A stretch of 52,833 nt of DNA, taken from Frankiales bacterium (GTDB taxonomy: Bacteria; Actinomycetota; Actinomycetes; Mycobacteriales; Jatrophihabitantaceae). The stretch covers positions 1 to 52,833 of the forward strand of contig JAOPUZ010000068.1 in NCBI GenBank assembly GCA_025966315.1, written 5' to 3'. The notes beneath the pieces were generated by a model. It had not been told where the DNA came from. It was given only the letters and a program-made list of their open reading frames with translations, and did no database searches. A program made the position numbers and the translations under genes. Below, piece after piece: positions 1 to 52,833 of the stretch. Every line of letters starts with the position of its first letter. Position 1 is the first letter of the stretch.

Positions 1-76
1 TTGCCGCGCAACGGGTACTGGACTTGCCGCCGCGAGATCGAGGCGAATCCAGCTTGGCCGTGGCAGCTGTGGATGC
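1..76. other. Unassigned edge sequence downstream of secG
   Basis: These bases lie between the left edge and the secG stop codon. The stretch is GC-rich and short. I see no stop/start signal or recognisable motif that would let me assign it to a gene on either strand, nor a convincing terminator hairpin. Confidence 0.3.
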
Positions 77-310
77 TCAACTGGCTTTGTACAGCAGACC
101 CAAGCCGATGATGCAGACCGCCCACACGACGCCGGCAATGATGGTGAGCCGGTCCAGGTTGCGCTCCACGACCGATGATCCCGACAAGCTCGAGTAAAGC
201 GAGCCCCCGAACATGGACGACAGGCCGCCGCCTTTGCCGCGGTGCAGCAGCACCAGCACGATCATCAACAAACTCGCCACGATCAGCACGATGGACAGCA
301 GAATGATCAT
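77..310 (-). CDS. secG: Preprotein translocase subunit SecG
   Basis: A 77-residue protein, the usual size for SecG, a small accessory subunit of the SecYEG channel that assists SecA-driven export across the cytoplasmic membrane. Two hydrophobic membrane segments are visible at about residues 2-23 and 54-74. They are separated by the Gly/Ser-rich cytoplasmic loop typical of the family (HRGKGGGLSSMFGG at about residues 23-36). It is the last gene of the gap-pgk-tpiA-secG run, 94 bp after tpiA, the placement normally seen in actinobacteria. Assignment is firm from topology, loop motif and neighbourhood. Confidence 0.95.
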   Translation of the reverse strand: MIILLSIVLIVASLLMIVLVLLHRGKGGGLSSMFGGSLYSSLSGSSVVERNLDRLTIIAGVVWAVCIIGLGLLYKAS

Positions 311-404
311 CGGATTACGGGGCCTCGCTCGGTCTCAGGATCGGTGTCGCGGATCGACGGTGGGAGTAGTCAACAACAAGTGCTCCGGAGCAGAGAATAC
401 TCGC

Positions 405-1235
405 TCACGCGGTGACCGGCCCGCCAGCAGCCGCGACACAGATACCGGCGAATTCGCTGGCGTCCAAACTGGCGCCGCCGACCAGCGCTCCATCCACATC
501 AGGTTGGCTCAGAATGTCTGCGGCATTGGTCGACTTGACCGAGCCACCGTAAAGGACCCGAACCGCGGCCGCGACCTCGGCACCGAACAGTCGAGCCAAC
601 TCCTCGCGGAGGGCGGCGCACACCTCTTGCGCGTTTTCCGGGGTCGCGACCTTGCCGGTTCCGATCGCCCACACTGGCTCATAGGCCAGCACGATGGTCA
701 CCGCCTGCTCGGCGGGTAGCCCGTCCACCGCGGCGCTCAGCTGCGAAACGCAGTGCGACACGTGCGCGCCGCTCTCCCGGATGTCGAGTGCCTCTCCGAC
801 ACACAGGATCGGTACCAGGTCGTTCGCGTAGGCGGCCCGCACCTTCGCCGCCACCAATTCGTCGGTTTCGCAATGATTCTGACGCCGCTCGGAATGGCCG
901 ACGACCACGAAGCCGCAGCCTAGTTTCGCCAGCATTGCGCCCGAGATGTCACCCGTGTGCGCACCGGCCGCGTGTGGGGAAAGATCCTGCCCGCCGTAAC
1001 GCAGCGGCAGCTTGTCGCCGTCCACCAACGTCTGCACCGACCGCAGATCCGTGAACGGTGGCAGCACGACGATGTCGACGGCTTCATAGTGGTGCGGCTT
1101 GAGGGTGAAGGCGATCTTCTGTACCAGGGCGATGGCCTCGAGATGGTTGAGGTTCATCTTCCAGTTGCCGCTGATCAACGGGCGACGACCCGGGCCGGCA
1201 CGCCGCCGGCCGCTCGGCGCAGCCGCTGCCGTCAT
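405..1235 (-). CDS. tpiA: Triosephosphate isomerase
   Basis: Interconverts dihydroxyacetone phosphate and glyceraldehyde 3-phosphate in cytosolic glycolysis/gluconeogenesis. The TIM-barrel catalytic residues are present: the NWKMN motif with Lys26, electrophilic His114 in VVVGHSERR, and the catalytic base Glu186 in [12 protein letters not shown]. The product is 276 residues, about 15 longer than typical because of a basic/Ala-rich N-terminal lead before [12 protein letters not shown]. There is no internal ATG or GTG in this lead, and a strong GAGGAG lies 6 nt upstream of the ATG, so I keep the long start. The ATG directly follows the pgk stop codon, implying translational coupling. It is the third gene of the gap-pgk-tpiA operon. 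Confidence 0.97.
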
Positions 1236-2462
1236 CTAGATCTCCTCGAGGACGGTGAGACCGGGCAGGTCCTTGCCTTCGAGATATTCAAGGGACGCAC
1301 CGCCGCCGGTCGAGATGTGACCGAAGCGGTTCTCGTCAACGCCGAGGGCGCGGACCGCGGCGGCCGAATCGCCGCCACCGACCACGGTCAGTCCACCGGC
1401 GGACGTGACCGCCTCGGCGATGCCGCTGGTCCCGGCCGCGAACGGCCGCACCTCGAAGACGCCCATCGGGCCGTTCCAGAAGACGGTCTGTGCTTCCGCC
1501 AGCACAGCGGCAAAGCTGTGGACGGCAACTGGACCGATGTCGAGGCCCTTCATCCCGGCCGGAATTGCGTCCGCCCGGACGACCTCGGTCTCGGAATCGT
1601 CGCTGATATCGGCGGAAACGACGATGTCGTCCGGCAGCACGATCCGGTCGCCGGCCTCGGCCAGCAGCCGACGGCACGTTTCGACCTGGTCCGCCTCCAG
1701 CAGGGAATCGCCGACCTCGTGGCCCTGCGCTTTGAGGAAGGTGAAGCACATACCGCCGCCGATCAGCAACCGATCGACCTTCGGCAGCAAGGCATCGATG
1801 ACAGCCAGCTTGTCTGACACCTTCGAGCCGCCCAGCACGACCACGTACGGGCGCTCCACGTCGTCGGTCAGCCGGCGCAGTACGGCGACTTCCTCTTGCA
1901 CGAGGTCACCGGCGTAATGCGGCAGCAGCCGAGCAACCTCGTAGACCGAGGCATGCGCCCGGTGCACCGCACCGAACGCGTCGTCGACGTAGGCGCCGCC
2001 CTCGTCTTCGCCGCCGGTCAGCAAGGCCAGCGCCTCGGCGAACTCGGCGCGCAGCTCACCGTCCTTGGTGGTTTCGCCGGCGTTGAAGCGGACGTTCTCG
2101 AGTAGGAGCAGCTCGCCATCGCCCAGGCCATCGGCCATCAGACGGGCACTTTCGCCCACCGTGTCCAGGGCAAACTCGACCGGCCGGCCCAGCAGCGTGG
2201 CCAGTCGATCGGCCACCGGTCGCAACGAATATTGCGGATCCGGTTCGCCCTTGGGACGCCCCAGGTGCGCGGCGACGATTACTCGGGCGCCGTGATCGAG
2301 CAGCTTCTCCAGTACCGGCAGCGAAGCCCTGATCCGTCCGTCGTCGGTCACTTCACGGGCGGTGTCGCCGTCCGCCTTGGACAACGGAACGTTGAGGTCA
2401 CTGCGTACCAGGACGCGCCGACCGGTGACCCCGACCCGGAGCAGATCGTCGAGCGTTTTCAT
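1236..2462 (-). CDS. pgk: Phosphoglycerate kinase
   Basis: Transfers phosphate from 1,3-bisphosphoglycerate to ADP, the first ATP-yielding step of lower glycolysis. The 408-residue length is normal for bacterial PGK. The N-terminal substrate domain shows [11 protein letters not shown] (about residues 17-27) and AAHLGRPKG (about 64-72). The C-terminal nucleotide domain shows [10 protein letters not shown] and the Gly-rich [11 protein letters not shown]. The start lies 10 bp after the gap stop and the stop abuts the tpiA start, so the three glycolytic genes almost certainly share a transcript. Confidence 0.98.
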
Positions 2463-2472
2463 GGCGCCGCGC

Positions 2473-3549
<1,077 letters not shown>

Positions 3550-3594
3550 TCAGCGAGAACCTTATCGCTATTTCGAGCTCGGCCCGATCGCGGC

Positions 3595-4575
3595 TCAGGG
3601 CGCCAGCATCTCCGCGGTGACCGCCGCTTCGGTGTTCGGCACGCCGTCGTCGGCCGCTCGTTTGTCGGCCATGGCCAGCAACCGGCGGATCCGGCCCGCG
3701 ACCGCGTCCTTGGTCATCGGCGGATCGGACAGACTGCCCAACTCCTCCAGTGACGCCTGCTTGTGCTCGAGCCGAAGGCGGCCCGCTTGCAGCAGGTGGT
3801 CCGGTGCGTCCTCGCCCAGAATCTGCATGGCCCGCTCGACCCGGGCGCCGGCCGCGACTGCCGCCCGGGCCGACCGGCGCAAGTTGGCGTCGTCGAAGTT
3901 GGCCAACCGGTTGGCGGTGGCCCGAACCTCCCGGCGCATCCGGCGCTCCTCCCAGGCCAGCACGCAATCGTGCGCGCCGATCCTGGTCAGCAGCGCACCG
4001 ATGGCGTCCCCGTCACGGACCACGACCCGATCAGCCCCGCGAACTTCGCGCGCCTTGGCCAGCACGCCCAGCCGGCGCCCGGCACCGACCAGGGCCAGCG
4101 CAGCTTCGTTGGTCGGGCACGTGATCTCCAGGGATCCGGCCCGGCCGGGTTCGGTCAGCGACCCGTGGGCCAGAAATGCGCCCCGCCAGGCCGCCTCGGC
4201 TTCAGCGACGGTGCCCGCCACGACTTGGGTCGGCAAGCCGCGTACCGGGCGACCGCGCAGATCGATCAGACCGGTCTGCCGGGCCAGCCCCTCACCGTCC
4301 TTGGCGACGCGCACCAGGTAGCGAGTGCCCTTGCGCAGACTGCCGCCGGTGACGACTTGAACCTCGGCGCTGTGGCCGAACACCTCGGCGATCTCGCGGC
4401 GGAGCCGGCGCGCGACCGATCCGGTGTCCAACTCGGCCTCGACCACGATCCGGCCGCCGATCAGGTGAAGCGCACCTGCGAACCGCAGGATGGTGGCGAT
4501 TTCGGCCCGGCGCGCGGTGGTTTTGGTCACCGATACCCGACTGAGTTCGTCCTTCACCGCGGCGGTCATCGCCAT
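3595..4575 (-). CDS. whiA: DNA-binding protein WhiA
   Basis: A 326-residue member of the WhiA family. In actinomycetes WhiA is a transcription regulator, needed for sporulation-associated division in Streptomyces and conserved in non-sporulating relatives. The family has an N-terminal LAGLIDADG-homing-endonuclease-like domain lacking nuclease activity and a C-terminal helix-turn-helix ([20 protein letters not shown] near the end). I place the start at the ATG at 4575 ([13 protein letters not shown]), matching the family N-terminus and having GGAG 7 nt upstream. A further 24 codons upstream look unlike WhiA. It sits between yvcK-like and gap, the classical actinobacterial order. Confidence 0.95.
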
Positions 4576-4643
4576 CTGTGCACTCCATTCGCTTCGGCCG
4601 GGATCGCCCCGGCCGTCTCGTCCTGCCATTGCTGGCTCGACCA

Positions 4644-5645
4644 TCACTGTCGTGCGTAGGAATCCAAGCCGACCGCGCGGGCGATGGCCAGACTCAACTT
4701 GGTTGGATCATGCCTTGCTTCGGCCCCGTCCGCAGCCACGGCTGACAGCACCAGCTCAGCCGAGAGGCTGTCGGTGAAGCGGCGCAGGGCCGTCGGGTCG
4801 GCCACCGCGGGCTGGTCGGCGATGACGGCGTCGATCGGCAACTTCGGGCAATACTGGCGCAGGCTGCTGATGTGCTCCTCCGGTGAGAAGCCGTCCGTCT
4901 CCCCCACCTGGGGCTCCAGATTCACGATGATGACCCGCCGTGCGGCGGTCCGTTGCAGGGCGTCGGCGAGTTCGGGGACAAGTAGGTGCGGAATCACACT
5001 TGTGAACCAGGATCCCGGGCCGAGCAGCACCGCATCGGCGGCGTCGATGGCGGCGACGGCCTGCGGGCACGCTGCTGCATCGGGCGGCACCAACTCGATG
5101 GACGTCACCCGCCCGGGCGTCGCGGCAATGGCCGACTGTCCTCTGATCCGCCGGGAGCGCACCGGGTCGTCGGGATCGGTGCTGTCCACGTCAGCAATAA
5201 GGTCCAGTGGCCGCGGGCACATCGGCAGCACCCGACCGGCCGCGCCAACCGTTTGGGCCAGGTCATCCAGCGCGGATACCGGATCCTGGTGGAGCTCCAT
5301 CAGCCCGGTGAGCAGCAAATTGCCGATCGGGTGCCCGGCCAGCGCGCCGACGCCGCCCATCCGGTGTTGCAGGACGTCGTCCCAGCGCAGTGGCCCCGTC
5401 CCGACCTGTTCGCTACTTAGTGCGGCCAACGCCATCCTGAGGTCCCCGGGCGGCAGCGTGCCGAGCTCGCGCCGGATCCGTCCGGACGACCCGCCGTCAT
5501 CGGCCACGGTGACGATGGCCGTGATGTCGACGTCGAGCAGCCGCAGCGCGGACAAGGAAGCGAACAGTCCATGCCCACCGCCCAGGGCCACGACCCGAAG
5601 CGCTCGAGGTGGTTGCTGAGGTCGGTGATCGGTCGGTTCGGGCAC
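4644..5645 (-). CDS. yvcK: YvcK/CofD-like gluconeogenesis factor (uridine diphosphate-sugar-binding)
   Basis: A 333-residue member of the YvcK/CofD-like family. Homologues (YvcK in Bacillus, CuvA in mycobacteria) bind UDP-sugars and influence cell-wall precursor supply and growth on gluconeogenic carbon. The N-terminus has the family glycine-rich motif [18 protein letters not shown] (about residues 18-35), followed by [19 protein letters not shown] later [15 protein letters not shown] block is also characteristic. The GTG start shares one base with the rapZ stop (TAG/GTG), implying coupling. The rapZ-yvcK-whiA trio is conserved in Gram-positives. Confidence 0.93.
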
Positions 5646-6529
5646 TACTCGCGCCCGAGGTCCCGGTTGACCACGGTCGCCCGGACGCCGAGCTCGGTCA
5701 GCCGCCGGACGAGTTCGCGGCTGATCGCCACCGAGCGGTGCTTGCCGCCGGTGCAGCCGACCGCCAGGGTCAGGTAGTGCTTGCCCTCGCGGCGGTAGCC
5801 GGCGCCGATGATCTGCAGGATCTCGACGTAACGATCGAGAAAGCCGGGCGTCGACTCCTGGGTCAGGACGTAATCAGCGACCGCGGGATCCTCGCCGGTC
5901 AGTTCTCGCAGCTCCGGAATCCAGTACGGGTTGGGCAGAAATCGGACGTCGACGACAAGGTCGGCGTCCGGCGGCAGACCGTATTTGAATCCGAACGAAA
6001 CCACGGTGGCCCGTAGTTCGGGCGCCCCCAGACCGTCGCTGCTGAACGCCTCTTCGATGGCCCGGCGAAGTTCGTGAACGCTGCGGTCCGAGGTGTCGAT
6101 AATCAGGTCGGCTATGCCGCGCAGTGGTTCGAGGATAACGCGTTCGGCGGCAATCCCGTCGACCAGGCGTCCGTCGCCCTGCAGCGGATGAGCTCGCCGC
6201 ACGCTCTCGAACCGCCGGATGAGCAAGCTGTCCGACGCTTCCAGGAACAGCACTCGTGGGCTGAGACCGCGCTGGGCCAGGTCGGCGACCACACCGGTGA
6301 GATCAGTGGAAAAGGCGCGGCTGCGGACGTCCATCACGACGGCGAGTTTGGTCACCGCCCCCTGGCTCCGGCTGCCCAGGTCGGCCATCGTGGCGACGAG
6401 TTCCGGGGGCAGATTGTCGACGACGAAGAACCCCAGATCTTCCAGACACTTGGCCGCGGTGCTGCGCCCGGCGCCCGACAACCCGGTCACGATGACGGTC
6501 TGCAGCGCACCGCGCTCGGCTGTCGTCAT
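5645..6529 (-). CDS. rapZ: RapZ-type nucleotide-binding protein
   Basis: A 294-residue protein of the RapZ/YvcJ family. In enterobacteria RapZ is an RNase E adaptor controlling glucosamine-6-phosphate synthase. The actinobacterial role is less clear, and it is usually described as a nucleotide-binding protein. The N-terminal P-loop reads VTGLSGAGRSTAAKCLEDLG (about residues 15-34), followed by FVVDNLPPEL. The C-terminal domain has the conserved LAVGCTGGKHRSVAISREL. The P-loop carries Arg where enterobacterial RapZ has Lys, which is usual in actinobacteria. It overlaps yvcK by one base and follows uvrC after 78 bp. Confidence 0.94.
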   Translation of the reverse strand: MTTAERGALQTVIVTGLSGAGRSTAAKCLEDLGFFVVDNLPPELVATMADLGSRSQGAVTKLAVVMDVRSRAFSTDLTGVVADLAQRGLSPRVLFLEASDSLLIRRFESVRRAHPLQGDGRLVDGIAAERVILEPLRGIADLIIDTSDRSVHELRRAIEEAFSSDGLGAPELRATVVSFGFKYGLPPDADLVVDVRFLPNPYWIPELRELTGEDPAVADYVLTQESTPGFLDRYVEILQIIGAGYRREGKHYLTLAVGCTGGKHRSVAISRELVRRLTELGVRATVVNRDLGRE

Positions 6530-6607
6530 GCGGGTGTCTCCCTCACTGTCTGGCGCGGTCCGGGTCGCGACCGAATCCGGTCCATCTGACCCATACCGTA
6601 TGGGTAG

Positions 6608-8548
6608 TCAGCTGACGACTTCGCCAGTGGCCATGTTGACGGCCGGTTCCCGCGCTTCTTCGGTGCTGGTCAGGGCATCCACTACCCGCTTCGCGAGGTC
6701 GGGTCCAAAACCGGGAACGTCACTGAGCTCGTCGATGCTGGCTTCACGAATCCGTTTGAGCGAACTGAACCTGGACAGCAACGCCTTGCGCCGTGCCGGC
6801 CCGAGCCCAGGAATCTCGGCCAGTTCTGACTCGACCATGGCCTTGGATCGCTTCTGCCGGTGGAACGTGATGGCAAAGCGGTGGGCCTCGTCGCGGACGC
6901 GCTGCAGCAGGTACAGCGCCTCGGAGCTGCGGGGCAGGATGACCGGGTAATCCTCCCCCGGCACCCACACTTCCTCCAGCCGTTTGGCCAAACCCACCAG
7001 GGTCACGTCGGTGATGCCCAGCTCGGACAGGGCATTCTGCGCGGCCGCGACCTGCGGGGCGCCACCGTCGACCACCACCAGGTTCGGCGGATAGGCGAAC
7101 TTCCGGGCTCGGCCGCCAGCCGCCTCGATCTCGGCTCGCTCGGTCTCGGCCTCGATCGTGCGCTCCTGCAGGTAGCGCACGAAGCGGCGCCGGATCACCT
7201 CGGCTATCCAATCGGTGTCACCGCCGGTAGAGCGCATGGCGAAGCGTCGGTACTCGCTCTTGCGAGCCAAACCGTCCTCGAACACCACCATGCTGGCTAC
7301 GACGTTCGTGCCTTGCACGTGGCTGATGTCGTAACACTCGATGCGCAGCGGAGCGTCCGGCATACCGAGGGCTTCCTGAAGCTCGGACAGCGCCTGCGAG
7401 CGCGCGGTGAGGTCGCTGGCCCGGCGCAGCTTGTACTGGACGAAGGCCTGCTCGGCGTTTCGTTCGACCGTCTGCATGAGTGAACGTTTGTCGCCCCGCT
7501 GCGGGACCCGGAGGTTGACGTGGCTGCCGCGCACGGACGACAGCAACTCGGTCAGCGCGTGTGCGTCCTCGGGCAGTTCGGGAACCAGAATCTCGCGCGG
7601 GATGGCGGCATCCTCTTGGCCGTAGAACTGCAGCACGAATTGCTCGACCAGTTCGCCGGTCGTGACCTCGGTGGCCTTGTCCACGACCCAGCCGCGCTGC
7701 CCGCGGACTCGGCCGCCGCGCACGTGGAAAACCTGCACCGAGGCGGCCAGATCGTCGGAGGCGAAAGCGACCACATCGGCATCGGTGCCATCGGTCAGGA
7801 CGACGGCTTGCTTTTCCATCGAGCGGCGCAACGCACCGAGGTCGTCGCGCAGCCGGGCGGCCCGCTCGAATTCCAGTTCCGCGCTCGCCTGCGCCATTTG
7901 CTTCTCCAGGCGCCGGATCATTGCGTCGGTGCGACCGGACATGAAGTCGCAGAAGTCGTCCACGATCTCGCGATGCTCTTCGGGGCTGACACGTCCGACG
8001 CAGGGAGCGCTGCACTTGCCGATGTAGCCGAGCAGGCACGGTCGCCCGATCTGGCCAGCCCGTTTGAAGACGCCGGCCGAGCAGGTGCGGGCGGGGAAGA
8101 CTCGTAGCAACAGGTCCAGCGTTTCGCGAATCGCCCACGCGTGCGCGTACGGGCCGAAGTACCGGACACCCGGCTTCTTCGGACCGCGCATCACCTGTAA
8201 TCGCGGGTATTCCTCGTTCAACGTCACGGCCAGCGACGGGTAGGACTTGTCGTCGCGGTAACGGACGTTGAACCGCGGATCGAACTCCTTGATCCAGTTG
8301 TATTCGAGCTGCAGTGCCTCGACCTCGGTGGTGACGATCGTCCACTCGACGCCGGCCGCCGAGGTGACCATCTGGCGGGTACGTGGATGCAAGGCCGACA
8401 GGTCGGCGAAATAGGAGTTGAGCCGGGACCGCAAGCTCTTGGCCTTGCCGACGTAGATGACCCGGCCATGTTGATCCCGGAACTTGTACACACCCGGCTC
8501 GACCGGAATGCTGCCGGTTGCCGGACGGTACGAGGACGGGTCAGCCAC
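6608..8548 (-). CDS. uvrC: Excinuclease ABC subunit UvrC
   Basis: The dual-incision nuclease of nucleotide excision repair, recruited by UvrB to cut on both sides of a lesion. At 646 residues it has every expected domain in order. First is the GIY-YIG nuclease ([20 protein letters not shown], about residues 18-37), with a Cys cluster near residues 146-175. Next come the UVR motif that contacts UvrB ([16 protein letters not shown]), the RNase H-like half ([19 protein letters not shown]) and tandem helix-hairpin-helix motifs ([13 protein letters not shown] and [13 protein letters not shown]). It is upstream of rapZ-yvcK-whiA, the standard actinobacterial cluster. uvrA and uvrB are also in this window. 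Confidence 0.98.
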
Positions 8549-8561
8549 GTTTCAACCTTAC

Positions 8562-10040
8562 CTAGCCGACGTGGACCAGGGCGTCGGTCGGCAGATCCTC
8601 CTTTTTGGCCCGGATGAAAATCGCGGCGAGAACGGCGGCCAGCAGCATTGCTGCCGCTGCCCAGCCGAAGGCATGGGTGTAACCGTGCACCAGAGCGTTG
8701 CCCTGCGCGACGGCGTCGGCTCCGTTGCGGGCGAGGAAGCTCGCGACGGCACTGCTGTAGATGGTGCTGAACAGCGCGGTGCCGAGCGCGCCACCGACCT
8801 GCTGCGTGGCGTTGACCAGCGCGCTCGCCGCGCCGGCATCATGGTTGCCGACTCCGACCAGCGCGAGGTTGGACAGCGGCACGAACAGCATCGCCAGGCC
8901 GGCTCCGATAAGGATCATCGAGGGCAGCACGTGACTGACGTACGACGTCGTGGCTGAGATCTGGGTGAGGTAGGCCATGCCGGCCGCGGCCACGATCGGC
9001 CCGACCACCATCAATGGCTTCGGCCCGATGCGGGTTACCAACGGGGTGACCACGCCGGCCATCACGAGGACGGCCGCGGTCAGCGGCAGCGAGGCGACGC
9101 CGGACTTCAGCGGCGAGTACTGCAGGGTGATCTGGAAGTAGTACGTCAGGAACAGCAGGCCACCGAGCAGGGCGGCACCGGCGAGCAGCGAGGTCAGGTA
9201 CGCCCCGCCGCGGGTCGGATGCAACGGAATGTGCAGCGGCAGCAGCGGATGTGAGGACGACCGTTCGATGAGCACGAAGACGACCAGCAGCACAACGGCC
9301 GCGATCAGGCTGGCGATGGTGACGACCGACCCCCAGCCGTCCTCGGACGCCTTGGTGAACCCGAACACGAGCGCGGCCAGGCCCAAACTGACCGAGGCCG
9401 CTCCGGGAACGTCGTAGCGCGCGTCGCCTTCAGCCTTGCTCTCGCGCAGCACCAGCACGGCGCCGACGATCGACACCGCCGCCACCGGCACGTTGACGAG
9501 CAAGCACCAACGCCAGCTGGCGTACTCGGTGAGCAGCCCGCCCAGCACCAGGCCGACCGCGGCGCCGCCACCGGCGATCGCGCCGTAGACGCCGAACGCC
9601 TTGGCCCGTTCCTTACCTTCGGCGAAGGTGACCTGCAGCAGGGATAGCGATGCCGGCGCGAGCAGGGCTCCGAACACGCCCTGCAGGGCGCGGGCGGCGA
9701 ACAGTTCACCGCTGTTCTGGGCAATGCCGCCGATTGCCGAAGCCAACGCGAAGCCGACCATGCCGACCATGAACGTGCGCTTGCGGCCCCAGTAATCAGC
9801 GATTCGACCGCCGAGCAGCAGCAGCCCGCCGAACGCCAAGGCGTAGGCGGTGACGACCCATTGCCGATCGGTGTCGGACATGCCGAGCGCCCGCTGCGCG
9901 TCGGGCAGCGCGATGTTCACGACCGTCCCGTCGAGCACCACCATCAACTGCGCCAGGGCAACGACGGCCAGCGCCCACCATCGGTTGGGAGCGACGTCCA
10001 GATCCGCGTCGACCGACTGCTCGACTGATTGCGTACTCAC
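8562..10040 (-). CDS. DHA2-family MFS drug exporter (EmrB/QacA type)
   Basis: A 492-residue proton-driven multidrug exporter predicted to have 14 membrane segments. Motif D1 at the first helix reads LMVVLDGTVVNIALP, and motif A between helices 2 and 3 reads GGRIADYWGRKRTF. Both are diagnostic of the 14-TMS DHA2 branch. I place the start at the GTG at 10040 (STQSVEQS follows), which has GAGGAAACT immediately upstream. The upstream extension is Arg/Ser-rich and not membrane-like. The gene lies 118 bp downstream of a TetR regulator on the same strand, so it is probably the regulated target. Its substrate cannot be read from the sequence. Confidence 0.9.
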   Translation of the reverse strand: MSTQSVEQSVDADLDVAPNRWWALAVVALAQLMVVLDGTVVNIALPDAQRALGMSDTDRQWVVTAYALAFGGLLLLGGRIADYWGRKRTFMVGMVGFALASAIGGIAQNSGELFAARALQGVFGALLAPASLSLLQVTFAEGKERAKAFGVYGAIAGGGAAVGLVLGGLLTEYASWRWCLLVNVPVAAVSIVGAVLVLRESKAEGDARYDVPGAASVSLGLAALVFGFTKASEDGWGSVVTIASLIAAVVLLVVFVLIERSSSHPLLPLHIPLHPTRGGAYLTSLLAGAALLGGLLFLTYYFQITLQYSPLKSGVASLPLTAAVLVMAGVVTPLVTRIGPKPLMVVGPIVAAAGMAYLTQISATTSYVSHVLPSMILIGAGLAMLFVPLSNLALVGVGNHDAGAASALVNATQQVGGALGTALFSTIYSSAVASFLARNGADAVAQGNALVHGYTHAFGWAAAAMLLAAVLAAIFIRAKKEDLPTDALVHVG

Positions 10041-10158
10041 AGTTTCCTCTTCTGTTGCGGTGAATTTCGTTGGTTCGGTTCGGTACGACCGGCGTTGTGA
10101 GGTGGGCCGGGGCCGGCCTGGCGGCGCTGGGCTTACTTCGGGTCGGCGCCTGCGCTGG

Positions 10159-10776
10159 CTAACGCGCGGCGAGCAGCACCGGAAGCAGGACAGTGTCGAC
10201 GATCTGCGCCACACTGAGCTCGCTGTCGGCCACCGGCGGCATCAGCATTCGGCAGAGCAGCAGGGACGGAAGCAGGTCGGCGAAGACGGTGAGGTCCCGG
10301 GCCGCGGTTGGTACCTCACCGCGCCCGATCGCACGCTCGACGACCGCCATGGATGCCTCCCGCAGTGGCTGCGCGAGTCGCTCGCGGACGGCGGCGGCGA
10401 GATCCGGATCGGTGCGCACAGCATGGGCGGTCGCGGTGAAGATTGCCGGCGCGCGGTCGTCCTCCGTTTCGAACGACGCACCGAGCGCGAGCAGGTCCGC
10501 GCGCAGCGAGCCGCGATCCAATCCGTCGTAGGACGCGGCGCCGCCCTGCAGTGCGTCCACGATCAAATCAGCCTTGCCCGACCAGCGCCGGTAGATAGTG
10601 GCCTTGCTGACGTGGGCATGCTTGGCCAGCGCATCCATGGTCATCGCTTCGTACCCGGAGGCGACCAGCAGATCCAACGCGGCATTCAGCAGCTGCTGCT
10701 CCCGGGCATCCTCGTCCGCCCGGCGGGACAGCACCTGACCGTCTGACCGGACCATCGTGGACTCGCTTTCGGACAA
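10159..10776 (-). CDS. TetR/AcrR-family transcriptional regulator
   Basis: A 205-residue regulator. The N-terminal helix-turn-helix is clear: LLNAALDLLVASGYEAMTMD, then LAKHAHVSKATIYRRWSGKADLI at about residues 29-75. The C-terminal ligand domain is alpha-helical and variable, as usual (it includes AREASMAVVERAIGRG-like helices). Immediately upstream lies a 36-bp inverted repeat (10801-10836) that is a good autoregulatory operator. With the DHA2 exporter following on the same strand this makes a self-contained efflux module. The inducer is unknown. Confidence 0.92.
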   Translation of the reverse strand: MSESESTMVRSDGQVLSRRADEDAREQQLLNAALDLLVASGYEAMTMDALAKHAHVSKATIYRRWSGKADLIVDALQGGAASYDGLDRGSLRADLLALGASFETEDDRAPAIFTATAHAVRTDPDLAAAVRERLAQPLREASMAVVERAIGRGEVPTAARDLTVFADLLPSLLLCRMLMPPVADSELSVAQIVDTVLLPVLLAAR

Positions 10777-10800
10777 GCCGCCAGTTCAACGGCGGAGTGG

Positions 10801-10836
10801 GTACGGTATCGTCTCGCTAACGAAACTGTACCGTAC
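10801..10836. promoter_or_regulatory. Probable TetR operator (16-4-16 inverted repeat)
   Basis: The left arm GTACGGTATCGTCTCG and the reverse complement of the right arm, GTACGGTACAGTTTCG, match at 13 of 16 positions around a CTAA spacer. The outer eight bases are perfect. The site lies 25-60 bp upstream of the tetR start and contains an inner TCG-CTAA-CGA core of the kind bound by TetR dimers. Its size could accommodate two dimers. Function is inferred from symmetry and position. Confidence 0.7.
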
Positions 10837-10858
10837 TGTCCTCCGCCCGGAGGCGTCG

Positions 10859-14104
<3,246 letters not shown>

Positions 14105-14238
14105 GGATCTTCTTTCTGACGTATCGCTGGAGATGAGAGCACCCGATGAACGGATGCTGCCCTCGACAGTAATAGCGACCTACGACAACCGCGTTTCGCC
14201 CGAGCCTCCGGGGCCGGCCAGGGCACGTCCGTCGAATT

Positions 14239-14631
14239 TCACCGTGGTACGACCCAGGCAGATAGCGCTTTCGCGATGTCAGGTACATCTATATCACCCG
14301 TTGCGACGCTGATTACCAGGTCGTACGCCGGGTCCTCTGGTGCCTCAAGCCAAAATCCGTTGATCCAGTACATTGCGCCCGCCGCGAGCCACGCGACGCG
14401 CTTGTTGCCGTCGACGAAGGCATGATTTCGGGCCAGCGAGTGCATCAATGCCGCGACCTTGAGGTCGAGGGTCGGGTATGCATCGTCACCGAATACGGTC
14501 GTCATGGGGCGTTGAACTGCAGATTCGACCAATCCGACGTCGCGCGCGTGTGGCTCGCCCAAGCGAGCGGCCAAACTCAGAACGTTTTCGAGTCCGAGAT
14601 ATCTAACGTTCACCGCAGGTGGATTCGTCAC
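14239..14631 (-). CDS. doc: Type II toxin, Doc (death-on-curing) family
   Basis: A 130-residue Fic-fold protein of the Doc subfamily. Doc toxins are kinases that phosphorylate elongation factor Tu and stop translation. The diagnostic motif is HAFVDGNKR at residues 70-78, with the catalytic His and the anion-binding loop intact; the N-terminal YLGLENVLSLAARLG is also typical. Translation starts at GTG, overlapping the antitoxin TGA by four bases (GTGA), so the toxin should be translationally coupled to its antitoxin. The pair is richer in A and T than its neighbours, compatible with horizontal acquisition. Confidence 0.93.
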   Translation of the reverse strand: MTNPPAVNVRYLGLENVLSLAARLGEPHARDVGLVESAVQRPMTTVFGDDAYPTLDLKVAALMHSLARNHAFVDGNKRVAWLAAGAMYWINGFWLEAPEDPAYDLVISVATGDIDVPDIAKALSAWVVPR

Positions 14632-14831
14632 TGAGCTAAGCGATGGAGCAGAGCTGCATAGCGCGGAAACGCCTGATCGGCGAAGTCGGACACGTCCTGG
14701 GCGACGCCAATCCGCGCGGACTGTTCCTCAATAGCGCGGATCACTGCTTCCTGCTTGCTCACTTGCAGGGCCTTGGCCAACGATTCGAGCAGTTCATCTT
14801 GTTCATCGGTGAGGCGGAGAGTCATAGCCAT
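14628..14831 (-). CDS. Small antitoxin partner of Doc (ribbon-helix-helix-like)
   Basis: A 67-residue protein beginning MAMTLRLTDEQDELLESLAK (ATG at 14831). The short N-terminal beta-strand (MTLRLT) followed by helices (DEQDELLESLAKALQ, SKQEAVIRAIEEQ) is the ribbon-helix-helix DNA-binding pattern of many antitoxins. The C-terminal part (DVSDFADQAFPRYAALLHRL) would be the toxin-neutralising segment. The frame is open further upstream, but that stretch contains the operator palindrome and lacks antitoxin-like sequence, so the short start is preferred. It is the first gene of the pair and is predicted to repress its own operon. It differs from the classical Phd antitoxin of phage P1. Confidence 0.82.
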   Translation of the reverse strand: MAMTLRLTDEQDELLESLAKALQVSKQEAVIRAIEEQSARIGVAQDVSDFADQAFPRYAALLHRLAQ

Positions 14832-14839
14832 ACTGTTAA

Positions 14840-14858
14840 TGGTATCACCGTGATACCA
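14840..14858. promoter_or_regulatory. Perfect palindromic operator of the toxin-antitoxin operon
   Basis: TGGTATCAC-C-GTGATACCA is a perfect 9-1-9 palindrome located 8 bp upstream of the antitoxin ATG. This is the expected position for autoregulation by the antitoxin or toxin-antitoxin complex, and it probably overlaps the promoter. Confidence 0.75.
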
Positions 14859-14954
14859 CCAACTCACTTGCGCATTTTTGGGCCGTCGGGCCTGGCCGGA
14901 ACTGGTACCCATCCGGCTGGGCGGACGTAAGTCGCAGCGTTCGGGCATGATCGG

Positions 14955-15425
14955 GTGATGCCCAGAACGATCGCCACCAACACCGACGTCGACCGCGAGG
15001 CAATGCTCGACTTCGTCCGTCCCCGTCATCATCTGATCCTGCTCACGCAACGCGCCGGCGGCGCCCCACAGTCCTCACCGGTGACAGGCGGGGTGGACGA
15101 AGCCGGCCGGATCGTCATTTCGACATACCCCGAACGCGCCAAGACCCACAATCTGCGCCGTGCCCCCGACTGCTCGGTGCTGGTGCTGTCCGACGAGTTC
15201 AACGGCGCGTGGCTGCAAGTCGACGGGACGGCCGAAGTTCTGGACCTGCCGGCAGCGCTCGAACCGCTCGTCGACTACTTCCGGGCCATCTCAGGTGAGC
15301 ATCCGAACTGGGACGAATACCGGCAGGCGATGATCGATCAGGGCAAGTCGCTGATCCGGATCACGCCGACGCGCTGGGGTCCGATTGCCACCGGCGGATT
15401 TCCGGCTCGGCTGGCCAACGACTGA
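14955..15425 (+). CDS. PPOX-class (F420-dependent type) split-barrel oxidoreductase
   Basis: A 156-residue protein of the pyridoxamine-5-phosphate-oxidase-like split barrel fold, closest in pattern to the actinobacterial F420-binding group (Rv1155-like). Visible features are LDFVRPRHHLILLTQRAGG near the N-terminus, SPVTGGVDEAGRIVISTYPE, KTHNLRRAPDCSVLVLSDEF, and the closing LIRITPTRWGPIATGG. Adjacent GTG (14955) and ATG (14958) codons could both start it. Neither has a strong ribosome-binding site, so a leaderless transcript is possible. Substrate unknown; cofactor inferred from subfamily resemblance only. Confidence 0.85.
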   Translation: MMPRTIATNTDVDREAMLDFVRPRHHLILLTQRAGGAPQSSPVTGGVDEAGRIVISTYPERAKTHNLRRAPDCSVLVLSDEFNGAWLQVDGTAEVLDLPAALEPLVDYFRAISGEHPNWDEYRQAMIDQGKSLIRITPTRWGPIATGGFPARLAND

Positions 15426-15461
15426 CGGTTCGGCACCGCCGAGATTCGGCCCAGCCGCGCG

Positions 15462-16139
15462 TCAGGGCAACTGCCAGTCGACCGGCTCCGTCCCGCGGGC
15501 AATCAGGGCCTCGTTGGCGCGGCTGAACGGTTTCGACCCGAAGAACCCGCCGCTGGCCGACAGCGGGCTCGGATGCACCGATTCGATCCGTACGACGTCG
15601 CCGAGCAGTGGCCGCAGCGATTGAGCTTGCCGTCCCCAGAGGATGGCGACCAACGGCTGATCCCGCGCGGCCAGCGCCCGGACGGCCTGTTCGGTGATCC
15701 GTTCCCAGCCCTTGCCCTGATGCGAGCCGGATTGTCCGGGCCGGACCGTGAGTACCCGGTTCAACAGCAACACCCCCTGCTCGGTCCACGGCGTGAGATC
15801 ACCGGAGCTCGGCGCGGGCACCCCGAGGTCGGACTGCAGTTCGGTGTAGATGTTGACCAGCGAGCGAGGCAGCGGGCGCACCTCGGCCGCGACCGCGAAC
15901 GAGAGCCCAACCGGATGGCCCGGGGTCGGGTAAGGATCCTGCCCGACGATGAGCACCTTGACGCCGGCAAACGGCTGGCTGAACGCCCGCAGCACGCAGT
16001 CCCCGGCCGGCAGGTAGCGATGCCCCGCCTGCACTTCCGCGCGTAGGAAGTCGCCCATCCGGGCAATGTCGTCGGCCACCGGGCCGAGCGCGCCGGCCCA
16101 TCCCGTCTCGACGATCTGGGACAGCGGACGCGCAGGCAT
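15462..16139 (-). CDS. ung: Uracil-DNA glycosylase, family 1
   Basis: Removes uracil from DNA, starting base-excision repair. The start is set at the ATG at 16139 ([14 protein letters not shown]), giving 225 residues, normal for the family. The open frame upstream runs into the divergent gene and is not Ung-like. Motif A is [15 protein letters not shown] with catalytic Asp68, and motif B is [11 protein letters not shown] with His189. The intermediate [19 protein letters not shown] block is also classical. It converges on the PPOX gene with a 36-bp gap and is divergent from the DUF4032 gene. Confidence 0.97.
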
Positions 16140-16196
16140 GCCGGCCACCCTATGCGACTGCCGTGGAGCCCGCGGAGCCGTACGATTTGCCATGTC

Positions 16197-17453
16197 ATGG
16201 GCAATTACACGATCACAACATTGGGCGCGGCAACCGAGCTGCTGACGCTGCCTCTCGACAAGCCGTTGGCTGATTGGACCGACCCCCGGATCGTCCAACT
16301 GCCGCGAGGCATCTCACGGCACGTAGTGCGTTTCGTCCGCGCCCAGAATCAGATCTTCGCCTTCAAAGAGGCGACCACCCGCTACGTGGTCCGCGAACAT
16401 CACCTGCTGCGCGAGCTGGCCGAAGCCTCGGTCCCGGTCGTGGACGCCTTCGGCACGGTGGTGGACCGTAGCTCGCACAGCAACGAGCATCTCGACTCCC
16501 TACTGATCACCAGGCACCTGCCGTACTCGCTGCCCTACCGCTCGCTGTTCACCGAACGTTCGCTGCCCGATCTGCGCTCCCGGCTGCTCGACGCGCTGGC
16601 CCAATTGTTCGTCCGGCTGCATCTGGCCGGCTTCTTCTGGGGCGACTGCTCGCTGTCGAACACGCTGTTCCGGCGCGACGCCGGCGCGCTCGCGGCGTAC
16701 CTGGTGGACGCCGAGACCGGCGAGATGCACCCGACCCTGACCTACGGTCAACGCCATCACGACATCAGCATCGCGACCGAGAACATCGCGGGCGAGCTGA
16801 TGGATCTGCAGGCCGGCGGTTACCTGGGCGGGGAGGCGGACGCGGTCGAGATCGCGATGGCGCTGCAGCCCAGATACGAGCAGCTGTGGGCCGAACTCAC
16901 CGACGCCGAGGTGTACCCCTCGGCCGAGAGTTACCGCATCGAGGAGCGGGTGCGGCGGTTGAACACCCTCGGTTTCGACGTGTCCGAGATCGGCATCAAG
17001 ACCGAGGACGCCGGCCAGAAGCTGCGATTCGAAACGCACATCGTCGAGCCCGGGCACCATGCGCGACGCGTGTACGCCTTGACTGGGCTGCGGGTTCAGG
17101 AAAATCAGGCCCGCCAGATCCTGTCCGATCTGGCCCGCTTCCGGGCTAAGTGGATCGACGGCGTCGGCCATGACATCCCCGAGGACTTGGCGGCCCGTCG
17201 CTGGCTGGACGAGAAGTTCTACGGCGTGCTGAGCTTGATCCCGGCCGAATTACGCAGCAAGATGCCGGACGCCGAGCTGTACTACGAGATCGGTGAGCAC
17301 CGGTGGCTGATGTCCGAGCGGCTGGGCCGAGACGTGGGACGCCCCGCAGCGGTCGAGGACTATCTGCGCACCGTCTTGTCGAAGTTGCCCGACGCGTCTG
17401 TGCGAATCTTGACCGAGCCGATCACGGAAGAAATGCCCGTGATCACCGAATGA
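16197..17453 (+). CDS. DUF4032 protein with kinase-like fold
   Basis: A 418-residue actinobacterial protein. The N-terminal half resembles lipopolysaccharide-kinase/RIO-like folds. [22 protein letters not shown] offers the phosphate-anchoring Lys and a helix-C Glu. [14 protein letters not shown] is the catalytic-loop equivalent (Asp and Asn conserved), and YLVDAETGE is the DFG-like metal-binding site. The C-terminal half matches the DUF4032 region ([42 protein letters not shown]). The ATG at 16197 is preferred because the upstream frame overlaps the ung promoter side. It is 13 bp from the MBL gene, likely one operon. The substrate is unknown; kinase activity is inference from motifs. Confidence 0.85.
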
Positions 17454-17466
17454 GAGTAGGCAGTCG

Positions 17467-18132
17467 ATGAGTGACAGCTACACCGGCGAGGTTTACGTGG
17501 GCGGCCCTGTGGATGTCCGCGAGCTGCCCGCGCTGACGATTGCGAAGCTGGCGGTCGGTAAGGGATCCAACAACGTCTACCTGCTGCGTTGCCGGTCAAC
17601 CGGCGAGGCGTTGTTGATCGATGCGGCCGACGAACCGGAGCGCGTCGCCGAACTGGCGCGCTATGGCGGCGATCCCATCACGACCATCGTGACCACGCAC
17701 CGGCACCCCGATCACTGGCAGGCGCTGGCGGCCACGGTGGCCGCGACCGGTGCGCGCACCATGGCCGGCGCGGACGATGTCGAAGCCATCCCGGTCCCCA
17801 CCGATCGCAGCCTGCAACACGGCGAGACGGTGCACGTCGGCGACCTGGAGCTGGCGGTGATCGGGCTACGCGGGCACACGCCTGGCTCCGTGGCGCTGCA
17901 TTACCGGGACCCGGACGGGGTCGGTCACCTGTTCACCGGTGATTCACTGTTCCCTGGTGGCGTCGGCAAGACCTGGGCGGCGGGCGACTTCGGGTCGTTG
18001 CTGGACGACGTCAGCGCCCGGATCTTCGATGTCTACGACGACCGGACCTGGTTCTATCCCGGGCACGGCAACGACAGTGTGCTGGGTGTGGAAAGACCCC
18101 ATCTTGCGGAGTGGCGCGAACGCGGATGGTGA
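17467..18132 (+). CDS. MBL-fold metallo-hydrolase
   Basis: A 221-residue metallo-beta-lactamase superfamily hydrolase. The metal site motif is complete: TTHRHPDHW gives His78, His80, Asp82 and His83. A later His lies in RGHTPGSVALHY, an Asp in FTGDSLFPGGVG, and the last His in YPGHGND. The pattern is that of glyoxalase-II-like members. It follows the DUF4032 gene by 13 bp with GAGAGTAGG upstream. Related MBL genes lie near uvrA/uvrB in mycobacteria, so the neighbourhood looks ancestral. Substrate unknown. Confidence 0.92.
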   Translation: MSDSYTGEVYVGGPVDVRELPALTIAKLAVGKGSNNVYLLRCRSTGEALLIDAADEPERVAELARYGGDPITTIVTTHRHPDHWQALAATVAATGARTMAGADDVEAIPVPTDRSLQHGETVHVGDLELAVIGLRGHTPGSVALHYRDPDGVGHLFTGDSLFPGGVGKTWAAGDFGSLLDDVSARIFDVYDDRTWFYPGHGNDSVLGVERPHLAEWRERGW

Positions 18133-18180
18133 GTCGGTCGAACCCGTGGCGGTGACCGCTGCCTGGTCGCAGGGTCGGCT

Positions 18181-18411
18181 ATGACGAACCAGAGCCGAGA
18201 AAACCCGCGAAGTCCGCAGGCACTGCGGGACTTGGATCTATCCAGCTTCGTAGGCCGCAGGCCCGAAGACATCCGGGCGGAGGTCACGGCGGCGCGAGGA
18301 TTGTTGCAGGTTGTGCAGCCCGGTGAGGCGGTATTCGCGATGTTTCGGCCCAACCGAGTAATGGTGCAGGTGGACGATGACGGCGTCATAGTCCAGACGG
18401 TGAACGGCTAA
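18181..18411 (+). CDS. Small protein resembling the peptidase inhibitor I78 family
   Basis: A 76-residue soluble protein. Its C-terminal two thirds follow the I78 (potato-inhibitor-like) pattern: FVGRRPEDIRAEV (residues 23-35), then LLQVVQPGEAVFAMFRPNRV with the PG turn and exposed loop, then MVQVDDDGVIVQTVNG. Unlike many I78 proteins it has no signal peptide and no paired Cys, so it would act in the cytoplasm if it is an inhibitor. It lies between the MBL gene (48 bp) and hrpA (42 bp) on the same strand. Family membership is by eye only; it could be a different small beta-sheet protein. Confidence 0.6.
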   Translation: MTNQSRENPRSPQALRDLDLSSFVGRRPEDIRAEVTAARGLLQVVQPGEAVFAMFRPNRVMVQVDDDGVIVQTVNG

Positions 18412-18453
18412 CCGGTCGCGGTGCGCCGGATCGGCGAATATCCTGGAAGCACA

Positions 18454-21400
18454 ATGACCGATGCTCCTGCTCGACGTTCGCGACGGCCGCACCGTCGGCG
18501 TACGGCGAACCAGGGCACGGCGAACCCGAGGGCCGCGAACCAGCGCGACCACGGCACAGTCCACCAGCATCCGGAACTGCAACCGGCCCGCGCCCGGCTG
18601 AGCGGGATCGGTCTGTTCGACGCCGGCCGGCTCGGCAAAACCATCGACCGCCTCGCCCGGAGCAGCCCGCTCGATCCCTCCGCCCTCAGCCGCCTGGACC
18701 GAGACCTGACCCAGGCCGAATCGCTGGTTGCAGCTCGTCGCCGCGGCGTGCCCAAGGTCAGTTACCCGCCGCAACTGCCGGTCAGCCAGCGGCACGACGA
18801 CCTGGCCGCCGCGATCGAGGCCAATCAGGTCGTCATCGTGGCCGGCGAAACGGGCTCGGGCAAAACCACACAGCTGCCCAAATTGTGCCTCGAGCTGGGT
18901 CGCGGGGTCCGCGGCCTCATCGGGCACACCCAGCCCCGCCGGATCGCGGCCCGGGCGGTGGCCGAACGCGTCGCCGAAGAGCTCGACGTCGGATTGGGCG
19001 AGCAGGTCGGCTACGCCATCCGGTTCACCGACAAAGTCAGTGACAAGACCCTGATCAAGCTGATGACGGACGGGATCCTGCTGGCCGAAATCGGACGCGA
19101 CCGGATGTTGTGGCGCTACGACACGATCATCATCGACGAAGCGCACGAACGCAGCCTCAACATCGACTTCCTGCTCGGTTACCTGCAGCAGCTGCTCCCC
19201 CGCCGGCCAGACCTGAAGGTGATCATCACCTCGGCCACCATCGATCCGCAGCGCTTCGCGACCTACTTCGGCGACGCGCCGATCGTCGAGGTATCCGGGC
19301 GTGGATACCCGGTCGAGGTGCGCTACCGACCCGTGTCCGACCCGGACCGTCCCGACGTCGAAGACCGCGATCAGGTGAGCGCGATCTGCGACGCCGTGGC
19401 CGAGCTGCGCCGCGAGCCGGCTGGTGACGTGCTTGTTTTCCTTTCCGGTGAAAGGGAAATCCGCGATGCCGCCGACGCGGTGACCGGCATGCAGCTGCCC
19501 GACACCGAGGTGCTGCCGCTGTACGGCCGGTTGTCCTCGGCAGAACAGCACCGGGTCTTTGCCGCGCACCGGCAACGCCGGATCGTGCTCGCCACCAATG
19601 TCGCGGAGACCTCGCTGACCGTGCCCGGCATCCGCTACGTGATCGACACCGGCACCGCCCGCATTTCCCGTTACAGCAGCCGGACGAAGGTGCAGCTGCT
19701 GCCCATCGAGGCGGTCTCGCAGGCTTCGGCGACGCAACGAGCCGGCCGTTGCGGGCGGACCGCTCCCGGCGTGTGCATCCGGCTGTATTCCGAGGCAGAT
19801 TTCGAATCGCGTCCGGTGTTCACCGATCCTGAGATCCTGCGGACCAACCTCGCGTCGGTCATCCTGCAGATGGCCTCCCTCGACCTGGGCAGAGTCGAGG
19901 ACTTCGGCTTCCTCGATCCGCCGGACCGGCGCCAGATCGCGGACGGTCTGGGATTGCTGGCCGAGCTGGGTGCCCTGGTCGGCGACGCGAGCGATGCCGG
20001 CGACGACGCTGCCGATCGGGACCGGCGTCTGGATACGCGCGGTCCGCGGCTCACCCCGACGGGCCGCCGGTTGGCTCAGTTGCCGGTCGACCCGCGGCTG
20101 GCCCGGATGATCATCGAGGCCGAGAACCGGGGCTGCCTCACCGACGTGCTGGTACTAGCCGCGGCCCTGTCCATTCAGGATCCGCGGGAGCGGCCGGCCG
20201 ACCATCAGCAGGCGGCCGATGCCCTGCACGCCCGGTTCACCGATCCCACCTCGGATTTTCTCGGCTACCTGTCGTTGTGGCGATACCTGCGCGAGCGCCA
20301 GGCCGAGCTGTCGGCCAACCAGTTCCGGGCGACCTGCCGGCGCGAGTACCTCAACTACTTGCGAATCCGGGAATGGCAGGATTTGTATACCCAGTTGCGT
20401 CAGATCGTGAAGAGCATGGGCGTCACGATCGGCAGCCAGCCGGCTGACCCGGAGCAGGTTCACCGCAGCTTGCTGGCCGGCCTGCTGTCCCATCTCGGCA
20501 TGCGCGACGAGGCCCGCAAGGACTACCTGGGTGCCCGCGGCGCCCGGTTCGCGATCTTCCCGGGTTCGGCGCTGGCCCGCAAACAGCCGGCGTTCGTGAT
20601 GTCCGCCGAACTGGTCGAGACCTCCCGGCTGTGGGGACGGGTGAACGCGGCCGTCCAGCCGGAATGGGCCGAGGAGCTGGCCGTAGACCTGGTGCGCCGG
20701 TCCTACAGCGAGCCGCACTGGTCCCGAAAACGCGGTGAGGTCGTCGCGGTGGAACGGGTGACCCTGTACGGCGTGCCGATCGTGGCCGGCCGCACCGTCG
20801 GTTATCAGCGCGTCGACCCGGAGATGAGTCGGGACCTGTTCCTGCGGCACGCCCTGGTCGAGGGTGACTGGTCGAGCCGGCACGAGTTCCTGCAGCACAA
20901 CCGGCAGCTCATCGATGACATCAGGACGCTGGAGAACCGAACCCGGCGACGCGATCTGCTGGTCGATGACGAGGTGCTGTTCACCTTTTACGATCAGCAC
21001 ATTCCGGCTTCGGTGACCTCGGCGCGGCACTTCGACGCATGGTGGAAGAAGCAGCGGCGCGAAACGCCGCAGCTGCTAGACCTGCAGCGTGCGGACTTGC
21101 TGCGCGACGAGGCGGGTACACCGTCCGCCGATGCGTTTCCGACGACCTGGACGTCCGGTGCGTTCGATCTCGAGCTCAGCTACCGGTTCGAACCCGGGGC
21201 GCAGTCGGACGGGGTGACGGTGACGATCCCGTTGCCGCTGCTCGGCTCGACCGCGGTCGGCGGCGTCGATTGGCAGGTCCCCGGTCTGCGGGCCGAGCTG
21301 GTCATCGCCCTGCTGCGCAGCCTGCCCAAGAGCCTGCGGCGCGAGATCGTGCCCATCCCCGACACGGCCGCCGCGATCATCGACCGACTACCCAACGAAG

Positions 21401-22518
21401 CTCCGGCCGGTGCGTCGGCGCTCACGGTCTTGCTGGCCGACGAGCTGCGACGCACCCGCGGCGTCATGATCGGCGCCGACGACTGGGATCTGGACAAGCT
21501 GCCGCCGCATCTGCGACCGAACTACCGGGTGATCGACAGCGCCGGCCGGACGATCGGTGAGGGCCGGGATCTGGCCGCGCTGCAGAAGGAGTTCTCGGCC
21601 GAACTGGTCCGAACGGTGCAGCAGGCAACCGCCGACCTGGAACGCAACCCGGTCACGGCTGAGTCGATCGGCGAGATCCCACGGTCGGTGCAACGGAGCG
21701 TCAACGGGCTGCCGGTGATCGGCTACCCAGCGCTGGCCGAGGAGGGTGAGACGGTGGCGCTGCGGGTCTTCGATTCGCCGCAAACCCAGCAACGCCAGAT
21801 GTGGCGGGGTACCAGAAGGCTGCTGCTGAACACGGTGGCTTCGCCGATGCGCTCGCTGCGGGCCAGCCTCGCACCGCGGGATCGCCTCATTCTGGGTCGC
21901 GCCCGCTACGCCTCGCTCGAGGACCTGCTGCAAGACTGCGTGGCCGCGGCCGTGGAAGCGACGATGCTGCGGTCGGGTGCGCCCGCGTGGGATCAGGCCG
22001 GCTTCGACCGGTTGCGGTCGCAGGTGTCCGAGCAGCTGCCGGCCCGGGCGCTTGCGGTATTGCGAGCGGCCAGTCAGACCGTTGAAGCACTGCAGGCCAC
22101 CGAGTTGGCGCTGTCCGCTGCGATCGGACCGACCGCGCAAACCGTGGCGGCGGCCGAGCGGCGACACATCGACACTCTGGTGCCACCTGGCTTCGTCAGC
22201 ATCGTCGGAGCGGACCGGTTACCGCAGTTGCCGCGCTACCTCAAGGCGATCGAACAGCGCCTGGCCGACGCAGCCCGCGGGGCGAACCGGGACGCCGAGC
22301 GCGCCGCTCCGCTGGCCGTCGTCGGCAAGGACTTCGACGAGCTGCGGACCCGGCTCGGCGATCGCGCGGAGGCGCCCGACGTCGCCCCGGCGTTGACCGA
22401 CATCGGCTGGCAGATCGAGGAGTTGTACGTCAGCCTGTTCGCTCAGCAGCTTGGTACCGCCCGCCCGGTGTCCGTCCGCCGGATTCAGGACGCGATGGAC
22501 CGGCTCGACCCACGCTGA
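18454..22518 (+). CDS. hrpA: ATP-dependent RNA helicase HrpA (DEAH box)
   Basis: A 1354-residue DEAH-box helicase, the full HrpA length. Motifs run in order: Walker A VAGETGSGKTTQLPK (about residues 129-143), DEAHERSLNIDF, SATIDPQRF, TNVAETSLTVPGIRYVIDTG, and QRAGRCGRTAPG. Helicase-associated and OB domains follow, then the long DUF3418 C-terminal region typical of HrpA. The start is placed at the ATG at 18454 with GGAAG upstream rather than the GTG 33 bp earlier. HrpA acts on RNA; in E. coli it rescues stalled/collided ribosomes. The N-terminal 40 residues are basic and low-complexity. Confidence 0.96.
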   Translation: MTDAPARRSRRPHRRRTANQGTANPRAANQRDHGTVHQHPELQPARARLSGIGLFDAGRLGKTIDRLARSSPLDPSALSRLDRDLTQAESLVAARRRGVPKVSYPPQLPVSQRHDDLAAAIEANQVVIVAGETGSGKTTQLPKLCLELGRGVRGLIGHTQPRRIAARAVAERVAEELDVGLGEQVGYAIRFTDKVSDKTLIKLMTDGILLAEIGRDRMLWRYDTIIIDEAHERSLNIDFLLGYLQQLLPRRPDLKVIITSATIDPQRFATYFGDAPIVEVSGRGYPVEVRYRPVSDPDRPDVEDRDQVSAICDAVAELRREPAGDVLVFLSGEREIRDAADAVTGMQLPDTEVLPLYGRLSSAEQHRVFAAHRQRRIVLATNVAETSLTVPGIRYVIDTGTARISRYSSRTKVQLLPIEAVSQASATQRAGRCGRTAPGVCIRLYSEADFESRPVFTDPEILRTNLASVILQMASLDLGRVEDFGFLDPPDRRQIADGLGLLAELGALVGDASDAGDDAADRDRRLDTRGPRLTPTGRRLAQLPVDPRLARMIIEAENRGCLTDVLVLAAALSIQDPRERPADHQQAADALHARFTDPTSDFLGYLSLWRYLRERQAELSANQFRATCRREYLNYLRIREWQDLYTQLRQIVKSMGVTIGSQPADPEQVHRSLLAGLLSHLGMRDEARKDYLGARGARFAIFPGSALARKQPAFVMSAELVETSRLWGRVNAAVQPEWAEELAVDLVRRSYSEPHWSRKRGEVVAVERVTLYGVPIVAGRTVGYQRVDPEMSRDLFLRHALVEGDWSSRHEFLQHNRQLIDDIRTLENRTRRRDLLVDDEVLFTFYDQHIPASVTSARHFDAWWKKQRRETPQLLDLQRADLLRDEAGTPSADAFPTTWTSGAFDLELSYRFEPGAQSDGVTVTIPLPLLGSTAVGGVDWQVPGLRAELVIALLRSLPKSLRREIVPIPDTAAAIIDRLPNEAPAGASALTVLLADELRRTRGVMIGADDWDLDKLPPHLRPNYRVIDSAGRTIGEGRDLAALQKEFSAELVRTVQQATADLERNPVTAESIGEIPRSVQRSVNGLPVIGYPALAEEGETVALRVFDSPQTQQRQMWRGTRRLLLNTVASPMRSLRASLAPRDRLILGRARYASLEDLLQDCVAAAVEATMLRSGAPAWDQAGFDRLRSQVSEQLPARALAVLRAASQTVEALQATELALSAAIGPTAQTVAAAERRHIDTLVPPGFVSIVGADRLPQLPRYLKAIEQRLADAARGANRDAERAAPLAVVGKDFDELRTRLGDRAEAPDVAPALTDIGWQIEELYVSLFAQQLGTARPVSVRRIQDAMDRLDPR

Positions 22519-22536
22519 TACGGCGTGCGAGCGCCG

Positions 22537-23082
22537 CTACGGACGGTCCGTGTCGTCGAGCGGCGGCAGCCCGCGGTGATACCGGCCGCGGAAGAAGACG
22601 AGCGGTTCGCTGATGTCGGCGTGCACGCCCAGTTGCTCGATTTCGGCAATAACGACGCTGTGGTCCCCGGCCGGCTGCTCGGCCGTGACGACGCACTCCA
22701 GCCAGCCGAGCGCGTCGGACAACAGCGGCGCACCATTTCGTCCCGGCGTCCATTCCAGCCCCGCGAACCGGTCGGCGTCCTTGAGGGCGAACTGCCGGCT
22801 CACCGACTCCTGGCCGGCGGACAACACGTTGATACAGATAGCCGGTGCGCGTTGCAGTAACGGCCAGGTGGTCGAGGACCGCGCGGGACAGAACAGCACC
22901 AGCGGCGGGTGCATCGACACCGAGGTGAACGAATTCATCGCCAGCCCGACCGGCGCACCGTCCACGATCCCGGTGATCACGGCCACGCCGGTGGGATAGT
23001 GCCCAAGGACGTGGCGGTATACGTCGGCGTCTGGCCCGCTCAACTGCGGTAAGCCGGGCAAATCTTCGGTGGCGTTCGACAC
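22537..23082 (-). CDS. Flavin reductase domain protein (FMN-binding)
   Basis: A 181-residue member of the flavin reductase-like split-barrel family, the small component supplying reduced FMN to two-component monooxygenases. Recognisable blocks are YRHVLGHYPTGVAVITG, GLAMNSFTSVSMHPPLVLFCP, NVLSAGQESVSRQFA, and GDHSVVIAEIEQLGV. The C-terminal PLVFFRGRYHRGL is also typical. The start is the GTG at 23082 (reading VSNATEDLP); the upstream frame overlaps the divergent nitroreductase side. It converges with hrpA after 18 bp. A partner oxygenase is not in the immediate neighbourhood. Confidence 0.92.
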   Translation of the reverse strand: MSNATEDLPGLPQLSGPDADVYRHVLGHYPTGVAVITGIVDGAPVGLAMNSFTSVSMHPPLVLFCPARSSTTWPLLQRAPAICINVLSAGQESVSRQFALKDADRFAGLEWTPGRNGAPLLSDALGWLECVVTAEQPAGDHSVVIAEIEQLGVHADISEPLVFFRGRYHRGLPPLDDTDRP

Positions 23083-23169
23083 GGGTCCACCATAACCAGC
23101 CCGACGCACATGGTTCTCTCGCCGGGTTCGGGCATGATCGAGGCGACACCACGACCACGGTTGGGAAGC

Positions 23170-23724
23170 ATGGAACTCAAAGACGCGATTCGCCTTCGTC
23201 GCTCGGGCGCCCGGATCACCGCCGAGGCCCCGGACGACGTCCAGCTGGCGCAGTATCTGGCGCTGGCCGCGCACAGCCCCGATCATGCCGCGCTGCGACC
23301 GTGGCGCCTGGTCACGCTGCGCGGCGCCGACCGAGAACGACTCGGCGCCGCCTTGGTGGCCGGCTTCGGCGACGAACCGGGTTCCGACTCGGCCCGTCGC
23401 ACGGCCGGCAAAGCCACCCGGGCTCCGTTGCTACTCGGCATTGTCGCCGCCATCCAGGACCATCCCAAGGTGCCGGAATGGGAGCAGGTTGCGGCCGTGG
23501 TGGCGATGGTGACGACGTTGGAACTGGTGCTGTTCGATGCCGGCTGGACCGCGATGTGGCGCAGCGGACCGGGCACCGAGATGGCTCCCGTGAAACAGCT
23601 GATGGGAGTCGGCCCGAGCGAGAAGATTCTCGGCTGGCTCTACATCGGAGCGACCGATCCCGACGGCCGTCCAGGCCCCGAACAGGATCCTGATCTGGCC
23701 GACCGCATAACTGCGCTGGCCTGA
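23170..23724 (+). CDS. Nitroreductase family protein
   Basis: A 184-residue FMN-dependent nitroreductase-fold protein. The N-terminal LKDAIRLRRSGARI is the phosphate-binding Arg motif, and SPDHAALRPWRLVTLRG is the second conserved block. DAGWTAMWRSGPGTEM and GVGPSEKILGWLYIG close the fold, similar to small YdjA-like members. The start is the ATG at 23170 with GGGAAG directly upstream. It is divergent from the flavin reductase gene and 29 bp ahead of an Lrp-type regulator. Electron acceptor unknown. Confidence 0.9.
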   Translation: MELKDAIRLRRSGARITAEAPDDVQLAQYLALAAHSPDHAALRPWRLVTLRGADRERLGAALVAGFGDEPGSDSARRTAGKATRAPLLLGIVAAIQDHPKVPEWEQVAAVVAMVTTLELVLFDAGWTAMWRSGPGTEMAPVKQLMGVGPSEKILGWLYIGATDPDGRPGPEQDPDLADRITALA

Positions 23725-23753
23725 CCGCGACCGCGACCGATAGCGTCTGGTTC

Positions 23754-24236
23754 GTGAACGCACGCATCCCGCAACAGCACATCACGCGGATCCCGCTCGA
23801 TGAGATCGATCATCAACTGATCGGCCTGCTCCAGCGGGACGGTCGCGCGTCCTACGCCGAGCTGGCCCCGGCGGTGGGCCTCTCCGCGCCTGCGGTGCGA
23901 CAGCGCGTCCAGCGACTGGTCGAGGGCGGTGTGGTGCAGATCGTGGCGGTGACCGATCCGCTCGCGCTCGGGCTGCCGGTCATGGCGCTGGTGGGCATCA
24001 AGGTCAGTGGTGACGCGCTCGCCGTTGCGGATGCGCTCGGCGCCATCCCCCGGGTGATCTATGTCGTGGTCACCGGCGGGTCGTTCGACCTGTTTGCCGA
24101 GGTCGTCTGCCGGGACATGACCGAGCTGTTCGAGATCATGAACGGACTCATCCGCCCGATGAACGGCGTGTCCAGCGTCGAATCCTTCCCCTACTTCGAC
24201 ATCCACACCCAACGATTCACCTGGGAGACAGACTGA
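23754..24236 (+). CDS. Lrp/AsnC-family transcriptional regulator
   Basis: A 160-residue regulator. The N-terminal winged helix (IDHQLIGLLQRDGRASYAEL, LSAPAVRQRVQRLVEGGVVQ) is followed by the RAM ligand-binding domain (VMALVGIKVSGDALAVADAL, VVVTGGSFDLFAEVVCRDM). The GTG start at 23754 puts the helix-turn-helix at the normal distance from the N-terminus. The stop overlaps the next ATG (TGATG), so it is co-translated with the ABM protein, an uncommon partner. Effector unknown. Confidence 0.93.
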   Translation: MNARIPQQHITRIPLDEIDHQLIGLLQRDGRASYAELAPAVGLSAPAVRQRVQRLVEGGVVQIVAVTDPLALGLPVMALVGIKVSGDALAVADALGAIPRVIYVVVTGGSFDLFAEVVCRDMTELFEIMNGLIRPMNGVSSVESFPYFDIHTQRFTWETD

Positions 24237-24526
24237 TGGTTCTGGAGATCGCGCTAATCGACGTCCTGCCCGGTCACGACGCCGACTTCGAGGCCGGCTA
24301 CGCGGCGGCCAGATCGGCGCTGGCCGAATCACCAGGCCTGCGCAGCATCCGGATGACGCATGGGGTCGAGACGCCCACTCGGTTCGTGCTGCTGGTCGAG
24401 TGGGATTCCCTGGCCGCCCACCAGGAGTTTCGCGACTCGGATCGCTTCCCGATCTGGCGAGCCGGCATCGGCCCGCACTTCGCGCAGCCGCCACACGTCG
24501 AGCACTTCACCGACGTGAGCGTCTGA
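24236..24526 (+). CDS. Antibiotic biosynthesis monooxygenase (ABM) domain protein
   Basis: A 96-residue single-domain dimeric alpha-beta barrel protein. The pattern VLEIALIDVLPGHDADFEAG, SPGLRSIRMTHGVETPTRFV, and VEWDSLAAHQEFRDSDRFP followed by a terminal strand (PHVEHFTDV) is that of ABM/YgiN-like proteins. Such proteins act as cofactor-free quinol monooxygenases or haem/small-molecule-binding proteins; which applies here is not visible. It overlaps the Lrp regulator and ends 19 bp from the convergent VOC gene. Confidence 0.88.
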   Translation: MVLEIALIDVLPGHDADFEAGYAAARSALAESPGLRSIRMTHGVETPTRFVLLVEWDSLAAHQEFRDSDRFPIWRAGIGPHFAQPPHVEHFTDVSV

Positions 24527-24545
24527 GCGGCTCGCCCGGCGGCCC

Positions 24546-24959
24546 TCAGTCGCGGTAGAGCACTTCGATGACGTTGCCGTTGGGGTCGACCAGCTGGGTC
24601 CCGAAGTAGTGCAGTTGGACGTCCTCCCATTGACGGGGGGCCTGGTGCTGCCGGGCCGATGTGCCCGCGGCTGCCTCGTACGCGGCGATCACCTGCGCCC
24701 GGTCGCTCGCGCGTAGTGCGAGGTGCGCTCCGCTGGTCGGTTGCAAACCCGCGACCAGCCACAGCACAGCGGTTTCTCCCTCGACGGCGTAGCCGATCGC
24801 GGCGACCTCATCCGTGTCATCCTCGTCGCCCTCCGGGTCGGAGTACTCCACCTGTGACGTCAAACCGAGCGCGCCCAGGACCGCGTCGTAGGCGGGTCGG
24901 GTCGCGGCGAAATCGTCGGTGACGATGGTGACATGATCCAGGCTCGGCGTGGCAGGCAT
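24546..24959 (-). CDS. VOC-family protein (glyoxalase/bleomycin-resistance fold)
   Basis: A 137-residue vicinal-oxygen-chelate protein with two beta-alpha-beta modules. SLDHVTIVTDDFAATRPAYDAVLG opens the first, with the usual metal-ligand His. LALRASDRAQVIAAYEAAAG and the C-terminal VQLHYFGTQLVDPNGNVIEVLY close the second, with the metal-ligand Glu. An acidic loop (DPEGDEDDTDE) is inserted between strands. It is divergent from psuG with a 32-bp gap. Substrate unknown; it could be an isomerase, dioxygenase or resistance protein. Confidence 0.9.
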   Translation of the reverse strand: MPATPSLDHVTIVTDDFAATRPAYDAVLGALGLTSQVEYSDPEGDEDDTDEVAAIGYAVEGETAVLWLVAGLQPTSGAHLALRASDRAQVIAAYEAAAGTSARQHQAPRQWEDVQLHYFGTQLVDPNGNVIEVLYRD

Positions 24960-24991
24960 GCGGCAATCTCTACCTGATCGGACGGTCGACT

Positions 24992-25897
24992 GTGCAGGTA
25001 CACCCGGAGGTGCGCGAGGCGCTGGCCGAGGGCGGTGCCGTGGTGGCGCTGGAAAGCACCATCATCAGCCATGGGCTACCCCGGCCCGGCAACCTCGAGA
25101 TTGCCCGCCAGATCGAGCAGGCGGTACGCGATGCCGGTGCGGTGCCGGCCACCATCGCGATTGTTCGCGGCGTCCCCCACATCGGGCTCGACGATGACGC
25201 GCTGAGCCAGATCGCGTGGTCCGAGGACACGGACAAGGTCAGCGTCCGCGACCTGGCCACTGTCGTCGCCAAAGGTGGCAACGGAGCCACCACCGTCGCG
25301 TCGACCGCGCATCTGGCGGCGCGAGCCGGCATCGAGGTCTTCGCGACCGGCGGGCTCGGCGGCGTGCACCGCGAGGCCCGTGAGTCGTGGGACGAATCGG
25401 CGGACTTGACCACCTTGTCCCGGACGCGCGCCGTCGTGGTGTGCGCCGGGGTCAAATCGATTCTGGACGTCGGTGCCACCATCGAGCGGCTGGAGACCCT
25501 GAACATCGGGGTCCTCGGCTACCGGACCAAGTCGTTCCCGGGTTTCTATCGGGCCGACTCGGGGTACGCCCTGGACTGGCGGGTGGACACGGCGGCCGAG
25601 GTGGCCGAGGTGATGGTTCAACGGGGCCTGCTCGGCACGGACAGCAGTGCGTTGATCGTGGCCAACCCGGTGCCGGCCGCTGATGAGCTGGACGCCGAGT
25701 TGCACGACCGCACGCTCACCGGCGGTCTGGCCGCGTTGCGGGCCCGGGGCATCCGAGGCAAGGCGGTTACGCCGTTCCTGCTCGAGTATTTTCACCGCGA
25801 GACCGCGGGCGCCTCGCTGACCACCAACGTCCAGCTGGTGCTGAACAACGCTCGCGTGGCCGGCGAAATCGCCGCCGCGTACAGCGTCCGGCGATGA
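24992..25897 (+). CDS. psuG: Pseudouridine-5'-phosphate glycosidase
   Basis: Cleaves the C-C glycosidic bond of pseudouridine 5'-phosphate to uracil and ribose 5-phosphate, recovering modified nucleosides from RNA turnover. The product is 301 residues, normal for the family. Signature blocks are VALESTIISHGLPRPGN, GNGATTVASTAHLAARAGI, FATGGLGGVHREARESWD and VVCAGVKSILDVG. Glu21, Lys82 and Lys155 correspond, by my alignment from memory, to the catalytic Glu31, Lys93 and Lys166 of E. coli PsuG. The GTG start is immediately divergent from the VOC gene. It overlaps the downstream kinase by four bases (ATGA). Confidence 0.95.
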   Translation: MQVHPEVREALAEGGAVVALESTIISHGLPRPGNLEIARQIEQAVRDAGAVPATIAIVRGVPHIGLDDDALSQIAWSEDTDKVSVRDLATVVAKGGNGATTVASTAHLAARAGIEVFATGGLGGVHREARESWDESADLTTLSRTRAVVVCAGVKSILDVGATIERLETLNIGVLGYRTKSFPGFYRADSGYALDWRVDTAAEVAEVMVQRGLLGTDSSALIVANPVPAADELDAELHDRTLTGGLAALRARGIRGKAVTPFLLEYFHRETAGASLTTNVQLVLNNARVAGEIAAAYSVRR

Positions 25898-26826
25898 CGC
25901 CCGGGGGCCGCGTCGTCTGCCTGGGCGACGTGATGGTGGATGTGGTTGCCCTGCTGTCCGGCGAGCTGGCGCCAGGTTCGGACTCCCCCGCCTCGATCCG
26001 GTTGAGCGGCGGCGGATCCGCGGCCAACACCGCCTGCTGGCTGGTCCGGCTGGGCACGGACGTCAGCCTGGTGGCCCGAGTTGGCGACGACGAGTTCGGG
26101 CGATCGACGCTTCGGGAGCTGCGGGCGTTCGGGGTGCGCATCGAGACCGCGGTCGACCCGACCGAGCCGACCGGGATCTGCATCGTGCTGGTCGGTTCGC
26201 AGGGCCAGCGTTCCATGATCCCGTCGGCCGGCGCCAACGCCGCGCTGAGCAGCGTCGACGTTGACAGCGTCGATCTGGCGGCATCGGATCACCTGCACGT
26301 ATCGGCGTATTCATTGCTACGCCCGCAGACCCGCGCGGCTGCTCGCCAGGCGCTGAACCGCGCGCAATCGGTGGGAGCCGGACTCTCGGTCGATGTTGCC
26401 TCGGCCGTGCCGCTGGCCCAGGTGGGCGGTTCGCAGTTTCTGAGTTGGCTGCCCCGGGAGTGCCTGTTGTTGCTCAATGCCGATGAGGCCCGGGTGCTGG
26501 TCGATGGAGTGGACCTGCCGACGGCCGCACTCACGTTGGCCGGACCGGGTCGGCGGGTGGTGATCAAGGACGGCCCGCGCGGGGCGATCTGGGCCCAGGA
26601 CGGCGTGGCGGGACAGGTCGTCACCACGCCAGTCGAGTCGGTCGACACCACCGGCGCCGGGGACGCCTTCGCCGCCGGCCTCATCGACGCGCTGCGAAAG
26701 GGCGCGACCCTGACGCAAGCGGTTGTCGCCGGCAACTCGGTCGGCGCCCTCGCGGTGGGGCAGCCGGGCGGCCGGCCACCGCCACCGCGGCCAGCTGAGG
26801 AAGGTCCTACCGCGGCGTCGTTATAG
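25894..26826 (+). CDS. psuK: PfkB-family carbohydrate kinase, probable pseudouridine kinase
   Basis: A 310-residue ribokinase-fold sugar/nucleoside kinase. The N-terminal GDVMVDVVALLSGEL and SGGGSAANTACWLVRLG and the C-terminal VDTTGAGDAFAAGLIDAL (anion hole and catalytic Asp) are diagnostic of PfkB. The four-base overlap with psuG strongly suggests it is the kinase that makes pseudouridine 5'-phosphate for PsuG, completing a two-step salvage route. The last residues are Pro-rich (GGRPPPPRPAEEG), and the left arm of the downstream terminator hairpin lies within the last codons. The pseudouridine specificity is inferred from context. Confidence 0.88.
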   Translation: MTPGGRVVCLGDVMVDVVALLSGELAPGSDSPASIRLSGGGSAANTACWLVRLGTDVSLVARVGDDEFGRSTLRELRAFGVRIETAVDPTEPTGICIVLVGSQGQRSMIPSAGANAALSSVDVDSVDLAASDHLHVSAYSLLRPQTRAAARQALNRAQSVGAGLSVDVASAVPLAQVGGSQFLSWLPRECLLLLNADEARVLVDGVDLPTAALTLAGPGRRVVIKDGPRGAIWAQDGVAGQVVTTPVESVDTTGAGDAFAAGLIDALRKGATLTQAVVAGNSVGALAVGQPGGRPPPPRPAEEGPTAASL

Positions 26827-26848
26827 CAACGTCTCGGTAGGACCTTCC
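26799..26848. terminator. Bidirectional terminator hairpin between psuK and uvrB (copy 1 of a conserved element)
   Basis: The arms GGAAGGTCCTACCG (26799-26812) and CGGTAGGACCTTCC (26835-26848) are perfect 14-bp complements. Between them an inner stem (GTCGTT/AACGTC) closes the loop ATAGC. It lies between convergent genes; the psuK stop codon falls inside the loop region. A second copy with the same geometry is at 30871-30925. Neither copy has a long U-tract, which is common for actinobacterial terminators. Confidence 0.8.
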
Positions 26849-26868
26849 GTCAACGTGGTGGGTGCCGG

Positions 26869-29052
26869 TTAGTGCACGCCGGCTGCGTCCATGCCGCGCA
26901 GCTCCTTCTTGAGATCCTGGATCTCGTCGCGCAGGCGCGCTGCCACCTCGAAGTGGAGCTCGCGGGCAGCGCCGAGCATCTGGTCGTTGAGCTGCTGGAT
27001 CAGATCGGCCAGTTCCGCGCGAGGCAGCTCGGCCACATCCAGCTTGCCGTCGGCATGCACCCCGACGCCGATCACACCGGCCGATGCGGCCGCCCCGCGG
27101 CCAGCCCGGCCCGGGACCGGCGACTTGCCACGACCGGTCACCGGCGACTTGCCGCGCGACTGGGACCGGCCCGAACCGCCGACGGGCGTGCTGCCCAGCA
27201 GCTCCTGGGTGTCCTCGTCCTCACGGGCCAACATGTCGGTGATGTCGGCGATCCGGCGGCGCAACGGCTGCGGGTCGATGCCGTTCTCGGTGTTGTAGGC
27301 GATCTGCCGGTCGCGCCGGCGGTTCGTCTCGTCGATGGCCTGTTCCATGGACTTGGTGATCCGATCGGCATACATGTGCACCTGACCGGACACGTTCCGA
27401 GCGGCTCGTCCGATCGTCTGGATCAGCGACGTACCGGATCGCAGGAAGCCTTCCTTGTCGGCGTCCAGGATGGCCACCAGTGACACCTCGGGCAGGTCGA
27501 GGCCCTCACGCAGCAGGTTGATGCCGACCAGCACGTCGTACTCCCCCATCCGAAGCTCGCGCAGCAATTCGACCCGTCGCAGCGTGTCCACTTCGGAGTG
27601 CAGGTACCGGACCCGAACGCCCAGCTCGAGCAGGTAGTCGGTGAGGTCCTCGGACATCTTCTTGGTCAGGGTGGTGACCAGCACCCGCTCGTTCTTGTCC
27701 GCGCGCAGCCGGATCTCGTGGACCAGGTCATCGATCTGCCCCTTGGTCGGCTTCACGATCACCTCGGGATCGATGAGGCCGGTCGGCCGGATGACCTGCT
27801 CGACGACGTCCCCGCCGGTCTTGCCGAGCTCGTAGTTGCCGGGTGTCGCGGACAGGTAGACGGTCTGCCCGATCCGTTCGACGAATTCCTCGAACTTCAA
27901 CGGCCGGTTGTCCATGGCGCTCGGCAGCCGAAACCCGTGGTCGACCAGGGTGCGCTTACGGGACATGTCGCCCTCGTACATACCGCCCGTCTGCGGCACC
28001 GTCACATGTGACTCGTCGATCACGAGCAGGAAATCGTCCGGGAAGTAGTCCAGCAGGCAGTTCGGAGCGCTGCCCGGCTGGCGGCCGTCGATGTGCAGCG
28101 AGTAGTTCTCAATCCCCGAGCAGAACCCGACCTGCCGCATCATCTCGATGTCGTAGCTGGTGCGCATCCGGAGCCGTTGCGACTCGAGCAGCTTGTTCTG
28201 CCGGTCGAGTTCGGCCAGCCGCTGCTCGAGTTCGGCCTCGATGCCGGCGATGGCTTTCTCCATCCGCTCCGGACCGGCCGCGTAGTGGGTCGCCGGAAAG
28301 ATGAAGACTTCGTCGACCTCGCGGATCACCTCGCCGGTCAGCGGATGTAGATAGTAGAGGCGCTCGATCTCATCGCCGAACATCTCGACCCGAATGGCGA
28401 GTTCTTCGTACACCGGAAAGATCTCGACCGTGTCGCCCCGGACCCGGAACACCCCGCGGTTGAAAGCAAGATCGTTGCGCGCGTACTGCACGCCCACCAG
28501 GCCCCGCAGAATCTTCTCGCGCTCGATCTGCTGGCCGACTCTCAGTCGCACCGCGCGGTCTACGTACTCCTGGGGCGTACCTAGCCCGTAGATGCAGGAC
28601 ACCGTGGCCACCACGATGACGTCGCGACGGGTCAGCAGCGACATGGTGGCCGAGTGCCGGAGCCGCTCGACCTCGGAGTTGATCGCCGAGTCCTTCTCGA
28701 TGTAGGTATCGGTCTGCGGGACGTAGGCCTCGGGCTGGTAGTAGTCGTAGTAGCTGACGAAGTATTCGACCGCGTTGTTCGGGAACATCTCGCGGAACTC
28801 GTTGGCCAATTGAGCGGCGAGCGTCTTGTTCGGAGCCATCACGAGCGTCGGGCGTTGCAACCGTTCGATCAACCAGGCGGTGGTCGCGGACTTGCCGGTG
28901 CCGGTGGCGCCCAGCAGGACCACGTCCCGCTCGCCCTCGCGGATCCGCTTCTCGAGCTCGGCGATGGCGGCGGGCTGATCGCCGGACGGGGTGTGGTCGC
29001 TGACCACCTCGAACTTGCCGGACGAGGGGACGATGTCGGAATCAACGCGCAT
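26869..29052 (-). CDS. uvrB: Excinuclease ABC subunit UvrB
   Basis: The helicase-like damage-verification subunit of nucleotide excision repair. Domains are complete: Walker [16 protein letters not shown] (about residues 46-60), the beta-hairpin [37 protein letters not shown], and motifs [22 protein letters not shown] and [10 protein letters not shown]. The C-terminal UVR motif that binds UvrC ([20 protein letters not shown]) is also present. The length of 727 residues is slightly above typical. The excess is a basic Gly/Ser/Arg/Pro-rich linker with a repeated GRGKSPV motif just before the UVR region. The gene converges on psuK with the conserved hairpin between them. Confidence 0.98.
27116..27156 (-). 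repeat. Direct repeat in the uvrB linker
   Basis: ACCGGCGACTTGCCACG (27116-27132) recurs with one change as ACCGGCGACTTGCCGCG (27140-27156), a 24-bp period. It encodes the duplicated RGKSPV segment in the flexible linker before the UvrB UVR motif. Confidence 0.85.
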
Positions 29053-29103
29053 GCCTCCACGGTACGGCCGACCTCTGACAACCCGTAGCGATTCAGCTGT
29101 CAG

Positions 29104-30039
29104 CTAGCGACCGGTGGCGGCGCTGTTCGTGGTGGGCGCCGGCGAGCCGCTGGACTTGAGCAGGCTGGCCACCGTGGTCACGACCAGCACGCCGACGATG
29201 ACGACCAGCGAGAGCCAGATCGGGATGTCGGGTGCCCAGTGCACCGACTTGCCACCGTTGACGAAGGGCAGCGTGTTCTCATGCAGCGCGTGCAGGATCA
29301 GCTTCACGCCGATGAACGCGAGCAGTACGGACAACCCCAGGCCGAGGTACACCAGTTTCGTGAGCAGGTTGCCGATCAGGAAGTACAGCTGGCGCAGTCC
29401 CATCAGCGCGAACAGGTTGGCCGTGAGCACGAGGTAGGGCTCGTTAGTGAGCCCGTAGATGGCCGGAACCGAATCAAGCGCGAAGAGCAGGTCGGTCGTG
29501 CCGAGGGCCACGATGACGATCGCCATCGGCGTCATCAGCCGGCGACCGCCCCGCTTGACGGTCAGCTGACTTCCGACGTAGTCGTCGGTGGACGGTACGC
29601 GCCGGCGGAGCCAGCGGATCGCCCGTCCGTCCTCGTAGTCCTGCTCGTCATCGGAGCCGTTCTCCTTGGCCAGCTTCACCGCGGTGTAAACGAGGAATGC
29701 CCCGAACAGGTAGAACACCCAGGAGAAGGCGTTGATGGCCGCGGCCCCGAGCGCGATGAACGCGCCGCGCAACACCAGCGCGAGCACGATGCCGATCAGC
29801 AGGGCCGACTGCTGCAGCGCCCGGGGCACGCCCAACTTCGTCATGATGATCAAGAAAACGAAGAGGTTGTCGATCGACAACGAGTACTCGGTGAGCCACC
29901 CGGCGAGGAACTGGGTGCCGTAATCGATGCCGCTGACCACGAACACGCCCGCCCCGAACAGCACGGCCGCCCCGATGAAGAAGGCCAGGTGCAGCCCCGA
30001 CTCACGCATGCTCGGCTCGTGCGGCCGACGGCCGATCAC
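29104..30039 (-). CDS. TerC-family membrane protein (probable Mn2+ exporter), 5' end displaced by a frameshift
   Basis: A TerC/Alx-type integral membrane protein of about nine hydrophobic helices. Conserved acidic motifs are present: WLTEYSLSIDNLFVFLIIM and LFALDSVPAIYGLTNEPYLV, which line the proposed metal path. Members preceded by a yybP-ykoY riboswitch export manganese, and such a riboswitch is present here (30121-30305). In this frame the first usable start is the GTG at 30039 (VIGRRPHEPS). The frame remains TerC-like upstream of it (LAVAIAFLAIDVF), and the natural ATG at 30110 with its own ribosome-binding site is out of register by one base. The first membrane helix is therefore split. 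Either a genuine 1-nt deletion or a sequence error; the rest of the gene is intact. Confidence 0.85.
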   Translation of the reverse strand: MIGRRPHEPSMRESGLHLAFFIGAAVLFGAGVFVVSGIDYGTQFLAGWLTEYSLSIDNLFVFLIIMTKLGVPRALQQSALLIGIVLALVLRGAFIALGAAAINAFSWVFYLFGAFLVYTAVKLAKENGSDDEQDYEDGRAIRWLRRRVPSTDDYVGSQLTVKRGGRRLMTPMAIVIVALGTTDLLFALDSVPAIYGLTNEPYLVLTANLFALMGLRQLYFLIGNLLTKLVYLGLGLSVLLAFIGVKLILHALHENTLPFVNGGKSVHWAPDIPIWLSLVVIVGVLVVTTVASLLKSSGSPAPTTNSAATGR

Positions 30040-30068
30040 GAATACGTCGATCGCCAGGAACGCGATGG

Positions 30069-30110
30069 CTACGGCGAGAGGATGATCCAGACGAGCGGGG
30101 AGACATGCAT
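30069..30110 (-). other. Out-of-frame original 5' end of the TerC gene
   Basis: From the ATG at 30110 the frame reads MHVSPLVWIILSP and stops at TAG (30071-30069). MHVSPLVWII is the usual start of TerC proteins. Adding one base at about 30080/30081 would continue it as WII-T-LAVAIAFLAIDVFVIG into the downstream TerC frame. An AAGGA Shine-Dalgarno lies 11 nt upstream of this ATG. This is the displaced N-terminus rather than an independent peptide, although a short leader peptide cannot be excluded. Confidence 0.8.
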
Positions 30111-30120
30111 TTCAACAACC

Positions 30121-30305
30121 GTCCTTCGGTCAGCGATTCGGGACCGTACGAATGCACGGTCCAGCTGCCGAAGGTCTGATCCACCCGGATAGCGGGCCGA
30201 CTCCCCGGGATCGCCGTGCTGCCGGCCGATGCGGCTTTGCCGGGCTGACGATCCGTGATGACGAGGTGGTCGCGGTGTTGCTGGTTCGGGATTACTCCCC
30301 TTCAG
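30121..30305 (-). promoter_or_regulatory. yybP-ykoY manganese riboswitch with translational expression platform
   Basis: On the minus strand the RNA begins GAAGGGGAGTAAT (30305-30293), with the GGGGAGUA element of the family. It continues to CTCGTCATCACGG (30265-30253), the second conserved loop, then CCCGGCAAAG. P1 closes with GACCTTC (30176-30170), pairing with the 5' GAAGG. The aptamer is about 136 nt. The expression platform contains the hairpin GGACCGT/ACGGTCC (30141-30162) and the terC Shine-Dalgarno. CCTTCGG at the P1 3' strand (30174-30168) can instead pair perfectly with CCGAAGG at the Shine-Dalgarno (30129-30123). Mn2+ binding would thus free the ribosome-binding site. Family assignment is from conserved sequence; the switching model is inference. 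Confidence 0.85.
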
Positions 30306-30362
30306 TACCGCTTACTCTAGCCGGACTTTGGCACTCTTCCGGCCGTCAGGCAGATTGGTGCG

Positions 30363-30845
30363 ATGCCACCACCGCCACCGCCAGGTCCGCAACCGCACGA
30401 ATCGCCCGACGATCACGTGTACTGGCGGATCGCACCGACGTTGACGGCGACGTTGTACGTGATTGCCGCGGCCATCTTCGCGGTTGCGATCTACACCAGC
30501 CTGCCGGTCGTGCTGCGGCTGGCGATCGCGGCGTTCGGCGTCGCCTTTGCCGTGACCGCCACGTACTGTGCGCGTCAGCTCATCTACGCCGACGCCGACG
30601 GGATCGCGATTCGCCACCTGATGTCGACCGACAGTTACAGCTGGCGCGACATTGCGGCGGTCGACGTCGTCACCACCGGCAAGACGGGGATGACGATCGC
30701 GCTGGACCTGGACGCGGGGCGGCAGGTGAAGCTACCGCCGTCCCTGGTGCTGCCGGCGACACCACATAGCCTGCAGAGCACTCACACGCTATTGGGCATG
30801 AAGGCTCGTCAACTGAGCGCGCTCGGGCGGCTAGATCGCCGCTGA
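30363..30845 (+). CDS. PH-domain membrane protein (actinobacterial, unknown function)
   Basis: A 160-residue protein. A Pro-rich N-terminus (MPPPPPPGPQPHESPDDH) is followed by two hydrophobic segments at about residues 27-47 and 50-68, then a soluble bacterial PH-like domain (LIYADADGIAIRHLMSTDSY, SWRDIAAVDVVTTGK, VKLPPSLVLP). This architecture is common in actinobacteria, where such proteins are small membrane proteins of unknown role. It is divergent from terC and converges with the PPK2 gene across a conserved hairpin. Confidence 0.8.
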   Translation: MPPPPPPGPQPHESPDDHVYWRIAPTLTATLYVIAAAIFAVAIYTSLPVVLRLAIAAFGVAFAVTATYCARQLIYADADGIAIRHLMSTDSYSWRDIAAVDVVTTGKTGMTIALDLDAGRQVKLPPSLVLPATPHSLQSTHTLLGMKARQLSALGRLDRR

Positions 30846-30870
30846 GCTGGACATACCCCAGGCCCCACGG

Positions 30871-30925
30871 CCCGAAAGTCCTACTCTGGCGTTGTCATAG
30901 CGACGGCAGAGTAGGACTTTTCGGG
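30871..30925. terminator. Bidirectional terminator hairpin between PH-domain gene and PPK2 (copy 2)
   Basis: The arms CCCGAAAGTCCTACTCTG (30871-30888) and CAGAGTAGGACTTTTCGGG (30907-30925) pair throughout except for one extra T. The inner stem GTTGTC/GACGGC closes the same ATAGC loop as the hairpin at 26799-26848. It lies between two convergent genes, so it can terminate transcripts from both directions. Confidence 0.8.
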
Positions 30926-30934
30926 TTAGGACGA

Positions 30935-31831
30935 TCAGTACGGCGGACGAAGCCGGCGGCGAGCCTCTTCGACGTCGAAATCAGCCGCCGGGTAATCCAG
31001 ATCGAGGTCGCTGAGCGTTTCCAGCAGCAGTTGCCCGATGGCCCAGTTGCGGTACCACTTCGAATCGGCCGGAACGATGTACCAGGGTGCCGTGTCGTTC
31101 GTGGTCCGGGCGATCGCGTGCGCGTAGGCCGACTGGTAATCCGACCAGTACGCCCGCTCCTCGATGTCGCCGGTATTGAATTTCCAGATCTTGGTCGGGT
31201 CATCGAGTCGAGCCAGTAGCCGAGCCCGCTGCTCGGCGTAACTGACGTGCAGGAAGCACTTGACGAGCAGCGTGCCCTGACGGGCCAGCTCGCGCTCGAA
31301 CGTGTTGATCTCTTCGATTCGTTCTGCCGCGGCGTCCTCATCGATCCAGTCGTGGACGCGGGTGATGACGACGTCCTCGTAGTGCGATCGGTTGAAGACG
31401 CCGATGATGCCCGGTGGCGGCAGCGCGCGCCGGATACGCCACAGGAAGTGGTGCGCGGCTTCTTCAGGAGTCGGCTTCTTGAACGCCTTGATGCTGACGC
31501 CGGCCGGCCCGACCAGCCCGATGACGTGCGAGATCACGCCGTCCTTGCCCGAGGTGTCCATGCCCTGCAGCACGAGCAGGACCCGGCGCTGGTCGCCGCT
31601 CGATCCGTTGGCATAGAGCATCTCCTGCAGGCGGGACAGTTGCTCGCCTCCGTCCTGCAAGTGCTTGAGCGTCCGAGCCTTGCCCCCTGGCGCCAGCGGC
31701 CGGGCGGCGGTGTCGTAGCCGAGCAGGTTCACCGGTCCGTCCGCTACCCGCAAGGCTGCACGCAAGGACCCGGGCTCCGCTGATTCAGACACCATGCGAT
31801 GCACGATAGTGGCCGGACCCGGAGTGCTCAT
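30935..31831 (-). CDS. ppk2: PPK2-family polyphosphate kinase
   Basis: A 298-residue single-domain polyphosphate kinase 2, which transfers phosphate between polyphosphate and nucleotides. Walker A is VLQGMDTSGKDGVISHV and Walker B-like IIGVFNRSHYEDVVI; the lid-region KWYRNWAIGQLLLETL follows near the C-terminus. Length and motifs fit the subgroup using ADP/GDP or AMP; which nucleotide cannot be told here. The ATG overlaps the zapE stop by four bases (ATGA), so the two are co-translated. An internal Met 12 codons later is a less likely start. Confidence 0.93.
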   Translation of the reverse strand: MSTPGPATIVHRMVSESAEPGSLRAALRVADGPVNLLGYDTAARPLAPGGKARTLKHLQDGGEQLSRLQEMLYANGSSGDQRRVLLVLQGMDTSGKDGVISHVIGLVGPAGVSIKAFKKPTPEEAAHHFLWRIRRALPPPGIIGVFNRSHYEDVVITRVHDWIDEDAAAERIEEINTFERELARQGTLLVKCFLHVSYAEQRARLLARLDDPTKIWKFNTGDIEERAYWSDYQSAYAHAIARTTNDTAPWYIVPADSKWYRNWAIGQLLLETLSDLDLDYPAADFDVEEARRRLRPPY

Positions 31832-32865
31832 TCGCAGGACGGCGACGGCGTCTGGGCCGCGGCGGCCAGGGCCACCAGTCGGGAGACCGCGCGCCGGTAC
31901 TTCTTGCGGTAGCCGCCGGCCAGCATCTCGGGTGGGAACAGCGAATCCAGCGCGGTCCCGCTCGCATACAGCGGCAGCTGCCGGTCGTAGAGCCGGTCGG
32001 CCAGCACGACCAGACGCAGGGCGACAGACTCGTTGTGGGCCGGTACGACATCGAGCAGCCCGACCCGCTGCACCCCGTCGAGCAGCGCACCGTAGCGGGA
32101 GGGATGCAGCTGGGCCAGCTGGTCGAGTAAGGCCACGAAGTCGTCCAGGCTGGCGTTTGCTCCGGTCGTGGCGGCGCGGACCTGGTCTTCGGAGAGCGGT
32201 GTCGGCGCGGCCAGCCCCCGGTGCCGGTAGTCGGGGCCGTCGATGCGCACCGTCACAAACCGTTCGGCCATCGTCTGGATCTCGCGCAGGAAGTCCTCGG
32301 TGGCAAAGCGGTCCGCACCCAGCCGATCGGGCAGCGTGTTCGAGGTCGCGGCGAATCGGACGCCGGCCTCAGCCAGCCGGGCAAGCAAGCTGGTAATCAG
32401 GACGGTGTCGCCGGGGTCATCGAGTTCGAATTCGTCGATGGCCAGCAATCGCATCCTCGACAGCTCGCTCACCAGGCGGGTGAAGCCGAGCAGGCCCGCG
32501 AGTTGGGTGAGCTCGGCGAACGTCGTATAGGCCTTGGGCCCCGGGACGGCATGCCAGGTCGCGGCCAGCAGATGCGTCTTGCCGACGCCGAATCCACCAT
32601 CGAGGTAGATCCCGGTGCGACCGGTGTTGCCGCTCGCCGCGTGGCGAATGCCAGCATTTCGGCGGCGAAACCGACGCCGCGCCGGCGTCACAATTTCGGC
32701 GGCGAACGCGCGCATCGCGGTCAGGGCGCGGGCCTGGCTGGGCTCGGCCGGGTCGGGCTGGAAGCCGTCGAAGCTCGTTCGCGCGAACATCGGTGGCGGA
32801 ACCAGTCCCGCCATCAGGGTGTCGACGTCGACGTCTGGACGCCGCTCGACGAGGTGGACCGGCAC
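31828..32865 (-). CDS. zapE: Cell division protein ZapE (AFG1-like ATPase)
   Basis: A 345-residue AFG1/ZapE-family P-loop ATPase. In E. coli ZapE is an FtsZ-associated ATPase needed under stress or low oxygen. Walker A is IYLDGGFGVGKTHLLAA, Walker B is RLLAIDEFELDDPGD, and sensor motifs lie in ATSNTLPDRLGADRF and the Arg-rich C-terminal region (YRKKYRRAVSRLVALAA). It is co-transcribed with ppk2 and divergent from the RibD-like gene after 25 bp. The zapE/RibD/hydrolase/msrB/hemQ-Y-E order is also known in mycobacteria. Confidence 0.93.
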   Translation of the reverse strand: MPVHLVERRPDVDVDTLMAGLVPPPMFARTSFDGFQPDPAEPSQARALTAMRAFAAEIVTPARRRFRRRNAGIRHAASGNTGRTGIYLDGGFGVGKTHLLAATWHAVPGPKAYTTFAELTQLAGLLGFTRLVSELSRMRLLAIDEFELDDPGDTVLITSLLARLAEAGVRFAATSNTLPDRLGADRFATEDFLREIQTMAERFVTVRIDGPDYRHRGLAAPTPLSEDQVRAATTGANASLDDFVALLDQLAQLHPSRYGALLDGVQRVGLLDVVPAHNESVALRLVVLADRLYDRQLPLYASGTALDSLFPPEMLAGGYRKKYRRAVSRLVALAAAAQTPSPSCE

Positions 32866-32890
32866 GGACGTCGATCCTAGTTGTGCTGAG

Positions 32891-33724
32891 ATGGTGGCCG
32901 TGAGGACGCTGCTGCCCGACCCGTCGACCGCCCGGCCCGATCCCGCTACGCCTGCTGAAGGAGGCCCGCAGCTGCAGTCGCCCGAGACCGACCTGTACGC
33001 CCATTACGGCGCCAATTGGCTGGACGAGGGCGGCGTACGGGCGAACTTCATAGCCAGCGTCGACGGAGCGGCCAGTGCCGCGGGCGTGTCGGCTGGACTG
33101 CAGACGCCAGGCGACAACCGGGTGTTCGCCGCGCTGCGCGACCTGGCTGACGTCATCCTGGTCGGTGCCAGCACCGCCAGCGTCGAGGGTTACGCCCCGG
33201 CCGCGCCGGGATCGCAGCGACGGGCTCGGCGACTGGAACTCGGTCTGGCCGAGGCGCCGGCCATCGCCGTGCTGTCCGGCAGCCTCGGGCTCGACCTGAG
33301 CCGGCCGCTGTTCAACGCCGTCGAACGGCTCGCTCCGACCATCATCGTGACCAGCTCCGCGGCGCCTATGTCGCGGCGCAACGACATCATCGATCTCGCG
33401 GCATCGGTGTCCGAGTTGCAACTGATCGAGGTCCCTGCCGATGCGGGCGGCAACGTCGACTTCGTGGCCGCGGTGGCGCAACTGCGTGAGCTCGGCTACC
33501 GGCGGATCCTGTGCGAGGGCGGCCCGCGGGTGCTGGCGTCCGGCATCACCGCCGGACAGATCGATGAGCTGTGCCTGACGATCTCGCCGATGCTCGGCGG
33601 CACCGATACCCCGCGAATCCTGAACGGTCCGGCCTGGCCGGCTGACTTTCTGCCGCAGCTGAGCCTGACCGGACTGCTCATCGAGGACGACGCCTTGTTC
33701 TGCCGTTACCTCGTCCGCCATTAG
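32891..33724 (+). CDS. Pyrimidine reductase family protein (RibD C-terminal domain)
   Basis: A 277-residue stand-alone RibD C-terminal domain, a dihydrofolate-reductase-like fold using NADPH. Key blocks are RANFIASVDGAASAAG (substrate/nucleotide loop), LADVILVGASTASVEGY, ILCEGGPRVLASGITAG and LTISPMLGGTD. The mycobacterial counterpart (Rv2671) at the same position has dihydrofolate-reductase-type activity, so a role in folate or flavin reduction is possible. The start is the ATG at 32891; the open frame upstream runs antisense through zapE. No deaminase domain is fused. Confidence 0.88.
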   Translation: MVAVRTLLPDPSTARPDPATPAEGGPQLQSPETDLYAHYGANWLDEGGVRANFIASVDGAASAAGVSAGLQTPGDNRVFAALRDLADVILVGASTASVEGYAPAAPGSQRRARRLELGLAEAPAIAVLSGSLGLDLSRPLFNAVERLAPTIIVTSSAAPMSRRNDIIDLAASVSELQLIEVPADAGGNVDFVAAVAQLRELGYRRILCEGGPRVLASGITAGQIDELCLTISPMLGGTDTPRILNGPAWPADFLPQLSLTGLLIEDDALFCRYLVRH

Positions 33725-33788
33725 CTCGGTCAGCGACCTTGCTGCGCTCGGTGGTAGATGATGGGTCCCATGAGTGCGCGGTGACGGT

Positions 33789-34292
33789 ATGAGTCGGTTG
33801 GACGAAGTCGGCGAGCAGGACCAGTGGCGATGCTGGCTGTGTGACGAGGCGGTGGATCCGAGTCGGTCGGTCAACGACGACCGCGGGCCGAGCGTGGACA
33901 GCATGCAGGCCGGTGGCAAGGCTGGCGGCGGCAACAAGTCGGCGAAAACTGCCCAGCGCTCGGCGAAGGACGGCGCCCCGCCGCTCACCGGCGAGCGACT
34001 GGCCCACCGGGCGTGCAACACCAGGAAAGGCGCGGTATTGCCAGTGATTCCGTGGCCCACCGGCCTGTTCGTCGCCGACCCGGCGCCGCTGTTTGCGGTC
34101 TCACAGCGGCTGGCTCGCAAGGGGGGCCGTGAAGTGGTCGCCCGCTGCCCGAGCCGGGACGACGCCGATGCTGTGGCGCTCTGGTTGGTTGATCGCTTCA
34201 CGCGATTGGTCCCCGAGATGCCGGTGACGGCCGCGGTCGAGCCTGGCGGTGGCCAGTTCATGATCGCGTTGGCCGCTCCCCGATCCCGGTAA
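33789..34292 (+). CDS. Actinobacterial protein with a degenerate HNH-like zinc site
   Basis: A 167-residue protein of unknown function. The N-terminal half has a treble-clef-like pattern: WRCWLCDEAVDP (CxxC at residues 15-18), then RGPSVDSM where an active HNH nuclease would have a DH pair, then a Gly/Lys-rich low-complexity stretch (GGKAGGGNKSAKTAQR), then LAHRACNTRKGA, the HxxCNxxKG end of HNH domains. The metal ligands are therefore present but the catalytic His is replaced by Ser, so it is probably a binding rather than cutting domain. The C-terminal half (KGGREVVARCPSRDD, WLVDRFTRLVP) is a small alpha/beta fold I do not recognise. The start is the ATG at 33789. Confidence 0.7.
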   Translation: MSRLDEVGEQDQWRCWLCDEAVDPSRSVNDDRGPSVDSMQAGGKAGGGNKSAKTAQRSAKDGAPPLTGERLAHRACNTRKGAVLPVIPWPTGLFVADPAPLFAVSQRLARKGGREVVARCPSRDDADAVALWLVDRFTRLVPEMPVTAAVEPGGGQFMIALAAPRSR

Positions 34293-34398
34293 CGTTCACG
34301 CTGGCCAGTGCCGCCAAGCGCAGCCGAGCGCTAAGTGGCCAACCCGAGCTGCACATCCACCGGCCCGCCGTCACACATTGCGGTGAAAGACTGTGCCG

Positions 34399-35463
34399 AT
34401 GAAGCTGCCCGTGATGCCGCCCGTGTCGCCCATGCTGGCCAAGTCGGTGCCGACCATCCCGCCCGGCGCGTCCTACGAACCCAAATGGGACGGCTTTCGG
34501 TCCATCATTTTTCGCGACGGTGACGAGGTTGAGTTCGGCAGCCGCAACGAGAAGCCAATGACGCGCTACTTTCCCGAGCTGGTGGCCGCGGTCAAGGCGC
34601 AGCTGCCGGTGCGGTGCGTCATCGACGGCGAGATCGTCATCGCCACCCACGCCGGCCTGGACTTCGAGGCGCTGCAGCAACGGATTCATCCGGCCGACTC
34701 ACGGGTCACGATGCTGAGTACGAAGACCCCGGCGTCCTTCATCGCCTTCGATCTGCTGGCACTGGGCGATGAGGACCTCACCGCCCGGCCGTTCACTGAA
34801 CGTCGCGCCGCGCTCGAAGTAGCGCTGGCCGAGGTCGGTGCGCCGATCCACCTGACGCCGGCCACCACGGACCTGGACGTGGCGCAGCGGTGGTTCACCG
34901 AGTTCGAGGGCGCCGGGCTGGACGGCGTCGTGGCCAAGCCGTTGACGGTGGCTTACCAACCTGACAAACGCGTGATGTACAAGATCAAGCACGAACGGAC
35001 GGCCGACTGCGTGGTCGCCGGCTACCGGGTCCACAAGAGTGGGCCGGATGCGGTCGGCTCGCTGATGCTCGGGCTCTATACCGACGAGGGCGTGCTCAAT
35101 GCGATCGGCGTGATCGGCGCGTTCCCGATGGCTCGTCGCCGTGAGCTGTTCGCCGAATTGCAACCGCTGGTGGCCGATTTCGACGACCATCCGTGGAACT
35201 GGGCCGCGCACGAGGCGGGCGAGCGCACTCCCCGCAAGGGTGAGGGATCGCGTTGGAACGCGGGCAAGGATCTGTCCTTTGTACCGTTACGGCCCGAGCG
35301 GGTCGTCGAGGTCCGTTACGACCACATGGAAGGTGAGCGGTTCCGGCACACCGCGCAGTTCAACCGTTGGCGACCTGACCGCACCCCGAACAGCTGCACG
35401 TACCAGCAACTCGAACGACCGGTCACGTTCGAGTTGGGCGATATCGTCCCCGGGCTGAGCTGA
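34399..35463 (+). CDS. ligC: ATP-dependent DNA ligase, LigC type
   Basis: A 354-residue ATP-dependent DNA ligase. The adenylated Lys is Lys29 in SYEPKWDGFRSI. Other nucleotidyltransferase motifs follow: VIDGEIVI, FIAFDLLAL, GVVAKPLTVAY and VMYKIKHERTADCV. The OB-fold domain ends at the typical length of LigC, without the polymerase or nuclease domains of LigD. I choose the ATG at 34399; a GTG two codons earlier (34393) is also possible. A LigD-type polymerase gene lies 2.6 kb downstream. LigC-group ligases in mycobacteria support alternative end-joining and ribonucleotide-linked repair. Confidence 0.94.
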   Translation: MKLPVMPPVSPMLAKSVPTIPPGASYEPKWDGFRSIIFRDGDEVEFGSRNEKPMTRYFPELVAAVKAQLPVRCVIDGEIVIATHAGLDFEALQQRIHPADSRVTMLSTKTPASFIAFDLLALGDEDLTARPFTERRAALEVALAEVGAPIHLTPATTDLDVAQRWFTEFEGAGLDGVVAKPLTVAYQPDKRVMYKIKHERTADCVVAGYRVHKSGPDAVGSLMLGLYTDEGVLNAIGVIGAFPMARRRELFAELQPLVADFDDHPWNWAAHEAGERTPRKGEGSRWNAGKDLSFVPLRPERVVEVRYDHMEGERFRHTAQFNRWRPDRTPNSCTYQQLERPVTFELGDIVPGLS

Positions 35464-35523
35464 CCCGAAGCGCCGCGGTCGCGGGCGTGACAGGTAGCTG
35501 GCCGCGGTCGGTAACCTCATCAG

Positions 35524-37143
35524 GTGCCGCCACCCCGACAATCCCAACCGCAAAGCCGAGTCGGGGGTGTCGCACGACTGCTCACGCTGGTTGTCCTCTG
35601 CGTATCACTGGTGGTCGCGTGCACCAGTAAGTCGCAGCAGTCTCAGCCGGCCCCGGCAAAGACGGTGACAACCACCCCGGCGACCACCCCCGCGCCGTCA
35701 TCGACGTCCACCGCCGTCGCGCGGCCGACAATCCAGTTCTCCGACTGCACCGGGCAATTCCGCACCGCGATCGACAACTCCCGGACCAAGTCGTTGGAGT
35801 TCTCCTGCGGCAAACTCAACGTTCCGCTCGATTACGCCCGCCCGACCGGTCAGCAGGTGAGCCTGTTCGTACTGAAGATCCATGACACCGAGCAACAACC
35901 GACCAACCGGCTCGGCTCGTTGTTGGTGAACCCGGGCGGACCCGGCGCCTCAGGGGTGAACCTGGCGGCCGGGCTGGTTACCAGCATCGATCAAGATGTG
36001 TTGACGCGATTCGACCTGGTTGGGTTCGACCCGCGCGGGGTGGCGCTGTCCTCGCCGGTGACCTGCATTACCGACAAGCAGAAGGACCAACTCGCCGGGC
36101 TCGATCCCGATGTCCGAACCGCCGCCGGACGGGCGACGGCCAAAGCCGCCGCGGCGGCCGTGGTCAAGGAATGCAAGGCTCGGTACGGGGCCGCGCTCGC
36201 GCACTTCAATACCGAAGAGACGGCTCGGGACCTGGACTTGCTGCGCCAGGCCCTGGGTGACGACAAGCTCAACTACCTCGGCTTCTCGTATGGGACCAGG
36301 CTCGGAGCGGCCTACGCCCATCTGTTCCCGACCAAGATCCGGGTGGCGGTGCTCGACGGTGCCCTCGAGCCGCAGACGCCTGAGCTCACGGTGGACGAGC
36401 GGCAGGCTCAGGGTTTCGAACAGGCCTTCGACCAATTCGCGGCCGATTGTCAGCGGCGGGCGGCCTGCCAGGACCTGGGTAAGCCGCGGGCGACGGTGAC
36501 AGCCTTGGTCTCGGCCGCCGACAAGTCCCCGATCAAGTCCTCGCTGCCGCAGGAAACCCGCCGGGCTACGGGCGGCATTGTCCTGATCGCGGTGGCTGAG
36601 GCGCTCTACAACTCCAGCGCGTGGCCGGAGCTGGCCAGCGCACTGATCGACGCCAAGGACGGTGACTCGCGCGGCCTGTTCGCGCTGGCCGACAGCTACT
36701 ACGGGCGAGATTCCAGCACCGGGCATTACTCGAATCTGGTGGACAGCAACTGGGCCATCAACTGCAACGACTCGAGGTTGAAGATCACCGACGCGCTGGT
36801 TGCTGCCAAGGCACGCGAGTGGATCGCCAAGTACCCGTTGTTCGGCGCCAACATGGCCGCCACCTTGTACAACTGCCTCGGCTGGCCGGCGTCCGGGCAT
36901 CCGTTGCCGCCCGCGGGCGCCGTCGGTGCGCCGCCGCTGCTGGTGATCGGCACCCTGCACGACCCAGCGACTCCGTTCAGCGCCACGGGGCTGCTGGCCC
37001 GAGCGGTGGGTTCCGGGGTGGTGCTGTCCAGGGACGGTGAGGGACACACCGCGTACGGCCGGAGTTCGTGCATAACGACCAAGGTGAACAGCTATCTCTT
37101 CACCGGCGCGGTGCCGGCTGGGCACAGCTGCCCCGCGTCCTGA
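35524..37143 (+). CDS. Secreted lipoprotein alpha/beta hydrolase (tripeptidyl-aminopeptidase type)
   Basis: A 539-residue exported hydrolase. The N-terminal signal ends in a lipobox LVVAC with Cys33, so it should be lipid-anchored outside the membrane. A Thr/Pro/Ser-rich linker (about residues 37-65) leads to the catalytic domain. The domain shows LLVNPGGPGASGVNLA, DLVGFDPRGVALSSPVTC, and the nucleophile elbow GFSYGTRLG with Ser255. The C-terminal TAP-like domain carries the catalytic His (RDGEGHTAYG) near the end, as in Streptomyces SlpD/SlpE and mycobacterial CaeA-like proteases. Cys pairs suggest disulfides. Activity is probably aminopeptidase or esterase; substrate unknown. Confidence 0.93.
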   Translation: MPPPRQSQPQSRVGGVARLLTLVVLCVSLVVACTSKSQQSQPAPAKTVTTTPATTPAPSSTSTAVARPTIQFSDCTGQFRTAIDNSRTKSLEFSCGKLNVPLDYARPTGQQVSLFVLKIHDTEQQPTNRLGSLLVNPGGPGASGVNLAAGLVTSIDQDVLTRFDLVGFDPRGVALSSPVTCITDKQKDQLAGLDPDVRTAAGRATAKAAAAAVVKECKARYGAALAHFNTEETARDLDLLRQALGDDKLNYLGFSYGTRLGAAYAHLFPTKIRVAVLDGALEPQTPELTVDERQAQGFEQAFDQFAADCQRRAACQDLGKPRATVTALVSAADKSPIKSSLPQETRRATGGIVLIAVAEALYNSSAWPELASALIDAKDGDSRGLFALADSYYGRDSSTGHYSNLVDSNWAINCNDSRLKITDALVAAKAREWIAKYPLFGANMAATLYNCLGWPASGHPLPPAGAVGAPPLLVIGTLHDPATPFSATGLLARAVGSGVVLSRDGEGHTAYGRSSCITTKVNSYLFTGAVPAGHSCPAS

Positions 37144-37152
37144 CCGCAGCCG

Positions 37153-37995
37153 ATGGCCATCCTGTATGCCTTGATTGCTGCTGCCTGTTACGGCGTGAGT
37201 GACTTCGTCGGAGGCTTCGCCTCTCGCCGGGTTCCCGCGCTGACGGTGCTGCTGTTCAGCTACCCGATCGGCGCGGTGGCAATGGCGGCGCTGTTGCCCT
37301 TCTACGGCGGGCCGGTGTCGCTCCGGACCCTGATCTGGAGCCTGGCCGGTGGCGGCGCGGGTCTGGCCGGAGTGGCGTTGCTCTATTCCAGCCTGGCGAT
37401 TGCGCCGATGAACATCATCTCGCCGATCACGGCCGTGATGTCGGCGGTCGTACCGGTGCTCAGTGGCGTGGCGTCCGGCGAACGCCCGGCGGTGGCCGCC
37501 TGGATCGGCATTGTGCTGGGCCTCGGGGCGGTCGTGTTGATCTCCCGGGAACCCGAGGATCAACCACACGGCCGGGTTGGTCTGCGTCCGATCGCGATGG
37601 CCCTGCTGGCCGGCGTCGGCTTCGGCGCGTACTTCGTGTGCCTGGCCAAGGCCGCCCCGGATTCCGGCATCTGGCCGGTGGTGATCTCGCGGTTGGTGTC
37701 GTCGGTACTGATCTTGCCGCTGGCCGCGATCGTGGTGCCCGGCAATCCGTTCCGGCGGCTGCCGGGGTCGATTCTGCTGCTTGCCCTGGTTGCGGGCATC
37801 CTGGACGCCAGCGCGAATCTCGGCTTCTTGCTGGCCTCCCGGCACGGTCTGTTGTCGTTGTCCGGGGTCATCACGGCGCTGTACCCGGCCGGCACGGTGA
37901 TGCTGGCGGTATTGGTGCTCAAAGAACGGACGGGCCGCATCCAGCAAGTCGGGCTGGGCGTGGCCGTGCTCTCGGTCGTGCTGATAACCCGGTGA
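37153..37995 (+). CDS. EamA/DMT-superfamily transporter
   Basis: A 280-residue inner membrane protein with about ten hydrophobic helices, in two EamA repeats (residues about 1-137 and 147-280). Typical motifs are YALIAAACYGVSDFVGGF at the start, MNIISPITAVMSAVVPVL before the repeat boundary, and SGVITALYPAGTVMLAVLVL with a terminal helix. It is an exporter or importer of small metabolites, with substrate not deducible. It begins 9 bp after the hydrolase stop, so the two are probably co-transcribed, and it converges with the LigD-type gene. Confidence 0.92.
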   Translation: MAILYALIAAACYGVSDFVGGFASRRVPALTVLLFSYPIGAVAMAALLPFYGGPVSLRTLIWSLAGGGAGLAGVALLYSSLAIAPMNIISPITAVMSAVVPVLSGVASGERPAVAAWIGIVLGLGAVVLISREPEDQPHGRVGLRPIAMALLAGVGFGAYFVCLAKAAPDSGIWPVVISRLVSSVLILPLAAIVVPGNPFRRLPGSILLLALVAGILDASANLGFLLASRHGLLSLSGVITALYPAGTVMLAVLVLKERTGRIQQVGLGVAVLSVVLITR

Positions 37996-38061
37996 GCAAC
38001 GGTGCGCCTAGGGCAGCACGCCGATCCAGGCGTCGTGCGGTGAGAACTACCCGGGCAAGTC

Positions 38062-39075
38062 TCAGGCTAGGTCCGGACGGGCTTTGCTCGGCTGGACTCG
38101 TTTCGGTTCGCCCTCCATCTTCGGGAAGTTCGGGGGATACGGCGCGTCGCCCTGGCCGCGGTCCTGCTCGTCGCGCTCGGACCATTCGAGCAGTTCACCG
38201 ATGTCGAAGGCCTGCTCGTCGATGGCGGCGTGCACATCGCCCAGCCGGGCGAACCGGTCCGGCATGGTGGCCATGGTGAAATCTTCCATCCGCAGCTCGG
38301 CCAGCTCGTCCCAGTCGAACGGGGCCGACACCAACCCGGTCGCGGCCCGCACCGAGTACGCCGAGGCGATCGTCCGGTCCCGGGCGTTCTGGTTGAAGTC
38401 GATGAAGATCTGCTCGCCCCGCTCCTCCTTCCACCAGGCCGTGGTGATCAACGCTGGGCGGCGGCGCTCGATTTCACGGGCCAGCGCGAGCGCGGCGCGG
38501 CGCACCTGGGTGAAGCCGTGCTCAGGCTTGATGCGCAGGTAGATATGGATACCGCGAGATCCCGACGTCTTGGGAAAGCCGACCGCACCGATCTCGGCCA
38601 GCAGCTCCCGCACCATCCCGGCGACCTCGACGGCTTCGGCGAAACCGGTGCCCGGCTGCGGATCGAGGTCGATGCGCAGCTCATCGGGTTTCTCGGTATC
38701 CGCTCGCCGGGAGTGCCACGGATGGAACTCAACCGTGGACATCTGAACGGCCCAGATGACGCTGGCCAGTTCGGTCACGCATAACTCGTCCGCGGTGCGT
38801 CCGGACGGGAACTTCACCTGCACCGTCTGCACCCAATCGGGCGCGCCTTTCGGGATCCGCTTCTGATAGATCCGTTCGCCGCCCGTGCCGTCCGGGAACC
38901 GATGCAGCATGCAGGGCCGGTCGCTCAACGCCCGCACGATGCCCTCGCCGACCGAGAGGTAATACCGGACGAGATCGAGTTTCGTCTGGCCGGTCTCGGG
39001 AAAATAAATTCGGTCCGGGTTGGTGATCTTGACCAGCCGGTCCCCCACCTCGACCTCTGTGAACGGCGATGCCAT
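38062..39075 (-). CDS. Stand-alone LigD-type DNA polymerase/primase domain
   Basis: A 337-residue protein corresponding to the polymerase (PolDom) module of LigD, an archaeo-eukaryotic primase fold that extends broken ends with NTPs during non-homologous end joining. Recognisable blocks are KITNPDRIYFPETGQTKLDL, the metal site RIDLDPQPG (Asp136 and Asp138), KTSGSRGIHIYLRI and FIDFNQNARDRTIASAYSVR. A C-terminal tail of about 40 residues is specific. No ligase, nuclease or Ku gene is adjacent, but ligC is 2.6 kb away. It may resemble mycobacterial PolD1/PolD2-type proteins that work with LigC. Confidence 0.92.
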   Translation of the reverse strand: MASPFTEVEVGDRLVKITNPDRIYFPETGQTKLDLVRYYLSVGEGIVRALSDRPCMLHRFPDGTGGERIYQKRIPKGAPDWVQTVQVKFPSGRTADELCVTELASVIWAVQMSTVEFHPWHSRRADTEKPDELRIDLDPQPGTGFAEAVEVAGMVRELLAEIGAVGFPKTSGSRGIHIYLRIKPEHGFTQVRRAALALAREIERRRPALITTAWWKEERGEQIFIDFNQNARDRTIASAYSVRAATGLVSAPFDWDELAELRMEDFTMATMPDRFARLGDVHAAIDEQAFDIGELLEWSERDEQDRGQGDAPYPPNFPKMEGEPKRVQPSKARPDLA

Positions 39076-39107
39076 GCCAAGACGTTACTGCGATTACCGT
39101 TGCCGGC

Positions 39108-39902
39108 ATGCAACAGCCGGCAATTCCTGCTCGTCATCCGCTGGCCGTCGACGTCGACTTCCTCGCCCAGATCGGCTCGCAGTCCCGGGCGCTGGCCGAC
39201 GCGGCCGAGGCAAACCTGGACGCCGACGTCGAGCACTGTCCCGGTTGGACGGTCCGGGACCTGCTCGAACACCTTCGCGAGGTGCAGTGGTTCTGGGCCT
39301 TGATCGTCGAACGACGACTGCAGGACGCACCGTCCGGTCAAGGTGAGTTCGCCGAGGTGCACCCGAGCCGGCTGCCGGACGACGGACTGATCTCCGCGTT
39401 CCGGGCCGGTGCCCGGCATCTCGTCGAGGTGCTCGCCGATGCCGACCCGGCCCAATCGGTGTGGACCTGGGCACCGGCCCGGCAGGACATCGGGTTCATC
39501 CTGCGCCACCAGGTACAGGAAGCGGCGGTTCATCGCTGGGACGCTGAACATGCGGCGAGCCGGGAGGTCAGCCTGGACGCGCGGATGTCCGTCGATGCGA
39601 TCGAGGAATTTCTGACCTATTCGGTGGCGAATTCGGTTGAGACCCCCGATCAGCCGCGCCCGGCGTTGGGCGGGGCTTTCGTACTGCGCGCGTCCGACCT
39701 GCCCGCGTGCTGGGTCGTCGAGGACGGCTCGAAACCGGGCACGGTTGCATTCCGGCGCGACGGCGACCCGTCCGATCTGCCGGTGATCAGCGGCACGGCG
39801 TCGGACTTGCTGCTCTGGCTATACGGGCGTCGCGAGCTGTACGTCGAAGCAGCCGCGGCTGACTTGATCGCACGATTCACCGCATTGCGGTTCACCGACT
39901 GA
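39108..39902 (+). CDS. Maleylpyruvate isomerase family, mycothiol-dependent type (DinB-like)
   Basis: A 264-residue protein with the N-terminal DinB-fold MDMPI domain (LGADLEAHCPGW-like block here reading DADVEHCPGWTVRDLLEHLRE, with a metal-binding His) and HQVQEAAVHRWDAEHA, whose His residues complete the metal site. The C-terminal alpha/beta domain (LYGRRELYVEAAAADLIARF) resembles a sterol-carrier-like dimer module. Family members use mycothiol, the actinobacterial thiol, but the substrate here is unknown. The start at the ATG 39108 fits the family N-terminus; the upstream frame overlaps the divergent polymerase start. Confidence 0.88.
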   Translation: MQQPAIPARHPLAVDVDFLAQIGSQSRALADAAEANLDADVEHCPGWTVRDLLEHLREVQWFWALIVERRLQDAPSGQGEFAEVHPSRLPDDGLISAFRAGARHLVEVLADADPAQSVWTWAPARQDIGFILRHQVQEAAVHRWDAEHAASREVSLDARMSVDAIEEFLTYSVANSVETPDQPRPALGGAFVLRASDLPACWVVEDGSKPGTVAFRRDGDPSDLPVISGTASDLLLWLYGRRELYVEAAAADLIARFTALRFTD

Positions 39903-39933
39903 CTTTGGGCGTTCGAGCAGGCATGCTGATGAC

Positions 39934-40224
39934 ATGACCAGCGAGGGGATTCGGCCGGAGAACCGGCCGGAAGGTTATCCGGGCTCAGCAGATCCACGCG
40001 ACGGACGTGGCCAGCATCCGCCGCGCCACATCGTGTTCCTGGATCCCTACAGCGCCCGGCCCGTCAGCCAGTACTCCCCTGAGGGCGAGATCCGGATGAT
40101 GGGCGACTTCGCCCGGGGCCTGAGCCGCAACCGCGCGGTATCCAAGCCCATGATCCTGGGCCTGCTGGCCATCATTCTGCTGCCGATCATCGTCAGCTTC
40201 GTGGCGGTACTGGCGAGCTGGTAG
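39934..40224 (+). CDS. Small single-pass membrane protein, unknown function
   Basis: A 96-residue protein. The first 70 residues are hydrophilic and rich in Gly/Pro/Arg (it includes HIVFLDPYSARPVSQYSPEG), followed by one C-terminal hydrophobic segment (PMILGLLAIILLPIIVSFVAVL, about residues 71-92). This would be a tail-anchored topology with the N-terminus inside. I do not recognise a family. It sits between the MDMPI gene (31 bp) and msrB (29 bp) on the same strand and may be co-transcribed. Confidence 0.6.
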   Translation: MTSEGIRPENRPEGYPGSADPRDGRGQHPPRHIVFLDPYSARPVSQYSPEGEIRMMGDFARGLSRNRAVSKPMILGLLAIILLPIIVSFVAVLASW

Positions 40225-40253
40225 GTCAGGCGACGGCCTCGTACGCTGGGTCC

Positions 40254-40691
40254 ATGACGACCTCATCGACACCAGCCACCCAGAGCACCCCCGCGGTGAC
40301 CAAGACGGACGAGCAGTGGCGAGCCGAGCTCTCGCCACAGGAGTACGCCGTGCTTCGCCAGGCGGCAACCGAACGCCCGTTCACCGGTGAATACACCGAC
40401 AGCCACGCGGAGGGCGTCTACGCCTGCCGGGCTTGTGGTGCCGAACTGTTCCGATCGACTGAGAAGTTCGATTCACACTGCGGCTGGCCGAGCTTCTTCT
40501 CGCCCCTGGCCGGCGAAGCGATCATCGAGAAGGTGGACAGCAGCATGGGGATGCGTCGCGTGGAGGTGTTGTGCGCAAATTGCCACAGCCACCTCGGTCA
40601 CGTGTTCGAGGGCGAGGGTTACGGCACGCCGACCGATCTGCGCTACTGCATCAACTCGATCAGCATGACGTTCAGCTCGCCGACCGCCTAG
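40254..40691 (+). CDS. msrB: Peptide methionine-(R)-S-oxide reductase MsrB
   Basis: A 145-residue reductase of the R-diastereomer of methionine sulfoxide in oxidised proteins. Two zinc-binding pairs are present (CRACG and CANCH), with HCGWPSF and the catalytic Cys132 in RYCINS near the C-terminus. The first 20 residues are a Ser/Thr/Pro-rich lead. It converges on hemQ with a 51-bp gap. The placement next to the haem cluster is the same as in mycobacteria and fits an oxidative-stress context. Confidence 0.97.
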   Translation: MTTSSTPATQSTPAVTKTDEQWRAELSPQEYAVLRQAATERPFTGEYTDSHAEGVYACRACGAELFRSTEKFDSHCGWPSFFSPLAGEAIIEKVDSSMGMRRVEVLCANCHSHLGHVFEGEGYGTPTDLRYCINSISMTFSSPTA

Positions 40692-40742
40692 CCGTCGCCC
40701 GCCCGGCGTCCATGGCCAGCGGTGCGCCTGCCGGTCGCCGGA

Positions 40743-41438
40743 CTACGGCAGTGACTGGACGAGTTCGGCGATGGTCCGGCGGGTGCCGGTGTAGAAAGGC
40801 ACCTCGTCGCGGACATGCAGGCGGGCCCGCGAGCCGCGCAGGTGACGCATCAGGTCGACGATGCGATGTAACTCGTCCGCCTCGAAGGCCAGGATCCATT
40901 CGTAGTCGTTGAGCGCGAACGACGCGACGGTGTTGGCCCGAACATCCGGGTATCCGCGCGCCATCTTGCCGTGTTCGGCCAGCAGCTCACGCCGCTCGGT
41001 GTCCTCGAGCAGATACCAGTCATAGGACCGGATGAACGGGTAGACGCAGACGTAGGCGTGGGACTCCTCGTCGGCCAGGAACGCCGGTACGTGGCTCTTG
41101 TTGAACTCGGCCGGCCGATGCAGCGCCATCACCGACCAGACCGGCCGCAGATGACGTCCCAACGCCGTGCGCCGGAACCGGCTGTAGGCGCCCTGCAGCT
41201 CCTCGACGGTCTCGGCGTGCCACCAGATCATCAGCTCCGCGTCAGCCCGCAGCGCCGAGACGTCATAACTTCCCCGGACCACGATGTCCGCCGCGGCCAA
41301 TTCGGCGAACAGCTCGCTCACCTCGTCGCTGTATTTCGTCCGGTCCGAATCACCCAGGCTCTCGCTCACCGAAAACACCGACCAGGCGGTGTACCGGATG
41401 ACGTCGTTCAGTTCTCGTGCCTGCTTGCCATCGACCAT
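40743..41438 (-). CDS. hemQ: Coproheme decarboxylase HemQ (ChdC)
   Basis: Catalyses the last step of the coproporphyrin-dependent haem pathway, H2O2-dependent decarboxylation of coproheme to haem b. The protein has 231 residues, normal for actinobacterial HemQ of the chlorite-dismutase fold. Conserved blocks are [48 protein letters not shown] and the C-terminal [13 protein letters not shown]. The start is the ATG at 41438 with the family-like [10 protein letters not shown]; the open frame further upstream is an artefact inside hemY. It lies just 4 bp after the hemY stop. Confidence 0.96.
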
Positions 41439-41442
41439 GACT

Positions 41443-42879
41443 TCATTGTGCCGAGCGGGCAACCGAGGTCGACACCCGGTCCGCCGCTTGCTGAGCCGAA
41501 GCGATGCACGCGGGGATCCCCACGCCGTTGTAGGCGGCGCCGCACACCGCCAGCCCCGGCACCGTGGCCACCGCCGCGAAGACGCGAGCGACCAACGCCG
41601 GATGGCCAACGGCGTACTGCGGCAGGGCGCCGCCCCAGCGCTGCACGTGGGCGTCCAGCGGCGCCGCGGCGACGCCGGTGATGGTGGCCAACTCCCGTCG
41701 GGCCTGGGCGACAAGCTCGGCATCGCCGAATTGCAGCGTCCGCTCATCACCGGCCCGGCCGAACGAGGCCCGCAGCGTCGCGACACCGGTCGCGCCGCCG
41801 TCATCGCCGGCTGCGGTCGAGATCGGCCACTTCTGGCTGGAGAACGTCATGGCCTTGACCGGCGATCCTTCGACCTCCGGCACCAGGATGCCGCTCCCGG
41901 GCGGCAGGGCGGCCAGGTCCGCCGGACGGAACGCCAGCGTCACGATGACCACGCTCGCCGTCTCGATGGTGGCGAGCTCGGCGGCGGCGGCCGGCGCGAG
42001 CTCGGCGAGGAGCAATGCGGTCTTCGGTGCCGGGGTGGCCACGATCACGCCGTCCACCAGCAGCTCTTCGGGGTGCGCGGCCGAACCGAGCACCAGCCGA
42101 AAGCCGCCCGCGCTGCGGGTGATGTGACGGACTGCGGTGTTGGTGCGGATCTGCAGGCCCGCACCGGCCAGCTCGGCCAGGCGCGCCAACCCGCCCCGGT
42201 ACGAGGCGAAGACGGGCGGGGCCGGCTCGCTCTGCCGGTTCGTGATGGGTTCGCGCGCGCCCGCCGCCACGCTCGCCGCCGCGGCCATGATCAGGGATCC
42301 CCCGTCGGCCGCCAGCCGGCTGGCCAGCGCCGGGACCGCCGCCTGCAAGGAGATCTGATCGGCGCGGCCCGCGTAGACACCGCCGAGCAATGGGTCGACC
42401 AACCGGTCCACCACCTCGTGGCCGAGGCGTTGGGCGACCAGATCGCCGACCGAGATGTCCTCACTCAATACCGGGTGCGGCTCGGACTGCTCGGCGACCA
42501 GCCGGTCCAGGGTTCCGGCCGACAGGACGCCGGCCGCCCGCACCGCGTCCAGATCCGTCGGGATGCCCATCAACGTGCGAGCCGGCAGCGGCTTGTTCGT
42601 CCCCCGATTACGTAGCAAGGCCGAACCCGTGCTCGGCTGGATCACGTCCGCGGCGAGCCCGAGACTGCCGGCCAGCGCCAGCCCTTCTGGCCGGCGGGCC
42701 AGCATCGCCTCGGCGCCGACGTCCACGGACACGCCGGCGATCTCGACCCGGCGCAGCTTGCCGCCGGTCCGGTCGGCGGCCTCCAGCAGCAGCACCCGGT
42801 CGTGGGGCCGCAGCTCGCTCAGTCGTCGGGCGGCGGCCAGGCCGGAGATGCCGCCGCCCACCACCGCGAAGTCGGCCAT
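41443..42879 (-). CDS. hemY: Protoporphyrinogen/coproporphyrinogen III oxidase, HemY type
   Basis: A 478-residue FAD-dependent oxidase. In actinobacteria it is expected to oxidise coproporphyrinogen III to coproporphyrin III ahead of HemQ. The N-terminal FAD motif [20 protein letters not shown] is at residues 3-22, followed by [16 protein letters not shown]. The substrate-domain and C-terminal FAD motifs ([37 protein letters not shown]) are present. It lies between hemE (one base gap) and hemQ (4 bp), a tight operon. The coproporphyrin specificity is inferred from the presence of hemQ. Confidence 0.95.
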
Positions 42880-42880
42880 C

Positions 42881-43924
42881 TCAGCTCGCGTGCACTAGTT
42901 CGACGACCCGGGTCAGCACTTCCGGGTCGGTGTCGGGCAGCACGCCGTGACCGAGGTTGAAGATATGTCCGGGTGCCCGCCGGCCCTCGGCGACTATCCG
43001 GCGCACTTCGGTCTCGATCACCGGCCAGTCCGCGAGCAACAGCGCCGGGTCGAGGTTGCCCTGGACGGGGGTCTGCCCACCGATCCGGGCTGCCGCCACA
43101 TCGAGCGGGGTTCGCCAGTCCACGCCGACCACGTCGGCTCCGGCGCTGCGCATCAGGTCCAGTAGTTCGCCGGTCCCGACGCCGAAGTGGATCCTGGGTA
43201 CCTCCGGGTGCCCGAGTTCGGCGAAAACCCGTTGTGAGTGCGGCAACACGAACTCGGTGTAATCGGCCGCCGACAACCCGCCGGCCCAGGAATCGAACAG
43301 CTGCACGGCCGCCGCCCCGGCCTCGATCTGCACCCGCAGGAAGGTGGTCGAGATATCGGCGAGCACGTCGAGCAATGCGTGCCAGACGCCCGGCGCGGAA
43401 TGCATCAGCGCCTTCGTGCGTGCGTGGTCGCGGGACGGGCCACCCTCGATCAGATAACTGGCGAGTGTGTACGGCGCGCCGGCGAAGCCGATGAGCGGCA
43501 CGTCGCCCAACTCCGCGACCAGCTGCCGGACGGCTTGCCCGATATCCGGGACGTCGTCGGGGGTCAGCCGGCGCAGCCGATTGACGTCGGCGGCGGTACG
43601 GATCGGTTCGGCAATGACCGGACCGGTCCCGGCCACGATCTCGATGGGCAGGCCGACGGCCACCAGCGGGACGACGATGTCGGAGAACAGGATGGCCGCA
43701 TCGACGTGATGGCGCCGGACCGGTTGCAGCGTGATCTCGGTGACCAGATCGGGATCGCGGCAGGCCGCCAGCATCGAGCCGCCGGACCGCAGTCTCCGGT
43801 ACTCCGGTAACGACCGCCCAGCCTGGCGCATGAACCAGACCGGCGGGTGCGGGGTCTGCTCGCCGCCGGCCGCGCGCAACAACAACGGTCGCTCGGCGGT
43901 GGCGGGCACGCTGCTCGTCGTCAT
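42881..43924 (-). CDS. hemE: Uroporphyrinogen decarboxylase
   Basis: Removes four carboxyl groups from uroporphyrinogen III to give coproporphyrinogen III. Catalytic-site blocks are [17 protein letters not shown] (active-site Arg), [15 protein letters not shown] (catalytic Asp), [16 protein letters not shown], and [17 protein letters not shown] place the start at the ATG at 43924 ([13 protein letters not shown]), which has GAGGAG just upstream, giving 347 residues, normal for HemE. An upstream ATG (43936) and a longer frame exist but are not family-like. It is the first gene of the hemE-hemY-hemQ operon, and the 170-bp gap to the divergent DUF3000 gene should carry its promoter. Confidence 0.97.
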
Positions 43925-44094
43925 CGATCTCCTCATCCGACTGCGGCGCGCCTCACCCAATCCCCGGGCGTGGCGTGCGAAATTCCGGTCCGCACGAGAC
44001 GCTTCGCGCATACTAGATACTCCGGGTAGCCATCAGCTCAGCGGTCGCCACCCGGACAGCGGAACAGCCACAGCCTGCGCGGGGAGGGAACCAG

Positions 44095-44709
44095 ATGTTG
44101 CCCGAGTCCGGGGTCGGCGGTGCCGGCATCGCCGACGTACCGCCCGACGACGCCGATGCGGTTCCGATGACCGCACCCGAGCCGTTCCGCCGCGCCGTGT
44201 CCAGCTTGCTCGCGACCGAATTACGGCCCGAAGCCACGATGGAGCGAATCCGTCCCCCGCAACGCCTTGCGCCGTGGTCGTTCGCGGTCGCAGTCGACGT
44301 CAGCGCGGGCGGAAATGACCTAGCGACCGGCCGGCTCGTCGTGCTGTACGACCCCGACGGGGCCGAGGCGTGGGACGGCGAACTCCGCCTGGTCGCCTAC
44401 GCCCAGGCCGATCTCGCGGCGGACATGGCCGGTGACCCGCTGCTGCCCGCGGTCGGCTGGAGCTGGCTGACCGAGTCGCTCACCCAGCGCGCGGCCGAGC
44501 ACACCGCGGTCGGCGGAACGGTCACCCAGACCACGTCGACGCGCTTCGGCGATGTCCACGGACCTGCGTCCACGACTCAGCTCGAACTGCGCGGCTCGTG
44601 GACCGCGATCGAGCCGGACCTGAGCAGGCACGTGTTGGCTTTTGTCGACTTGTTGTCCGTGGCGGCAGGCTTGCCGCCCGAAGGGGTGGCCGTCCTAGGT
44701 GGTCGCTGA
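44095..44709 (+). CDS. DUF3000 domain-containing protein
   Basis: A 204-residue actinobacterium-specific protein of unknown function. Family features are FRRAVSSLLATELRPEATMERIRPPQRLAPWSFAV-like sequence at about residues 31-65, the strands GRLVVLYDPDGAEAW and LRLVAYAQADLAADM, and VGWSWLTESLTQR. The C-terminal helix RHVLAFVDLLSVAAGLPPEG is typical. No catalytic motif is visible. It overlaps the following rnd gene by 11 bp. The DUF3000-rnd pair is conserved next to the haem genes in actinobacteria, which suggests a functional link with RNase D. Confidence 0.9.
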   Translation: MLPESGVGGAGIADVPPDDADAVPMTAPEPFRRAVSSLLATELRPEATMERIRPPQRLAPWSFAVAVDVSAGGNDLATGRLVVLYDPDGAEAWDGELRLVAYAQADLAADMAGDPLLPAVGWSWLTESLTQRAAEHTAVGGTVTQTTSTRFGDVHGPASTTQLELRGSWTAIEPDLSRHVLAFVDLLSVAAGLPPEGVAVLGGR

Positions 44710-46090
44710 CGAGAACGCCGCAGAAATCACCGACGGCACCGCTCCAGAAGAAGAAGTCAGCCCGCCACCGGTCCTGCTGCGGACCCCTCGGGATGGCACC
44801 CCGACACCTTTGACCAGGCCCGAAGAACTGGCCGAGGCCGCCCGCGGACTGGCCGCCGGCACTGGTCCGGTCGCGGTCGACGCCGAGCGCGCCTCCGGCT
44901 ACCGCTACAGCCAGCGCGCGTATCTGGTCCAGCTACGTCGCCTCGGTTATCGAACCGTCCTGATCGACCCGATCGCACTACCGGACCTGAGTGCCATTGA
45001 CGATGCGCTGGCCGATGCCGAGTGGATATTGCATGCGGCGAACCAGGATTTGCCGTGCCTGGCCGACCTGGGCATGCGGCCGCGGGCGTTGTTCGACAGT
45101 GAGCTGGCGGGCCGGTTGCTCGGCTCGGATCGGGTCGCGCTCGGCACCATGGTCGAGCAGTACCTCGGCGTCCGCCTCGAGAAGGGTCACTCCGCCGCTG
45201 ATTGGTCAACCCGGCCGCTGCCTTCGGACTGGCTTGATTACGCCGCCCTGGACGTCGAATTGCTGATCGAGCTGCGCGAGGTGCTGGTCGAGGAGTTGCG
45301 CCGGGCCGGAAAGCTCGAGTGGGCCGCCCAGGAGTTCCTGGCGGTGATGAACGCGCCGCCCGCGCCGCCCCGAGTCGATCCGTGGCGGCGTACCTCGGGC
45401 ATTCACGGCATCCGCAACCGGCGCACCTTGGCCATGATTCGCGGTCTGTGGCAGGCGCGGGACCGGCTGGCGTCCGAGCGGGACGTCGCTCCCGGACGGA
45501 TCCTGCCTGATTCGGCGATCATGAGCGCGGTGAAGGCCGGTCCGTCATCGCCGGCCGAGCTCAGCGCGCTGCCGGTGTTCAACGGTCCTCGTCAGCGTCG
45601 GCAAGCCGACTACTGGTTCCGGGCTCTGGAGACTGCACGCCAGCTCGAGGACCCTGAACTGCCGCTCGTCTCACCGCCCACGTTCGATCCGGACTCGATG
45701 CCGGCACCGTCACGTTGGCGCGAGCGGGATCCGCAGGCCGCGGTGCGGTTGGCCGCGATCAAGCAGGTCGTCGCCGAGGCGGCCCCCCGACTCGCGGTGG
45801 TCAGCCAGAACCTGCTGGCCGGCGACGTCATCCGGCGGCTGGCCTGGCGAGCGACATCCGTGCTGGACGAAGCCCAGGTCCGGACCGAACTGGCCAAGCT
45901 CGGCGCGCGAGCATGGCAGGTCGACACCCTGGCCGCAGATCTCACCGCCGCTCTGGAGCAAGCAGCGGCGACGTCGGCCGCAGCACTAGCCGAAGCCGAA
46001 TCCGTCGACGGCGCCGAAACGACCGGGCCCTCGGTATCAGCCGCGAGTTCGGCCGCCGGCGTGGATGCATCGGACGAACCGCGGAGCTAG
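44699..46090 (+). CDS. rnd: Ribonuclease D (DEDD exonuclease with HRDC domain)
   Basis: A 463-residue 3'-to-5' exoribonuclease of RNA maturation and turnover. The N-terminal DEDDy exonuclease domain shows VAVDAERASGYRYSQRAYL (Asp and Glu of motif I), ILHAANQDLPCLADLG (motif II) and SDWLDYAALDVELLIEL (motif III Tyr and Asp). The HRDC helical domain follows (RTLAMIRGLWQARDRLASER). The C-terminal half is helical and Ala-rich, as in actinobacterial members. The GTG start (44699) lies within the end of the DUF3000 gene, so the two are coupled. Confidence 0.94.
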   Translation: MVADENAAEITDGTAPEEEVSPPPVLLRTPRDGTPTPLTRPEELAEAARGLAAGTGPVAVDAERASGYRYSQRAYLVQLRRLGYRTVLIDPIALPDLSAIDDALADAEWILHAANQDLPCLADLGMRPRALFDSELAGRLLGSDRVALGTMVEQYLGVRLEKGHSAADWSTRPLPSDWLDYAALDVELLIELREVLVEELRRAGKLEWAAQEFLAVMNAPPAPPRVDPWRRTSGIHGIRNRRTLAMIRGLWQARDRLASERDVAPGRILPDSAIMSAVKAGPSSPAELSALPVFNGPRQRRQADYWFRALETARQLEDPELPLVSPPTFDPDSMPAPSRWRERDPQAAVRLAAIKQVVAEAAPRLAVVSQNLLAGDVIRRLAWRATSVLDEAQVRTELAKLGARAWQVDTLAADLTAALEQAAATSAAALAEAESVDGAETTGPSVSAASSAAGVDASDEPRS

Positions 46091-46154
46091 AATTAAGTTA
46101 CTGATGGGTAACATCGCCGCGGGCCCCCATCGCGGCCGAACTAGGAGCACTCAG

Positions 46155-47411
46155 GTGACCTCGACTCTTTCCGATCGCCCGGACCGCCCGATCCGCGACG
46201 TCGTCTTCTGTGACGGGGTGCGCACTCCGTTCGGCCGCGCCGGCCGAGCGGGCACTGGCATGTACGCCGAGACCCGGGCCGACGATCTGATCGTCGCGGC
46301 TATTCGTGAACTGCTGCGCCGACATCCGGAACTGCCGCCCGCGCGGGTCGACGAGGTTGCCGTCGCGGCCAGCACCCAGATCGGTGACCAAGGCCTGACG
46401 ATCGGACGCACGGCGGCGATCCTGGCCGGTTTGCCCAAGTCCGTGCCGGGTTATGCGATCGATCGGATGTGTGCCGGCGGCATGACCGCCGTGACGACCG
46501 CGGCCGGATCGATTGCCTTCGGCGCGTACGACGTGGTGATCGCCGGCGGCGTGGAGCACATGGGCCGGCACCCGATGGGCGAGGCCGCCGATCCCAATCC
46601 CCGCTTCCTGTCCGATCGATTGGTGGACACGTCGGCACTCAGCATGGGCGCGACCGCGGAGAATCTGCACGACCGGTTCCCGCACCTGACCCGGGAGCGA
46701 GCCGACCTTTATGCCTTGCACAGCCAGGAGAAAGTCGCCAAGGCCTACGCCGAAGGCAAGATCCAACGCGACCTGGTGCCGGTCGCGATCCGCTCCGCCG
46801 AGCTCGGGTGGGGGCTGGCCACCAAGGACGAGCCGCCCCGTCCGGACACCACGCTGGCCGACCTCGCCGCGCTGCGGACACCGTTTCGCCCGCACGGCCG
46901 GATCACCGCTGGCAACGCCGCTGGGCTCAACGACGGCGCGACTGCCTGCCTGCTCGCCGACGCCGGCACCGCCGCCGAACTTGGCCTGCCGACGGCGATG
47001 CGGCTGGTCGGTTACGGCTTTGCTGGAGTAGACCCCGAGGTGATGGGCGTCGGACCGATCCCGTCCACCGAACGAGCCCTGGCCCGGACCGGTTTGGCCA
47101 TCGAGGACATCGGGTTGTTCGAGTTGAACGAGGCGTTTGCCGTACAGGTACTGGCCTTTCTCGATCACTACGGGCTGGCCGACGACGACCCGCGGGTCAA
47201 CCAGTACGGCGGTGCCATCGCTCTCGGGCACCCGTTGGCGTCATCCGGCGTTCGGCTGATGACCCAGCTCGCCCGGCAGTTCGCCGAGCACCCCGAAGTG
47301 CGTTACGGGCTGACTGCAATGTGCGTCGGGCTGGGGCAGGGCGGCACCGTGATCTGGGAAAATCCGCACTACGTCTCGCCGGCCGGCTCCTCGCGAGAGG
47401 CGGGCCAGTGA
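46155..47411 (+). CDS. fadA: Acetyl-CoA C-acyltransferase (thiolase), FadA type
   Basis: Cleaves 3-ketoacyl-CoA in the last step of fatty-acid beta-oxidation. The 418-residue protein starts at GTG 46155, which has AGGAG 7 nt upstream. Further upstream the frame is open but overlaps the rnd 3' end and lacks thiolase sequence. The catalytic triad is visible: Cys106 in DRMCAGGMTAV, His359 in IALGHPLASSGVRLM, and Cys390 in MCVGLGQGGT. The GNAAGLNDGATACLLA substrate loop is also present. It overlaps fadB, making a two-gene beta-oxidation operon. Confidence 0.96.
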   Translation: MTSTLSDRPDRPIRDVVFCDGVRTPFGRAGRAGTGMYAETRADDLIVAAIRELLRRHPELPPARVDEVAVAASTQIGDQGLTIGRTAAILAGLPKSVPGYAIDRMCAGGMTAVTTAAGSIAFGAYDVVIAGGVEHMGRHPMGEAADPNPRFLSDRLVDTSALSMGATAENLHDRFPHLTRERADLYALHSQEKVAKAYAEGKIQRDLVPVAIRSAELGWGLATKDEPPRPDTTLADLAALRTPFRPHGRITAGNAAGLNDGATACLLADAGTAAELGLPTAMRLVGYGFAGVDPEVMGVGPIPSTERALARTGLAIEDIGLFELNEAFAVQVLAFLDHYGLADDDPRVNQYGGAIALGHPLASSGVRLMTQLARQFAEHPEVRYGLTAMCVGLGQGGTVIWENPHYVSPAGSSREAGQ

Positions 47412-49522
47412 TGACTGCCGTAGCGACTGAATTCCCGCGCGAGGTCGTGACCCGCTCGCTCGTCCGCTATCTCGACGTGCCGGGCTCAGCGGGCGAGTTT
47501 GCCCTGATAACGCTTGACAATGGTCACGATCACACCCGGCCGTCGACCTTCGGACCAGCCGGGCTGGCGTCCCTCGCGACCGCGCTGGATCAGATCGAAG
47601 CCCGGTCGCCGGCGGTGTCCGCGGTCGGCATCACCGGCAAGCCGTTCGTATTCGCGGCTGGAGCCGACCTGGGCGGCGTGGCCCTGCTGCAGACCCGCCC
47701 GCAAGCCCTCGCGATTGCTCGAGCCGGGCATGCTGTCTTCGCCCGGCTGCGTGCGCTGAGCGTCCCGACGTTTGCCTTCCTCAACGGCGTCACGCTGGGC
47801 GGCGGGTTGGAGCTGGCGCTGCACTGCGACTACCGCACCATCTCCCGGTCGGCCGGCGCGGTCGCCTTCCCGGAATGTTTTCTCGGCCTGGTTCCGGGCT
47901 GGGGTGGCACGCAATTGTTGCCCGCCTTGATCGGACCGGCCGCGGCGGTAACGGTGATCGTCGAGAACGCCCTGAACCAGAACAAGATGCTCAGTGCCTC
48001 CGACGCGGCCAACCTCGGAATCGCCGACGAGTTGCTGGATTCCGCGGACTTCCTGGCCGAGTCGCTGCGCTGGGCGGGACGGGTCATCGAAGGCTCGGTG
48101 AGCGTTGCCCGCGCCCCGCTCGCGGATGAGGCCAGCTACGCCGCGGCCGTTGCCCGGGGCCGGATGGTGGCCGACGCCAGGGTGCACGGGGCGGCTCCGG
48201 CGCCGTACCGGGCGCTCGAACTGATCGAGCAATCCCGAACCCTTGAGTTCGCGGCCGGTACTGCGGCCGAGGACGATGCGCTGGCCGACCTGATCATGAC
48301 CGACGAGTTGCGCAGCGGGCTGTATGCCTTCGATCTGGTCAACCGACGGGCCAAGCGTCCCGCCGGGGCACCCGACAAGGCACTGGCTCGGCCAGTGACC
48401 ACCGTCGGGATCGTGGGTGCCGGCTTGATGGCCAGCCAGCTCGCGTTGCTGTTCGTGCGGCGCTTGCGGGTGCCGGTGATGCTCACCGATCTCGATTCCG
48501 AAAGGCTCGATCGGGGTGTGTCCTGGGTGCACGCCGAGATCGCCAAGCTCCGGGAGCGCGGCCGGCTCGGTCAGGACGAAGCCAACCGGCTGACCGCGCT
48601 GGTGACCGGCACGCTCGAGCGGGCCGATTTCGCCGCCGCTGATTTCGTCATCGAGGCGGTGTTCGAGCAACTTGCGGTCAAGCAGCAGGTCTTCGGCGAA
48701 CTGGAGAAATACCTGGCGCCGACCGCGGTATTGGCTACCAACACGTCGTCCTTGTCGGTCTCGGCGATGGCCCGCGATCTGCAGTATCCCGAGCGCGTCG
48801 TCGGGTTTCATTTCTTCAATCCGGTGGCGGTGCTTCCGCTGCTGGAGATCGTGCGCGGCGAGCGCACGGACGAGGCGACGCTGGCGACCGCGTTCGCGGT
48901 GGCGGGCACGCTGAAGAAATCGTCGGTGCTGGTATCTGATGCGCCGGCGTTCGTGGTCAACCGACTGCTCACCCGGTTCATGGGCGAAATAACCGCGGCG
49001 GTCGATGAAGGTACCCCGATCGAGGTAGCCGACGGGGCGATGGCGCCGCTCGGTCTGCCGATGAGCCCGTTTGCGCTGCTGGGTCTGGTCGGTCCGGCGA
49101 TCGGCCTGCACGTGGCCGAGACCCTGCACGAGGCGTTCGGCGAGCGGTTCCCGGTTTCGTCCAATCTGCGCCGGCTGGTGGCGGCCGGCCGGCCGTCCAT
49201 CTACCTGCCGGCCGAGCGTGGTGACCGGACCGCGCGGCTCGATCCAGCGGCCGAAGAGCTGTTCGAGTTGGGCGACCGAGCTTCGACGTCGGAGCAGGTT
49301 CGGGATCGGGCGTTGGCAGCCCTGGCGGACGAGATCGCCCGGATGCTGGATGAGCACGTCGTCGACGATGTGCGTGACATCGACCTCGGCCTGATTCTGG
49401 GGGCCGGCTGGCCGTTCCATCTCGGCGGTATCTCGCCGTACCTGGATCGCGCCGGAGTGTCGGAGCGGGTCACCGGTCGCCGGTTCCTGCCGCCCGGCGT
49501 GGCCAGCGCTCCCAGCGTCTGA
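47411..49522 (+). CDS. fadB: Bifunctional enoyl-CoA hydratase/3-hydroxyacyl-CoA dehydrogenase (FadB/FadJ type)
   Basis: A 703-residue multifunctional enzyme catalysing hydration and NAD-dependent oxidation in beta-oxidation. The N-terminal crotonase domain shows PFVFAAGADLGGVALLQ and GVTLGGGLELALHCDYRTIS (oxyanion hole and catalytic Glu). The central Rossmann domain begins VGIVGAGLMASQLALLFVRR, with VVGFHFFNPVAVLPLLEIVR, and FVVNRLLTRFMGE opens the C-terminal dehydrogenase domain. The start is the ATG at 47411, overlapping the fadA stop; a GTG one codon earlier is an alternative. The stop lies in a 20-bp tandem duplication. Confidence 0.95.
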   Translation: MTAVATEFPREVVTRSLVRYLDVPGSAGEFALITLDNGHDHTRPSTFGPAGLASLATALDQIEARSPAVSAVGITGKPFVFAAGADLGGVALLQTRPQALAIARAGHAVFARLRALSVPTFAFLNGVTLGGGLELALHCDYRTISRSAGAVAFPECFLGLVPGWGGTQLLPALIGPAAAVTVIVENALNQNKMLSASDAANLGIADELLDSADFLAESLRWAGRVIEGSVSVARAPLADEASYAAAVARGRMVADARVHGAAPAPYRALELIEQSRTLEFAAGTAAEDDALADLIMTDELRSGLYAFDLVNRRAKRPAGAPDKALARPVTTVGIVGAGLMASQLALLFVRRLRVPVMLTDLDSERLDRGVSWVHAEIAKLRERGRLGQDEANRLTALVTGTLERADFAAADFVIEAVFEQLAVKQQVFGELEKYLAPTAVLATNTSSLSVSAMARDLQYPERVVGFHFFNPVAVLPLLEIVRGERTDEATLATAFAVAGTLKKSSVLVSDAPAFVVNRLLTRFMGEITAAVDEGTPIEVADGAMAPLGLPMSPFALLGLVGPAIGLHVAETLHEAFGERFPVSSNLRRLVAAGRPSIYLPAERGDRTARLDPAAEELFELGDRASTSEQVRDRALAALADEIARMLDEHVVDDVRDIDLGLILGAGWPFHLGGISPYLDRAGVSERVTGRRFLPPGVASAPSV

Positions 49523-49546
49523 ATCGCTACGGCAGCGTCTGAATCG

Positions 49547-49553
<7 letters not shown>
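49514..49553. repeat. 20-bp tandem duplication at the fadB / downstream gene junction
   Basis: AGCGTCTGAATCGCTACGGC occurs twice in direct succession (49514-49533 and 49534-49553). Unit 1 contains the fadB TGA; unit 2 contains the TAG stop of the convergent minus-strand gene. The duplication thus separates the two stops, which would otherwise overlap or abut. Confidence 0.95.
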
Positions 49554-51007
<1,454 letters not shown>

Positions 51008-51038
51008 CCGAGTCGGCACGGCGTCGGGACGGGCGGGC

Positions 51039-52223
51039 TCACACCGGAGCAGGCGCTGCTTGATCCGCCGTTGCGGGCAGCGCAATCTCGACGCGTAGTC
51101 CGCCCCCGGGTTGGGCTGTGGCCCGGATGAATCCGTGGTGGGCGTCCACAATCGCGCGGACGATGGACAGGCCGAGCCCGGCCCCGCGCTGGTTCGTCCT
51201 GGCCCGGCCACCCCGACGGAAGGCGTCGAACAGACCTTCTACCTCTTCCGGGGCGACGGACACGCCACTGTTGACGACCACCAGTCGGGCCATCGCGGCC
51301 TCACCGGTGCCGACGACGTCAGTTGCCACCCGAACCCAGCCGCCGGGCACGTTGTACCGCACCCCGTTCTCAACGAGGTTGCCGATGACGCGTTCGAGCA
51401 GCCGCGGATCGCCCATCGTCGAGGCGGCCACGCCGTGGGCCTCGATCGCGATCGAACGTACGGCCGCTTCCGATTCGGCGGCACTGATGGCGTTCGGGAT
51501 CAGGGCCTGCAAGTCGACCGTTTCGGTAACTTCCAAGCCCTGCCCTTCGCGACCCTGCAGCCGGGCGAGGGCGAGCAGCGCGTCGACCAGCCGCTGAGCT
51601 CGGTTGGTGGCATCGCGCACCACCTCACCCATCCGGCGGAGTTCCTCCGCACTCGCTTCGGCGTCGGACAGGGTGACGTCGAGTTCGGTCTGGATGACCG
51701 CGAGCGGCGTGCGCAGTTCGTGGCTGGCGTTGGCGACGAATCTTCGCTGGCTGCCGAACGCCGCGTCGAGGCGACCGAGCATGTCGTCGAAGGTGTCGGC
51801 CAACTCGCGCAGTTCATCGTCCGGCCCGCCTAGCCCGATGCGCTCGCTGAGGGTCTTGGTCGACAGCCGCCGCGCGGTGGCGGTGATCCGCGCCACCGGG
51901 CGGAGGGCCTGCCGGGCAAGCAGGTACCCCCCGATCGATCCGATGATTACGATCGCCCCGAAGTACAGCAGCCCGTTGTTCAGCAGGTAGCTGAGCGTGC
52001 GATGCCGGATGTCCTTCTGTACCTGCGGCGCGTCGAAGATGAACTCTTTGCCGTTGGTGTCAGTCAAGTGCAACTGGCCGTTGTAACCGGAGAACTTGAT
52101 CTGACCCAACGAACGATCCAGCAGGATGTACGTGGTCAGCAGCAGCGCAGCACCGATCAGCAGGACCAGGGCGCCGTACAGCAACGCCATTCTGATCCGA
52201 AGTGACGGCTGCACTAACCTCAC
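51039..52223 (-). CDS. Sensor histidine kinase (OmpR/PhoR-type partner)
   Basis: A 394-residue two-component sensor kinase. Two membrane helices are at about residues 13-36 and 85-104, enclosing an external segment of about 50 residues (KFSGYNGQLHLTDTNGKEF). A HAMP linker (RPVARITATARRLSTKT) leads to HisKA with the phosphorylated His168 in NASHELRTPLAV. The HATPase domain has VIGNLVENGVRYN (N box) and GAGLGLSIVRAIVDAHHG (G box). The GTG start overlaps the response regulator stop by four bases (GTGA), a typical coupled pair. The stimulus is unknown. The downstream extracellular protein may modulate sensing. Confidence 0.95.
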   Translation of the reverse strand: MRLVQPSLRIRMALLYGALVLLIGAALLLTTYILLDRSLGQIKFSGYNGQLHLTDTNGKEFIFDAPQVQKDIRHRTLSYLLNNGLLYFGAIVIIGSIGGYLLARQALRPVARITATARRLSTKTLSERIGLGGPDDELRELADTFDDMLGRLDAAFGSQRRFVANASHELRTPLAVIQTELDVTLSDAEASAEELRRMGEVVRDATNRAQRLVDALLALARLQGREGQGLEVTETVDLQALIPNAISAAESEAAVRSIAIEAHGVAASTMGDPRLLERVIGNLVENGVRYNVPGGWVRVATDVVGTGEAAMARLVVVNSGVSVAPEEVEGLFDAFRRGGRARTNQRGAGLGLSIVRAIVDAHHGFIRATAQPGGGLRVEIALPATADQAAPAPV

Positions 52224-52833
52224 GACTCGTCAACGCCCCCAGCGCCGGCAGTTTCGACGACCTCGGTAACCAATGTGGGATCCACACGGTAACCGGAGCC
52301 GACCACGGTCTCGATGATGGGGGGTTCGCCCAGCTTGCGACGCAACGTCATCATGGTCACCCGAACGGTCGTGGTGAAGGGGTCCGCGTGCTCGTCCCAG
52401 ACCCGGTCCAACAGTTCCTCACTGGACACAACGACACCGGCCGCCGACAGCAACGTCTCCAGAACGCCGAATTCTTTCCGGGTCAGGTCGATGTTGCGGT
52501 GTGACCGGATCACGGTTCGCTTGGACGGATCCAGCACCAGATCGCCGGCCTGCAGGACCGGTGGTGCGGCCGGGGTGGCGCGCCGTCCGAGCGCACGGAC
52601 CCGGGCTACGAGCTCGGCGAAGGCGAACGGCTTGGCCAGGTAATCATCAGCGCCGAGGGCCAGGCCCTCGACCTTGTCCTCGATCGATCCGCTTGCTGTC
52701 AGCATCAATACCCGGGTGAGCACCCCCTCGTCGGTGAGGATGCGGCAGATCTCGTCGCCACTCTTACCGGGCAGGTCTCGGTCCAGTACGACGACGTCGT
52801 ACCGGGTGGTGGTGGCCTTGGTGAAGCCGTCAT
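52220..52833 (-). CDS. Response regulator, OmpR/PhoB family (5' end beyond the window)
   Basis: Partial gene entering from the right edge, about 203 codons visible. The receiver domain is open to the window edge: RYDVVVLDRDLPGKSGDEI contains the phospho-accepting Asp. Then come LMLTASGSIEDKVEGLALGADDYLAKPFAF (Thr/Ser and Lys switch residues), reaching the wing-helix DNA-binding domain: LTRKEFGVLETLLSAAGVVVSSEELLDRVWDE. It is cut at about the first 30 residues. It is followed by the sensor kinase gene with a four-base overlap. Its target genes are not deducible here. Confidence 0.95.
   Translation of the reverse strand, partial: DGFTKATTTRYDVVVLDRDLPGKSGDEICRILTDEGVLTRVLMLTASGSIEDKVEGLALGADDYLAKPFAFAELVARVRALGRRATPAAPPVLQAGDLVLDPSKRTVIRSHRNIDLTRKEFGVLETLLSAAGVVVSSEELLDRVWDEHADPFTTTVRVTMMTLRRKLGEPPIIETVVGSGYRVDPTLVTEVVETAGAGGVDES

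Follow-up and report, generated by a model that had tools for sequence, protein, structure and literature searches.

An alx-type yybP-ykoY (Mn2+) riboswitch leader before terC in an actinobacterial genome and its predicted Shine-Dalgarno switch

On the minus strand of the window, by which we mean the whole stretch of 52,833 nucleotides of Frankiales DNA that was analysed, the compact leader of terC (30303-30170) belongs by homology to the yybP-ykoY (Mn2+) riboswitch class, with the form known from E. coli alx. From the observed homology, structure, mutually exclusive conserved helices and target genes, we infer with considerable confidence an alx-type riboswitch that would bind Mn2+ and turn terC translation on by freeing the Shine-Dalgarno sequence, a decision probably made co-transcriptionally. 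The kind of RNA is ordinary and the class already known. An actinobacterial terC leader assigned to it is also in print already, from Corynebacterium glutamicum; beyond that case, a novelty search in which the subscription literature was thinly covered brought up no further report on actinobacterial terC leaders. What is gained is the placement of this terC leader in a known riboswitch class, together with a testable anatomy for its switch.

Homology to the alx leader

TerC relatives came from two sources: 61 searched genomes, 50 of them matching at E<=1e-20, and a named collection, where the best 80 of the loci listed, with actinobacterial record titles, were kept. When 110 loci (L002-L111) were scanned for the motif under pairing rules, 102 of them yielded candidates, 130 in all, which a stricter filter reduced to 99 elements in 97 loci; all 99 have a TerC match at most 900 nt downstream. 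Common to these leaders are GGAGG or GAAGG, GGAGUA, a short P2, UCGUCAnnACGG or something near it, CCGG, and GAGACC with the P1 partner. Since the search itself asked for GGAGUA and part of P1, the conservation of these two carries little weight on its own; it did not ask for L3, P2, P3 or P4.

Fifty-six elements, chosen so as to leave out the genome of the window and all loci known to be of the same genus, make up an alignment (A1) from which a structure of 22 pairs was read, and on this structure a covariance model, R1, is based. Among these relatives, 88.8% of the cells are paired against 72.2% after shuffling, double changes occupy 213 cells against 69.4, and the covariation score reaches 0.453 against 0.166 in shuffled and at most 0.169 in slid controls; 16 of the 22 pairs, in helices P1-P4, have changed on both sides. 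R1, built without the window, picks out its positions 30304-30170 at 44.6 bits (E=2.7e-9 in the 110 kb searched; E=1.1e-7 genome-wide), and also finds the leaders of E. coli alx (47.4 bits) and of the same-genus loci L003 and L004 (56.5 bits), which bears out the family named in an earlier, sequence-only reading of this DNA. As one model finds both, the window leader is, on this comparative evidence, homologous to that of alx. The E. coli mntP leader gave no R1 match at E<=1. Taken alone, the window RNA folds only modestly better than shuffled versions of it, 8 of 200 of which equal or beat it (z -1.98), and a search over 4227 Rfam families returned no match in the window at the gathering score. 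Weak plus-strand matches to IRES_Bip and SNORD53 lay far under the cut-off and were set aside.

Across the whole genome of origin, R1 reports two places at E<=1, one in the window and one on contig C75. The copy on C75 (13255-13351, which is L001 1509-1605; 57.3 bits) carries the loop called type B below and precedes a Na/Ca exchanger gene (PF01699 in a Pfam check). Two elements per locus are also seen in L016 (2502-2605 and 3793-3887), L081 and L086, on opposite strands in the last two. Locus L008 holds, at 742-816 (-), a sub-threshold match to the c-di-GMP-I-GGC riboswitch (52.5 bits vs 59).

The reference model and the alx-like form

A search with the Rfam model RF00080 had been named in the sequence-only reading as its check, with the lack of a covariance-model match counting against it. 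RF00080 (Rfam 15) gave no match in the window at its gathering score (45 bits), nor any up to E=10 in a permissive scan of 30000-30450. We judge this outcome a false negative because, at E<=1, the same model misses both the E. coli alx leader and 17 homologous leader loci (0/17); R1 finds all 17, of which 14 are in its training set and L003, L004 and L007 outside it. At the cut-off, RF00080 likewise matched none of 20 loci, 19 of them with an element, and nothing in 150 genomes of the order (9 match at E<=0.1). As a control, it does match the E. coli genome, at a position not given by the scan. The E. coli mntP leader scores 41.6 bits, under the model's own cut-off of 45; given this score, the unmatched alx leader and the 17 missed loci, we do not take that cut-off as defining the class.

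R1 confirms seven of 12 sub-threshold RF00080 places (L001, L112-L116 and L121), all of which carry the other L3 type, B (L114 as judged from the alignment), and does not report the remaining five. The printed RF00080 consensus has GUCAACAUACUUG as its L3, an mntP-like loop. Taken together, these results suggest that the current RF00080 misses alx-like members, E. coli alx included, and that automatic annotation would therefore overlook actinobacterial Mn2+ riboswitches.

Anatomy of the aptamer

Table 1. Features of the terC leader and gene (window coordinates; R1 alignment, position in the alignment underlying model R1)
Feature	Position	Strand	Basis or remark
-10-like hexamer TAGAGT	30314..30319	-	first base 16 nt before P1
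P1 5′ strand GAAGG, switch helix	30299..30303	-	R1 alignment
L1 5′ side GGAGTA	30293..30298	-	invariant in A1
P2 5′ strand AUCC	30289..30292	-	pairs with 30182-30179
P3 5′ strand GACCACC	30265..30271	-	R1 alignment; pairs with 30204-30199, internal loop in the middle
L3 core UCGUCAUCACG, alx type	30254..30264	-	alignment and comparison with alx
P4 hairpin, long loop holding CCCGGCAAAG	30208..30254	-	R1 alignment; 30254-30249 with 30213-30208
P3 3′ strand GGAGUC	30199..30204	-	R1 alignment
Small hairpin CCCG...CGGG	30184..30196	-	predicted fold
P2 3′ strand GGAU	30179..30182	-	predicted fold
L1 3′ side CAGA	30175..30178	-	GAGA in 93/100 elements; C30178 unusual
P1 3′ strand CCUUC	30170..30174	-	also part of the anti-Shine-Dalgarno strand
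Anti-Shine-Dalgarno strand CCUUCGGCAGC	30164..30174	-	duplex calculation and fold
Hairpin enclosed by the Shine-Dalgarno helix	30141..30162	-	string check and fold
Shine-Dalgarno strand GCUGACCGAAGG, A30130 bulged	30123..30134	-	duplex calculation and fold
ATG matching the L003 terC start	30108..30110	-	frame stops at TAG 30071-30069
terC reading frame from GTG 30039, 311 aa	29104..30039	-	PF03741 TerC, E=5.1e-49

The strings picked out in the sequence-only reading are all present on the minus strand: GGGGAGTA at 30300-30293, CTCGTCATCACGG at 30265-30253, CCCGGCAAAG at 30244-30235, GAAGG at 30303-30299, CCTTCGG at 30174-30168, CCGAAGG at 30129-30123 and the hairpin at 30162-30141. One stretch that it had counted as a family element, CCCGGCAAAG, loses that status, since it lies inside the P4 loop and neither L003 nor L004, the leaders of the same genus, has it.

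P1 is the switch helix (Table 1); its cells are 99.3% paired in the 56 relatives, and the window forms five of five pairs. All seven pairs of P3 have changed on both sides among the relatives. The first pair of P2 is A-U in the window and, in A1, U-A in 49, C-G in 2 and G-C in 2 elements and unpaired in 3 (n=56). The L1 signature of the class, GGGGAGUA ... GAGACC beside P1, is found in the window, with GGAGTA at 30298-30293, an invariance that is partly due to selection, as the relatives were gathered with this string. On the 3′ side, L1 and P1 together read CAGACC, one base off the GAGACC of the class; the counts for this side use 100 classified elements (see below), those in the 99 filtered leaders being biased by the selection rule.

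The L3 of the window, UCGUCAUCACG, matches UCGUCAUUACG of E. coli alx, and A30259 is likely the equivalent of the invariant metal-discriminating A of L3, with docking between L1 and L3 a prediction in the window. The CCGG conserved in the family corresponds to 30208-30205. The window thus combines an L3 with the likely counterpart of the invariant A, covarying helices P1-P4 and a P1 strand shared with the expression platform, all features of the class. Upstream of the leader, a consensus scan returned no sigma-70 site; TANNNT starting 16 or 15 nt before P1 is present in 18 of 97 leaders, where the background frequency is 0.003 per position.

A switch at the Shine-Dalgarno sequence

The pairing of CCTTCGG with CCGAAGG proposed from the letters alone holds, and the helix extends further than had been claimed, to 11 pairs with one bulge, at A30130 (30174-30168/30129-30123, then 30167-30164/30134-30131), with a duplex energy of -19.8 kcal/mol. 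Bases 30174-30170 can pair either with 30303-30299 (P1) or with 30127-30123; P1 and the Shine-Dalgarno helix thus have a strand in common, and relatives conserve the two helices alike, as the proposed switch geometry had it.

When a helix was scored as present with at least four Shine-Dalgarno core bases and at least four of five P1 bases paired, it was found in 80 of 98 leaders, the window included. For this count the ATG of the window was set by hand, L075, whose region was empty, was dropped, and L022, with a clipped region, stayed in among the failures. Start codons were chosen by script, a few of them apparently too far inside the gene (e.g. L018, L038 and L098), and some of the 18 failures may therefore be failures of start-codon choice; two others among them, L108 and L110, use another register, in which GAGACUU or GAGACCU pairs with AGGUCUC. 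The same type of pairing at the Shine-Dalgarno sequence is open to L098 (by eye), and in all three the platform register somewhat resembles what lies downstream of E. coli alx. In 49 leaders less than 70% alike, a filter that reduces relatedness and leaves some of it in place, each strand pairs with its own partner at a mean of -17.88 kcal/mol compared with -15.31 for permuted partners, and none of 2000 permutations was as stable; in this non-redundant set the helix is locus-specific. Most Shine-Dalgarno cores read GGAGG, so the specificity would come mostly from pairs beyond the core. Among the 15 leaders with a CCUUC strand, a fully matching GAAGG, with the P1 A/G position compensated across all three strands, is seen in two (the window and L055), while 12 have GGAGG (a U-G pair) and L022 has GAAAG.

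In the metal-free fold the window leader is wholly sequestered, with pair probabilities of 0.99-1.0, and at equilibrium the sequestered form reaches -87.8 kcal/mol versus -73.6 with P1 and P2 enforced, a gap of ~14 kcal/mol. For an RNA ending just after the aptamer, the aptamer fold (-49.3) lies 3 kcal/mol above the best (-52.3), a smaller gap, which would fit a choice made during transcription. The hairpin at 30162-30141 is not followed by a U run and is therefore no intrinsic terminator; an intrinsic terminator in the leader was accordingly rejected, the single one predicted lying inside terC. Both points make translation the likely level of control.

We propose that, as long as Mn2+ is lacking, bases 30174-30170 (the P1 3′ strand) and the next six would pair with 30134-30123, and that terC, its Shine-Dalgarno sequence sequestered, would be poorly translated. 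Mn2+ bound between L1 and L3 would hold P1 (30303-30299 with 30174-30170) shut and so leave the Shine-Dalgarno strand free, whereupon TerC, a Mn2+ exporter or chaperone, would be made. The decision probably falls during transcription because the Shine-Dalgarno helix is predicted to be far more stable once formed. In view of the target genes and the literature on class members, Mn2+ would be by far the likeliest ligand: as described in the accessible parts of the reports, it stabilises the switch helix P1.1 in X. oryzae, where the invariant A of L3 is required (PMC6754395), the E. coli alx leader responds to it, and the mntP leader turns translation on (PMC9603457).

The terC gene in this assembly

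The Pfam match in Table 1 upholds the TerC target named in the sequence-only reading. In this assembly, a shift of one base separates the frame of ATG 30110 from that of the rest of terC, which is open only from GTG 30039. Compared with L003, the gene has dN 0.157 and dS 0.825 (dN/dS ~0.19), which indicates that the rest of terC is under purifying selection, and because it is conserved in this way, the frame break would be either recent or an error of assembly. The spacer to the ATG measures 12 nt from GAAGG in the window versus 6 from GGAGG in L003.

Target genes and two types of L3 loop in the phylum

Run on 296 genomes of the phylum, R1 gave a match at E<=0.01 in 71, at 99 places, stricter filters losing weak matches. 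One hundred elements were classified, namely 95 of these 99 places and five first found via RF00080; L221-L223 and the window were excluded. Called as the best tblastn match up to ~2 kb downstream, the target is TerC in 46, GDT1/UPF0016 in 17, a P-type ATPase in 14, a Na/Ca exchanger in 9, an M48 peptidase (HtpX-like) in 4 and an M50 peptidase in 2, with 8 unclassified. In L186 at least one other gene comes before the ATPase. Three of the eight unclassified cases (L128, L153 and L191) end less than 200 nt from the element, and another, L203, is GDT1-like by blastp and by its ExGDK motifs. Pfam checks of example proteins returned GDT1, Na_Ca_ex, E1-E2_ATPase, Peptidase_M48 and Peptidase_M50. 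Control of Mn2+ homeostasis genes, a feature of the class, is thus seen in TerC in the window and in TerC, GDT1, P-type ATPases and Na/Ca exchangers in the phylum; two earlier papers, in the portions available, count UPF0016 genes, TerC and yrbG among the established targets of such riboswitches (PMC7380456; PMC13274385).

The L3 loops of the 100 elements fall into type A, CGUCAnnnCG or near it, and type B, UCGACAnnCUG. TerC genes follow 43 type A elements, three with the near variant GGUCANUACG and none of type B; P-type ATPases follow 14 of type A and the peptidases six, with none of type B in either group, and GDT1 genes follow 17 of type B and none of type A. Na/Ca exchangers divide into 4 A and 5 B, and the unclassified targets into 5 A, 2 B and one near variant. 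A Fisher test of loop type for TerC versus GDT1 gives 1e-15, which is no true probability because the sequences are related; the training leaders of R1 were moreover of type A, and RF00080 was the route by which five loci of type B (four before Na/Ca exchangers, one before GDT1) entered. The contrast is also seen inside single genomes: in G037, L132 is of type A before TerC and L167 of type B before GDT1, and in the genome studied here the window is of type A (terC) and the C75 copy of type B (Na/Ca exchanger). The membrane peptidases found downstream of type A elements are of the M48 HtpX-like (L200, L202, L211 and L215) and M50 kinds (L161 and L179), and Pfam confirmed those of L200, L211 and L161.

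A new-ligand variant was considered for the UCGACA elements and dropped, their L3 aligning with the RF00080 consensus and with mntP, a known Mn2+ leader; type B, being like these loops, is probably not a new ligand class. A tentative and rather doubtful idea is that the subtype depends on which gene is controlled, whatever the organism, with alx-type loops (CGUCAnnACG) serving TerC and P-type ATPases and mntP-like loops (UCGACAnnCUG) serving GDT1/UPF0016 and about half of the Na/Ca exchangers. If so, the two aptamers of one cell, here those of terC and C75, would differ in the Mn2+ level, the metal or the pH to which each is tuned.

Weighing the alternatives

Several results count against an Mn2+-responsive translational switch: the lack of an RF00080 match, C30178, the 12-nt spacer, the z of -1.98, the out-of-frame ATG, the 18 of 98 leaders that fail the helix, the ~14 kcal/mol advantage of the sequestered form, the full GAAGG match in just 2 of 15 leaders and the peptidase targets (6 of 100). 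Chance resemblance or a different RNA class, to which the RF00080 negative might point, is nevertheless scarcely credible against a genome-wide E of 1.1e-7 for a model built without the window, strong covariation in relatives, consistent targets and the lack of any other Rfam family at cut-off. The one-base break between ATG 30110 and the terC frame, with the unusual C30178, might instead mean that the unit is decaying in this genome and that the damaged leader and gene no longer work, which we hold to be quite improbable: the rest of terC has been under purifying selection (dN/dS ~0.19 vs L003), the switch helices are intact, and an error in the draft assembly accounts equally well for the frame break.

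Two further alternatives keep the aptamer and change its input or output. As the window is of alx type in L3 and precedes a gene of Alx's own TerC family, its main physiological input might be alkaline pH, with Mn2+ secondary; an E. coli alx reporter rose 3.5-fold at pH 8.5 alone, but the same paper, in the part available, also has Mn2+ activating alx and the two acting together (PMC9603457), and elsewhere the element stands before genes of ATPases and cation exchangers, so we give this version a small chance. Class members are described, in the accessible text of one source, as acting on transcription or on translation (PMC11087558), and Rho-dependent or intrinsic termination might accordingly be the output here; this is unlikely, however, with no U run after 30162-30141, the only predicted terminator inside terC, and a P1-strand partner that is the Shine-Dalgarno sequence in 80 of 98 leaders. 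An Mn2+ riboswitch acting on translation is the reading that we prefer.

Comparison with known systems

A precedent within the phylum is the C. glutamicum cg2157 (terC) leader, whose 5′ UTR was observed by RNA sequencing and which matched RF00080 of an older Rfam at 49.13 bits (PMC3890552, as far as its available text goes). It shares with the window an actinobacterial terC and a transcribed leader of its own called yybP-ykoY, a likeness drawn from its description; it scored with the older model, whereas the window has no match with the present one. E. coli mntP resembles the window in its L1, GGGGAGUA, and in general layout, and it is an Mn2+-dependent translational ON switch according to the part available of PMC9603457, but its L3 is GUCAACAUACU and not CGUCAnnACG, and R1 does not match it at E<=1. 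The X. oryzae aptamer has, by the accessible description, the same kind of P1.1 switch helix, an L1/P1.1 3′ strand that begins GAGACC and the invariant A of L3, and differs in working through transcription antitermination (PMC6754395); here too the likeness is one of description, drawn by reading and not by a tool alignment.

E. coli alx (NC_000913.3) has GGGGAGUA, P2, UCGUCAnnACG, CCGG, GAGACC and P1 in the same order as in the window, a target of the TerC family, and a P1 3′ strand that can, by eye, re-pair just downstream. The two differ in what that strand re-pairs with: in alx the downstream partner is, again by eye, AGGUCU, while in the window it is the Shine-Dalgarno sequence itself, in a helix that encloses a hairpin, and the sequence is G+C rich.
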